Assembly (NCBI GenBank): GCA_009193035.1
Contig: SWDT01000023.1
Span: 1 to 64,000 of the forward strand
Length of the DNA stretch: 64,000 nucleotides
Source: Halicephalobus mephisto
Taxonomy: Eukaryota > Nematoda > Chromadorea > Rhabditida > Panagrolaimidae
Direction of reading: 5' to 3'
Positions 1 through 64,000 of this stretch are shown here, in pieces (position 1 is the first letter of the stretch; each line of letters opens with the position of its first letter). The notes under the pieces were generated by a model, which was not told the origin of the DNA, did not search any database, and saw only the letters and a list, made by a program, of their open reading frames with translations. Position numbers and translations under genes: made by a program.

Positions 1-720
1 TTATAATTATAAAAAATTAATTTTTCTAAAATATAATTGTAAAAAAATTATTTTTGTAAAATATAATTATAACAAAGTCAATTTTTTAAATATAATTGTA
101 AAAAAATTATTTTTCTAAATTATAATTGTAAAAAAATTATTTTTCTAAATTATAATTATAAAAAATCAATTTTTTAAATATAATTATAAAAAAGTCAATT
201 TTTAAATATAATTGTAAAAAAATTATTTTTGTAAAATATAATTATAACAAAGTCAATTTTTTAAATATAATTATAAAAAAGTCAATTTTTAAATATAATT
301 GTAAAAAAATTATTTTTGTAAAATATAATTATAACAAAGTCAATTTTTTAAATATAATTATAAAAAATTAATTTTTCTAAAATATAATTGTAAAAAAATT
401 ATTTTAAAAAATATAATTATAAAAAATCAATTTTTTAAATATAATTGTAAAAAAATTATTTTTCTAAATTATAATTATAAAAAATCAATTTTTTAAATAT
501 AATTATAAAAAATCAATTTTTAAATATAATTGTAAAAAAATTATTTTTGTAAAATATAATTATAACAAAGTCAATTTTTTAAATATAATTGTAAAAAAAT
601 TAATTTTTCTAAAATATAATTGTAAAAAAATTATTTTAAAAAATATAATTATAAAAAATTAATTTTTCTAAAATATAATTGTAAAAAAATTATTTTTCTA
701 AATTATAATTATAAAAAATT
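1..720. repeat. A+T-only satellite, tandem array
   Basis: Nearly pure A/T. Blocks such as AAATATAATTATAAAAAA and TAATTGTAAAAAAATTATTT alternate in a degenerate tandem array with a period of roughly 57-60 bp. The array runs off the left edge of the window, so its true length is unknown. No open reading frame. Confidence 0.85.
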
Positions 721-2040
721 ATTTTTCTTTAAAAAGTTGTAATTTTGTAGTCATGTGATTTTAATCGAATTTTTTTATCCATTGCGTGTCCATTGTTGAT
801 TTTGGAAAATAATTTTAATCTTACTTTAGTAATAGTATCCGTTTCCTAAGAATTGTTTTCAAATATGTTTGTCTTTTTGAGTATTTTTAATTTTTAAAAT
901 TTATAAATTATTTATTTCAAAAGTGTACAGAAAAAATTTTTTTAAATTAAAAAAAATCGAAATTTTTTAATTTTTTGAACATTTTTAAAATTTAAATTTT
1001 TTGAATTTTTATATTTTTATAATTTTTGAATTTTTTTGAATGTGTAAAATTAGTGATTTTTAAATTTTTTACATTTTTGAAATTATTTTTTTTTTGAATT
1101 TTTATATTTTTAAAATTGTTTTTTTTTAAGTTTTTTAATTTTTTTGAATGATAAATTTGCATTTATTTTTTAAAGAAAATTACTGTAGTTGTTGTTTAAG
1201 CAAAAGTTCAGCCGTATTATGTTCAACTTTGTCCAGGCCAGATTAACCCTCGACTGGCCACTTGCAGAACAGACAAGCCATCCAGCTGATCCGATACCTG
1301 TGAAAATGGATCCCGACAAGAAAAACTTGAAAATTAAGAAATCAAAAAAAGACAACCTCCAGAAGGAGAGACGACGCCGGAGGGCAAAGCAGGGTTATCT
1401 CCATTTTTATGAAAATTCAGTCGGTTTAATTTTTATTTAAAAATCGAGAGTTTTCTTTAGTGGCTTAATTTATTATTTTAAAAAAAATATTTTTTTATAA
1501 ATTAAAAATTAATAAAATTCATTATTTAAAAAAATTTTAAAAATTATTTTTTTATAAATTAAAAATTAATAAAATTCATTATTTAAAAAAATCAAAAAAA
1601 AATATTTTCTTATAAATTAAAAATTAATAAAATTCATTATTTAAAAAATTTTAAAAATTAATTTTTTATAAATTAAAAATCAAAAAAAATATTTTTTATA
1701 AATTAAAAATTAATAAAATTCATTATTTAAAAAAATCAAAGAATTTATTTTTTTCTAAATTAAAAAATCATAAACTTTATATTTTTTAATTTAAAATTTA
1801 ATTTTTAAAAAATTTCAGAAATTTCATTTTTTTCAATTTTAAAAATTTTTTTAAACTAAAATTTAAATTTTAGAAATTTTTTTTTAATTTAAATTTTAGA
1901 AATTTTTTAAAATTTAATTTTAGAAATTTTTAAAAATTTAATTTTAGAAATTTTTTTTAATTTTAAGTTTTTTAAACTTGAAAAGTTTTTACATTTATTA
2001 ATTTTCGAGATGAAAAGGAAAAATTGACCTCCGTGGCAAC
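721..2040. other. A+T-rich non-coding DNA
   Basis: Low-complexity A+T DNA. Between about 1480 and 1740 there is a degenerate tandem repeat with a unit near AAATTAAAAATTAATAAAATTCATTATTT. The only segment with gene-like composition is 1201-1393, listed separately. Confidence 0.7.
1201..1393 (+). CDS. Possible single coding exon, basic peptide
   Basis: A GC-richer island inside A+T DNA is open on the plus strand. It is preceded by an AG at 1199-1200 and can end at a GTTATC donor at 1394. The readable peptide runs from QARLTLDWPLAEQ to a strongly basic end (KKSKKDNLQKERRRRRAKQ), resembling a nuclear-localisation segment. It lies 6 kb upstream of daf-12 exon 1 and could be an upstream exon of that gene, an exon of another gene, or chance. 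No family is recognised. Confidence 0.25.
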
Positions 2041-2870
2041 AGTGGTCCTTCTTCAGTAGTGTGAACCGGGACAGACAAACTTCTTCAAAGCCAGTTACGC
2101 ACTTCACGTTAGAGAAAGGACGACTGTCCTTTGCCGACGCTTTGCGTGTTCGACACGTTCTCTCGCTTTCTCGCGCTCTGTTCCTGGGCGCTCATACTCG
2201 CCAAAATCTCCAAAAATTTCAATTACAGAACTGTCCTTTTTATGTTCTTATCAGTTATTCCTTACTGCCATTGATCGTCTTTCATTTCGCTCTGTCAAAT
2301 AAGAGCCATATGTTAGGAAAAAAGAACAGTTTTTCCTTTTCGACGAAACATGCAATCAGGAAAAATGGTTTTTGTTGCACTTTTAGTTTTTTTCACACTT
2401 TTGGATTTCCACTCGCGCTTCTTGGCGGATTTTTTCGAACCTTTTTTTTCAGTCGGGATTTTTTAGAACGGTTAACACCGATTTTTTGCAGAAAAAAATT
2501 AGGTAAACCAAACTGCCCAAATGTTGCGAGCAGACTGCGGATTTTTATTTCGAAATTTCTATGAATGTAAAATCACTAATCCATTTGTCGGAATGTTACT
2601 GACAGACTTCATTTTTATATTTAAATTTATGAAAAGTTCGAAATCAAAATACCGCCCAATCTGCCGGAATGTTGCGAGCAAGCTGCGGATTTAATTGCAA
2701 CTTTGATGTCGACTTAGTTGTTTAAACGTTGCGAGCAAGCTGCGAATTTGATTTTGATTGTGAAATTTCCATAAATATAAAAATCCCGATTGACTTAAAC
2801 GTTGCAAACAGATTGGAAATTTTTGAAATTTTAATGCCGACTTAGTTGTTTAAACATTTCGAGGAAATTG
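2041..2870. other. GC-richer island with dispersed repeat copies
   Basis: This island is less A+T-rich than its surroundings. From 2570 to 2850 the phrase GTTGCGAGCAAGCTGCG recurs about four times with variations, spaced by A+T-rich sequence. A plus-strand open frame covers 2061-2564, but it starts on a non-ATG codon and has no recognisable domain. I do not call it a gene. Confidence 0.5.
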
Positions 2871-5800
2871 AAATTTTTAAAATTAAAATTTATATTATTT
2901 TACGAATTTTTGACGCTGTTTTAAATTTTTGCTTTTATCCCTTTCGAATTCAGTTCCTTGTACTGGAGTACATAGCCGGTCTTTCCCAATCAATCTCCCG
3001 TTCATTTCTGGGTTCACGTACTCTTTAAAAAAAATTTTTTTCTCATTTTTCTTCCGTCGACTATTTCAGAATTTCCTACATTCTAAATTTGATCGTTTTT
3101 TGGAGTTTTTTATTGAAATTTTTTTGGATCAATATTTTTAAAAATTTTCAAAATTAAATTTTTTTTTATTTTTAAAATTAAATTTTTTAAAATTTTCAAA
3201 ATTAAATTTTTTTAAAATTTTCAAAATTAAATTTTTTTTTAATTTTTAAATTTGTTGATTTTTTTTGAATCGATATCTTTAAAAACTTATTTTTTGAAAA
3301 TTTTTATAATTAAATTTATTTTTGTTTTTTAAATTTTATAAGATTTTGGATTTTTTAGGATTTCTAAAATCTGAAATTTGTTGACATTTTTTTGGATCAG
3401 ATATGGGATCAATATCCTTAATTAAAAAAATTCAAAAAAATTTGACTTGAAATAATTTTGTAATTAAATTTATTTTTTTTTATACTTTTTAAAAATTTTA
3501 TGAAACATTTTATAATTTTTTTGAAGTTCTAAATTTTCAAATTTATTAAAATTTTTGAGTATTTTTTAAAATTTTATAATTAAATTTATTTTTTATTTTT
3601 TATATTTTATAATTTTTCTAAATTTCTAAATTTTCAAATTTATTAAAATTTTTGAATATTTTTTAAAATTTTATAATTAAATTTATTTTTTATATTTTTT
3701 AAGGATTTTGGAACTTTCAAGAAATTCTAGAAGATTTCTGAAATTTCAAACTCTAGGAAATCGATTTATGAAATTAAAAATTCCGGAAATTTGTCTCAAA
3801 ATTTTTAAAAATAAAATAAATTTCCAATTTTTCTTAAATTTATTTTTATATTTTTTTAAATATAATTTTCTACAAAATTTCGAAATTTTATAATTTTATT
3901 AAAATTAAAATTTTAAAAATAAATAAAATTAAAATTTTCGAAATAAATAAAATTGAAAATTTTAAAAATAAATAAAATTAAAAATTTTAAAAATAAATAA
4001 AATTAAAAACTTTAAAAATAAATAAAATTAAAAACTTTAAAATAAATAAAATTAAAAATTTTAAAAATAAATAAAATTAAAAATTTTAAAAATAAATAAA
4101 ATTAAAAACTTTAAAAATAAATAAAATTAAAAACTTTAAAATAAATAAAATTAAAAATTTTAAAAATAAATAAAATTAAAATTTTCGAAATAAATAAAAT
4201 TAAAATTTTCGAAATAAATAAAATTAAAATTTTAAAAATAAATAAAATTAAAAATTTTCAAAATAAATAAAATTAAAAATTAAATAAAATTGTTTTTAAT
4301 CAATTTTATGTCTAAATCCATTTTTAATTTTTATCCTTATTAAGCCGCAATTTTGTAGAAGCTTTCGGAGTTATTAAGAATCTAATTAAATATACCGTAA
4401 TTTTTGAAAATTACAAAAAATTATAAAATCAAATTTTTTTGAAAATTAAAAAAAATTGTTTTTTGAAAATTTTCGAAAAATTTTAATTTTTTTGTAAAAT
4501 TTTTAAAAATATTTTTTTTACTATTTTCAAAACTCATGTTTCAATTTTTACTTTTTTAGAAAAATTAACAGTTTAAATAACCATCAATTTTCTCAAAAAA
4601 AAAAGATTAAAATCTCTAAACTTTTGGACTTTTTTGACTTGTCACGATTTTTCTAAAGAAACTTTATTGATTTTTTTCAAAATAATTTGAAACTTGTTTT
4701 TTTTTAATTTTTAAATTTCTTTAATTTTTCAAAAAATTTGGTTTTTTTTTTTTAATTTTTATTTTTTTTTAAATTTAAATTTTAAAATTTTTTAGATTTT
4801 TTTAAAATTTTTATTTTTTTTTAAATTTTAAAATTTTCTAAATTTTTATTTTTTTTTGAATTTCTTTAATTTTTACTTTTTTTAAATTTTCTAAATTTTT
4901 ATTTTTTTTTAATTTTTGAATTAAAAAATTTTTTATGATTTTTGCAAAATGGAAAAATAATAAATCGACATGATCGGACAATGTCTAGCAACGTTTATCT
5001 TTTTCAAATCAGATTTCTTTGTCCTTCCTTGATTTGGATTTCAGAAATGTCAAATGAAAAATTTTCTTTTTTATTTTGATTTTTAGAATTTGAAAAAGAT
5101 TCTAAAATCTTCGATTATTAAAAAATTTTAAGATTTTTTAAATTTAATTTTTTTAAGTTTTTGAATTTTTTAAATTTAAATTTTTTTAAGTTTTCAAATT
5201 TTTAACATTTTTTAAAAATATCTTTTTGGATAAGTTTGAACTTTTTTCGCTGAATTTTTAAAAATTATCGATTACGAAACTGATCCAGGAAATTTGGATG
5301 GAACTGGACCAACTGCCAGGTCGAAAGTCAGTTTGGTTTTTTTAAATGTCCTTTTTCAATTTTTCGTCGATCTAATTTGTAATTTAAAAAATTATACATT
5401 TTTAGAAAAAAAATTTTTTATTAAAAAAATTATTTTTTTAAATTTTGTGAAAAATTTAATTTTTATATTTTTGAATATTTTACGATTTTTTAAATTTATA
5501 ATTTACAAAATGCTAAAATGAACGGTCAGTTGCTTAGGGATTATACCTGGCTTTTAAATCCGTAACTGGAAACTAATTTGGATAAGTTGCAGCTTGAGAT
5601 TTAATTTCGAAAGTCGGCTACCTGGCAAATTAGGGCCCTTCTGCTTTTTGCCTGAGGCGGATTTAATTGTTTATTGTCCTGGAACCGCGATTATTAAAAT
5701 CTACAATTTTTTCGATTTTAGAATTTTCTTAAATTATTTAAATTATTTAAAAAATTGAAAATTATTGACTTTTATAAATTTAATTTGTTTCTGCCAGTCC

Positions 5801-6123
5801 GACTCTAAAGTTCAAGTGAACAGTCACTCGTCTGCATAGGTTTCAGAAAGTTTTCTCCAACTTTCAATTTATTTTTATAATTTTAGTTTTTAAAAATTTT
5901 CGAAAATAAAATTTTATAAATTTTTTAATCCTCGAAAAATTCCGAAATTTTAAAAATTATTAAAGAACATTTAAAATTTTTAAGTTTTAAAGAATTTTGA
6001 AATTTTTGGAGATTTTCGAAATTTTTTGAAAACGTTTTGGATAGCTTCAGACTTTAAAAAGTTTTTAGTTTTTATAATTTTTTTAGAATCAAGATCCGAA
6101 ACTTTAAATTTTGGAATTTTGTA
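2871..6123. other. A+T-rich non-coding DNA
   Basis: Long homopolymer-like A/T runs with no supported exon. 3896-4290 is a separate short tandem repeat. A GC-richer patch at 5520-5700 contains TGCCTGAGGCGGATTTAATT. Similar CCTGAGGCGG phrases recur near 12970 (opposite strand) and 14835. Confidence 0.7.
3896..4290. repeat. 25-26 bp A+T tandem repeat
   Basis: About 15 consecutive copies of a unit close to AAATAAATAAAATTAAAA followed by a short T run. Occasional copies carry TTTTCG in place of TTTTAA. Confidence 0.85.
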
Positions 6124-6592
6124 GAAAATTCTGAAAATCTATGTCGAAAGAAAGAAGATTCTGAAAATCTGTCGAAATTAAAAAGATTCTAAAAATCTAT
6201 GTCGAAGGAAAGAAGATTCTGAAAATCTATGTCGAAATTAAAGATTCTGAAAATTTGTGTCGAAGGAAAGAAAATTCTGAAAATCTATGTCGAAAGAAAG
6301 AAGATTCTGAAAATCTGTCGAAATTAAAAAGATTCTAAAAATCCGTGTCGAAGGAAAGAAGATTCTAAAAATCTATGTCGAAATAAGAAAGATTCTGAAA
6401 ATTTGTGTCGAAATAAAAAAGATTCTGAAAATCTATGTCGAAATTAAAGATTCTAAAAATCTGTGTCGAAATTAAAGATTCTAAAAATCCGTGTCGAAGG
6501 AAAGAAGATTCTGAAAATCTATGTCGAAATTAAAAAGATTCTGAAAATCTATGTCGAAATAAGAAAGATTCTAAAAATCCGTGTCGAAATAA
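6124..6592. repeat. Minisatellite, 28-37 bp unit
   Basis: About 14 copies of a unit built from GATTCTGAAAATCTATGTCG followed by AAATTAAAA or AAAGAAAGA. Copies vary in the middle (CTATGT, CTGTGT, CCGTGT), so the array is moderately diverged. Confidence 0.9.
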
Positions 6593-6699
6593 GTGCGTAA
6601 CAATATTCGTTTTTTAAATACTAAGAAGACCGTAATTGGCATTCTGTTGGCCTTCCCCCGAGGACTTAAATATGACGTTGTCCACATTGACAGATTTTT

Positions 6700-7010
6700 T
6701 TCTTTTTCTAAAATTCCCCAGAATTTTACGGAAGATTTTCGAAGTTTTCAGAAATCTTTGGGAATTCTACAGACGATTTTCGAAGTTTTCAGAAAATTTT
6801 ACGGAAGATTTTCGAAATTTCCGGAAATTTTATGGAAGATCTTTAATTTTCCGGAAATCTTATGGGAGATTTTTGGAGTTTTCAGAAAATCTTACAGAAG
6901 ATTTTTGGAGATTTTCAAAAATTTTACGAAAGATTTTCGAATTTTTCAAAAATCAAAAATCTTATGGGAGATTTTCGAAGTTTCCGAAAGTCATCGAATC
7001 TTCTAGAATC
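6700..7010. repeat. Tandem repeat, about 36 bp unit
   Basis: Repeated AATTTTACGGAAGATTTTCG and similar phrases alternating with GTTTTCAGAAA. The phenylalanine-rich open frames across it are a by-product of the repeat, not evidence of a gene. Confidence 0.8.
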
Positions 7011-7467
7011 CTAAAAAAAATTCCAAAAAATAAAAATTAAATTTTTTCAAAAATTCCAAAAAATAAAAAATTTAAAAAAAATTAAAATTTATTTTTAAAT
7101 AATTTCATTCAAAATTAATTTTATAATTTTTAAAATTCTATAATATTGAAAATTTCACTGTTGTGAATATCGTAGTATTTTTTTTGCCATATTTTTATTC
7201 GGTTTTGATTTCTTGGTTGTTTGTTACTTGAGCGGATCTTTCGAATTTTAAACTTTGATCGGATTCGTGTTTGGAATTTTAAAATTTAAAATTTAAAAAA
7301 ATTTAAAAATTTTTATAATTTTCTTAAATTTTATAATTTTAAATTTTTAAATTTTATAATTTTTAAATTTTTATAATTTTGAAAAGTTTTTAAATTTTTA
7401 AATTTTTTTAAATTTTAAATTTTTATAATTTTGAAAAGTTTTTAAAAATTTAAAATTAGGTGTTTCG

Positions 7468-10400
7468 ATGGAGAGCCAGTCGTCATGTTCGATCCCGGGG
7501 CCTTCTACAGTATCTTCTGAAGTTCAGAATCAACACTTAATTACTACTTTTATTAACGAATTACAAAATGATCCTCAAAATGTCCGAAAAATCATCGAAT
7601 TATTGCAAAACAAAAAAAATTCAGGTTAGTTTTTTTAATTTTAAAACATCTGTCGAAAAGTGGACTTCTTGATCTTGTTAAAAATTTATAAATTTCCCAA
7701 ATTTTATTAAATAGTAAAAAAATTCATAAATTTTTAGAATTTGTTAAATAATAAAAAAAATTATAAATTTATAAATTTTGTTAAATAATTAAAAATTTTT
7801 TAAATTTTTTTAATAATTAAAAAATTTATGAATTTCTTTAATAATCGAAAATTTTAAAAATTTTATTAAATAATTAAAAAATTTATGAATTTTTTTTAAT
7901 AATTAAAAATTTTTTTAATTTTGTTAAATAATTTATAAATTCTCTTAAATAATAAAAAAATGAATAATTTTCTAAATTTTATTTTAAAAAATATATTTTT
8001 TGTATTTCTACTTTCCTTAAATGAATATGTTATTTTTTTGATGACGCGAAGATTAATCGTTTATTGCTTCTATTTTCGTTTCGAGATTTTTAGCAAGTAA
8101 AATTATTTTTTTCACAAATTAAAATGTTTTATTTTATTTTTTTTTTCATAAATTAAAGTATTTTATTTTATTTTTTTTTCATAAATTAAAATGTTTTATT
8201 TTATTTTTTTTTCACAAATTAAAGTATTTTGTTTTATTTTTTTTCACAAATTAAAATATTTTAAATTTTACTTTTTGTAAATTAAAATATGCTTGATTTT
8301 ATATAAACTGAATTTCTTCGTCAATTTTCGCTTCAGAAATCTCTTGAACTGATATCTTTAGGATCTTGTTTATTAAAAATTTTAAACATTTAATTTTATA
8401 TATAAATTATTTCTTGAAAAATTTAAAAATTTATATAAACTGAATTTCGTCGTCAATTTCCGTTTCAGAAATCTTTTGAACTGATATCTTTGGGATCTTG
8501 TTTTGAAACGTTTATTGATTGATTGATTTCGTCATCGTATTTTTTCATTGAAAGCTTAAAAATAAATTTTTTCAAAAAAATTCAGTTATTTTTTATTTTG
8601 TTTTTGTTTTTATAACCTTTAGATGGTGGTCACTCGAGAAAACTATGGTCTGCCTAAAAGTGCATTTTTTTTATTTTTAAAATGGTGGAAATTTAAAAGT
8701 GCATCTTTTTCTCCGCCTTTTTAAAACTTTTCCGAATTTTTTCAGATGTCTTTCTTCAATTCATTTCTTTAAAAAACGAACAAGATAGTGGTTTTTTAAT
8801 TTTTAATTATTTTTTATTTTTCAAAGTTGTTTGGGTAGAATTGACCCCTCGTTTTGTCGGAAAATCGGTCGAACGGCTGGCATTAAAGAGGAACACCGTT
8901 CGTTCGGCTGGCATTAGAAGAGACGCACTGTTTGTCCGGTCGAACGGCTGGCATTAAAGAGGAACACCGTTCGGCTGAATGACGTTCATTAGAGGAGACG
9001 CACTGTTCGTCTGGCATTAGAAAGGAACACTGTTTGTCCGGTCGAACAGCGTTCACTAAAGAGACGCACTGTTCGTCCGGTCGAATGGCTGGCACTACCC
9101 GGCCATGTTTTGTTTTTTGTTTATGAAGGTTTTTATAACGTGTTGTTTATACAAATCGAGCACTCCAATGGACCAAAATTATGACGTTGTTAGGGATAAC
9201 TTGAAAATTTATAAAATGATTAGTGCTGACACAAGTGGGAATTCGTTCCTCCATCGCACGTGCCACATGGATTTGATGCAATATCTCTACAGAAACGCGT
9301 GCCATCGGCTTGTCCTTTTGTAGAGACAGTCCATATGATATTATCTACTAGTATACAAATCTCCAACTTTATTGGTCGGAAATTGAGAGAAATATGCGCC
9401 GAGTTTCCAGAGGGGTGTGATTCCGCGTTTCCGTGGAGACATTGCATCAAATCCATGTGGCATATGACACCTGCGATGGAGGAACCGAGGAACGAATTCC
9501 CACTTGTGTCAGCATTAATAATTTCATAAATTTCCAACTTGTTCCTAATTTCGTAATTCTGGTCCGTTGGAATGCTCGATTTTTATAAATAATATGTTTT
9601 ATAAAAAACAACTTCGTTTACGGAAAAAAAATGTCCGGTTATAGTTTAAATGAACGAAGAAAACTGGCAATTATACGGATGAACGTCTGTTGACGGAGGA
9701 AGTGGCCTTTGCTGAGATTGGAGACCGATTTTCCGTTAAAAACAAAAAACCGAGGACAGATGACCTTCAGAAGAGGCAAAAACGTTTTACTTTATTTTTT
9801 TATCAACTTTGCAAAAGGTCCACAAGGACAATTTTCGCTATAAATGTATTTAAAATAAATAAACTAAAAAAATTTAAAAAACTGGAAATTAATTTTTTAA
9901 AAATAAATATGGATTGAAATTTAAAAAAAATAAACATTAAAGTGAAATTTTTGAAAATAAACATTAATTTAAATAATTTTTAAAAAATATTAAAAATAAT
10001 TTTTTAAAAAAATAAATATGAACTAAAAATAAACATTTTAAAGATAAATATTAGTTAAAAATAAAAATTTTAAAAAATGAATATAAATTAAAATAATTTT
10101 TTTAAATAAATATAAATTAAAATAATTTTAAAAAAATATAAATTTTAGAAAATATAAATTTTAAAAAAATATAAATTAAAATAATTTTAAAAAAATTAAC
10201 ATATGATAAAATAAAATTTTTGAGAATAAATATAAATTAATTTTTTTTAAACTAATAAAAATATATCAAGAATCAGAGGCGGAAGCAAAAATTAAATATG
10301 ACATCTGGTGTATAATAATATTTGGGAATTTCGAATATATCACGTTATGCTTAACGTTGCAGGTGTGATTTTCGTAATTACATCTTTTGTACTTGTGTAA

Positions 10401-13400
10401 ACGACAATCGTGGCACTTTTCCCAAGTTGGGATTTGGTTTATTAAAAAAATAAAATTTTTAGATTTTATTTTTTTCGGAAAATTAAAAATAAGTATTTTT
10501 AGAAATTTTTGGTTTTTATTGAATTCTGAAGAAATTCGAAAAGTTATTTAAAATTCTAAGTTTCTGAATTTTTTTTATAAATTGTTCAAAATTTTGGAAG
10601 ATATTTGAAAATTTTGAAATTCTATCAAATTTATGAAGAATTTAGAAAATTCCAGGTTTTTGAATTTTTTTATAAATTGTTTAAAAATTTTGGAAGATAT
10701 TTGAAAAATTAAAAAGTTTTTATTAAATTTATGAAGAATTTAGAAAATTCTAGGTTTCTGAATTTTTTTATAAATTTTTCAAAATTCTAGAATATATTTT
10801 AAATTTGAGAAATTTTTATTAAATTTATGAAGAATTTAGAAAATTCCAGGTTTTTGATGATTTTTAAAAATGTTTGAAAATTTCTGACTTTTAAATTTGA
10901 TTATTGGAAATTTTAGAAGTTTCTATGAGATTTTAGGAATTTGCAGGAGGATCTGCTGGATTCTAGAAGGTTCTTGTAAAATTTCAGAAGTTTCTATGAG
11001 ATTCTGGAAAATTTTGGAAAATTCGAGAAATTTCTACTCGATTCTGGAGGACTTCAGAAGCTTCTATGTGATTTTTAAAACTTCCGGAGACACCTACTAA
11101 ATCCCATAAGCCCCTGTGGAATTCTCGAAAATTTCGATTTTTTTTGATTTTAGAATTTTTTAAAATTATTAATTTTTTAAAAATTTTTTAAATTTCTTAA
11201 TTTTTAAAATTTAGCAAATTTCAGAATGTTTAAGAAATTATTGAATGTTTCGTAATCTTTCGAATTTTATTAATTTCTAAAGGAAATAATTTTAAAAAAT
11301 TATTATTTCAAGTTTCAAAAGCCATAATTTTGTAAATTTTTTTTTTAAAAATTACTACTTTGAAATTTGCTTTTTCCGTTACTTTGACAATCTAGAAAAT
11401 GACTCAGGATTAGAATATTCTTTTTTTATTAAATATTTTAAAAAATTTTTAAAAATTTAAAAAAAATAAAAAAATAGAAAATTTTAAAAAATTTAAAAAT
11501 TAAAAAAAAATAAAGAAATTTGAAATTTTGAAAAATTTAAACTTTTTTGAAAATTTTAAAAAATATTTTTTTAAAAAATTTAAATTTCGTTTTTTTTGTT
11601 TTTTAATGATGAATTATTTTTTTTTGAGAATTTTGAATTTTATAATTTTAATTGAACAAAATTTTTTTCATTTTTAAACGAAAGTAATTTTGACAAATTA
11701 GGCGAAAATTGCAATTATTTATTTTTATAAAAAAAATTTTTTTATATGTAGATTTAATAAATTCCAATTTTCGAAAAATAATTTTTTTCAATAAATATTA
11801 ATAAAGAAATTAAAAATAAATCATGTTCAAAAATTGTCTCAAAATGAATTTTTTATTGGATTCTGGAGAGATTCAGATGGTTATTTAAAATTCTAAAAGA
11901 TTTCTGAATTTTTTTTATAAATTGTTGAAAATTCTCGAAGATATTTGAAAATTTGAGAAATTTTTATTAAATTAATAAAGATTTTAAAAAATTCCAGGTT
12001 TCTGAATTTTTTTATAAATTGTTCAAAATTCTGGAAGATATTTGAAAAATTTTAGAAATTCTATCAAATTAATAAAGATTTTAAAAAATTCTAGGTCTCT
12101 GAATTTTTTTATAAATTGTTGAAAATTCTCGAAGATATTTGAAAAATTAAAAAGTTTTTATTAAATTAATTAAGATTTTTAAAAATTCTTAGTTTCTGAA
12201 TTTTTTTATAAATTGTTGAAAATTCTGGAATATATTTGGAAATTTGAAAACTTCCTATTAGATTACTGAAGATTCTAGGAATTGCAACTCAATTCTAGAA
12301 GATTTTAAAAACTTTCAGTAAGTCGTGAAATATTCTAAAAATTTTTGTAAATTTTTCAAAAACTTCAGAATTTTCTTCTGGGTTCTAGAAGGTTCTGGAA
12401 AGTTCCATTAAATTCTTAAATGCTTTATAATCTTTCTTCTGGATTCTGAAGTTTCAAAAATTTCGTAGTTTTTAAATTTTTCAGAATTTTCTGTAAAATT
12501 TTCGAAAACTTCAAAATTTCCTTCTGGATTCTGAAGTTTCAAAAATTGCTTAATTTTAAAATTTTTCAGAATCTTCTGTAAAATTTTCGAAAATTTCAGA
12601 ATCCTGCTGATTTTTATAAAATTCCAAAAATCTCCACTAAATTTGAAAGTGCTCCAGATGTTCTTATTTCATTCTGTAAGGTTTCATAATCCTTGTTTTG
12701 GATTTCATAAAGTTCTAAGAACCTGCTCAAATTTCCAAAAATTATGTTTTTATCTTAAATGAATTTTTTCGGACAATTTTTTTTCACAAGACCGCCTTTG
12801 GACAATCCGCACTTTCCTGTCTTAAAAAAAAATAAAAATTAAAAAAATAAAAATTAAAAAAAATAAAAATAAAAAAAAAAAAATAAAAATGACCATTGAT
12901 GTTATTATTTTTCATAAGCTCCTCCCAAATTTTTGATATTTTAATTTAGACAATGGCCTATAACCTCCAAACCGCCTGAGGCAAAGTTGGAAAAAACGAA
13001 GATAATTATCCTTTTCTGTTTCCTTTGACTTCAGATTAGCTTCTGAAAATTTATCGATTTTTTTTCAGTTGTTTTTTTGCAAAAAATAAAAAACTTTGAC
13101 GAACAGTGCCTACGGCATTTTAAAAGTTTATTAATTTCATTAATTTGTTACAAAAACAAAAATTGAAACATTTCATTTCAAATTTTATATTTTCAAACAT
13201 CTTTATAAATTTCAATTTTTTTTATAAAAATTAGAAAATTATTCATTTAAAAATTTTATTATTTTAAAAATAACTTTTTTATTAGTTAAATAGTATCTAA
13301 AAATTTTTGTTTTTTTATTTGGATAGTGTCTAAAAAGTCCAAAAAGTTTAATTTTTTTAAAAATAATTTTATATAAATTTTTTATTTGGATAGTGTCTAA

Positions 13401-16400
13401 AAATTTTTGTTTTTTTATTTGGATAGTGTCTAAAAAGTCCGAAAAATTTAATTTTTTTAAAAATAATTTTATATAAATTTCTAATTTGGATAGTGTCTAA
13501 AAAGTCCGAAAAATTTAATTTTTTTAAAAATAATTTTATATAAATTTTTTATTTGGATAGTGTCTAAAATTTTTCATTTTTTACTACTTGGATAGTGTCT
13601 GAAATTTTCATCTTTTTTACTATTTGGATAGTATCTGAAAATTCCAAAAAAGGAATTTTTTCTTTGTTTTTGTCATATAAGTTTTGAACGTTGTTCGGTT
13701 ATCGATTGAAACTTGTTTTTTTTCGGTTATCAGTCCGGTCCCGTACCTGATAAGTGAGTTTTTGAAACAATGGCCTATAGGACTGGTTCGATAAAATTCT
13801 GCTTTTTGCCCGCCCTTTTTTCTTTTTATTTCTCGGGTAAATTTTTTCTCAGTATAGGAGGAGGAGTTTCGTCCACCTGAGGGTCAGATGTATCGTTGTG
13901 TTTTCTTTAGTTTTATTTTTTTAAAATAAATTTTTTCAGAAAAATTTGAAAATTCGTTGAATTCGTTGGGGATGAGCACGACGCCGGGGGCCATGTTCCA
14001 GCCGGCCCAGATCGGCTCCGGACCCCCGGGTCTGGCCGGGTCCGTCTACCCGCTGTCTTCCCCGAGTTTTCTGTCCAGTCAGAATTCCGTTTTTAATTCG
14101 ACTTTGGGAAACAACAATCTGGAGCTGCTTGAGCTTCTGAGAACCCTCCCGAATTACCCTCTGGGGAACTGGCTCCAGACAAATCCGAATTCAGCCGACT
14201 TCAACGCCGCCATCAAAGTCATCCTTCAGAATCCCGTTTTTACTCCGATGACCCCCGGCGTGCCCCAGGAAACCTGCAACACCCCTATCGTGTCGAACCC
14301 CAGTCCCCCAGAAGTCGTAACCCCCATCCAGCAGCCCCTGTCCCAGCAGAGCCTCAAACAAGGGGATTCTCCTCCTCACAGTCTTCCTGAAACCATTAAA
14401 AAAGAAAAAATCGAACCTATCGAACCTATTAATGGAAAAAAACCGAGAAAACCCAAAGCAAAAGTCACATTGATTCCTGGAATGCCATTTATCCAGAGAA
14501 TCAGAAGAAGAAAAAGAAACGGGTCCATCCCCGAAGAGGACGAACCCCCCACCCCCCAGAAGGTCTCTCCCCCCGGCTGCAAACAACCCCTCCCCCCGAG
14601 TCCCGAAGAAGTAAGTTATTTTATTTTATTTTAAACAAAAATAAAAATAAAAAAATCAAAGCCACTAAAGTCAAAACTCTCGAAAAAAAATTAAATTATT
14701 TTAATTTTTTAAAAATAATAATTTTTAAAACTTTAAAAACATAAATTACACAGGTTATAGTTCGTTTTCGAATGACTCAGAACCTCCGGTGTTTTTTGAA
14801 GTAATTATAGGTTTTAATTAACATTTTTCTACTGTCCCTGAGGCGGTTTGAAGTCCGATTACGTAATGTCGGGAATTTTCGAAATTAATTATATTTAATT
14901 TTTGAAGTTATAAATCTGCAAAATTTTCTGGATTTACTATCTAAAGTCTGAATTTTGGAAATTCGTCTTGATTTCGTAATAAAATTTATTTTTTAAATTG
15001 AAATACAAGTCTGTAGAAGTGTCTGGAATTTATGAAACTAGAATTCTCAAGAAGCTTCTGGAAGTTTTTGAAGATTCTAAAATCTTATGGAATCTTCAAA
15101 ATTTAGGAGATTCTGAATTTTTAGGAAACTTCATGAAAGTTTGTAGAAGTCTTCAGAAGCTTCAGGATGTTTTTGGAATCTTGTCAAGTCTTCAGAATCC
15201 AGAAGAAGATTTCGAAATTTTAAATCTCATAAAACTTTGTAAAAATCTCTAGAATCCAGAAGGAGATTTCGAAATTTTAAATCTCAGAAGTTTGTAAAAA
15301 TCTTCAGAATCCAGAAGAAAATTTCGAAATTTTAAATCTCATAGAAGTTTGTAAAAATCTCTAGAATCCAGAAGAAGATTTCGAAATTTTAAATCTCATA
15401 GAAGTTTGTAAAAGTCTTCAGAATTTTCCGTAATTTCATGAAAAAATCAAAAACATTTCGTAATCCTAAAGAAGCTTCTGAATCCTTCCAGAAATTCCTT
15501 CAGACGTCTAGAATCCTCCAAAATACAGTAATATCAACGATTTATCGAATTGTTCCTAAAATAAGATCAAATACAACTCTAAAGTTAACTTTTACCTTGT
15601 GTTTTCTTCTGATTCACGGTGTGCTTCCCATGGATTACAATTTCGAGCTTGACGAAGTCACGTGTCTTCTTTAATCTGTCTGACAATTTTGTCTTTGAAA
15701 TTCTGAATGTTTCTTGAATCAGGACCTTCCCGTGATGTCAGTAGCTACCTTCCTGAATTCTTCGAACATCAGAAGTACTAAAGCCCTCCTCTTCATCTTT
15801 TTTTGTTGTTTCTGACCAATGTACACACACAAATGGTATATAAAACGGCTCTAATGTATCAGATATATTATATTTAGTGTACCGGTACATTGAATGTAAT
15901 GCACTGATACTGTACTTCATGTATTGGTACATTAGAACGGCCCTAATGTAGCAGGTACATTATATGTAATATATCGATACATTGAGCTGATACCAGTGCA
16001 CTATATTTAGTATATTAATATATTAAAACTGCTCTGATATATCGAATACATTATATTCAATGTATCGATGCATTAAGTTGATATCGGTGTATTGTACATA
16101 ATCTATCGATATATTAAAACTGCTCTGATGTATCGGGTACATTATATGTAATATATCGATACATTGAGCTGATACCGGTGCACTATATTTAGTATATTAA
16201 TATATTAAAACTGTTCTGATGTATTGAATACGTTATATTCAACGTATCGATGCATTAAGTTGATATCGATGTATTGTACATAATGTATCGATATATTAAA
16301 ACAGCTCTGATGTATCGGATACATTATGTTTAACGTATCGATGTATTAAGTTGATATCGGTGCATTGTACATAATATATCTGACACATCTGAATTGTTTT

Positions 16401-19400
16401 AATATATCTATATATTATATGTCATGTATCTATTTTTTGTGTAGTACTATAGTTAGCTTGCTGATCCTGGTCCTAGTTCTGGCTATTATCTACGTAGTTT
16501 TCTAATCTGAGATTTGTTCAGTTGTTGGTCCGTCATTTGCGGTTCTCTCGTCTTAGGCCTTGGCAGTGCAGTAGTTATTAGTTCCAAGTATCTGACGTTC
16601 AATCGTACGACATTTGTATTCCATTTTATCAAAGTTAATGATTAAAATCCAAAGTCGAAATTTGAATTTTTCGTGCTGAAACAATGTTCGAAAATTTTTC
16701 TATTTCAAAAAAGATGTTTGATCTAAATTGATATCTGGATTTTTTGAATAAAATTACGATTTTGTGTCCTAGGACGAAAAAGTCTGGTTTTAGAAGTTCT
16801 GTCCTAGCACGAAAAATCCGAAATTTCAACTTCGAATTCTATCATCTTTGAAAAAAAATCAATATCCCTCTTATTTCGCCAAATATCGAAAATCACAATT
16901 TCCTAAATTTTTCTAAAATTTAAATCTTACCTAAAAACTTTAAAATCATCTATTTTTTAAACTTTTTTTACAAAAATAAATTTGATTCGAAATTTCCGAA
17001 TTTTATTTTTTGTTTAATTTCAATTTTTTGAATATATTACTGTAACTCAGAAGAAAAGTACTAAAATTTTTACGAAATGCCTTGAGCAATCTTGAGTTAT
17101 TTTTGTTCGAAAAAATGAGTAAATGTAAACAAAAACATTGGCACGAACGTTCCTCGGTCGAATGCTGTTCATGAATTTAACACAGGTAATTTGCAATTAC
17201 GTCTGAGCGTAATTAACGTGTAAGAACCCCTGAGGATGTTCCTTATATATTGGATTCTAACTGAGTACAATCGATGGTAGAATAGTAATCCAAATAAAGT
17301 CGATCCTAATTGACTATAATTAACATGTTTAAATCGTTTTTTTCTGCAATTAAAAAGTATAAACATGTTGATTTCGCTCAATTAGGATCAACTTTCTTTG
17401 GTTTATTATTCTATCATCGATTCTCATATATTAGATTCTAACTGAGTACAATCGATGGCAGGATAGTAATCCAAATAAAGTCGATCCTAATTGAGCATAA
17501 TCAACATGTTCAGACCATTTTTCTGCAATTAAAAAGTATAAACACGTTGATTTCGCTCAATTAAGATCAACTTTCTTTAGATTATTATTCTATCATTAAT
17601 TCTCACTTATTTGATTCTAACTGAGTACAATCGATGGTAGAATAGTAATCCAAAGAAAGTCGATTTTAATTTACTATAATTAACATGTTCAAATCGTTTT
17701 TTTCTGCAATTAAAAAGTATAAACATGTTGATTTCGCTCAATTAAGATCAACTTTCTTTGAATTATTATCCTACCATCGATTGTGCTCAGTTAGAATCTA
17801 ATATAAGAAAAATATCCTCAGGGGCTCTTACACGTTAATTACACTGAAATGTAATCACAAATTACCTGTGAATTCTACGGCACTAAGTGACCACAGCACG
17901 ATTGACTGATCCGAAAATTGCGAAAACAATCCAGAGGACTGATTTTTGGATTTCCACAAGGTATTTCCAGACGTCAAAAATAAATAAAGTTATTATTTTT
18001 AATAAATTTTATAAAAAATTTTAAATAAAAAGTAAATTTTCATCAATTCGAAATTTTCGAAATAAAAAAATTTAAAAAAATTAATTTTTTATAAAATAAT
18101 TTTTTTTTAAAATTCTTTGGTTTTTTGGTTTTATTTTTAGATTAATACGTTTTTAGCGTTAAAAATATTAATTATATTAATTTTTTGCATTTAAGTGTAA
18201 ATTTCCAGTTCGCTAAAATGCCTAATTGGTTTTTTTTTAAAAAAAATCAAAAATACGTCAAAATTCAGTTTTTTTCATATATCAGCCTTAGGGAAAAATG
18301 AGAAACTTTTTTAATTTTAAAAATTAAAAAAAATTATTATTTTAAAAATTAAAAAAAATCATTATTTTTAAAATTAAAAAAAATTATTATTTTTAAAATT
18401 TTTAATTTTTTTTTATAAATCAATTTTAAAAAATTTAAAAATTATTAAATTTAAAATTAAATTTTTTAAAAATAACTTTAAAAAATTAAAATTTTATAAT
18501 TAATTTTTTAATTTTTAAAAATTATTTAAATTTAAATTTTTTAATTTTTAAAAATTATTTAAATTTAAATTTTTTGATTTTTAAAAATTATTTAAATTTA
18601 AATTTTTTAAACATTTTTGAATATTTTTAAAATTATTTAATATACATTAATTTTAATTATTTTTTAAACTAATTCGGCGTAAATTTCTGTTTCATTAAAG
18701 CTACATAAGTAATTCTGTGAAAACGAACCAGAAAAAGTTTATTTTTTTTTGTATAAAAACAGCAAAAAAATAATTCTTTAATTTTTGGACTTTACAATTT
18801 TTTTCAATAATAATTATTTTTTATAATTAAATACAACTTTACATTTGATTAAAATTATATAATATATTCAAAAAATAAATTTCAAAATTTATTTTTAAAT
18901 TTTTATTTTTTAAATTTTTTGTTTTTTTAAATTTTTAAATTTTTATACTTTTTAGACTAGATTGGAAATATTTTAGGATAAAAAAGTTTTTTGTAACTGA
19001 GAATATTACGCCAAAAACGCGGGATTTTTGAAAATTAATTTCTCAAAAATTAAAACTTAAATTATTTTAAATAAATTCGAAATTTTTTAAATAAAAACAT
19101 CATTTCACAATTTCGCGATTTTTGAAAATTGAATTTTTTTGAAACTTTTTAAAATTTTAAAATTTTTTAAAGTTGAATATTTTTGTTTAAATTTGAATTA
19201 TTTTCAATAATATCGTCATTCTAAAATCTCCAAATTTCGAAAATTTTAATAAAGACTCTAAAAATTGTATCTTTTTTGATTACTGTAGCCTCCTTCGTCG
19301 GTCGTCAGACAGGGTCCAATTCCGACCGAACGTGACGACAGTAACGACCCGACAAAAAAGAATCGATCAAAATTGTCGATGAAAATAATTTTTATGAACG

Positions 19401-22400
19401 TAAAAAATTTTTTTTCTAAATTTTCCAAATTCACAATTCTTCGTTTTGGCCTCAGGATATGACCTCCACAGGACCACCCGTTGCAATATGCGAGCAACGG
19501 AAGTCCTAAAATTCGAATGAAATCTTTGTTTTTTTTAAAATTGAATTAAAAAACAAGTCGTTGTGCTTCGGGTTCCCCAATTCTAAAAATGACAAAAATG
19601 GCCAGGACAGACTGATGAACAGAACTGTCCATTTCGAATCCAAAAATAAAAAAATTCGAATCTAAAAATTAAAAAACTCGATTTCGAATTGAATTTTTTT
19701 AATAAAAAAATAAAAAATCCGAATCTAAAAATAAAAAAACTCGAATCTAAAAATTAAAAATTCGAATTTAAAAATTAAAAAACTCGATTTCGAACTGAAT
19801 TTTTTTAATCCAAAAATTAAAAATTCGAATTTAAAAATTAAAAAATTCGAATCCAAAAATTAAAAAACTCGATTTCGAACTGAATTTTTTTAATAAAAAA
19901 ATTTAAAATTCGAGCTTAAACTGAACTTCTTTGAATTCGATTTTATGAAATGCGTGTTTTTATTGGATATGCGATTTGAAGATAAAACTTCTGCAACGAA
20001 GAATTGTAAGAAATAAAGTTTCCATAAGTGATTAAAAGATAATACTAAATTTTTGTTACTAAAACTATCGAATTCGAACCAATTCGAAAATCAAAAGGTT
20101 CAAAAATTTAAAATTTAAAAATCGAAAATTTTAAAAATTGGAAATTTTGAAAATTAAAAAGTTTGAATTAAAATTGAAATTTTGAAAATTTAAAATCGAA
20201 AATTTCGAAATTTTGAAAATTTAAAATTGAAAAGTTTAAATTAGAATCGAAATTTTGAAAATTTAAAAATCGAAAATCTCGAAAATTAAAAATTTGAAAA
20301 TTTTGGAAATTTTGAAAATTAAAAAGTTTGAATTAAAATTGAAATTTTGAAAATTTAAAATCGAAAATTTCGAAATTTTGAAAATTTAAAATTGAAAAGT
20401 TTGAATTTGAATCGAGATTTTGAAAATTTAAAAATCGAAAATTTCGAAATCGAAAATCGAAGAATTCGAAAAATCAACAGCTCTGTTGATGAGGTTGTTT
20501 TGATTTCGAAGCCAAGCCACGCCTGTTTTTTCATCAAGACGAAATGCAAAAAACATCCTTTGCAAAAATGAGGTGTTTTTGTCGTTCTGGACAGTTCTCG
20601 TCAACTCATTGATTGCCTTCAAGGATACTGTAGTCATCCCTAAACTTTTTGTGTCATCAATACTAGTTATACAAATCTATTTCAGTCTACAATTTCCCAA
20701 TCTAACGTCTACTTCACTTCATAGTTAATTTAAAAAACCTTTTTAAAAATTAAAATTTGAATTTCGCGCGCAATTGGCGAAAAGTGACAAAACGCCAAAA
20801 CCCGCGTTTTTTGAATTTTTAAATTTTTTTTGGTTTTTTTTTGTTTTTGGGAGATTCGGAATTTGAAATCCAGTAAATTAGAGTTGTTTGGTTTTACTTT
20901 TCAAATTTATTATTAGACTTGTTTTGGCAGTTTTTGTTCCGTTGACTGAGACTGTCCCGTTTTTTCCAATTTGTGGATTTCGTCGAGACGAAAAAAAACA
21001 CGTCCAGATCTACAGTGGTTACTTGTCGTTTCACGGACAGACTTCCAATCAGCTGAACCACTTTTTTACACAAAAAAATTATTCGTTTTTCGAATTTTGT
21101 TTTAATTTTAAATTATTTTTTATTTTTTAAATTAAAAATTTGAATTTTCGGATTTTTTGTAATTAATTTATTTTCATTTTTATAAAAAAGAAAAAATCAG
21201 AATTTTTTTTATTTTTTTCAAGATCATTGAAAAAAAATTTTTGTATTAATTTTAAGATTACGGTATATTTGTCTACAAAAATACAATTTTTAAATTATAG
21301 TCATTTTTGTTTTTCCAATTATCAATAACCGGAAAATTCTACCATGACTAACTTTGATTTTTGCAAATGATTCTCATTAATCTTAGGTATGTCTTTCGTC
21401 AAACGACAAATTTCGTTTTTGAAACCATAAAAAATACAAAAATTTACAAATTTTCATTTTTGATGTCAATTGATGACTTTGGCGAGAATTCAAAGTACAT
21501 AGTTTTCAAAATTGGCGCGTTTTTGGCGTTTTATGCCAATTGACAATTTTCGCGGGAAATTTGAAAATTAATTTTTTTTAAATCTACAAATTAGGATATT
21601 TTTGACTTTTTACTCCAATTAATAATTTTTAAATTCATACATTGGCGCGTTTTTGGCGTTTTATTCCAATTGACAATTTTCGCGGGAAATTTGAAAATTA
21701 ATTTTTTTAACTAAATTAGGATATTTTTGACTTTATTTTAATTAACAATTTTTAAATTCATACATTGGCGCGTTTTTGGCGTTTTATTCCAATTGACAAT
21801 TTCCGCGGGAAATTTGAAAATTAATTTTTTTAAATCTACAAATTAGGATATTTTTGACTTTATTTTAATTAACTATTTCCGCGGGAAATTTAAAATCAGG
21901 TTAGTTATGTCCTACAGATCTGTTAAATTTGAAAATTAAAGTTTTCCCACGGAAATTGACTTGAAAAACATCCGAAACGTTTTTTGAAAATAAAATTCGT
22001 CCATTTTGTAGTCGAAAGAGGATAGTCTGGGGCTGGCACTCGCTGTCATCAAAAATACAAAACGCATAACACTCTTTAATCTCTTGTTTTTCTTTTTTCA
22101 AGTTTTACAATTTTTAAAACTTAAAAAGTGGGCGGAGTCAAATGACCAAAATACGGAAAATCAGAAGGTCAGTTTTCGAATCAGATTTTTTAAATTTTTG
22201 TAAAAAATGCTGAAAATCGAAAACTTCACGAGGGAATTTTTGTTTTCACATCTGAGGAAGGTTCGTCATTTCCTGAAATATTAGGATTATATAAGTTTTA
22301 AAAATCTTCGATAATTTTATAAAAATTTATAAAATTTCTAGAATCTTGTGGAAAATTACAAAAAATTAAAGATTCTGGAAATTAACATTCAGAAAATTTC

Positions 22401-25400
22401 GGGAAAATTTAGTTTTCAATTTTTAAAACGATAGACAAACTTTAATCGGCATTTGTTCATATTTTGCCAAAAATTCAAATTTGGCATTCGTTCTCATTTC
22501 ACCAAAGATTCGAATTTGGCATTCGTTCTGTTTTCACCAAAGATTCGAATTTGGCATTCGTTCTGTTTTCACCAAAGATTCGAATTTGGCATTCGTTCTC
22601 ATTTCGCCAAAGATTCGAATTTGGTATTCGTTCTCATTTCGCCAAAGATTCAAATTTGGCATTCGTTCTCTTTTCGCCAAAGATTCAAATTTGGCATTTA
22701 TTCATATTTTGCCAAAGATTCAAATTTGGCATTCGTTCTCATTTCGCCAAAGATTCAAATTTGGCATTCGTTCTGTTTTCACCAAAGATTCGAATTTGGC
22801 ATTCGTTCATATTTTGCCAAAGATTCGAATTTGGCATTTGTTCATATTTTGCCAAAGTAAATTGTCTCCATTTTTTACTTTTTGTCTTTTAGGATTTACT
22901 AAAAATTTAAAACCGTTATCTAAAATCCAAAATTTTAAAATCGTCTGCAAACCGAAAAATGTTTCTCGAAATAATTTCATAAAAATTTTTATTTTTCTAA
23001 AAACTTAAAATTTTACAACATTTGTTTTTAATTTTTATATTATTTATTATTTATAAAATTTTTTTTGTAAAAAAAATTCGTTTTTTTTGTTTTTCACGTG
23101 AAATCGCGATTTCGTAATTTAAAAAGTAATTTTTGTTTTTCTTGAGGGCTTGACTGTGGATTCCGGCCCTCGAGTCATCGAGATTGAGACTTCTCGGCCA
23201 CCTCCTGACCGGGTTCCACCGGCGATGCTCGACGTCAACCACATGAATCGACTCGGGCTTCAGCAACAGTGGAGTGTTCTGAGTCATTTTTATTCGAAGG
23301 TACTCAAAAAACAAGAAAATTTTAAAAAGTTCCAAAAAAACAAAAAATTAAAAAAAAAACAAAAAAATTTTAAAAAGTTTCAAAAAAAATTGTTTAAAAA
23401 ATCAAAATATTTTTAAAAAAATCGAAAAAATTTTAAAAAGTTTCAAAGAAATCAAAAAATTTAAAAAATCAAAATATTAAAAAAAATTTTTTTTAATTTA
23501 AAAAATCGAAAATTAGTAAAAATGAAATTATTTTAGCAACAGATGAACACCCCGGACGATCCGGTGATCCACTCTCCGCCTTCGCTTCGTCTCAATCAGG
23601 GTCCTGCAACGAATGCCTTCCAGCAGCAGATGCCGAGATCAGTGCAGCAACGTCCTGGAAATAGTTCGTTTTAAAAAATTTTATTTATTTTCAAATTAAA
23701 TTATTCATTTAAAATTAAGTAATTTTTTTTTATTTAAATTATTTTTACTTTTTTAATTTTACTTTTTTTAATTTTTTGATTTAAATTATTTTTACTTTTT
23801 TAATTTTAATTTTTATTTTTTTGATTTTTTAAATTTAAATTATTTTTACTTTTTTAGGTTTGTTGATGGAAAATACAGCAGGAACGCTCCCAGCTACCCC
23901 AGGCACCCAGGCCTCCACTGAGGACCCCAACAAACTCAGGAGGGCGAAGAATTGTCGAGTCTGCAATGATCACGCTACGGGATACAACTTCAACGTCATC
24001 AGCTGCGAATCCTGCAAGGCTTTCTTCAGACGAAACGCCCTCAGACCAAAAGTTTGTTTTTTATTAAATTTTAATTTTTGCAGCCAGATCAATTTCCACT
24101 TAATCCGAAAATCCTCATAAATCTGGAATCAGATTCTGGAAATAGTACGAAATCGTTATTTTCGAAGTCCTAAATGAGCGTTGCTACGAAGTCCTCTCGA
24201 CACGAATCCCCAGGATTTTCTAAAAACTTTGAATTTTTAATTTAGATGTTGACTTCAAATCTTAGTGGATTTTGAGGAATTCTAGAAAGTTTTAGAAAAT
24301 TCTGTAGGATTCTGAAGAAGTTTCAGAGGTTTTTGGAAAGATTGTACGGAATTCTAAAAGGATTCAGAAGTTTTAAGAATATTCTGGAAGATTCTGGAAA
24401 TTTTTATGAAATTTTCGAAGAATTTCAGAAGCTTATATAGGATTCTGAAGAAGTTTCAGAGGTTTTTGGGAAGATTGTAGGGAATTCTAAAGGGATTCAG
24501 AAGTTTTAAAACTATTCTGGAAGATTCTAGAAACTTGATCAAATTTTTTTAAAACCTCCAGAAACTTTAAGAATATTCTGGAACATTTTGGAAGCTTTTG
24601 TTGGATTCTGGAAACTTACAGAATTCTAATAATTGGGATTTTTTATTAATTTAAGTTTAATTTCAGACGGATTTCAAATGTCCCTATTCGGACGATTGCG
24701 AAATCACCGCTGTTTCCCGCAGATTCTGTCAGAAATGCCGTCTGAAGAAGTGCTTCGAGGTTGGGATGAAGAAGGAATGGATTCTGAACGAAGAACAACT
24801 GAAAAGACGGAAAAATTCGAGACTTAATAACCTCAAGGGAGCAGGCAACAGCGGTCCGAGCTCGGTCCGGTCCCCCGCGACCCTCGCCGGTTCCCCGTAC
24901 TCCCCTCAACAGTCCCAGATAAATGCAGCTGTTGCTAGAAATGTCGCCATTGTGGATAGTGTCACTAATTCTGTGAGAAATGAAGCCATAAAACTCGGGA
25001 AATTGAGGACTTCGACCGACAGTCTCGTGAGTCCTCCTAGTGTGACGTCATCCACTGGACAACAAATTTTATCTCCGATGAATTGTGTTGTTTCACCGAT
25101 TTCTCAAAGTCATCAAATGAGTCCGAGATTAAGTGCAGAAGCTTTGAACCAGATGAAACCTATTCCGCTCTCCGAAATCGTGACCGCGATCCAGCGACAA
25201 ACAACTCCAAACACCGTCGCTCTCCCCGCTCCGTCATGTGTCCAAGTCGTCAAAGTTGTGGCTTATTCTAATCGTCTTCTGAATCCGGCCATTTGTCAGT
25301 TGCTTCAATGCGGAGAAATAATCAGAATATCGCTTCCGCTTGCGGATTATGCAAATCTCCTGAGGGCTTTTCCGAATAAACGACTAAACGAGCTTCCAAA

Positions 25401-27061
25401 TGGCGATATTCCGCTTCCAGATGAAGCTTATGATCCTCTCCGTGACGTCATTTCTGAACACGTTCAAAAAGCACTTCAAACGGCCACAGTTGCAGCTGTC
25501 CAAAGACCAAACTCAAAATCCGAGTTTCATTCCCCCAGATTCTCGAACGATTACACTCCTCAGGTTAGAACTACTTCTTTACTTCCTAATGGAGCTAAAT
25601 ATGATGACGTCACTCACTACAAAATGGGACCGCCTCCACATATCAGCATGGACGCCCTCTCTCCTGAGACCAGACAGCGCCACGAGTTCATCAACAGCAC
25701 CATAGCTTCTGCTTTGGCTCATCCGCATGAGGGACTTGAAGACAGTGGTCATAATAATCAGAATCCGGCTCCATTGATTCCGATGGATTCTCGGGTTACT
25801 GATCTTTTACAATTGAATCAACTTCAGAAAAACGAATCTCCCAAGAAACCGCTTCAGTTAAATGCCATAGAATTGAAGGAATTAGATGCTGTTAGAAACG
25901 CCTTCACTTGCATGGAAGAACCTCTTCAAGATCCAGAAGCAGCGAGAAACCTCATGAAGAAAGAACACACGCCTGCTGACATCTTGAACATCATGGACGT
26001 CACCATCAGAAGAATCGTCAGAACGGCCAAGAAACTCAGTCATTTCCAGGAGATCAGCAACGACGGGAAACTTCAGCTTCTTAGATGTAAGTTTTTTAAA
26101 CATATTGTGATTTAAAAAACCGATATATGAACGTTTGGAATTTTCGAATTCCCGCGCAAGAGCGAGTATAAAAGTGGTAAATTTGGTAACTTGTTTCGGA
26201 AACTAACGCGCTCTGTCCACTCTCTCGCTTTTTTTGTTTTTTCGTAACAATCCTAAAATTTTGTCTTGAATGGTTTTATATAAATTTCTACTTTTAATAT
26301 TCACAATAATATGATATTTTTCAATCTCTGTACGAAATAGGTAAGCTTTATAAAACTAAAAATGGCAAATCTGTCGATTCACCACCGAAATTTTCTTTCC
26401 TTATATTTCTAAAAATTTTTGAGATAATTTTGTAATTTTTACCATGAAGTTATTGATATAATGTTTTTTAGCATCGATGATCGACATGCTGACGATCAGA
26501 GAGGTCTCCTTGCTGGACGAGAAGATGGAAGCTTGGAAAACTCAGATTCTGGGAGACGGCCAACAAGCTTCTATTTCGTGCAACATATTCAACCAACTCT
26601 GCAATGCCGAACAGAGAACTAAATTCATGGAGTTCTGCAAAACTATCAGCCCGACTTTGAGGAGCAACAGAGTGGCCCTCATGTTGGTCGCCTTAGTCAT
26701 CTTGTTCGACAATTCTCGAGCGAGGAATCTGTGTGATTCTGACCAAGAAATTGTCAGACGATATCACGAGCTCTACTATCATCTTCTTCAAAGGTAATTT
26801 TCAATTTTTTTAAATTTATATAATTATTTTTCCAGATATGTGGAGTCGGTGTATGAAGAGGCAGCCCCGGAGATGATCAAGACGATCCCACTTGCCCTCC
26901 GACGACTGGCCAAGATCACCGAAGGCTCGGCCGTTCTTTTCATGGATAAAGTCGACTCCAAAAACGTTGCTAAACTTCCCTCAGAGTTCTTCAAACTCGA
27001 ATCAGGCCGACCAAAATCAGATCCTCAAATCAAAAACGAGTTCGAAGACTCCAACCCCTGA
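7468..27061 (+). CDS. daf-12: DAF-12 nuclear hormone receptor orthologue
   Basis: Ligand-activated transcription factor; in C. elegans DAF-12 binds dafachronic acids and controls dauer entry, developmental timing and lifespan. Exons, all phase-compatible: 7468-7624, 13940-14610, 23147-23299, 23537-23663, 23858-24051, 24667-26086, 26472-26793, 26836-27061; predicted 1,089 residues, longer than the C. elegans protein (about 750). A conserved MNTPDDPVIHSPPS block lies just before the DNA-binding domain. The two-zinc-finger domain (residues about 403-475) has P-box CESCKA and CRLKKCFEVGMKKEWILNEE. The ligand-binding domain (about 860-1085) starts near LNAIELKELDAVRNAF and HTPADILNIMDVTIRR and ends with the AF-2-like LPSEFFKL. 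Exon 1 follows an AG at 7458-7459 and may be a trans-splice site. Membership of exons 1-2 rests on splice phase and proline-rich character. Introns 1 and 2 (6.3 and 8.5 kb) are packed with repeats. The inter-finger linker has one extra residue. Confidence 0.9.
8868..9098. repeat. GC-richer hairpin minisatellite
   Basis: In daf-12 intron 1. Units of about 45-60 bp contain GGTCGAACGGCTGGCATTA, GAGGAACACCGTTCG and GAGACGCACTGTTCGTCC. CGAACGG and CCGTTCG within a unit are complementary, so single units can fold. About five copies, much richer in G+C than the flanks. Confidence 0.8.
9131..9606. mobile_element. Foldback element, long inverted repeats
   Basis: The left arm (about 9131-9315) and right arm (about 9400-9606) are imperfect inverted copies. 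AATCGAGCACTCCAATGGACC on the left matches GGTCCGTTGGAATGCTCGATT on the right. GCTGACACAAGTGGGAATTC and ATGGATTTGATGCAAT recur in inverted form. The spacer is about 85 bp. No transposase frame is present, so this is a non-autonomous element inside daf-12 intron 1. Confidence 0.8.
10500..12600. repeat. Degenerate tandem repeat, about 110 bp unit
   Basis: In daf-12 intron 1. The unit carries TTTCTGAATTTTTTTATAAA, then TGTTCAAAATTCTGGAAGAT, then TTTATTAAATTAATAAAGAT. Two runs, about 10540-10850 and 11870-12260, are separated by unrelated A+T sequence. Further TTCTGGAAG/ATTCTAGAA phrases fill the remainder. Confidence 0.75.
13270..13640. repeat. Tandem repeat with GGATAGTGTCTAAA core
   Basis: Just upstream of daf-12 exon 2. 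TTTGGATAGTGTCTAAAA occurs about six times, usually followed by AGTCCGAAAAATTTAATTTT. Unit length alternates between roughly 45 and 70 bp. Confidence 0.85.
15010..15440. repeat. Tandem repeat, about 60 bp unit
   Basis: CAGAATCCAGAAGAAGATTT, then CGAAATTTTAAATCTCATAG, then AAGTTTGTAAAAATCT repeats about four times at the 3' side, with diverged copies upstream. Confidence 0.85.
15830..16430. repeat. Repeat rich in ATATCGATACATT palindromes
   Basis: About 75-150 bp higher-order unit containing TATATCGATACATTGAGCTG, ATACCGGTGCACTATATTTA and TATTAAAACTGCTCTGATGT. TATCGATA and GTATCGATAC are perfect palindromes repeated through the block. Confidence 0.8.
17181..17870. mobile_element. 690-bp inverted-repeat element with tandem hairpin core
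   Basis: Begins CACAGGTAATTTGCAATTAC and ends GTAATCACAAATTACCTGTG, its near-perfect inverse. The inverted match continues inward through TAATTAACGTGTAAGAACCC and CTGAGTACAATCGATGGTAG. The interior is three tandem copies of about 185 bp, each itself an imperfect palindrome (TCGATCCTAATTGAGCATAA against CGCTCAATTAGGATCAAC). No coding capacity, so non-autonomous. Confidence 0.8.
19620..19925. repeat. Tandem repeat, AAAATTAAAAAACTCGATTT
   Basis: Three larger units contain AACTCGATTTCGAACTGAAT followed by a T run and AATAAAAAAAT. Between them are short copies of TTCGAATCTAAAAATTAAAA. Confidence 0.75.
20090..20470. repeat. Degenerate AAAATTTAAAATCGAAAATT repeat
   Basis: Several copies of a roughly 130-bp unit containing GAAAAGTTTGAATTAAAATT, GAAATTTTGAAAATTTAAAA and TCGAAAATTTCG. 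Non-coding. Confidence 0.7.
21530..21900. repeat. Three 110-120 bp repeats with CG-rich cores
   Basis: Each copy carries CATTGGCGCGTTTTTGGCGT, then TATTCCAATTGACAATTTTC, then GCGGGAAATTTGAAAATTAA. A partial fourth copy ends with TTTCCGCGGGAAATTTAAAA. The GGCGCG and GCGGGAAA cores stand out in an A+T background. Confidence 0.85.
22455..22860. repeat. 35-bp satellite open in all three frames
   Basis: Eleven full copies plus partial ends. The unit is AAAGATTCGAATTTGGCATT followed by CGTTCTGTTTTCACC, exactly 35 bp. Because 35 is not a multiple of 3 and the unit has no stop codon in the plus direction, all three plus frames stay open and read the same 35-residue peptide in shifted register. This explains the three overlapping open frames here; none is a gene. 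Confidence 0.9.
24052..24666. other. daf-12 intron 5 with degenerate repeat
   Basis: This intron lies inside the DNA-binding-domain coding region, between the two zinc fingers. It contains two diverged copies of a roughly 130-bp unit with GGATTCTGAAGAAGTTTCAG, GGTTTTTGGAAAGATTGTA and GAATATTCTGGAAGATTCTG. Confidence 0.7.
26087..26370 (+). mobile_element. Introner-like element copy 1, daf-12 intron 6
   Basis: These 284 bp begin at the GTAAGT donor of daf-12 intron 6 and end inside the intron at TAAAAATGGCAAAT. They match 37046-37329 on the minus strand over the same length, with about five mismatches by eye and no gaps. The copy includes TTCCCGCGCAAGAGCGAG, a TATAAAAG motif and an internal donor-like AATAGGTAAGC. 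The 101 bp from 26371 to the acceptor at 26471 are not shared. The similarity starts at the exon-intron boundary: the upstream exon sequences (CTTCTTAGAT and CAAGCTATGGA) are unrelated. Confidence 0.85.
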
Positions 27062-27576
27062 GGCAATTGAATCCATACCAATAGATTGTACAAATTGGGG
27101 TAAATAGTCTTTTAGGTATTTAAAAAACGAAGGCATGAGCTGTTATTTATTTGTGTCCCAAAGCCGGTAATTAGATAATCTCGGCCTTCTTGCCCTTGTT
27201 TGTGCTAGTCGCACCTCCCCTTCGAATTTCCAGGTCTTATTTAGGTCATTTTTCTTGGACCTTGTTAACCTTCTGAACGTTAGAAAAGGACAAAATCTGT
27301 GGATTTTCGTATATATACAAAAACCTCCAAAAATACTAACAAAAGTAATCAAAACGGTTCTTTTCTGTAATCTTAGTTCAAAATCCGATTTTCTTGATTC
27401 TCATCTTATTGAAAATGCAACCTGAATCTACCTGAACTGTCTTCTGGAAATCGAAATTATGTTTTCTCTCCTTACTCGGTGATAATAAAGGAATTTCATA
27501 ATTGACTAACCTGACGGAAAATGGAAAGTTAAGTATCAAAAAATTAAAAATGTTACAAGTAGAATAAACAGACTTA

Positions 27577-27992
27577 TCACATGGCGTTTTCTATCGTTTT
27601 GTGTTCTGCAACAACGATGGATTCGATGTCGGCAAGAGACATGTGGGTGGCTCGAGTTAGGTCAGACAAATCCATAGAGATTACGGTTCGACTGTCGCTG
27701 AACACTTCTTCCTGATTCCTGGCTGTGCTTGTCATTTTGATCCCTCTCGCGAATTCTATTGATGAATTGTCTTGTTTCGATCCAGGTTTCGAAGTTTCAC
27801 AACCACAGGCATTTTTGTCAATCGAATAACTAAAAATTTTTTTTATTTAAAAAAACAAAAAATACCTGGATTTGTCGTCGTCGTCGTGGCAGATTCTGTA
27901 GAGCAGGATACAGACGAGGCAAATGAGAGCGAAGAAAATTCCTATGATGAGACAGAGCAGGATATACAGTGCCACGGTATTATGGCCCATGC
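27577..27992 (-). CDS. C-terminal exons of a single-pass membrane protein
   Basis: Two minus-strand exons, 27992-27866 and 27829-27577, join in phase and end in TGA. The first encodes one transmembrane helix (about TVALYILLCLIIGIFFALIC and LVCILLY) followed by RICHDDDDKS. The second is an 82-residue hydrophilic tail with several serines and threonines, ending HKTIENAM. The ALY-x-IG-helix-R-x-C-H-x-D layout resembles the membrane segment of the EVA1/FAM176 family, which suggests but does not prove an EVA-1-like receptor. The preceding exon must end in phase 1 and I could not identify it. The gene converges on daf-12, with 515 bp between the two stop codons. Confidence 0.6.
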
Positions 27993-28088
27993 CTGGAAGG
28001 GATTAAAAGTCAAAAAATCAACAGAATCACGAATCACGAAATAACACGGAATTCCTTTAAAAAATAAAAAAACTGGGAGAATTCTCAT

Positions 28089-28500
28089 TAGATACCGATG
28101 GCAGTTCAAGAATAGCATCTCTTCATTGTACTCTATAGGGCAACTGGGGAAATAGGGTTCCTGCAACAGGGTACTTGGGGTACTTGGGGTACCTGAAATA
28201 ATCACCGTCAAAATCCCGACTTCTGGCTCCAAGTCAGCTCTTCATGGAATTCTTCTAAATAAATACCATCCTAACGATAAAATTAAACATTTTTCTAATC
28301 CAGATAAGTCCCCAGAAGACCGTCATCTACAGTAGAAACTTCCACCGAACTCTGGAAAAAAACTTCGATTTATATATCAACCAAGTAAAACTTACTCCAG
28401 AAGACATCTCAATCATTCTTGAAGCTGGTTTAAAAGTATTTTTCGTCAGGAAAGCTCCAGAAAAAAATCCATATAAAAACGATGAAAAATAACCAAATTT
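28089..28500 (-). other. Ambiguous exon-like segments on both strands
   Basis: The minus strand shows a strong short intron, with donor GTAAGTTTTACTTGG near 28393 and acceptor TTTTTTTCCAG near 28350. Around it can be read ASRMIEMSSG and SSVEVSTVDDG. A further segment, 28191-28089, reads TPSTPSTLLQEPYFPSCPIE and NEEMLFLNCH. The plus strand is also open at 28259-28492 (peptide including SPQKTVIYSRNFHRTLEKNF) but has no ATG. I could not join any of these into one model with the membrane exons at 27992, so strand and gene remain undecided. Confidence 0.3.
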
Positions 28501-28660
28501 TTAAATTCCAAAAAACATTCTAAAAATTTAAAGTTCAAGATTCAACATGAAGATTCCTTTTCCTCGTAGTGGGTTTCTAAGACATATATGATCGTGTTTA
28601 CCTAAAAAGTAAAAAAATAAGAAAAATTTCACTTTTTTTCGAAAAAAATAAAAAACTTAC

Positions 28661-29058
28661 CTATCTTGCTTAATTCCATCCAAACTTCAACCTCATCTTT
28701 GAGAATTCCTTCTTCGTCATCAGGTGGATAAAACAGGATAAAAAGAAAAAAGTTTTAATTTAAAAAAATCCAAAATTATCATGAAATTTTTGCTTAACAA
28801 ACGTGGTCCGAATCTCCGTTCTCCTCTTTCTAAAGGACCAGTTTTTCCATTTCTTGGTAATTGTCCTAACGCGAAAATTTACACGAGGAATTCTGAAATT
28901 TACTTTTGTGTTTGTTTCCTTACTGTAATTGACGTATATATTGAAATTTTTCCTGGATACAAGACGACTTGGGTTAAGGTGATTCTGTCAACATAAGTTA
29001 TGGTGATTTTTGAATGGAATAATTGTCTATTAGAGGACGTCGCTTTGCCCGAGGTAAT
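28661..29058 (-). CDS. Exons of an unresolved minus-strand gene
   Basis: Segment 29058-28924 is open in phase 0 between an AG acceptor and a GTAAGG donor. It encodes ITSGKATSSNRQLFHSKITI continuing into YVDRITLTQVVLYPGKISIY, with alternating hydrophobic residues typical of beta-strands. A second segment, about 28745 to 28661, reads ILFYPPDDEEGILKDEVEVW MELSKIG up to a GTAAGT donor, but I see no good acceptor before it. These probably belong to the gene ending at 27577, as extracellular or lumenal exons. No family is recognised. Confidence 0.45.
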
Positions 29059-29880
29059 CTTTTAAAATAAGTTAAATCCTATTTCCCAGCTAATTAAAGA
29101 CCTACTCAGAATCCATTGTCTATTCTTGCTGAAAGACCTTTTGGAACGAGAAAACTTGAAAAAAGTAAAATTTGATATATAAAACGTCGAAATTTAGGCC
29201 ACATAATCTTCCAAAACAACCTATATCTGTTTTTGACAACCACTGGATATGTTTCCAGAATCCATTGTTTATTTTTACTAAAAGACCTTCTGGAGCAAGG
29301 TAGCGAGGTAAATGTGAGGAATTTTATATATTAAAAGTTAAAAATTGGACTTTTGGCGAATTATCTTAGAATTGTTTGTTTTCTACTTTGATTCTGTCAA
29401 TTTTAACAATTCTCCCTCGTAGTTAGACCTATGTTTCCCACTGCTTACGACTGGATAATTTACTTTCAAAAAATTATTTATAAAATACTCCTAAATTTAC
29501 GGGTTTGCCATGTTATCTCGTTTCAGAAGCATGTTCGACGAAATCGGACCACAAACACGCCCTTACCAGGACCTTCGAGTCGATATATGCCTGATTTCGA
29601 AAGATTGATTTTTCTTTCTTAAAGTGGTTTTTGTCGAAATTTTGTTCACAGATGACTTACACCGAGAATACGGCCTTATCTTCCCGAATCTGATAACTCC
29701 AAAATAACTGGTAAGGTGAAATCTAATTATAGAGCATTCTGTTGAAATAACTTGCGATAAAATTTCCCCAAGCAAGACCCTCTTCTAAGATGGTATTTTT
29801 ATTGTCGAAATTGTGCTTATAGTCAAAGTACATTGGGAACCTATTTAAACCTTTCAAATATGTCCTAAACCTCTTCCGAA
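29059..29880. other. Intergenic DNA with dispersed repeat pieces
   Basis: The phrase CAGAATCCATTGTCTATTCT, with CTGAAAGACCTTTTGGAACG, occurs near 29108 and in diverged form near 29258. Related CAGAATCTATATTCCG/TCTTTTGGAACAAG copies lie at 40.7 and 41.0 kb. A plus-strand exon-like stretch follows a TTTCAG near 29525 (SMFDEIGPQTRPYQDLRVDI) but cannot be extended into a gene. Confidence 0.45.
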
Positions 29881-30165
29881 GTCAACATCAAAGTGAAACC
29901 CGCAACTTGCTCACAATATTCAGGTAATTTAATTGATATTTTTTTTATTTAAATTTACAGAAATTTCGAAATCAAACTAAAATCTGCAACTTGCTTGCAA
30001 TATTTAGGTAAGTTAATTGATATTTTTTATTTAAATTTACAGAAATTTCGAAATCAAAGTGAAAATTGTAGCCTGCTTGCAACATTTAGGTAAGTTAATT
30101 GATATTTTTTTATTTAGATTTACAGAAATTTCGAAATCAAACTAAAATCTGCAACTTGCTCGTAA
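29880..30165. repeat. Tandem array of exon-like/mini-intron-like units
   Basis: Three to four copies of an approximately 82-84 bp unit. Each has a 47-bp block (AAATTTCGAAATCAAACTAA through CTTGCAATATTTAG), then a 35-38 bp A+T block that starts GTAAGTTAATTG and ends AAATTTACAG. The second block has a consensus nematode donor and acceptor at its ends. The 47-bp block is related, on the opposite strand, to the GTTGCGAGCAAGCTGCG repeats at 2.6-2.8 kb. Confidence 0.8.
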
Positions 30166-30329
30166 TGTTTATGCATAGATACTTATCAAATTGTCGAGCA
30201 AAAATTTGACTTTAATGTTGACCACTTTGCAAACCTTAACATTGATAACTCCAAAATGACTGGTAAAATGAAGCTTAATTTTAGGAATATCCGTTAATAG
30301 AACAGCAACTTAAGATCAATTTTAGGATG

Positions 30330-30660
30330 TCCATCTTTATTCAAATTTTTTATGTAATTTTTACTTTAAAATGATTATTTTTATGTAATTTTGGTTTTAA
30401 AATTAATATTTTTATGTAATTTTGGTTTTAAAATTATTATTTTTATACAATTGCTGTCAAAAATTAATATTTTTATGTAATTTTAATCTTTAAATGACTG
30501 TTTTTATATGACTTTTATTCAAAATGATTATTTTCATGTAGTTTTTATTTTAAAATTATTATTTCCATAATTTTTATTCAAAAATGATTAATTTTCAATC
30601 ATTTTTGTCGTTAGATGATTTATTTTATATAATTTTCAACTTTAAACGGTTATTTTTAGA
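30330..30660. repeat. Degenerate tandem repeat upstream of ribokinase
   Basis: About nine copies of a roughly 33-35 bp unit near TATTTTTATGTAATTTTGGT followed by TTTAAAATTAT, decaying toward the 3' side. It ends about 180 bp before the ribokinase start codon. Confidence 0.75.
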
Positions 30661-30840
30661 TAATTTTAAAGTTTACCTTGCGAAACTAACATTTCCGAGT
30701 ACTTCTAGAGTTGTCCCTGCGAAACCTTGCTTTCCCCAAATGCAATCAATCATGAACCTGTATCGCGCTGCTGATAAATTTTTACTTCTTTTTGGGAATT
30801 TCGCATTTATTTTTATTCATTTTTAGTTTTATTTCTTATA

Positions 30841-32281
30841 ATGTCTGGATCTGACGAAATCGTCATTGTCGGTTCTATCGTTCAAGACTGCATAAGGTTT
30901 GGCGTTTTGTCTTGAAAAAAAAAATTGTCTCGTGTCTTTCGTCATTCTGAATTTTTTTATTTTTTTAGTTATACTGAAAGATTTCCGAAACCAGGAGAAT
31001 CTATTCGTGGAAAAAACTTTAAATTAGGTTCTGGAGGCAAAGGCGCAAATCAATGTGTTCAAATCGCGAAACTTGGCGGAAACGCCGTCATGATTGGTTG
31101 TGTAAGTTATATCGATTTTGTTTTTATATAAATTTAATGAAATTTTAGGTAGGAAATGATATATTTGGTGAATCTAATTTGAAATCGTTGAAAGAATCTG
31201 GAGTTAATGTTGGGTTGATCGAAATAAGCCAAACAGCCCCGACTGCGGCTGCCGCCATCACCGTCGTCGATGAAGGTAAGTTTTATTGAGATTATTATTT
31301 TCATTATGATTCGAAAAACCATCTTGTAGAGTACCGTTTTGATTTTAGTTATGATTTTCTGAATATTTACATGTAGTTTCATATATAATTATTAATCCTC
31401 AAAGGCAAACAGAAGGTTCTGTACTTCCTGTACCTTTAATCCACAACTTTCTAAATTTACTCAACCAGGATTATAGTTCCGAAATATTAATCACGAAATA
31501 ACCATATAAAATTGAAATTACCACGTAGATTACTTTTGTTTTTACTAAATTCTCAGAATTAACAATATTTTGTAACATACTTTATTTTTATATCGATTGT
31601 TTCAGGCGAGAATTCTATCGTCGTCACTCTTGGAGCTAATTTGGAGCTCTCAGTCGATAGAATCAATGCATTAGAAGATCGGATTGCGAAATCTGCTTTA
31701 TTGTTATGTCAACTCGAGATTAAGGAAGAAACAAATCTTGCGGCTTTCAAAATTGCCAAAAAGCACAATGGTAAATTTAATTTTTTAACTCTATCTTATC
31801 AATGTTATTTTCAGTGACTACATTTTACAATGCTGCTCCTGGATCCCCGTCTATGAACAAGGAAATTTTGAAACTTACGGATATTCTTTGTCCTAACGAA
31901 AATGAGACGGAGTTTATCGTCGGAAGAGAACTAAAATCACTAGACGATTTCAAACAGGCTGCTCATGATCTTGTGTCTTTTGGACCGAAGATTATTGTCA
32001 TCACTTTAGGTCCTAAAGGAGTTCTTGTTCTCGAAAATGATAAGCTAACTCATATTGAAGTCCCGTTTGTGAAAGCTGTGGACACTACTGGGGCAGGTGA
32101 TTCCTTCTGTGGATCCTTGGCTTTCTTGATGGTTCGTGATAAAAGTAGATCTGTTGCTGAATTGTCCAAGATTGCGTCGAAAATTGCTTCAATGAGTGTC
32201 CAGAAACCCGGAACTCAGAGTTCTTATCCGACTGCAGAAGAAGTGAAAGAAAATGGAATTAAATTTTTTCGAAATGAATAA
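30841..32281 (+). CDS. Ribokinase
   Basis: Phosphorylates D-ribose to ribose-5-phosphate with ATP, feeding nucleotide synthesis and the pentose phosphate pathway in the cytosol. Exons 30841-30896, 30969-31101, 31149-31275, 31606-31770 and 31815-32281 give 315 residues, the usual ribokinase length. PfkB-family signatures are clear: the N-terminal GSGGKGANQCVQIAKLGG substrate-side motif and the C-terminal DTTGAGDSFCGSLAF anion hole with catalytic Asp. LCPNENETEF matches the conserved NxxE region. An acceptor (CATTTTTAG) lies 14 bp before the ATG, suggesting trans-splicing. An AATAAA overlaps the stop codon. The next gene, eIF1A, starts 103 bp after this stop, which suggests an operon with ribokinase first. 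Confidence 0.95.
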
Positions 32282-32384
32282 ATTTTAGTATTTTAAATTT
32301 TTTGAATATATGAGTTTGGAAACTCGTGAATATTTTAGAAATTTTAATTTTTTTTAATTTGTTTTTTTAGCTTTCTTGTTGGAC

Positions 32385-32933
32385 ATGCCAAAGAACAAAG
32401 GAAAAGGAGGAAAAAATCGTCGTCGTGGAAAGAATGAAAATGATGGAGTCAAACGTGAACTTCAACGTAAAGATGGTGATGAACAAGCTTATGCTCAAGT
32501 AACAAAAATGCTTGGTAATGGAAGATTATTAGCATTTTGTTTTGATGGAAGACAAAGAATGTGTCATATTCGTGGAAAACTTCGCAAGAAGGTTTGGATT
32601 AATACAGGAGATATTGTGTTAGTGGGTCTTAGAGGTTATCAAGATGACAAGGCAGATGTTATTTTGAAATATTCTCCAGAAGAAGCACGTTTATTGAAAA
32701 ATGAAGGTAGTTTGCCTGAAAGTGCAACATTGAATGAAGGCGGAGAGGATAACGATGCCGGTGATGTTGAATTTTTGGACTTTGGTGATGAAGAAGATGA
32801 TGAAGGTCGTGTTGCTGATCAAGATAGACATTATGACTTGAGTTCATCTAGTGAAGAAAGCAGTGAAGAAGAAGAAGAAGAGGATGATGAAGAAGCTTTG
32901 GCTGCTGGAAAGAAAAGCGTCAAAACTCGTTAA
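32385..32933 (+). CDS. Translation initiation factor eIF1A
   Basis: Scanning and start-codon-recognition factor that binds the A site of the 40S subunit. A single 182-residue exon. It has the basic N-terminal tail [20 protein letters not shown], an S1-like OB fold (about residues 30-105, including [20 protein letters not shown] and [16 protein letters not shown]), and an acidic C-terminal tail ([15 protein letters not shown]). The ATG at 32385 is chosen because it follows a GTTTTTTTAG acceptor by 14 bp and matches the family start; an upstream in-frame TTG is not the start. No introns. It is the second gene of the putative ribokinase-eIF1A-CULT operon, with an 89-nt gap from the upstream stop codon to its acceptor. 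Confidence 0.97.
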
Positions 32934-33104
32934 TATTATTCCTTGATCTGTGTTTTGTTTGACCTATGTGATTTACTCGACTGAAATGGTTATCTTTCTG
33001 ATTTAATTGAAGTCGGTAAATATTATTTGTTCTTTTGTTGAATGAGTTACTGTCTCTAAAAAATATTTTTTCTTTTTTTAATTATTTATAAATTTTTTTA
33101 AGAT

Positions 33105-33877
33105 ATGAGATTGAATACAGTATTCCTATTATTGTTAAACGGGTTGTTGATTCTTCGTGCAGAATCACAATTGATCTGTAGAGTATGTGGACAACAGATA
33201 ATCAATAAAGGAGATCTAGTAGATCATCCTACAGAACATTCACTACATTCTTATCATCGAAATATTCTCGGAAAAGAAACATTAGTTCAGAGATTAATAA
33301 ATCCAGCAAGTGAGTTTTAAATTATGTATTTTTAAAATTACTTATTTAAAAAAAATACATAAATAAGTTTAAGAAATTTTTGAAATTAAGTTTTTTAAAT
33401 ATTTAATAATTTTAAAAAATTCTAATTTTTTTAAATATTTTTAAAAATGATTATTTTTTAAAAATTAAAGTTTTTTAAATATTTTTAAAAATAATTGTTT
33501 TTTTTTTAAATTAAAGTTTTTTAAAATTATTTTTTAAGATATTAAATTTGATATTATTACTACTAAAAAAGCGATAGTATCCCTTACTGGAAAATCACAT
33601 TCTTCTGATACATGGTTTCCTGGAATGAGATGGACAGCAGCTGTTTGTAAAAATTGTAATAGTCATCTTGGATGGCATTTTCAAGCTCCTGCTGGATCTT
33701 TAAAGGAAAATTTTTATGGAATTATTTTAGAAAGAATTATCAGTAAAGATTGTAAGTTTTATATTTATTTATTTTTGTGATTTATTTTTTTCAGATGCGG
33801 ATTCAATTGTGATGGCTCCTGGAGACGGAAAACGAGATACCTCACCTAATCCGAAAACGAAATTGTTCTTGCCCTAG
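33105..33877 (+). CDS. Secreted CULT-domain (cereblon-like) protein
   Basis: Exons 33105-33309, 33539-33751 and 33795-33877, about 166 residues. The start is hydrophobic (MRLNTVFLLLLNGLLILRAE), consistent with a signal peptide. The body is a CULT domain, the zinc-binding beta-tent fold that forms the thalidomide-binding site of cereblon. CRVCGQQI provides the first Cys pair and CKNCNSHLGWHF the second; WFPGMRWTAAVC supplies conserved pocket tryptophans, with a third Trp in LGWHF. There is no Lon domain, so it is not cereblon itself; stand-alone secreted CULT proteins are known in animals and their ligand and role are largely unknown. An acceptor (ATTTTTTTAAG) precedes the ATG by 2 bp, 169 nt after the eIF1A stop, so it may be the third operon gene. 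Confidence 0.88.
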
Positions 33878-33995
33878 ATCGTCTAAATTATCAGAAATTT
33901 TGTCCACAAGTGAAACGAGTACTGGAAGATATTTTATAAAGATTAAATTTAAAAAATACAAGACTACCACCTGTTGGCCTAAATAAACCACCCGA

Positions 33996-35079
33996 TTACT
34001 GTGTTTTTTTCTTGTTCTCGACGTTTCCTCCTCCGACGTACTTCTTTCTCTGTTGGAACATGTATCCGTAGAGTTGAGGAAATCCGGGAATGTAGTAGAG
34101 ACAGAGAATGATCACAAAGTAGTAGTAACTGAATCCAAAGTTGACAGCATTAGGGAGTTCGAGAGACAAATGTTTCTTTTCAGCGATTTCTGGCAATCCG
34201 GCAATCATTGTTAAAACTTCACCTGAAGCTCCCATGGGGTAGAGAATAATGAAGAAGGTGTATCTCATCCAGATGAGGAAGTAAGGAACGGATTTGATCA
34301 GACCAAGGGCGTAGAAGGAATATCTGACGACTTCTGTGATGGACCAAGCGACAAGGAGCATCAAAACACCGATACTGGCTCGAGACTGAAATTGCACCAT
34401 GAAAAATACGAAGTTGATATATTATATGATCGAAAATTATAGATCAATGTATGAGGGAAGATAAACAGTTTACATATGGTTGGAAATCAGAGATTAATAT
34501 ATCGTTTGATTCGAGATTAGAAATTAACGACGAAAAGTAAAAAATTAATTTTTTGCGTGGTCAAAAACAGAAAATTGGTGTATTGCATGATCGGAAATTA
34601 AAAATTGATGTACTGTTCGATTGGGAATTAAAAGTTGATATATGAATCTCACCGATGGGACTTTGTAGAGCATGGCCCAGACAACGACGACCCGGGAGAA
34701 GACCTGGGTGGCAGTTGTGGCGATAGGGGATCTGACAAATCCGATTCCAGCATGGACAATCTCCAAAATGGCAGCAGTTTGGAAGATGGCCAACTCCAGA
34801 GCGACGTTGTCGTAGAGTTCTTCATAGGATTTGTTCTCCGTGATCCCAGCAAAAGTTTTGATCAAAATTATGCCCCATCTGGAAAAAAATCTTTATTCAT
34901 ATATGAATTTTATGTAAAACTTACCCTAGAACTTGAAGCAAATTGTAAATAAATAAATAGAGCTCAAATGGCTTCATTATACCGGCTCCAATGAACGCGA
35001 GATAGGACGGACCGGCGTGCTTTAGAAGACGCTCAGTTCGTTTGACGAATTCAGCCCCGCCGTTAGCCACTTTGGGAGG
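33996..35079 (-). CDS. 3-hydroxyacyl-CoA dehydratase (HACD/PHS1)
   Basis: Catalyses the third step of very-long-chain fatty acid elongation in the ER membrane. Exons 35079-34925, 34878-34653 and 34385-33996 join in phase. Family signatures: LYLFIYNLLQVLGWG, FQTAAILEIVHAGIGFV, WSITEVVRYSFYALG, and the catalytic segment YPMGASGE, in which Tyr and Glu are seven residues apart as in the known active site. Several hydrophobic spans and a lysine-rich C-terminus (VENKKKTQ) fit a polytopic ER protein. The 5' end is incomplete: the first exon seen opens at an acceptor (CTGTAG) with an in-frame stop immediately upstream and no initiating ATG, so a small first exon lies further upstream or translation starts at the internal Met of MKPFELYLF. 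It converges on the CULT gene. Confidence 0.92.
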
Positions 35080-36100
35080 CTACAGATTTAGTGATAACGA
35101 ACACACAACGTCCAAAAAACCTGCAATATCGAGAATTATTACATCTCACCACGGAATCAGACCACTTTGCTCAAAATAAAATCAGACTATTATAAAAAAC
35201 CAGAAATGGGTGCTCTGACGGAACTGTCCCAACACGAACTTTTGGTAGTTCTTAAAACCCGTTTTTATATGGATTTCGAAATTACATTATTTTAGATATT
35301 ATGTTTAAAGTAATGTATTTTTTATAATTCTACAAAGCAAAAAAATTAATCTTATTGAAAAACAGTCCCAACACGAACTTTTGGGAGTTCTTAAAATTCA
35401 TTTTTATATGAATTTTGAAATTACATTATTTCAGATATTATAAAAAATACATTACTTTAAACATTCTAAAAAGTAAAAAAATTAATCTTATTGAAAAGTA
35501 GTCCCAACACGAACTTTTGGGAGTTCTTAAAACCTGTTTTTATATGAATTTTGAAATTACATTATTTTAGATATTATTGTAAAAAATAAAGTTTCGTTAT
35601 GAAATAGTCTTAACAAGAATTTTAAAATTTCGAGATTTTTCCAGATATTTTTTAAACTATTTCAGAAAACAGTTCCAACATTAATTTTTTATTTTTTTAA
35701 CATCAGAAAATTCAAAATTTCAAAAAATATAAAAATTTCCAAATTTCAAAAAAAAATATAAAAATTTCCAAATTTCAAAAAAAAATATAAAAATTTCCAA
35801 ATTTACATAAAATTATTTAAAAAATCCCATCACGAAATTCTTTAAAAATTAATAAAAAATTGAAAATTCTAAAAATTATTTTAATCGAATTTTTTAAATT
35901 TTTTAAAAATCAAAAAATTCCCAAATTTTTAAATATAAAATTATTTAAAAATGCCTCGTTATGAACATCAAAAACAATGAATTTTATAAAAACTTGAAAT
36001 TCCACATGTTGGAAAAGAATAAAATTCAAAATAGAGGTGTCTTGTATTTAAAGCTCGTTTTTCCCAGTGATTAGGCCGTTTGACTGATCGAAGAACATTC
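35080..36100. other. Intergenic DNA, HACD upstream / bestrophin downstream
   Basis: Contains the tandem repeat at 35220-35640 listed next, then low-complexity A+T DNA with repeated TATAAAAATTTCCAAATTTC. The missing first exon of the dehydratase may lie here, but I cannot identify it. Confidence 0.6.
35220..35640. repeat. Three tandem copies, 140-150 bp, one inverted segment
   Basis: Each copy has GTCCCAACACGAACTTTTGG, then GAGTTCTTAAAACC and a TTTTTATATGAATTTTGAAA segment ending in TTTTAGATATTA. Copies 1 and 2 differ by inversion of a 26-bp internal segment; copy 3 lacks it. Confidence 0.85.
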
Positions 36101-39100
36101 TTATTTTTTTTCGGGCGTAATCAACGGAGTTTGAGAAGAAATAAGATTTGCAGAAGCACCAGTACTGCTCATGCTTGATTTCGATCTTTCGTGTTTCGGC
36201 AAAGTATTAGAATCAGATCCACTGTTATCCGGATCTGGTTCTGGTTCTTCTTTCACTGATGGTGGGACATCTATTTGAACACCAGACAACGAAAAATTAT
36301 CGTTCATTCTTGGCGGAAAAAGTCCTGAATCTTCTTGAATTCCATCGATATGTTTTGGGATATCCTCCAATTCATCCACATTTTCGCAACTTTGTGGACT
36401 TGAAGCTCTGGATACTTTCATCGTCGAAACCCTGCTTCTCGTCGACTGCAAAGCCGGGATGCTGAATTGTCGATATACCGTACCTGGAGGTGGACTTCTT
36501 GTGACATTGTTTTTCCTGACACTACATCTGCTGCTATTGATCGAAAATTTGCTTCCAAATTTCGAAAACAACGTTGATCTTGAAAATCCTTGCATTAATC
36601 CTCCCAATCTTTTCTTTTTTCTTTTTTCATCGGCTTGTCTTGATCCGTTACTTCTCAAATCATCATCAATATCCACTGAAGAATTAGACTGAGATGTGAC
36701 GGAAATATTATCTCCAGATTCCGACAATTTGGCTTTTTTAATGTTCCTCGACCTGATAGAAGCGCTTCCAACAGAAAGCTTCGAAGAATTTCCAATTTGA
36801 GTCTCTTCATCGATCGGCTCCATCGGCTCAGGAAGATCCCATTCTGCTTGTCTCTCAGAAATGCTGTAAAAAAATAAATATTAATATTGCGGAAATAAAA
36901 CAAAAAATATTGTAAAAATTGAAAATTATTAATGAGACTATTGTAAAAATTAAAACTAAAACCTTTCAGAAATTACCTTAAGATGCATTTTTAAGGAAAT
37001 TCTAAACTTTAGGTAAAAAAACGAATAAATTTTGTTAATTGTCAAATTTGCCATTTTTAGTTTTATAAAGCTTACCTATTTTGTACAGAGATTGAAAAAT
37101 ATCATATTATTGTGAATATTAAAAGTAGAAATTTATATAAAACCATTCAAGACAAAATTTTAGGATTGTTACGAAAAAACAGAAAAAGCGAGAGAGTGGA
37201 CAGAGCGTGTTATTTCCCGAAACAAGTTACCAAATTTACCACTTTTATACTCGCTCTTGCGCGGGAATTCGAAAATTCCAAACGTTCATATATCGGTTTT
37301 TTAAATCACAATATGTTTAAAAAACTTACTCCATAGCTTGAGTAGAGCCAAAGTAGGGAACTCCTCTGAAATTTGCAGCCGCTTGAGTGTAGGGAATCTC
37401 TGGTTCGACGTTGTCCCAGAAGGCGTCTTTCGTCAACTTCGGATTGCCCTTGTACATCCTATCAACGATCAAATACCCCACTTGCAGATTTCTGTCCAGA
37501 ACCCAATTAACTTCAAAATCATCGTCATCTTTGCCGAAGGGACAAATCATTGCTTCTGCCACTTTCAGCCATCCAACGTAGAAAAAAAATTGAAAAATAG
37601 TAAAAAATGGAACATAATAATCAATGTCGTTAACCGGAGCAGAAGGACCGGAAGGTTGTTGAACTTTGTTGTAGAGATACTGACGTCCAAAAAGACAAGC
37701 AACAAAGAAACTGTAAACCGCAATCGTTACCACTTGAGTGTACACCAACGGAACACTGAAAACAACCATAAGATTTCGAAATTAATATAAAAAATCCAAA
37801 ATTCATATATAAATCCCGAAAATCAAAATAGAAATTCTAAAAATCAATGTGAAAAGTTTTAAAATTAATATAAACAATTTAAATTCTGATAAACTTTAAA
37901 ATTTCAAAAATTGATACAAAAAATTTGGAATTTGATAAATAAACTTCAAAAATCTGTAATAAAATTTAGAAATTTATGTAAAAAATTGAAATTTGATATA
38001 TGAATTTAGAAATTGATATATGAATTTTCTACAATTTAGATTTTTACATTTTTCTAATTTACTATGTGAAAATTTAAAATTCGATATATAAACTTTTGAA
38101 ATTATGTAAAAAAATGAAATTTGATATATGAATTTAGAAATTGATATATGAATTTCCTACAATTTAGTAAATTAGAAAAATGTAAAAATCTATATAAAAA
38201 TTTAAAATTCGATATATAAACTTCTGAAATTATGCAAAAAGCTTATCAAATTTCGGTTTTTTATATAATTTCTACATGAAGTTACATGAAAAATTAAAAA
38301 CTAACCTTATCCAATCGTAAGACCACACAGTTCCACATTGACTTCTGAATTCCAGCATTTCATCAATCAAGGACTTCAGATGGAGATCGTCGTGGATTCT
38401 CCCTTCTTTCCTCGCCAACATCGCCAATTGACCGAACCATTGAGCAGGAACCCACCAGATTCCGTGGGGCGTCTCCACGTGTTCTAATTCTTCTTTTTCT
38501 TCTGGAGTCAATATCCCAGCTTCAACCAAATGATCTATTGTTGGAAATCTTGCTTTAATTACTGTAGAAGTATATTGAAATGTTAAAACAAAAATTTGAT
38601 TGACATATCGAACGAGAGCTCTCCTGATCATGCGTCCTCTTTCGTCCGCTCCTTGGACGTACGCCGAAATCTGGATTGCCAGTCTGTCCGGCCACGGAAG
38701 GGCCAAGTACTGGTTCCACCAACGACCAACGATGAAAGTCACGTAAAATCCGAGGACAAACGTGATCGGAACGACAGATGTGAATTCTTGACAATAAGTT
38801 GCTATTGTTTCAAATTGTCTGAAATTAATTTTTTACAATTATATAAATTTTCTAAAAAAATACATTTTTTAATTAAAAAAAATTAAAAATTTCCATAAAA
38901 TTCTCAAAAAACAAAAAATTTTAGAAAATTTTAAATTTTAAAAATTTTAAAAATTCTAAATTTTACGAAATTTTAAATTTTAAAAATTTTAAAAATTCTA
39001 AATTTTACGAAATTTTAAATTTTGGAAATTTTGAAAAATTTTAGAAAATTTTAAATTTTAGAAACTTTTAAAAATTTTAAGAAATTTTAAATTTTAGAAA

Positions 39101-39421
39101 GTTTTAAAAATTTTAAGAAATTTTAAATTTTAGAAACTTTTAAATTTTAGAAACTTTTAAAAATTTTAAGAAATTTTAAATTTTAGAAAGTTTTAAAAAT
39201 TTTCACTGGATTCTGAAAAATTCGAATTTAAAAAAAACAAACCTTTGAAGTTTTGGAGTAAATACCCATCGGTAGAGAACAGCTAAGGTGTAGTAAATGA
39301 ACAAAAAGAAAAGCATTTCTCCGTACATCAACTTGTATATGGATCCTCGCCATCTCATCAGCAACCTCGGGAAACCCCAGAATCGGGCTTCGCTGACGGA
39401 CAATGTGTAAGTTACGGTCAT
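36101..39421 (-). CDS. Bestrophin, Ca2+-activated chloride channel
   Basis: Homopentameric anion channel of the plasma membrane. Exons 39421-39243, 38818-38306, 37755-37330 and 36863-36101 give 626 residues. Diagnostic features: MTVTYTLSVSEARFWGFPRL at the N-terminus; the pore neck VPITFVLGFYVT, keeping both neck phenylalanines but with Val where human BEST1 has Ile76; RWWNQYLALPWPDRL; the Ca2+-clasp acidic run GKDDDDFEVNWVLDRNLQVG; and FFFYVGWLKVAEAMICPFG. The last ~250 residues are a Ser-rich, poorly conserved cytoplasmic tail. The leader contains a two-codon uORF (ATGCAGTAG) between the AG acceptor and the start codon. Intron 3 holds the introner-like element (37046-37329). Nematodes have many bestrophins; I cannot say which this is. 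Confidence 0.96.
37046..37329 (-). mobile_element. Introner-like element copy 2, bestrophin intron 3
   Basis: On the minus strand this 284-bp segment begins exactly at the GTAAGT donor after bestrophin exon 3 and is almost identical to 26087-26370. It has the same TTCCCGCGCAAGAGCGAG, TATAAAAG and AATAGGTAAGC features. The remaining 182 bp of the intron, to the acceptor at 36864, are unrelated to daf-12 intron 6. The orientation relative to the host gene is sense, as in daf-12. Confidence 0.85.
37756..38305. other. Bestrophin intron 2, low-complexity inverted segments
   Basis: A+T-rich with repeated AAATTTGATATATGAATTTA and AATTCGATATATAAACTT phrases. The segment CAATTTAGATTTTTACATTT at about 38032 is mirrored in inverted form near 38165. 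No exon. Confidence 0.6.
38880..39200. repeat. Bestrophin intron 1 A+T tandem repeat
   Basis: Tandem AAATTTTAAATTTTAGAAAC and TTTTAAAAATTTTAAGAAAT units of about 25-45 bp. Non-coding. Confidence 0.75.
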
Positions 39422-39589
39422 TTCTGATTACTACTGCATCTGAAAAAATTGTAAATTAATTTAAATTACGAAATTCCACGACAATTGATCTCCGAAAATA
39501 TTTTTTTCCAATGGCAGCAGATCATGAGTGATAATTTAATTTTCAAAGATACTTTTTCTCCGTCATCTTTCCTCTCTAGTAACAGCAGA

Positions 39590-40340
39590 TCCCCAGTGAC
39601 AATTTGATCCCTAACAGCAGTATATCAAAGTGATATTTATCCCTAAACGGTATTTGATTCTTAGTAGTATTTCTCCCAATGATATTCAATCTCCAATCAC
39701 TATTTATCCCTAAGTGATATTTATCCCTAAATGGTATTTGATCCTTAATTGTATTTTTCCCAATGATATTCGATCTCCAATCACTATTTATCCCTAAACG
39801 GTATTTGATTCTTAGTAGTATTTCTCCTAATGATATTCGATCTCCAATCACTATTTATCCCTAAGTGATATTTATCCCTAAACGGTATTTGATCCTTAAT
39901 TGTATTTCTCCCAATGATATTCGATCCCCAGTTATCTTTCTCCTCTAGCAGTATTTAATCCCTAATAATATTTCTCCCAATGATATTCGATCTCCAATCA
40001 CTATTTATCCCTAAATGGTATTTGATCCTTAATTGTATTTCTCCTAATGATATTCGATCTCCAATCACTATTTATCCCTAAGTGATATTTATCCCTAAAC
40101 GGTATTTGATTCTTAGTAGTATTTCTCTCCTAACGGTATTTGATCCCTATTGATATTTCTCCGAATAATATTCGATCCCCAATCATTTTTCTCCTTTAAT
40201 GGTATTTCTCCCTAGTGGCATTTGATTCCTAATATTTTCCTCAATGATATCTGATCCCCAGTCATCTTTTCTTCCTTAATAGCTTTTGATCCCCAGTCAT
40301 TTTTTCTCCCTTAATAGCTTTTGATCCCCAGTCATCTTTT
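39590..40340. repeat. Tandem repeat, TTTATCCCTAAACGGTATTT
   Basis: Upstream of the bestrophin start. About eight copies of a composite unit include TATTTATCCCTAAACGGTAT, TTGATCCTTAATTGTATTTC and TCCCAATGATATTCGATCTC with CAATCAC. At the right end it degrades into TTTTGATCCCCAGTCATCTT copies. The array may lie within the bestrophin promoter region. Confidence 0.85.
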
Positions 40341-40627
40341 TTATTTACTTTTCAGCGATATTTCTCCCTTAGCAGCAGTTGTTCCTCTTCGATTCCTACT
40401 TATTTCGAAATTATTTTTTAAATTGATATATCGAATTAATTCAATTATTAAAAAAATAAATTTTACTAAAGGATCAAATGTCGTACAATTAACCACGATA
40501 ATTTTTTAAATATTAAAAGATCAAAAACAAATCAATCGAGCATAAAGCCGGAAATTTTCTATTTGTTTTTTTTTTTCAAAAGGGAAAGCAACTGCCAGGT
40601 TGAAAGCTCCAGACATCTCTGTCCAGA

Positions 40628-41133
40628 ACAAACCAACAAGGCAAGTCTACCTACTTCGAGCGACTTTTTTGAACGAATTATACGTAATTTTTGAACGAAT
40701 TACATATCATTTTGGAATTTCTGAAACCCTGATTCAGAATCTATATTCCGTTTTTGCAAAATACTCTTTTGGAACAAGATAACTTCGAAAAATCACTAAA
40801 TTTTGGATTTTTTCTAATTTTTGTAATCGCTTTTGGAAAAAACTAATAAAATAACTGTAATCAACGACAAAAATATACTTAATTATCAAAAATAACCAAC
40901 AAGGCAAGTCTACCTACTTCGAGCGACTTTTTTGGACGAATTACATATCATTTTGGAATTCTTGAAACCCTGATTCAGAATCTATATTCCGTTTTTGCAA
41001 AATAGTCTTTTGGAACAAGATAACTTCGAAAAATCACTAAATTTTGGATTTTTTCTCATTTTTGTAATCGCTTTTGGAAAAAACTAATAAAATAACTGTA
41101 ATCAACGACAAAAATATACTTAATTATCAAAAA
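40628..41133. repeat. Recent tandem duplication, about 240-265 bp
   Basis: Copy 1 (about 40630-40893) and copy 2 (about 40897-41133) both run from CAACAAGGCAAGTCTACCTA to ATACTTAATTATCAAAAA and are nearly identical. Copy 2 lacks a 23-bp internal repeat containing GAACGAATTATACGTAAT. The unit includes the dispersed CAGAATCTATATTCCG/TCTTTTGGAACAAG repeat. Confidence 0.9.
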
Positions 41134-42110
41134 CGATTAAAATTAGTTAAAATTTTTTAAAAATTTCAAATTTTAAAAGCAAAAAATATTTTTGTTTTTT
41201 TTTTCAATTTTCGATATATGAAATTTTACACATTTATTTCATTTTCTCGTTTTACAAAAGCTTTCGGCAAAAACGAAATACGGATTTCCAATATCCATCT
41301 GATAAGCTGCAAAAATAACAGTAACTTTTTTCAAAAATTAAATTCGAGTAAAGTTTTTTTTTTGAAAATACAAATCCAAAACATTGAAATAATTTTTCAT
41401 TATAAAATTATAAAAATTTAAAAATGAAAATTTTCACAAAACAATCCTAACGCAAATTTGCAAAATTTTCTAGTTGAGACCTTGAAATATTTTTTTTTCT
41501 AATTTTGTAAATTTTAAATTTTTTTAGACTATTTAAAAAATCCTCGAAATGGCCTAAAATGACAAAAAAAAATTAACCTAAAAAAGTAGGAAATATTTAC
41601 AATAATCCCTCCTTTGGTATTTCTTCCCCGATTTCGTAATAATTTCATTTTTTTAATTATTTAAGCTACTTTTGAAAATCCTCGAAATGGCCTAAAATGA
41701 CAATTTAAAAAACTAACCTAAAAAAATTTTTAAAATTTACAATAGTTCCTTTCTTGGGGACTATTTTCTCTGATTTCGTAATAATTTCATTTTTTAACTT
41801 TTCAGACCAGTCTTTCGGTCTTCGAAATAGCCTAAAATGCCAACCAAGTAAACAAAGACCGATTTAAAGACAAATTTCAAAACCGTCGCGAGCCGAAAGG
41901 GATTAAATGTCGCAGGGGAGCAGCTGCAAAATCGATAAAAAGGAACTACTTCATAAAATTGCTCATATCCGTCGGCTTAGGATTTCCTGAAACACGTTTA
42001 CAAAGACATTGTGATCCATAAATGCTGACATTTCAATGAAAATTTTAACTTTTCCAAAAAACTTAAATTTTTACACAAAATCAGATATATTTACCCGCAC
42101 CGGCTTTTAT
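41134..42110. repeat. Intergenic DNA with GATTTCGTAATAATTTCATT family
   Basis: Two to three diverged copies, about 120 bp each, between 41580 and 41830, with TTTACAATAATCCCTCC, GATTTCGTAATAATTTCATT and GAAATGGCCTAAAATGACAA. The same family fills the myosin intron at 53.8-54.2 kb. No gene is supported. Confidence 0.65.
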
Positions 42111-42114
42111 CCTA

Positions 42115-42490
42115 AAAAACGATCAAACTGACTCATATTCAGACTAAAGAATGCATGGCTTAAAACTGTTTGCCAAAAATTGACTCGCACTGGTTTTTCT
42201 GTAAAAAGAATGACTAAATTCACTCGCGCTCACAATTTAGGAATGCATGGTTTGGAAACTGTCTGCCGAATCAACTCGCACTGATTTTTTCTGTAAAAAA
42301 AATGATTGAATTCACTCGCGCTCACAATTTGGGAATGCATGGTTCATTAGAAAAGTCTGCTGAAATTGACTCGCACTGTTGTTTATCTCGAAAAAAATAT
42401 ATTTGGCTTCACTCGTGCTTGGAATCCGGGAACAAAACGATTTAGTTCAAAATATTACTGAAATTTAATCGCACTGTTTTTTATCTTGAA
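42115..42490. repeat. Tandem repeat upstream of RBX2, about 95 bp unit
   Basis: Four to five diverged copies of a unit with AATGCATGGTTTGGAAACTG, TCTGCCGAATCAACTCGCAC and ATTCACTCGCGCTCACAATT. The CTCGC-rich phrases are unusual for this region. The array ends about 380 bp before the RBX2 start. Confidence 0.8.
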
Positions 42491-42872
42491 AAAGTGATAA
42501 ACCGGACTCGCGTCTGATATTTAGGAAAGAATGGTTTATTGGAATTAACTTTGAAAAACTGTTCCCAAAAAGCCAGACAATCAGAAAATTCACACGAGCG
42601 CTCTCGGCAAAAGCGGCACACTACTTGGCCAGACATTTCCTTTCGCATGTGGCAGCTGCCCTCGCGCAACAGCTCTTGTTTGTCGTTAATCTCTGGTTTC
42701 ATTACCTCTTATATCGATCAGTTTTTTCAGATCTTGTGATATTTATCCGTCTTTGATCAAGCCGAATAGAAAACTAATGATACGATGGAAGAGAAATTTC
42801 TATTTTTTGTATCCGCGGTCATCGTGAACTTGTATAAAAATATTTTCAATTTTGCAGTTTCGTCCGGATTCG

Positions 42873-43236
42873 ATGGATTTGAAAGATGAAAATATGCCGA
42901 TGTGCTGCCAGACGAAGCCGGAATCGAAGTTGTTTGTGATCAAAAAGTGGAGTCCGGTGGCTCTCTGGACCTGGGACGTGGAATGCGACATCTGCGCCAT
43001 CTGTAGGATGGGCATCATGGGTAAAAACTAAAGTTTCATATATGAAAACTAATCTTAAAGCACTTTTAGAGTCATGTATGAGGTGCCAAGCAGATTCCAA
43101 AGCTGCTGAATGTATAGTTATCTGGGGAGAATGCGGTCACAGCTTCCACAATTGCTGCATGAGTCTCTGGGTGAAACAAAGCAAACGTTGTCCTCTTTGC
43201 CAACAAGGCTGGTCCGTTCAGCGTCTAGGACATTGA
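42873..43236 (+). CDS. rbx-2: RBX2/RNF7-type RING-H2 subunit of cullin ligases
   Basis: RING subunit that recruits E2 and NEDD8 machinery to cullin-RING ubiquitin ligases, typically CUL5 for RBX2. Exons 42873-43020 and 43070-43236 give 104 residues, the expected size. The N-terminal beta-strand [20 protein letters not shown] inserts into the cullin. The extended RING-H2 zinc ligands follow: [23 protein letters not shown] and CPLC. Residues such as [11 protein letters not shown] and [10 protein letters not shown], together with the WSVQRLG ending, match RBX2 better than RBX1. An acceptor (TTTTGCAG) lies 16 bp before the ATG, consistent with trans-splicing. Confidence 0.96.
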
Positions 43237-44405
43237 TCAAGGAAGTCTCACTATATGGGTCGATGATGATACGTGTAATTTTTAAACCCGTGCCTTTGTT
43301 AAATCTCATTCTTGTATTATAACATATCGATGAATTTTTTAAGTTTTTCAAGAATATGATCGAATACAACAGGATTATCCAGATTATTCTGTTCTTCATT
43401 CTCAAGAAAGTCGAAAATCCAAGTTCGAAGAAGAATCAAAAAAGGAATTATCCGGTCCTGTTTTTTCAAAGTTTCGAAATTGAGGATTTGGGATTTTCGC
43501 CTCAAGACACGATTCAAATTAAAAAAAACTAGTTTTATTTTTAAAAGTTAATAATTAAAATATAACATTCAAAAATTTCCATATTGAAACAAATTTGGAG
43601 ATTTTTTTCTTTTTTAAAAAACTTCAAATTTGGTATTTTTGAAATTTAAAATTCGGAATTTTCGCGTCAAGACACGACTTGAGTTTCCCAAAGTTGGTAA
43701 TCAGAATTTTCGTGGTGAGACAAATTTTATAAATTTTTGTTTTTATTGTAGTTTGTGATTTTTTTACAATTCAGTAAAAAATTAATTTTTATAATTTTAA
43801 AAAATAAAAAATCATTAATTAAATCTCGTCGCGAAAATTCCGAATTGTACTTTTGGATTTCGACGGTTGGTTTTAATGGAACATCGGTCCCGTATTTTTT
43901 CTAGAAGAAAATCTCGGAAAAATTCCTGTTTTAGGAAATGTGTGATCAGTTTTTTCAAGGATTTTGAAGAGACTCTCAAGTGGAGAAACGGAGAATTGTA
44001 TAGAATTTATCCAAAAGACTAATCTAATGTTTTTGAGGAAAATCTTCACTGATTTGACTTGTTCGAACACGCGCGTCGAAGTAAGCCGATCGACTCGAAC
44101 GTGTTTGCCCATCTCCTTTTACGGACTCTTTTCGACAAGTCTTAGCTTTTAAATTGATTTTTGAATTTCGCTATTCCCTCAAAGTTAATCAAAAATTTTA
44201 ATCACTTTATTCTCCGTAAAAAGTCATAAAATTTGTGGAATTTTTATTTGAAGTTTTTTGGAAAAAATTATTTCCAGAAGGTTGTAAATAAATCCTTAAA
44301 AGTGCTTTCTGTCAAAAATACCTGGATAACGACTGAGTACTGATATCGGAGTCAATGTACACAGAAGCTGGTCGGAGAAATTGATTCCAAAAATAACTTT
44401 GATCA
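43237..44405. other. Intergenic DNA after RBX2
   Basis: A+T-rich sequence without supported genes. It includes a TTCGCGTCAAGACACGACTT phrase near 43660 and a GC-richer patch at 44060-44120 with no coding features. Confidence 0.6.
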
Positions 44406-44409
44406 CTAT

Positions 44410-44720
44410 CTGCGTGATTTTAATTTTTTCTAAATACTTAAAATTATTCATTTTTATATAAATTATTTTCAAAATTCTTATTATTTCAAATTTATTTCTT
44501 TAAATACTTAAAATTATTCATTTTTATATAAATTATTTTCAAAATTCTTATTATTTTAAATTTATTTTTTCTAAATAGTTAAAATTATTCATTTTTATAT
44601 AAATTGTTTTTAAAATTCTTATTATTTTAAATTAATTTTTTTAAATACTTAAAATTATTCATTTTTATATAAATTGTTTTCAAAATTCTTATTATTTTAA
44701 ACAGTTAAAATTATTTTTAA
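44410..44720. repeat. Tandem repeat, about 69 bp unit, four copies
   Basis: Four near-identical copies of CTAAATACTTAAAATTATTC, ATTTTTATATAAATTATTTT, CAAAATTCTTATTATTT and a short A+T tail. Confidence 0.9.
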
Positions 44721-45498
44721 AATTTCATTTTCAACTTTTATTTTCAAGGATAGTGGTTATTTTTTAAATTAAATTTTTTTATTAAAAATTTCTAAAATTC
44801 CAAAATTTTCTATAAAATCCTAAAAATTCGTGTCGAGATGATTTCGTAATAAATTTGGTTTTTGATTTGTGTAAAAATATGACTTTAGAATTAATTCTTG
44901 AAATCGAAATTTATGGATTTTTCTAGACATGTCTGATAATTCGTGTCGAGACGATTTCGCAACATCTTTTATTTTTTACTTTTAAGACTGTCTGATTTTG
45001 AAACTGATGTTTAAAAACGAAAATTTTTAAAACTTTTAAAATTCACATTAAGATTGTTTAAAAATAATTTTAATTTCTATAATATTATTCTAAATTTTAA
45101 AATTCGGAAAATTCGTGTCGAAACAAATTTTAATTTTTTACAGTAATTTAAAAATTTTAAATTCACGTTTGGAAATAATTTTGAATTTTTACATTACTTT
45201 TATTTTCCATTGTCAATAGTTGTTATAATGCACGTTCATTCCGAAATTCTAGGAATGGTCTCATGATGTTTTTGTACAAAAGACTCAGATTGTCTTAATG
45301 GCGCCCTGGCAGCTTATCAACAAATTTTTTCTCTTATTCCTAAAAAATGAAAAAAACTTTTTTCTGGATTTCCGGAATCTCTGTCCAAAAATTCAAAAAT
45401 GTTTACTTTGGGTTAATTCATTTCCTGAAACCCACGGATTCATCATTTTTTGAATGACAAGGTTCAACAGCGACTTTGTGTCCAGAAACTGCTTTCCT

Positions 45499-45690
45499 CG
45501 GAACGTAGATGTAGTTAACGTTGCTTTCATCGGAACGTAGATGTAGTTAACGTTGCATTCGGCGGAACGTAGATGTGGTTAACATTGCTTTCGTCGGAAC
45601 GTAGATATAGTTAACGTTGCTTTCGTCGGAACGTAGATGTAGTTAACATTGCTTTCGGCGGAACGTAGATGTAGTTAACGTTGCTTTCTT
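45499..45690. repeat. 32-bp minisatellite, six copies
   Basis: Six exact-length copies of CGGAACGTAGATGTAGTTAA followed by CGTTGCTTTCGT, with one to three substitutions each. GTTAAC is palindromic. The array is G+C-richer than its flanks. Confidence 0.95.
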
Positions 45691-45699
45691 CATTAAACA

Positions 45700-47630
45700 G
45701 TCCATATATAGGGTGGTCCATAAAGCAGAACTTGACGGAAATTTTTCGTTAAAAAATTACTTTAATTGCGTTTCGGCTTCGGTGAATTTTTATCGGTCTT
45801 GATTTCTCTTCCGGTCCTTTTAAGCCGCTTTACAGTCTTAATTTTCTAAATCAATTGAAACTGAAGCTAAAACAGAATCCAGTCTTGACCAGTCATTCCT
45901 CAAAAACCCTTTTTGTCGCGGCTTGTTCTCCGAAAAATGACAACTCTCGATTCTCTTGTTTTTGGATTTGTCAAAACCGATCCAGTCTCGATCCCAAGGA
46001 TCCTAAAAATAACCTTTTTTTACAATCGATTATTGTGTGACGATGTGAACCTATTCTGCTAAAGCGCAACTAATTCAAACATGCGGTCCCAGAACGAAAA
46101 TCCCTGAATATTAATTAACCGCGCTACTGTAGCTAAAACATCTGTTTATTAATTGCGTAATTTTAAAAATTACCTTTATTTTTATATTTTATTAATATAT
46201 TATAAAATTCTATTGTTTCACATGGTCCTGCAGCGAAAATCCCTGAATTCCAATTAACCGTCCTACTGTAGTTAAAATAACTATTTTGTGTAATTAGAAA
46301 TTTTTTCTATTTTTACTTCTATATTTATTTTTACATATTATTGGTATATCAAATGCTTTCAATATTTTCGAATATTTCAAATGGTCCCAGAACGAAAATT
46401 CCTGCATATCAATGAGTCACACCATGCTGGCCTAAAACAGCTACGTCTTAATTTTTATGTTTTTCATTGATTATTATTTTTATTATTTTAAATTTATTTT
46501 AATGATTTTTGTACTATTGTTGATACCAAATATCCTGTTTTTCTCTTTCAATTACAACCTAACATGTGAATTTTTTTCTTTCATTTTTTCTGGGAATTCA
46601 AGACTCGAAAGATAAGACAATCCTATTGGCCTAGCCTTGAATTCCATCGCTTTATTCTTTTTTTAGAGAATTTTGAATATTATTCAATTTTTACTTTTTT
46701 AATTTCGTTTGTATTAATTCCAAAAAATTGATTTTATTCAATTTCGAAATATCCTATGGTGAAGAAAGTTGTCTTTGATGAATTTTTTAGTTTTAATTTT
46801 TGGATAAAATTACAGAACACTTTATAAGGTTTCTAAATTATTCAGAATCTATTGGATACTTTTGGAGCCTTGCAGAAGTAAGCGCAAAATTTTATAACTC
46901 TGTCTTGGTTGGAAAATTCTGAAAATTCGTGTTGGGATAATTTTTCTGTTTTTATTAAAAAATTCGTGTCGGGATAATTTTTCTGTTTTTATTAAAAAAC
47001 TCTGAAAATTCGTGTCGGGATAATTTTTCTGTTTTTATTAAAAAATTCGTGTTGGGATCATTTCTGGTGATTTTATCATTTTTTATTTTAATTAAAAAAT
47101 TCATTTCAAAATTTTGATTTTTTAAAAATTTTAATTAGAAAATTCCAAAAATTTATTTTGGAATAATTTTTCGGGATTCCATTATTTTTGATCTTAATTA
47201 AAAAATTCTAAAAATTCATGTTGGGATGATTTTTTAGAATTTTATAATATTTTTGTGTTTTTACAATTTCATGATTTGGAACTTTCCAAAATCACATGAA
47301 CGCAAAATTTTATAATCTTTGGTCTCGACTGGAAAGTTCGAAAATTCACCTCAGGACTACTTTTCTGGAATTTTGTTGAAATTTTCCTTTTTTGCAGTAG
47401 TGTGATTTGGAACTTTCTAGAACCATGTAAACAAATTTTTCAACTTCCGGTCTTAATTGAGAAATTCCGAAAATCCGTGTCGAGATCATTTTTAGGATTT
47501 TATCATAGGTGTATATTTTTACGACAATGTGGTTGCTTTCATATTGATTGAGGTCGAACCGACGTTCCTTACGTGGTCGTTCTGGATATTTATAAACGAG
47601 CAGTAGAGTCTGCCTTCGAGTTCTTTGGTT
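45700..47630. repeat. Intergenic DNA with two dispersed repeat sets
   Basis: Three copies, near 46083, 46226 and 46382, of GGTCCCAGAACGAAAATCCC followed by TGAATATTAATTAACC and CTACTGTAG, spaced about 150 bp apart. From 46915 to 47060 there are four copies of ATTCGTGTCGGGATAATTTT followed by TCTGTTTTTATTAAAA. No gene is supported. Confidence 0.7.
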
Positions 47631-47632
47631 GT

Positions 47633-47806
47633 ATCACAGATAATCCACAATCACTCGTAATTAAGCGCATTCGATTATATTCATTTTTTTACATAAGAAT
47701 TGAAAAAAAATAAAGAATTACGATCTCATGTTCATTTTAAATTTCATACTCCTAATGAGTATAATCGAGTACGCTCAATTACGAGTAATTGTAGAGCATC
47801 TGTGAT
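47633..47806. mobile_element. MITE-like inverted-repeat element, 174 bp
   Basis: Left end ATCACAGATAATCCACAATC continuing ACTCGTAATTAAGCGCATTC; right end, inverted, TACGCTCAATTACGAGTAAT ending GCATCTGTGAT. The inverted match covers about 55 bp on each side, leaving a short A+T centre. No coding capacity. Confidence 0.8.
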
Positions 47807-48035
47807 GATGAAATTACGAAACAATTGTTGCATAAAATCAACGCCCAGGTTACTGTAGTTCTCGTGAGATCTCTGATGTTCGTGTCGAGACAATTTCATA
47901 ACAACACCCATTTCCGTTTTTTATAATTTAAGATATAAGATAAAAGATAAGATTAACCCAGCAATGTGGTCCCAACCTCGGGAAGTTGCCCCAGGACTTG
48001 CAATCCAACGTAGTGGATAGGACTGGAGAAATATA

Positions 48036-48263
48036 CCGTAAAACCTCTAATAGAAGTGCTGCTTGTCTATTGTTCAACCCCTTAAAAATGATGCCCTTCA
48101 AATGGAGGTGCTCTTCTATTTTTCAATGTCCCCCAAAAGGTACCCTTCTATTTTTTAATGTCCTGCAAAAGGTACCCTTCTATTTTTCAATGTCTCCCAA
48201 AAGGTGCTCTTCTAATAGAGGTGCCCTTCAAATGGAGGTGCCCTTCTATTAGAGGTTTTACGG
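48036..48263. mobile_element. TA-flanked MITE, 228 bp
   Basis: Perfect terminal inverted repeats CCGTAAAACCTCTAATAGAA and TTCTATTAGAGGTTTTACGG, flanked on both sides by TA, the target duplication of Tc1/mariner-type insertion. The interior holds tandem CTTCTATTTTTCAATGTC and CCCAAAAGGTACC phrases. No transposase, so non-autonomous. It lies directly beside the 5S-like segment at 48267. Confidence 0.88.
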
Positions 48264-48266
48264 TAT

Positions 48267-48338
48267 GTTAAGCATGGTCTTCGGAGACCGGTACTCACGT
48301 CGGTGACCAGATACTCTGATCCACCTCGGATCTACGGC
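48267..48338 (+). pseudogene. 5S rRNA-like 3' fragment
   Basis: The segment reads GTTAAGCATGGTCTTCGGAG, ACCGGTACTCACGTCGGTGA, CCAG. TTAAGC, then 17 nt, GTACT, then 6 nt, GGTGACC reproduces the order and spacing of the conserved 3' half of eukaryotic 5S rRNA, including its internal control region. The 3' end (CTCGGATCTACGGC) is loosely 5S-like. A TA-flanked MITE sits immediately upstream, where the 5' half should join. The sequence before the MITE is at best weakly 5S-like. A 5S pseudogene or a 5S-derived SINE are both possible. Confidence 0.45.
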
Positions 48339-48669
48339 TATAACACCCATTGGCTGAATACGGGGAGCCTTTTATCTTCCCATTTTAACCCAACAGTTTT
48401 ATTTATTGAAGATTCCTCCGCGATCAGTGCACCGGTCTGTGCCGGTTCTCGGGAATGTTAACCGTTTTTCCAAGTTCATCGGGGAGATTCCTAAACACTT
48501 GCGCGAGTCATTGGCCTAATTTCTTGAATCAATGTCAGTCTTTCCTTTTCTGTGCCGCCGACAAAATCTTTTTTATTTTTATTTCGAGTCCATTTTTAAA
48601 TATTTTTGAATATTTTATTTCAGAATGCAGATTCTGATTATCGACTACTGAATCACTTGAGCGATCAAA

Positions 48670-51600
48670 ATGGTTCTTATCACGAAGGTGTGTTTTGTTT
48701 GCCCAGATTCTTAAAATTTTGAAATCTTTTAGAAAATTCTTAAAATTTTGAAATCTTTTAGAAAATTCTTAAAATTTTGAAATATTTTAAAAAATTCTTA
48801 AAATTTTGAAATCTTTTAAAAAATTCTTAAAATTTTGAAATCTTTTAGAAAATTCTTAAAATTTTGAAATCTTTTAAAAAATTTTTAAAATTTTAGAATA
48901 TTCAGAATCTTTTAGAAAATGTTTAAAATTTTGAAATATTTAGAATTTTGTAAAAAATCCTAGAATCTTTTAGGAAATTTTTAAAATTTTAGAATATTCA
49001 GAATTCTTTAGAAAATTCTTAAAATTTTGAAATATACAGAATTTCTGACAATTCGAAATTTTTTAAATATTCTAAAAATTTCAAAACGAATTTTAAAACT
49101 GATTTTTTGGAAATTCTTTTTTCGATTAATTTCTCAATATTTTTAATTTTTAATTTATTATTCAAAAATAAAACAAACCACAAATCCTGTTCCGGAATCG
49201 ACAAGTATCACATTTCTATTGACTGGCTGGTCTTTCATCAGCCAGATTTGGTCATTGTAGTTATGTGATATTTGTATTTCAAAAATTCATATTTCAAAAA
49301 TTCATATTTCAAAAATTTATTTTTTCGAATATTTATATTCTAAAAATTCATATTCTAAAAATTCACATTCTAAAAATTCATATTTAAAAAATTTCTATTC
49401 CAAAAATTTATTTCTTCGAATATTTATATTCCAGAAATTTATATTCTAAAAATTCATCTTTCGAAAATTGTTTTTCTGAATATAAATGTTCTGAACAGAA
49501 ATATTTTATCACGATCATTTTAGTTTTGGATTTTTTGATTTAGAAAAATTAAATATTTTTGTTGATTACGGTAATTGTGAAATATTAAGGGTGATTTTAT
49601 ATGGATCGAGCCAGTTAACAAGGGTCAATATGGGGCTCCCATAGGGGCCAGGGTAATCTCGAGCGAAGGAGGAAAAATTTTGGTCGTTGATGATCAAGGA
49701 AACGAACAATGGCTTTCGGGAGAGAAAAAAATAAGGATAATGCACCCGACTTCGGTCCAGGGCGTCGAGGACATGATTCAGCTTGGAGATCTTCATGAAG
49801 CCGGAATTTTGAGGAATTTATTCGTCCGATATAAAGAAAAATTTATTTATGTAAATTTTATTTTTTATTTTTTAAAAAAAAATATAAATTTTAGACTTTT
49901 ACGGGCTCGATATTAGTGGCAGTAAATCCTTATTGTTCGTTGCCTATTTACACGGGAGAAATCGTCAGATTGTACAGAAATAAAAGAATAGGGGAACTTC
50001 CTCCGCACGTCTTCGCCATCGCCGACAACGCCTACAGTAATATGAGGATGAGTCAACGTGATCAATGTGTGATTATTTCTGGCGAATCTGGAAGTGGAAA
50101 AACAGAATCCACAAAATTGGTTTTACAGTTCTTAGCTACAGTATCTGGACAACATAGCTGGATCGAACAACAAGTTTTAGAAGCAAATCCGATCATGGAG
50201 GCCTTCGGAAACGCGAAAACAGTAAGAAACGACAATTCCTCGAGATTCGGAAAGTACATAGATATTCATTTTAATTCTTCCGGAGCCATCGAAGGAGCGA
50301 AAATCGAACAATATTTACTAGAAAAATCAAGAATTGTTTCTCAAGCAAACGAAGAAAGAAATTACCATATTTTCTACTGTATGCTTGCCGGACTTAATAG
50401 AGAAGAAAAACTCGAATTAGAATTACAAAATCCTTCCGATTATCACTACTTGAGTCAAGGAAGATGCTTAACGGCGGATGGAAGGAACGATGCTGCTGAC
50501 TTCAGCCAGATCAGATCCTCGATGAAGGTCCTCATGTTCAAGGATCCGGAAATTTGGTCGATTTTTAAAATTTTAGCAGCTATTTTGCATTTGGGAAACG
50601 TAAAATATCAAGCTTCTATGATAAACAACATGGAAGTTACTGATATAATAGACAAAAGTAATTTAACGAGAATTTCAAATTTGCTTCAATTAAAAGAAAA
50701 ATTTTTATCGACGGCTTTGACGTCGAGGTCCATCGTGACGAGGAACGAGAGGGTGGTCTCCAGACTCGGGGCCCTCCAGGCTCTGGACGTAAGAGACGGA
50801 CTTGTGAAACACATATACGGTAGATTATTCGTCCATATTGTCAAGAGGATAAATGAAGCGATTTTCAAACCTCAAAGAGAAGCTTTCAAAAGACGCAGGA
50901 CTTCGATCGGGATTTTGGATATTTTTGGATTTGAAAATTTCAAAAATAATTCATTCGAACAATTGTGCATTAATTTTGCCAATGAACATCTTCAACAATT
51001 TTTTGTCAGACATGTTTTTAAATTAGAACAAGCGGAATACGACGAAGAAAACATAAATTGGAGAAAAATCGAATTTACAGATAACCAATCAGCTTTGGAT
51101 TTGATAGCTTCGAAACCGTTGTCCATCATGTCCCTCATCGACGAAGAAAGCATTTTTCCTAAGGGCACGGACCAAACAATGCTGAACAAATTACATCAAA
51201 ATCACTCGAAAAATGACAGGTTATATGTGAAACCGAAGTCGGATTTGAACAAAGCCTTCGGAGTCAACCATTTCGCCGGGGTCGTCCTCTACAATGCCAA
51301 AGGATTTCTGGAGAAAAATCGGGATCAATTTGGAGGAGATTTGATGGAACTTATTCAAAGTACTTCGTTCAAATTTTTGAAAAATCTTTTTCAAGATGTA
51401 AATGACACTAATACCAACTCCAGAATCAAGCATACTGTAGGATCTCAATTCAGAAAATCCCTAGAAGTTCTGATGACACAATTGGGAAACTGCGATCCGT
51501 TTTTTATCCGATGTATAAAGCCAAACGAGTTCAAAACTGCCTTGTCTTTCGACAGGGATTTGGTTTTAAAACAATTGAAATATTCGGGGATGATGGAAAC

Positions 51601-54600
51601 GATCAGAATCCGGAAAGCCGGTTATCCCATCCGACACGATTACTTCAATTTCGTCTCCAGATATCGTGTTTTGATCCCAGGAATAGGTCCACCTGAGAAA
51701 ATCGACACTTATGTTGCTGCAAAAGTAATTTGCTCAAGAATATTTGGAGATTCAGGAGATTATCAATTAGGAAAAACCAAAGTTTTCCTAAAAGATAACC
51801 ATGATTTACTATTAGAACAAGAATACGAACGTCAATTAACAAAACACGCCACAAACATTCAGAAAATTATGAGGGGCTGGCTTCAGAAGAGAAAATACGA
51901 GCGAATGCGCATGGCCGCCATTATTATTCAGAAAATCTGGCGAGGTTACTCCCAACGAAGAAAGTACCAACAGGTCAGTTCCCGTTATTTCAGAAGAGCA
52001 TTAGTTTTAGTCGAAGTAGATTTTCAAATTAGTTACGAACCATATAAATATATAAATATATGCATATGAATATCTATATATTTATACATTTATATCTCTA
52101 TATATCTGTATATTTATATGTTTATATATGTATTTGCATATCTATATATTAATGTATATATGTTCATATATCTACATACCTATATATTTATGCATTTATA
52201 TATTTATATATTTATATATTTATACATTTATATATCTGTATATTTATATGTTTATATATGTATTTACATACCTATATATTAATATACATATGTTCATATG
52301 TTCATATATCTACATACCTATATATTTATGCATTTATATATTTATACATTTATATATCTGTATATTTATATGTTTATATATGTATTTACATATCTATATA
52401 TTAATGTATATATATGTTCATATATCTACATACCTATATATTTATACATTTATACATTTATATGTTCATATATTTATTTACATGTCTATATATTAATATA
52501 TATTTACTTATATCCTTATATATCCATTCAGAATCTCTTCTTCTTTTTCGAACACTCTTTTGGATACTAAGACGCAAAAAAATCAGTAGAATTTCATATA
52601 CTAACAGTAGAGGAATATATGAAATCTTTTTTGACGTTGAAGTTCGATTTTAGGATTTCTTTATTTTTTAACTTTCATATATGAATTTTAATAATTCTTT
52701 ACAATTTAATCTAAATTTATTAAAATTACGTAAGTTTACAAATAAAAATGTTAAAATTTAGCTTTTTTATATAAAGTAATCGAAAAATATAAATTTATTT
52801 TTTTTTATTTTCGATTTTAGGATTTTTTAAATTTCATATATGAATTTTAATAATTTTTTGTAATTTAATATAAATTTACTTAAATTACGTAATTTTTATA
52901 TTGGGAATTTATATTTCGATCCGGAAGATGATTTTAGAAAATTTCGGATTCTGATTGCTAATTTGAAAAAATTTCGATTTTATTAAACTCCGTTCCAAAA
53001 GACGAACTGGGTTCAATCTTTTGTCAGAAGAGCTATCCATCAAATTTTCAAGATTTCGATCACTTTTCGCGCTCGAGATTTCTCTAAATTCAAGGGTTTA
53101 TTTCAATAACGAAGCAATTTTTCCAAATTCATGTTTATCCTATTCGTCTAGCTTTTCCGGATCATTAAAAATTTTAAATGTTAATTTTAAATTTTTTATT
53201 TTCAAAAATCTTTAAATATTTTTAAAATTAATTTTAAATTTTTTTAAAGATTTTTAACATTTAAATTTTAAAAATTTAATTTTTTATATTTTTAAAATTT
53301 TTTTTATTTTTTTTTAAAATTTAATTTTTTTTATATTTTTTAAATTTAATTTTTTATATTTTTTTAATTTAATTTTTATATTTTTTTTATATTTTTTTAA
53401 TTTTTTTATATTTTTAATATTTTTTAATTTTTTTAATATTTTTTAATATTTTTTTAATTTTATTTTTTTTAGATTTTGTTGGGAGTTGCTCGATTACAAG
53501 CAGTTCTTCGATCGAAACAACTTGTTTCTCATTATCGAAAATTAAAAACTATCGTGACTGCATTCCAAGCTCATTGTCGTGGAAGTCTGATCCGGAACGA
53601 GTTGAGATCGAAGAGAAGCACTCGTGAAAGAAAAGAGGCCATGATTGCCAGAACAGAAGAGGTCCTTCCTGAAGCCACCTCAGCCGAGCCCCTAAATCCC
53701 GATATTGATGTAAGTTTTTATTTTTTAAATCAATCAAATTATATCCATTACTGTACATAATTCATTAAAAAATATCACTACAAAGTATAATTTTGTACTG
53801 TAGGACAATTCCTCCCTAAGATTATTTTCCCTAATTTCGTAATAATTTAATTTTTTAAACTATTTTCAAAAATTTTTAAAATAATTTAAAATATCAATTA
53901 AATAACAAAGAAAATTAACAAAAAAAAACGAAAAATTTGCAATAATTCTTTTTTTTAATATTTTCCCTAATTTCGTAATAATTTAATTTTTTAATTTTTT
54001 CAAACTATTTTCGAAAATTTCCAAAATAATTTAAAATATCAATTAAATAACTAAAAAAACTAACATAAAAAACAAAAAATTTACAATAGTTCATTTTTTT
54101 AAAAATATTTTCCCTAATTTCGTAATAATTTCATTTTTTAATTTTTTAAACTATTTTCAAAAATTTTTAAAACAACCTAAAATATCAATTAAATAACTAA
54201 AAAAACTTATTTTAAAATTTTTTAGTTTCTTCGTTATTAGTTTTATTAAATCTGTAAATTTCAATTTTTTAATAAAATTATTTCAGATTGATGACTGTTT
54301 CAATTTTCTTCAATCAGATTCGACGGAAAACAGAAACGATTCGGGTTCTCCCCCGAGTTCCTTGTCCCCGGCTTACTCCGTTCCAGATGTAGAACCTCTT
54401 TCGGAAGAAAATCTCTCCGGATATCAGTTTGTTAAATTTGCCGCGACTTATTTTCAAGGTCAAGCTTCTGCTCAACACGTCAGAAAAGCCCTCAGGCAAC
54501 CTTTGCTTTTTCACGAGAATAGTGGAGATCAATTGGCTGCTTTGGCTGTTTGGATAACTATATTGAGATTTATGGGGGATTTGCCAGAACCGAAATCTGG

Positions 54601-57600
54601 AGGAGATCTGAATTCTGACAAAACTCCCGTCATGACGAGGGTTTTTTCTTCTCTCGGAAAACAATACAGTAAGAACGATGTTGAATCTGCCTCTCAAGCA
54701 GCCGATTTCGAAGCTAACAACATGAAAGTAAAAAAATCAGGAACGATTTCGAAACGAATTGTGAATTTGACTCAGAGAAAAAAATTTAAAAATGAAAATT
54801 CTACAGTAAACGGAGATTTTGAAGGAACCGAAACGAACTCCCTACATTCCAACGGACTTCTGGAGAGCCGACCGACGACGAGTCTGGACAAGTTGCACTT
54901 CATCATCGGCCACGGGATCCTGAGGCCGGCCTTGAGGGACGAGATATACTGTCAGATTTGCAAACAATTAGTAAACAATCCATCGAAAAACAGTGCTGCC
55001 AGAGGCTGGATTTTACTTTCACTTTGTGTTGGATGTTTTGCTCCTTCTGAGAGATTTATCAAATATCTTTATTGCTTTATCAGAGAACAAGGTCCTCGAG
55101 GATCTACGAAATATGCAAATTATATAGAACATAGACTTCGAAGAACGGTCCAAAACGGGACCAGACATCAGCCTCCGAGCTACATCGAACTCCAGGCCAC
55201 GAAATCCAAAAAACCGCTGGTGTTGGCCGTGACTTTCATGGACGGGACAGTCAAGACCCTAAATGCGGATTCTGCCACGACTGCCAGAGAACTATGTACT
55301 CTTTTGAGCGAAAAAATAGGTTTAACAGAAAGTTTTGGATTTTCTCTCTACATAGCCCTGTTCGACAAGGTCTCGTCCTTGGGATCAGGGAACGATCACG
55401 TCATGGACGCTGTTTCGCAATGTGAACAGTACGCCAAGGAACAAGGCAGACAAGAAAGAAACGCCCCTTGGAGACTGTTCTTCAGGAAAGAAATCTTCAC
55501 TCCATGGCATAATCCCAAATCCGATCTCGTCAGCACTAATCTTATTTATCAACAAGTGATCCGAGGAGTGAAGTACGGAGAATACAGATGCGACAGAGAA
55601 GAGGATTTAACACTTCTGGCAGCTCAGCAATTTTTCGTGGATCAAAAAGGACCAGAATTGGAAATCGAAAAATTGGAATCTGCTCTTCCGAATTACTTAC
55701 CGGATTTTGAATTAACAAAAAAAGGAAAATCAACTCTAGAAAAATGGCTACAATCAGTAATGCATGTTTTTAGAAAAAAATTCACAACTGGAAAACGGCA
55801 TACTGTAGAATCCGTCAAAGAAGATTTAGTAACTTTTGCACAATACAAATGGCCGTTGTTGTTTTCTAGATTTTACGAAGCTTATAAGTTTGCCGGACCT
55901 CCGTTGCCGAAAAACGAAGTCATCGTGGCCGTCAACTTCACTGGAATCTACGTCGTCGACGATCAAGAACAAGTTTTAGTCGAATTTAGTTTTCCAGAAG
56001 TCAGTGGAATAACTTGTTCGACTTCAAAAAGACTTGGAACAGATACATTTACAATTCAGACGGTTTCTGGAGACGAATATACGTTCCAAAGTCCGAATTC
56101 AGAAGACATAAAAGAACTTGTGATTTATTTTTTGACTGGATTAAAAGAAAGATCTCGTTATGCTATAGCGATTCAAGATCAAAAACTCGACGACAAAACT
56201 ACTTATCTGGAATGCAAAAAAGGAGACTTGCTGATCCTCGCTGAAGCGTTCGGTCAAGCCACTCAGTTCGTCAAAGCAGAAAACACCAGGACCGGTCTTC
56301 ACGGGAACGTCGCCGTCGAAGGCATCTATGTCTTGCCGACGATGAACAGGCCAAATACTGAGATTCTGGAGTTCTTCAACAAACCGACAGACATGGCTCA
56401 ATTCCGACCCGAAAAAGGACTAAGTATGCTGGTTCCGAATCCCAATGCAGATCGACCGTATACTTTGGAAAAATTCGCAATTGATAATTTTAGAAGTGTT
56501 TCTAAAAGAAGTCTCTCATCCAGTGGCTCCAGAAGATCTCACGAACTTTGGAAGCACTCTAGAGAACCCATCAGACAGCCCTTATTGAAGAAATTAGAAG
56601 CCAAAGTTGAGCCATGTAACGACGCCGTGGCTTCGTACTTGGCGATTATGAAATACATGGGAGACCATCCGACAAAACGACCGCGACATCCGGTAGAACT
56701 GACTGATCTCATATTCCGGGCCCCTTTGAAATATGAAGTCCTCAGAGACGAAACTTACTGTCAGTTGATGAAACAGTTGACGGACAACCCTAACATATAC
56801 AGTGAAGAAAGAGGATGGGAACTTATGTGGCTTTGTATCGGTCTTTTTCCTCCTTCGAAGTCCCTATACAAAGAAGTCAATCAATTTTTGAAAACTAGAA
56901 TGATTCCAATCGCCGCAGATTGCATGAACAGACTTCAGAAAACCCTCAAGGCCGGTCAGAGGAAATACCCTCCTCATCACGTCGAAGTGGAAGCTATTCA
57001 ACATAAAACAACACAGATATTCCACAAAACATTCTTCCCCGACGGATCTAACGAAGCAATCGAAGTCGAGAGCTCAACCAGAGCCAAGGACTTCTGCAAC
57101 AGAATCGCCAATCGGTTAGGTCTCTACAGTGCTGATGGATTCAGTTTATTCGTCAAAATAGGCGAAAAAGGCAAGTTCAACATTTAGAAATTTAAATTAA
57201 AACTTATAATTGGAAAAATATTTTCTTTTAAATTCCCGCGCAAAAGTAAAAAAATTGTAATTTCTTAACACCGTACAAATCAACTACTTTCATAAATTTT
57301 AGAAGTTTTTAAAAATTCGTAATAAAATTTTTACAAAAATCTTTGTAATTTTTGAATTTCCCGCGCAAAGCGAGAGAGAACTTCAAAAGTAAAAAACGAC
57401 GATTCTGAGAACTTGTTCTGTTCCATAATAATCCTAAAATTTTCCAAAAATCTCCATTTTTACAATAATGAATTAATTTCAGTAATCAGTATGCCTGAAA
57501 ACGAATTCTTCTTCGATTTTGTTCATCAGCTGACTGATTGGGTCAGACAAAACCGACCGACAAAAGATCCTGGAGCCGCGCTTTTCGCTTACCAAATCTT

Positions 57601-58317
57601 CTTCATGAGGAAACTCTGGATCAACGTCGTTCCTGGGGATGACATCAATGCCGATCTCATCTTCCATTACCATCAGGAACTTCCTAAGTACCTCAGAGGG
57701 TACCATAACTGCACCAGGAAAGATGCTGCCCACATTGCTGCTTTGATCTTCCGAGCTCAGACTAGAGACGACAAACAACCTCCATTTGACCGATTCAGCC
57801 AGATCGCCATCGAGATCCTGCCGAGGGACCTTATGAAACTCCATTCCATTTCCGACTGGAAGAAACTCGTTCTCGCTGAGCACAACCAGCTACTGATCAA
57901 GACTTCAGCAGAGGCCAAAGTTGCGTTCTTGAAGTACATTTCGAGCTGGCCTACGTTCGGTTCTGCTTTCTTTGAGGTGAAGCAAAGTTCAGACCCTACT
58001 ATGGCCAGTCGGGTTCTCATTGCCATCAACAAAAACGGAGTCAATCTATATAACCAAGAATCAAAAGACCACATTATTTCTTATCCTTTCAATGTCATCA
58101 GCAATTGGACCAGCGGCAATACTTACTTCCACATGACCGTGGGCAATCTGATGAACGGCAACAGACTTCTGCTCGAGACGACTTTGGTAAGTTCCTAAAA
58201 TATGCAAAAATTACTCAAAACCTTCAGGGCTACAAAATGGATGACCTTTTGTCGTCTTACATCCGAACCCTCATCAGCGGGATGAACCAGAACCACAACG
58301 AGATCGAGATTTCATGA
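48670..58317 (+). CDS. hum-6: Myosin VIIa heavy chain (HUM-6 type)
   Basis: Actin-based motor with two MyTH4-FERM cargo domains. Coding exons 48670-48687, 49590-49850, 49895-51973, 53473-53709, 54287-57170, 57483-58186 and 58228-58317 give 2,090 residues (human MYO7A about 2,215). The start [13 protein letters not shown] parallels human MVILQQGDYVWMD. The motor has P-loop [10 protein letters not shown] (residue about 158), switch [11 protein letters not shown] and switch [10 protein letters not shown]. Four IQ-like motifs follow from about residue 750, then only a short charged segment where the single alpha-helix sits in human MYO7A. MyTH4-1 begins near residue 910 ([13 protein letters not shown]), then FERM1, SH3 near 1490-1550, MyTH4-2 near 1624 and FERM2 to the end ([12 protein letters not shown]). 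Intron 5 uses a GC donor. The leader has a short uORF. Confidence 0.97.
48688..49589. other. Myosin intron 1, tandem A+T repeats
   Basis: From 48720 to 49060, AAAATTCTTAAAATTTTGAA and ATCTTTTAG repeat about ten times with a period near 30 bp. From 49280 to 49480 there are repeats of AAAATTCATATTCTAAAAAT. No exon between the 18-bp first coding exon and exon 2. Confidence 0.75.
52035..52530. repeat. TATATTTATA-type microsatellite in myosin intron 3
   Basis: A degenerate T/A array with C and G interruptions. A higher-order unit of about 115 bp (TATATCTACATACCTATATA, TTTATGCATTTATATATTTA, TATTAATATACATATG) is repeated three to four times. The tyrosine/isoleucine-rich open frames across it are artefacts. 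Confidence 0.9.
52531..53472. other. 3' part of myosin intron 3
   Basis: Two copies of TTTCATATATGAATTTTAAT with flanking A+T sequence (near 52675 and 52840), then very T-rich DNA from 53220 to the acceptor. I looked here for a missing IQ or helix exon and found no open, acceptor-bounded segment. Confidence 0.6.
53790..54230. repeat. Myosin intron 4, three repeats of the GATTTCGTAATAATTT family
   Basis: Three copies of about 130-140 bp contain TTTTCCCTAATTTCGTAATA, ATTTAATTTTTTAAACTATT and AAAATATCAATTAAATAAC. The family also occurs at 41.58-41.83 kb. Confidence 0.8.
57171..57482 (+). other. Myosin intron 5: GC-AG intron, introner-related sequence
   Basis: The donor is AAAAAGGCAAGTTC, i.e. 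AG followed by GCAAGT. There is no usable GT, because the frame and the conserved [19 protein letters not shown] junction require the break at 57170. The acceptor is AATTAATTTCAG. Inside, GAATTTCCCGCGCAAAGCGAGAGAG, split here as GAATTTCCCGCGC and AAAGCGAGAGAG, and later AACTTGTTC and ATAATCCTAAAATTTT resemble in order the 284-bp element of daf-12 and bestrophin, in the same sense orientation. Confidence 0.7.
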
Positions 58318-58571
58318 CCACCAAACATGCCAAAAGTGCCATTTCCAATCCCGAGTTCCTATACTTATTTATCGGCCAGTAATCAGAATTCCAGTTGTCT
58401 GTAAATTGCCACGACTTCTCATGTACCTGAAAGTGGTAATTCAAAGATATATTATGGTACTATCCAGTCCAAAAGATTCACGCAAAATAAACCAAACAGT
58501 ATATAGTTTGAAATCAAAACATTAACTCGAAATCAGAACAACATTAAACATCAAACAGTGTTAAAAACCGA

Positions 58572-58859
58572 TTAATTATTGGCACTGGCTTCGGCTTCAC
58601 GTTGAAGACGGGCCTTGTCGTCGGCAGCGAGTTTCTCGTACTTTGACTTGTCAGTGAGGTTCTTCCATTCTTCTCCAGCAGCCTTCATGATTGCCTTCAT
58701 AGACTTGTGGACTTCCTTCAAGCGGGGACGAGCTTCATCCAAGAAGAAGAAATAGGCGGACTTGGCTTGTTTGCGAGGTTTCTTGACAGTGGATTTCTTG
58801 ATTTCCTTCTTAGGGCCATCAAGACCATCCGGTTGATCCGTCTTCTTAGGACGAGCCAT
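58572..58859 (-). CDS. Single HMG-box chromatin protein
   Basis: A 95-residue intronless minus-strand gene. After a basic leader (KKEIKKSTVKKPRKQ) comes one HMG box, about residues 28-92: AKSAYFFFLDEARPRLKEVH continuing through KAAGEEWKNLTDKSKYEKLA and ADDKARLQREAEA. This is the HMGB/NHP6-type non-sequence-specific minor-groove binder that bends DNA. It lacks a second box and an acidic tail, like the small HMG-1-type proteins of nematodes. The ATG at 58859 follows a TTTCCAG acceptor by 3 bp, a likely splice or trans-splice site. It is tail to tail with the myosin gene, 254 bp between stops. Confidence 0.93.
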   Translation of the reverse strand: MARPKKTDQPDGLDGPKKEIKKSTVKKPRKQAKSAYFFFLDEARPRLKEVHKSMKAIMKAAGEEWKNLTDKSKYEKLAADDKARLQREAEASANN

Positions 58860-60928
58860 GATCTGGAAAGTAAACTTGTGAAGTGAAAATCTGAAAAAAA
58901 TAAGATAAAAAATTGATAGGTGAGATCACGATAAGATTGTGAAGAACCAAGGACGTAGAAAATTAAAAAGGATTGCTAAACGAAATTATGACGAGACTTT
59001 GAAAGAAAGTTCTGAAAAATTAAAAAATTAAAAATTGGTAAGTGGAGAAATGAGATTACGAAATGAGAGCAAATGAAGAAACCCGAGTTCGCGCGTGTTT
59101 CATTGTTAACTGTCATTTCAAGTTTTCGTTTCGGGAGACAGGGTGCACTAGGGAAGCGGGTTAAGATGTCGTAAAGTTACGGTACTTGCGTCCTCAATTT
59201 TTGGAGTATCCTACTTTATCCCTTAAATCGTCTGTTTTCCATTTTTTTAAAAATATTTTTATTTCCTGTCTTTCCCCATATTTATCCTCACCTTTATGGA
59301 ACGAAATAACTAGATTTTTTATATGAGAATCGTGGTATCTGTTGAAGGAGAGCCTCGCCTACGTCTTTATTTTTGTTGGTTTGACTTTTTTTGAATTGGT
59401 GAATCATATTTCAGAAATTTCGCTTAGTGAATGTTCCTTAGGACCTCTGGATTGTTCCGCTCAATGAAGCAATAATGCAGCTGCCGTTCCGACTGTCCAG
59501 TAGATGCCAGTCAACTGTCCGTAAAAAATGAGGTGGCCCATTTGCGGACAACTGCTGAAACTTGTCAGACCTTGTTGATACTCTTTGTTTTGATTGTAAA
59601 ACAATTTATCCCGGATTTGCTTTATCTTGTTTGGCTAATTTCCTCTTTGTTTTAGAGTTTTTGCTTCCGCGGCAATTAGACGACCGACAAATGGGCAAAT
59701 TAGTTTTGGGCTGTTTTCGCGCAAGGTCCTATTTTGGTCAATGATTCAGCTTGCGAGAGCTCCCTTTTCCTTCTTCGATTGTTGTTGACTCATGTCTCCT
59801 GATATCAGTTCAATTGCTTTTGATTTCTTTTCAAAACCAAATTTAGCCATCTAGTTCTTCAGTTTCTGCTGACACCAGAAGTCCAGGTCAGAGGCCAAAT
59901 CAACAGCTGCTTGCAGACGATCCCATTATCGCCAATCTCGCGCGGTGATTCTTTGATTCCTCTTACTCAACAGTTGCCAATGTTCAATTGTTGATTTTTA
60001 GACCAAATGGTGATCTCGTGGACAAATCAAAACTTTGCTCAATTTGTTGATTTTCTTTCGGTGCTTCTCTGTCCGAGAAAATTTCAACAACCGTCTTTGT
60101 TTTGATTTTCACAAAAAGCCATAGATCGGTTCGAGTATTGCCCTAGACAGTTTCCGTTTCTTGTTTCAATTTTGGACTTCCCGCGGTTCTTTTAAGACAA
60201 AACTCCATTCCGTTTTTTCAGTAGAGCAATATGTAAATGAGAAGAACCCACAAGAACGGAATCTATGCATTTCTGAGCTTTTTGCCTCTTTGGTTGTCAG
60301 CCAATCCTGTGTCCAAACATGCCAAGTTGAAAATTGCGCAACACAGGTCAAGAAATACCCTATTTGTTTGTCTCTGAAGATCCTGATTTTACGATCGCAA
60401 AAATCTTTCAGTTGGAAAATCCTTCTTTATTGGATTTCCTTTGGTTTTTGTCGCTCCGTTTAATGTGATCCTCCTTTTGCTTAAATTTTGTCTATCAAAA
60501 TGACTAGTTTTATTTATCAGTTTGTTTGCCTTGACTCCTTGCTTCCAGTTAAAGCTCGAGATAAGCAGTTTTTCCGGCGATGACTCTTTTCTCGAAGCAG
60601 GCTTGATTTAGCTTTTATTTTTTATTGATTTCCGGTTTACCGATATTTAGAAAGCAGCTTTATTTTTTCCATTTTTGCAGTGAGTTTAATCTCCCGTTGA
60701 CCGTTATCGGTAAACAACGAGGGCAAGGAGCAGCAATCGGCCAGTAATGACTCAAGTGAGCCCCGCGGGACTCTTACTTGACCGAATTACTTAAATCTGG
60801 AATCGATTTCAACTTGTAACTCCTATTTTTGACCTTTTCATGAAAGTTAACTCTCCTTTCGAATGATTGACCTTTTGTGTTTTCGTGATTCTATATGGGA
60901 TTTTAAATTTTGGTAATTTCGTTTTTAG
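58860..60928. other. Divergent intergenic region, HMG / SH2 genes
   Basis: About 2 kb with base composition closer to balanced than elsewhere between genes; probably holds promoters of both divergent genes. Open frames at 59562-59744 and 60161-60463 start without splice context or recognisable domains. A hairpin at about 60752-60783 (TCAAGTGAG and CTTACTTGA around CCCCGCGGGACT) and a palindromic ACCGTTATCGGT at 60703 are the only structured elements seen. Confidence 0.5.
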
Positions 60929-63363
60929 ATGACCAAATCGATCGATTTGTATGACTTTCGACCTGCTTCAGTTGCTTCATTTGGAGTTGCAGGAGTTTCT
61001 ACTTCATCGACAGAACCTGATTATCATGATTACTCCTCGAGTATGAGAGAAAACAAATCACGACTTCTTGAGGATCAATGCTGGTACCATGGGAAGATTA
61101 AGAGGATTGCTGCTGTAAATTTGATGAAGAATAATGGAGACTTTCTTGTTAGAGATAGTATCTCTAATCCCGGGGACTATGTTCTAACTGGATTCTGTCG
61201 GGGAGAGCCTATGCATTTCGAAATCCATAGAGCTCCAAGTTCTAATCCCAAGATTGATCTCTATTATGTAAGTTTTGTTGGGGTTTTTGGAAGATTATTG
61301 ATGACTTTTTAGTTTGAAGATGAGCAATTCAGATCTATTGTTGATTTGGTTGAATTTTACTACAATCATAGGCGTCAGGTCACAGCTAAGAGCCAGTTTG
61401 TTCTCTTGAATCCGGTTGTAGCTTCTAGTAAATCCAATAATGGGACATTTGGACGGTTCCAGATGGAAATCGAGGCTTCTTATGCTCCTTTCATCAACAA
61501 GCAAGCCCAGTTGGCTGCTAGATTTGATAGATCTTTGAGTCAAACAGCTATTTTGAATCAGGCGAGAAAGAGACTCAATGACAGTGAACATGACTTGATG
61601 AAATTGATCAAGGAACCTTTGCCTTCTTCTAAATCCTTTTCACAGTTGAATCTGGATCAAGGGGTGAAAGTAACAAGTTTCGGAATTGAAGAAGGTGAAA
61701 TTGTCTCAATGCCAACCCAAGTACCCCCACCGAGTGCTAGACCTATTCCGAAGTTTCCCCCACCGAAATCTCCTATTGCTTTTCCTGAAGATTTTGACGA
61801 TGTAAGTGTTTTCTTTATCACTTTAAATAATGGGAGGAATTTAGTACGATGACCTTGACTATGAAGCAATGGAACAAGAGCAACGACAATGGGCGGCTGC
61901 TTTGCCTATAAATAGTACTCCGAAATTACCTCCAGCTGTTCCACCAAAGCCAGCTAATCTCAAGCAGAAGAGAAATTCTGATTATCTTCAAGCTCTTCAA
62001 GAACCCGAGGAAATTATTCCGGAGCCTAAACCGATTACAAGGAAAGTTTCTGCTCATTCTCTTTTTTATCCGACGGAAACAGATAGAGAAGTTGATGAGG
62101 ACAACAATTTTCTTCCCCTTTATCTTGATAGAACTCAAAGTTGTTCTAACTTGGTTTTGAGACAGAGATCTCGGTCGTCAAAAGAACAAGAAGACGAAAG
62201 TGGTCTTAAGAAATATCCAAGTGTCAAGATTGATCCATCTCCATTGCTGCCTGCTAGAAGTAATACAAGTTTGAGCTCCATTTCTGCTTTAACAGCTATC
62301 CTGAATGAAAAGAGAGATGATGGATTTAACCTTGAATATGATGATTTGAAGAAGAATATGGTAAGCCAATCTGAAGCTGACTATGATGACTTGAAGAGGA
62401 ATATGGTAAACCAATCTGAAGCTGATTATGATAAACTGAAGGAGAATGAAAAGCCGAGTTGCTCAAAACAAGAAGAACTTCCTCCTTCGAAACCGAGGAC
62501 ATTTATTCAAATGAAGAATTCCGCGAGTGTTGGAAAGCCAATGAGAAATCTTTTCAATTTTATGACCAGCCTTAATGTCGCAAAACTATCAATACTTATT
62601 ACTTTAGAAGATTGTAAAGTTTTTCAATTGATCAATTCAACTTCAACTCCCCCTTCAGAATGCTTGAAGAGGTTGTTCCAAATGGATTCTAAACTTTTGA
62701 GAGAAGAGATAATGGACAGGAATGCCTGTTTACAATTAACTGTTTTGACTTCTCTCCAGAAATCGTCCTCGCCTAAAGATTTCGCGAAATTGTGGGTAAT
62801 GACGGCGGCTCATTTACTGTACAAAATTGGGAATGGTTTTGCCTTCGGGGCAATTATGACCGCTTTGAAGTCGGCGATTAACAAACGGCCTAGACTCTTA
62901 TCTGAACTCGATCAACAAGTCTCGGCCCTCTATAAAGGATTAGTACCCATTTATGAGGACTTTTTAAATGGAAAAATGCCCCAGGCAATTGCTGGGTGTT
63001 TCTTGCCATTTGTTCAGCCTTTGCTTCAACTATTTTCAAAGTCCGATTACGTTCACTCGATGAAATCGAAAGGTATCAATTTCACTGGACTTGAGAATTT
63101 AGGTAAGTTAATTGGGTTGGGTTAGTAGTAATCTGTCGTTTTTAGATATTTTGAGTAATTTGATTCTTTTGGCCAGACATGTCCTTTTTGATAATACGGC
63201 GAAAGTTGAGAATAGTATCCATGAGATTCAATCAACGTCAACTGGCAATAATCCTCTCTCAACGGAATCCCTTGTTCATTGTTTGTTAGAAACGGCTGTT
63301 GTAGCGGAACTGAAAGAATCTGAAAAAAGGAAGATTCGACAGCTTTTTGAAGTTGCTTTGTAA
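60929..63363 (+). CDS. SH2 adaptor of the NSP family (BCAR3/SHEP1-like)
   Basis: Links tyrosine kinase signalling to Cas-family scaffolds and Ras/Rap GTPases. Exons 60929-61267, 61313-61801, 61845-63102 and 63146-63363 give 767 residues. The N-terminal SH2 domain (about 48-155) has WYHGKIKR and GDFLVRDSISNPGDYVLTGF with the phosphotyrosine-binding Arg. The middle is disordered and proline-rich (PTQVPPPSARPIPKFPPPKS, PPAVPPKPANLK), likely SH3 ligands. The last ~270 residues form the Cdc25-like domain, which in NSP proteins is catalytically poor and binds Cas (NFMTSLNVAKLSILITLEDC, LKRLFQMDSKLLREEIMDRN). Unusual: three in-tandem YDDLK/YDKLK repeats near residues 442-482. The ATG immediately follows a GTTTTTAG acceptor. 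The assignment rests on SH2 sequence and domain order. Confidence 0.85.
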
Positions 63364-63485
63364 TTACGGTAGATTAGAGGATTTCTAGTCTTGTTCAAGT
63401 GCACAAAATTAATCCAGTGTTTATTGATAAATGAGTAGATTTTTATGTCCAAAAAAGGACAAGGCACAAAAAAGAGATCCAGAGA

Positions 63486-63952
63486 TTACACGTGAGTTGG
63501 GCGGTTTCCTCGGGGCCAGAATTTGAAACTGTTTCTGTAATCGGGAGCTACTTTTTCGTGGATAACTGGTTCGTGGGCACTTAGTTGATTCTGGAATGGA
63601 ATTATTAATTTAGTTAATTATAAATATTGCAAACCGCGTAATCTCTGAATTGTTCGGGTCTACCGTATTTTATATTTTGCTCCTTGATACGATGGAAAAT
63701 TCTGACAGCAATGATTGCATTAATGGCGAAAGCAACAGAACCACAGATGGCTAGTAAGAATGTCATGAGGTCGAAATGGAAATTATTTTGAATTACGTAA
63801 ACTACGAGAGCAGAAGTGAAGAAAGCATTGCAAAAAGTGGAAATAATGGCTTTGATACCGATGAGAGGTTCTTTGGAAGCTTCTGGATCCACTAAGTGGA
63901 GTTCGTCGTCTTCGCCTTCGAATTCGTCTGAAGGAATTGGTTCGTGGTGCAT
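63486..63952 (-). CDS. Small two-span membrane protein, unidentified
   Basis: Exons 63952-63635 and 63590-63486 join in phase to give 140 residues. It has an acidic cytosolic-type N-terminus (SDEFEGEDDELHLVDPEA), two predicted membrane helices (about residues 33-54, AIISTFCNAFFTSALVVYVI, and 62-85, FLLAICGSVAFAINAIIAVR), then a polar C-terminus ending FKFWPRGNRPTHV. The ATG follows an AATTCCAG acceptor by one base. Size and the two-helix hairpin are reminiscent of VMA21-type assembly chaperones, but I see no diagnostic motif, so no function is assigned. It converges on the SH2 adaptor gene, 122 bp between the two stops. Confidence 0.75.
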
Positions 63953-64000
63953 TCTGGAATTATGTATTATAAAAATTGGAAATTTTCATTGATGCGGATT

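Follow-up and report, generated by a model that had tools for sequence, protein, structure and literature searches.

How do the introns of two unrelated neighbouring genes come to begin with nearly the same sequence? The question arises in a window of 64,000 nucleotides of Halicephalobus mephisto DNA (the whole stretch analysed; contig SWDT01000023.1, our C229), where one copy of a 284-bp block occupies positions 26087–26370 on the plus strand and the other positions 37329–37046 on the minus strand. All 284 positions align without a gap and with five mismatches (98.2% identity), at offsets 113, 116, 121, 147 and 247, which makes exact the count of about five given by eye in the original prediction. 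The alignment also agrees that similarity begins in both introns at the G of GTAAGT and ends within the intron, and that the exons upstream of the two copies do not match each other; together with the gene models, it confirms that both copies are sense relative to their host genes, which lie on opposite strands. Past 26370 and 37046 the similarity fades, a BLAST extension to 26382 and 37034 bringing the count to nine mismatches over 296 bp. The pair scores 494 bits, against 181 bits for the runner-up among window pairs at least 1.5 kb apart, and this score, together with matches to a wider family, excludes chance or a two-copy similarity as an account of the block.

The two copies form the 5′ parts of introns called by a purpose-built gene finder, which was trained on the long open frames of the window and of the fetched loci and then refined on its own calls. 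It places the donors exactly at 26087 (plus strand) and 37329 (minus strand). The first predicted intron runs to 26471 (385 nt) and the second to 36864 (466 nt, phase 2, GS-TQAM-GA|C), and the spliced frames of both are open. Pfam finds zf-C4 and Hormone_recep domains in the first host gene, a nuclear hormone receptor that the original prediction called daf-12, and a Bestrophin domain in the second.

The block does not stand alone as a two-copy sequence; it is one pair inside a larger repeat family. Searching the 59.9-Mb assembly with the 284 bp returned no third near-identical copy, and 53 further matches of 68–93% identity among the 40 candidates scored out of 105. A 21-base core pattern, with one mismatch allowed, occurs 159 times in the assembly, and its reversed control 0 times. 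A profile search of 79 merged segments identified 198 copies that fall into 88 arrays of one to six copies each, 86 of them uniform in direction, with a median spacing between successive copies of 168.5 bp (66 spacings of 130–260 bp). The family is thus built of ~170-bp units in head-to-tail arrays; a full element consists of an AT-rich left end, one to six such units and an AT-rich right end. The left end often finishes in AAAAAACGATATATG, a recurrence judged by eye, and the core contains, internally, the imperfect inverted repeat AGAGCGAGT...ACTCGCTCT. The copies are strongly diverged, and no target-site duplications were resolved by eye. Because only 40 of the 1367 first-look candidates obtained with the 223-base family consensus were scored, the family is probably larger than listed here. 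In the window, the core of unit 1 starts 51 nt past the donor in both copies of the block (nhmmer; 26138–26232 on the plus strand and 37184–37278 on the minus strand), and a third, diverged family copy lies in sense orientation at 57346–57420 on the plus strand (nhmmer E=3.1e-5), within a predicted intron at 57144–57482.

Within the core, the blocks AATTTTTGAATTCCCGCGC, AAAATGGTAAATCTGGCA and CGACTCGC are 87–91% conserved, the two linkers 65–66% and the last segment 73%, as measured on 60 dereplicated copies, none matching either of the patterns used for collection, and with a profile search that itself favours conserved columns. For this last reason we do not take the uneven conservation as proof of function; the conserved blocks may be putative binding sites, by analogy with those of CERP2 and CELE2. 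A structured intronic RNA was likewise rejected, since compensatory changes do not rise above shuffles: the consensus folds, and its pairs lack covariation across 89 dereplicated copies, with 1545 of 2069 cells paired against a shuffled mean of 1536 (s.d. 8, maximum 1560) and 63 double changes against 60 (s.d. 7). Rfam gave no match within the window at gathering scores.

The original prediction took the 3′ parts of the two introns to be unrelated. Both instead run on as a diverged second unit, clearly in the bestrophin intron and weakly in the receptor intron. With a unit model built without any copy from the contig of the window, this second unit is found at 36935–37060 on the minus strand in the bestrophin intron (E=1.2e-14) and at 26355–26434 on the plus strand in the receptor intron (E=2.1e-6), and in each case the 284-bp identity stops inside it. 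The part past the break alone scores 25.5 bits in the bestrophin intron, equalled by 0 of 500 shuffles, and a weak 2.4 bits in the receptor intron, equalled by 1 of 500; with the start of the second unit included, the scores are 44 and 17 bits, respectively, and 0 of 500 shuffles equal either. The unit continues in register in both introns. As background, 2 of 860 non-coding pieces of the window reach 25.5 bits, both within 44682–44954. Each intron thus seems once to have contained two or more units, and the part made alike is limited to the first 284 bp.

The non-coding stretch 44682–44954 itself scores 25.6–33.7 bits with the unit model and may be a further decayed copy of the family.

The arrays lie mainly in introns. 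Sixty of the 88 fall in predicted introns, eight of which are truncated where the retrieved sequence ends, and the remaining 28 in non-coding calls, some of which may be intronic given flanks of at most 1.5 kb. Complete predicted introns hold 52 array entries, 40 sense and 12 antisense, one 2992-nt intron with an array in each direction being entered twice and the mixed-direction array C166 being counted as sense; the recurrence at many unrelated intron positions that marks introners is therefore present. Among introns shorter than 1100 nt the entries number 37 sense and 9 antisense, a bias with a binomial probability of 4e-5 that overstates independence, since local pairs are related. Gene-finder error was excluded as the source of antisense arrays in the phosphomannose isomerase, MeaB and ammonium transporter genes, whose Pfam domains lie on the predicted strand. 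The original prediction had proposed that copies mostly outside introns, in both orientations, would speak against it, and the outcome is mixed: the intronic majority and the sense bias agree with its expectation, whereas the 28 arrays outside predicted introns and the occurrence of both orientations do not.

In the sense entries, the array starts 34–82 nt past the donor in 28 of 37 and ends 62–118 nt before the acceptor in 26 of 37. These distances are mirrored in the antisense entries (78–101 nt from the donor in five of nine, with the end 41–65 nt from the acceptor in five of nine), indicating that, in either direction, the element tends to occupy most of the intron. In the 23 introns whose edges were compared, the AT-rich arms, which align loosely, were recognised above a 20-shuffle control 1–41 nt from the edge on the left (12 introns) and 3–48 nt from it on the right (15 introns). 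Where both arms exceed the control (8 of 23), 27–72 nt of intron are left outside the element, with a median of 32. If the element inserted into introns of the ordinary short kind, its nearness to splice sites would follow, with no attraction to donors needed. Among 113 predicted introns without arrays, 46 measure 35–60 nt (median 43.5) and 58 are longer than 100 nt. The element probably entered introns that were short and ordinary, although long element-free introns also exist.

Paralogs in the same genome allow the age of the bestrophin intron to be judged. Two of the six informative paralogs, C326 and C267, carry introns of 41 and 42 nt, without the element, at an identical position and phase (GS + four codons + two bases), so the bestrophin intron most likely predates the element within it. 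Three others (C60, C61 and C55) have no intron at that position, and C90 is ambiguous, with CT followed by GTGAGT, a possible donor one codon off, where the gene finder calls a stop codon; a seventh stretch, C289, missed the place. For the receptor gene, no paralog was found in the genome. Two element-bearing introns elsewhere are, in contrast, missing from most or all paralogous matches. That of a P-glycoprotein gene (C223:148398-148870, L006, RDASK^IVTES) is absent from 12 of 13 paralogous matches, ten of them without a stop, and that of a patched-like gene (C249:23202-23525, L004, STY^GVTHL) from four of four, and both are candidates for intron gain. We do not accept such absence as proof of gain: the bestrophin gene has two further introns, neither with a detected core, and its three best paralogs read through both. 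Turnover of intron positions is therefore high here, and absence from paralogs does not decide the matter. For a kinase gene (C315, 149 matches), several of the best paralogs lack the intron; its array lies 484 nt from the donor, and we conclude nothing from it.

The near identity of the 284-bp pair is one instance of a local pattern. The best match of an array lies on the same contig within 30 kb for 25 of the 88 arrays, compared with a mean of 0.67 and a maximum of 5 over 1000 permutations of location; ten loci were fetched partly for their nearness to other matches, so that more neighbours were sampled, and the permutation uses the same locations. Partners are thus nearer than chance, as conversion predicts. 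These 25 matches show 72–96% identity, 20 of them at least 80%, over distances of 0.6–11.6 kb. Among the 63 best matches that are not local, 61 show 61–73%. Where an array has a sampled neighbour within 30 kb (n = 41), that neighbour is its best match in 25 cases and is not in 16. The two remaining non-local best matches, at 99%, join C227:360013-360883 and C243:197765-198641, which are 98.5% identical over 879 bp up to the end of C227 and are probably one place assembled twice, as overlapping contigs or haplotypes.

We examined 15 local pairs with longer flanks, leaving out the C190 pair. They occur in direct and inverted orientation, with a best match of 107–504 bp per pair, and all printed matches lie wholly in predicted introns or non-coding DNA, none crossing a predicted exon, which excludes segmental duplication of genes. 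In the eight pairs laid out base by base, the tract ends within the arrays on at least one side. At C223:138472-138782 the array is a mosaic, in which unit 1 and the start of unit 2 resemble C223:140969 and unit 2 resembles C223:148510. In C111 and C221, the tract common to the pair has one boundary near the right end of the element. The predicted host proteins of the 284-bp pair and of the C5, C30 and C64 pairs differ by eye; in the C62 pair, both introns belong to a single gene. Five local best pairs have both arrays in sense introns, and the tract starts at the donor only in the 284-bp pair; in the C5, C30, C62 and C64 pairs, it starts 35–257 nt inside the introns.

We consider it likely that the 284-bp identity reflects ectopic gene conversion between two introns that already bore this old repeat, and not the birth of introns. 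The element would sit in introns in either orientation, stretching nearly from donor to acceptor, and its hosts would once have been ordinary short introns. Neighbouring arrays, direct or inverted and some 0.6–12 kb apart, would exchange sequence by ectopic gene conversion or equivalent repair copying, and in the present case one intron of the pair would recently have replaced 284 bp at the start of its partner with its own sequence. The tract would reach the donor because the exons share nothing and homology ends there, and it would stop in the second unit, where each intron would retain its own older sequence. The patchwork looked for in conversion, an identical tract with a diverged homologous side and unrelated flanks, is seen here, weakly for the receptor intron. 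From these patterns we infer conversion as the molecular process, its direction and the insertion of elements into short introns. The original prediction reasoned that a random insertion would not begin at the donor twice and that an introner was therefore indicated; that step does not follow, since homology between introns already holding a repeat can simply run out at the donor. Its other suggestion, transfer of a 5′ intron half, fits the evidence for copying that was recent, partial and confined to the intron. Against conversion it counts that local transposition or template switching would equally put similar copies nearby and that conversion between units only ~70% alike would be unusual. 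The weak continuation in the receptor intron, the absence of the bestrophin intron from three of six informative paralogs (one further being ambiguous) and the 16 of 41 arrays that do not match a sampled neighbour best also weigh against it.

A different account would make the element an introner, a mobile repeat that carries splice sites and makes introns as it inserts, so that the receptor and bestrophin introns would be two recent insertions. Arrays of either orientation that often reach across nearly the whole intron, close to both splice sites, are what such an element would leave, and the absence of the P-glycoprotein and patched-like introns from 12 of 13 and four of four paralogous matches points the same way. 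The bestrophin intron, however, exists without the element in two paralogs at an equal position and phase, so that the creation of an intron by insertion fails there, and with it this part of the original prediction. The 3′ parts of both introns are diverged family units and not recent copies, and the two core-free bestrophin introns are likewise absent from the three best paralogs. We therefore regard two recent introner insertions as decidedly improbable. There is some small chance of a mixed history, in which an old introner-like system still moves between neighbours, some introns (those of the P-glycoprotein and patched-like genes) are new and copying keeps the donor ends alike; if so, unrelated neighbouring genes in this genome would be exchanging intron sequence.

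Local transposition, in which a DNA transposon or rolling-circle element hops to nearby introns and tandem duplication and decay blur its ends, would account for close copies nearby in both orientations. The recurring left-end motif (by eye), the imperfect inverted repeat in the core and the C111 and C221 tracts with one side near the right end of the element are all consistent with it. The other shared tracts, however, end within arrays and not at element ends, and the 284-bp pair both includes about 16 nt from the start of the intron, which precede the left end of the element as placed by eye, and breaks in the middle of a unit, which makes such hops an improbable source of the pair. An RNA template, that is, an intron excised from one gene, reverse-transcribed and converted into the other, would give exactly the donor start and the sense orientation of both copies, and the family-wide sense bias of 37 to 9 in complete introns shorter than 1100 nt would fit as well. 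We think this route very unlikely, given that, of the five local best pairs in which both arrays are sense and intronic, a single one has a tract beginning at the donor, and that genes with clear domains, among them those for phosphomannose isomerase and MeaB, also carry antisense arrays.

Conversion between neighbouring introns has a close relative in Caenorhabditis. According to a review of interlocus gene conversion (PMC3966223), the frequency of conversion between C. elegans duplicates drops with distance over 1–8 kb, tracts can enter introns and both transcriptional orientations occur; the review adds that C. elegans partners may convert more readily when they share an orientation, and that distance had no effect in a human study. 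The exchange described here resembles that process, as reviewed there, in its scale of a few kilobases, in its two orientations and in the possible involvement of introns. It differs in that the Caenorhabditis cases concern gene paralogs, whereas here the homology is in introns and not exons, and the tracts extend no further than the splice site. Conversion by way of an intron repeat common to unrelated genes seems less usual, as does its frequency here. A text-based search of the literature turned up no published account of this repeat, nor of conversion between unrelated genes that is bounded by introns. Should the same locality extend across the genome, the arrays would provide a natural system for measuring ectopic conversion in an animal, in which rate could be related to distance and orientation free of gene paralogy and coding selection. 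They also show a route for sequence to pass between introns of unrelated neighbouring genes. In addition, near-identical 5′ intron ends in unrelated genes mimic intron birth, and conversion between repeats whose homology is bounded by exons can produce them.

Among mobile elements, the family shares with introners, as these are characterised in PMC9860276, a repeat present in many introns, a low GC content and a high copy number; some introner families show traits of DNA transposons in that account. Introners are defined there by the creation of new introns, which is contradicted here for the bestrophin intron; in the 23 introns examined, no element end was seen to fall on a splice site where an arm could be recognised. 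The CERP2 and CELE2 MITEs of Caenorhabditis, in the description of PMC9757741, are similarly short and numerous nematode repeats that contain inverted repeats and paired motifs. They are co-opted germline promoters, whereas the family here consists mostly of intronic arrays, a comparison made by description and not by sequence.

Part of the genome may hold a disproportionate share of the family. Contig C55, at 2.5 Mb the largest met, has 0 of the 59 exact matches to the core pattern, and C112 (1.1 Mb) and C241 (0.39 Mb) have six each. Within the window, the self-comparison is dominated by very numerous overlapping self-matches of tandem-array type, at positions 1–733 and in many other stretches. 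Finally, both copies of the 284-bp block contain an additional donor-like site, GGTAAGC, approximately 254 nt into the intron (26340–26346 and 37070–37076).
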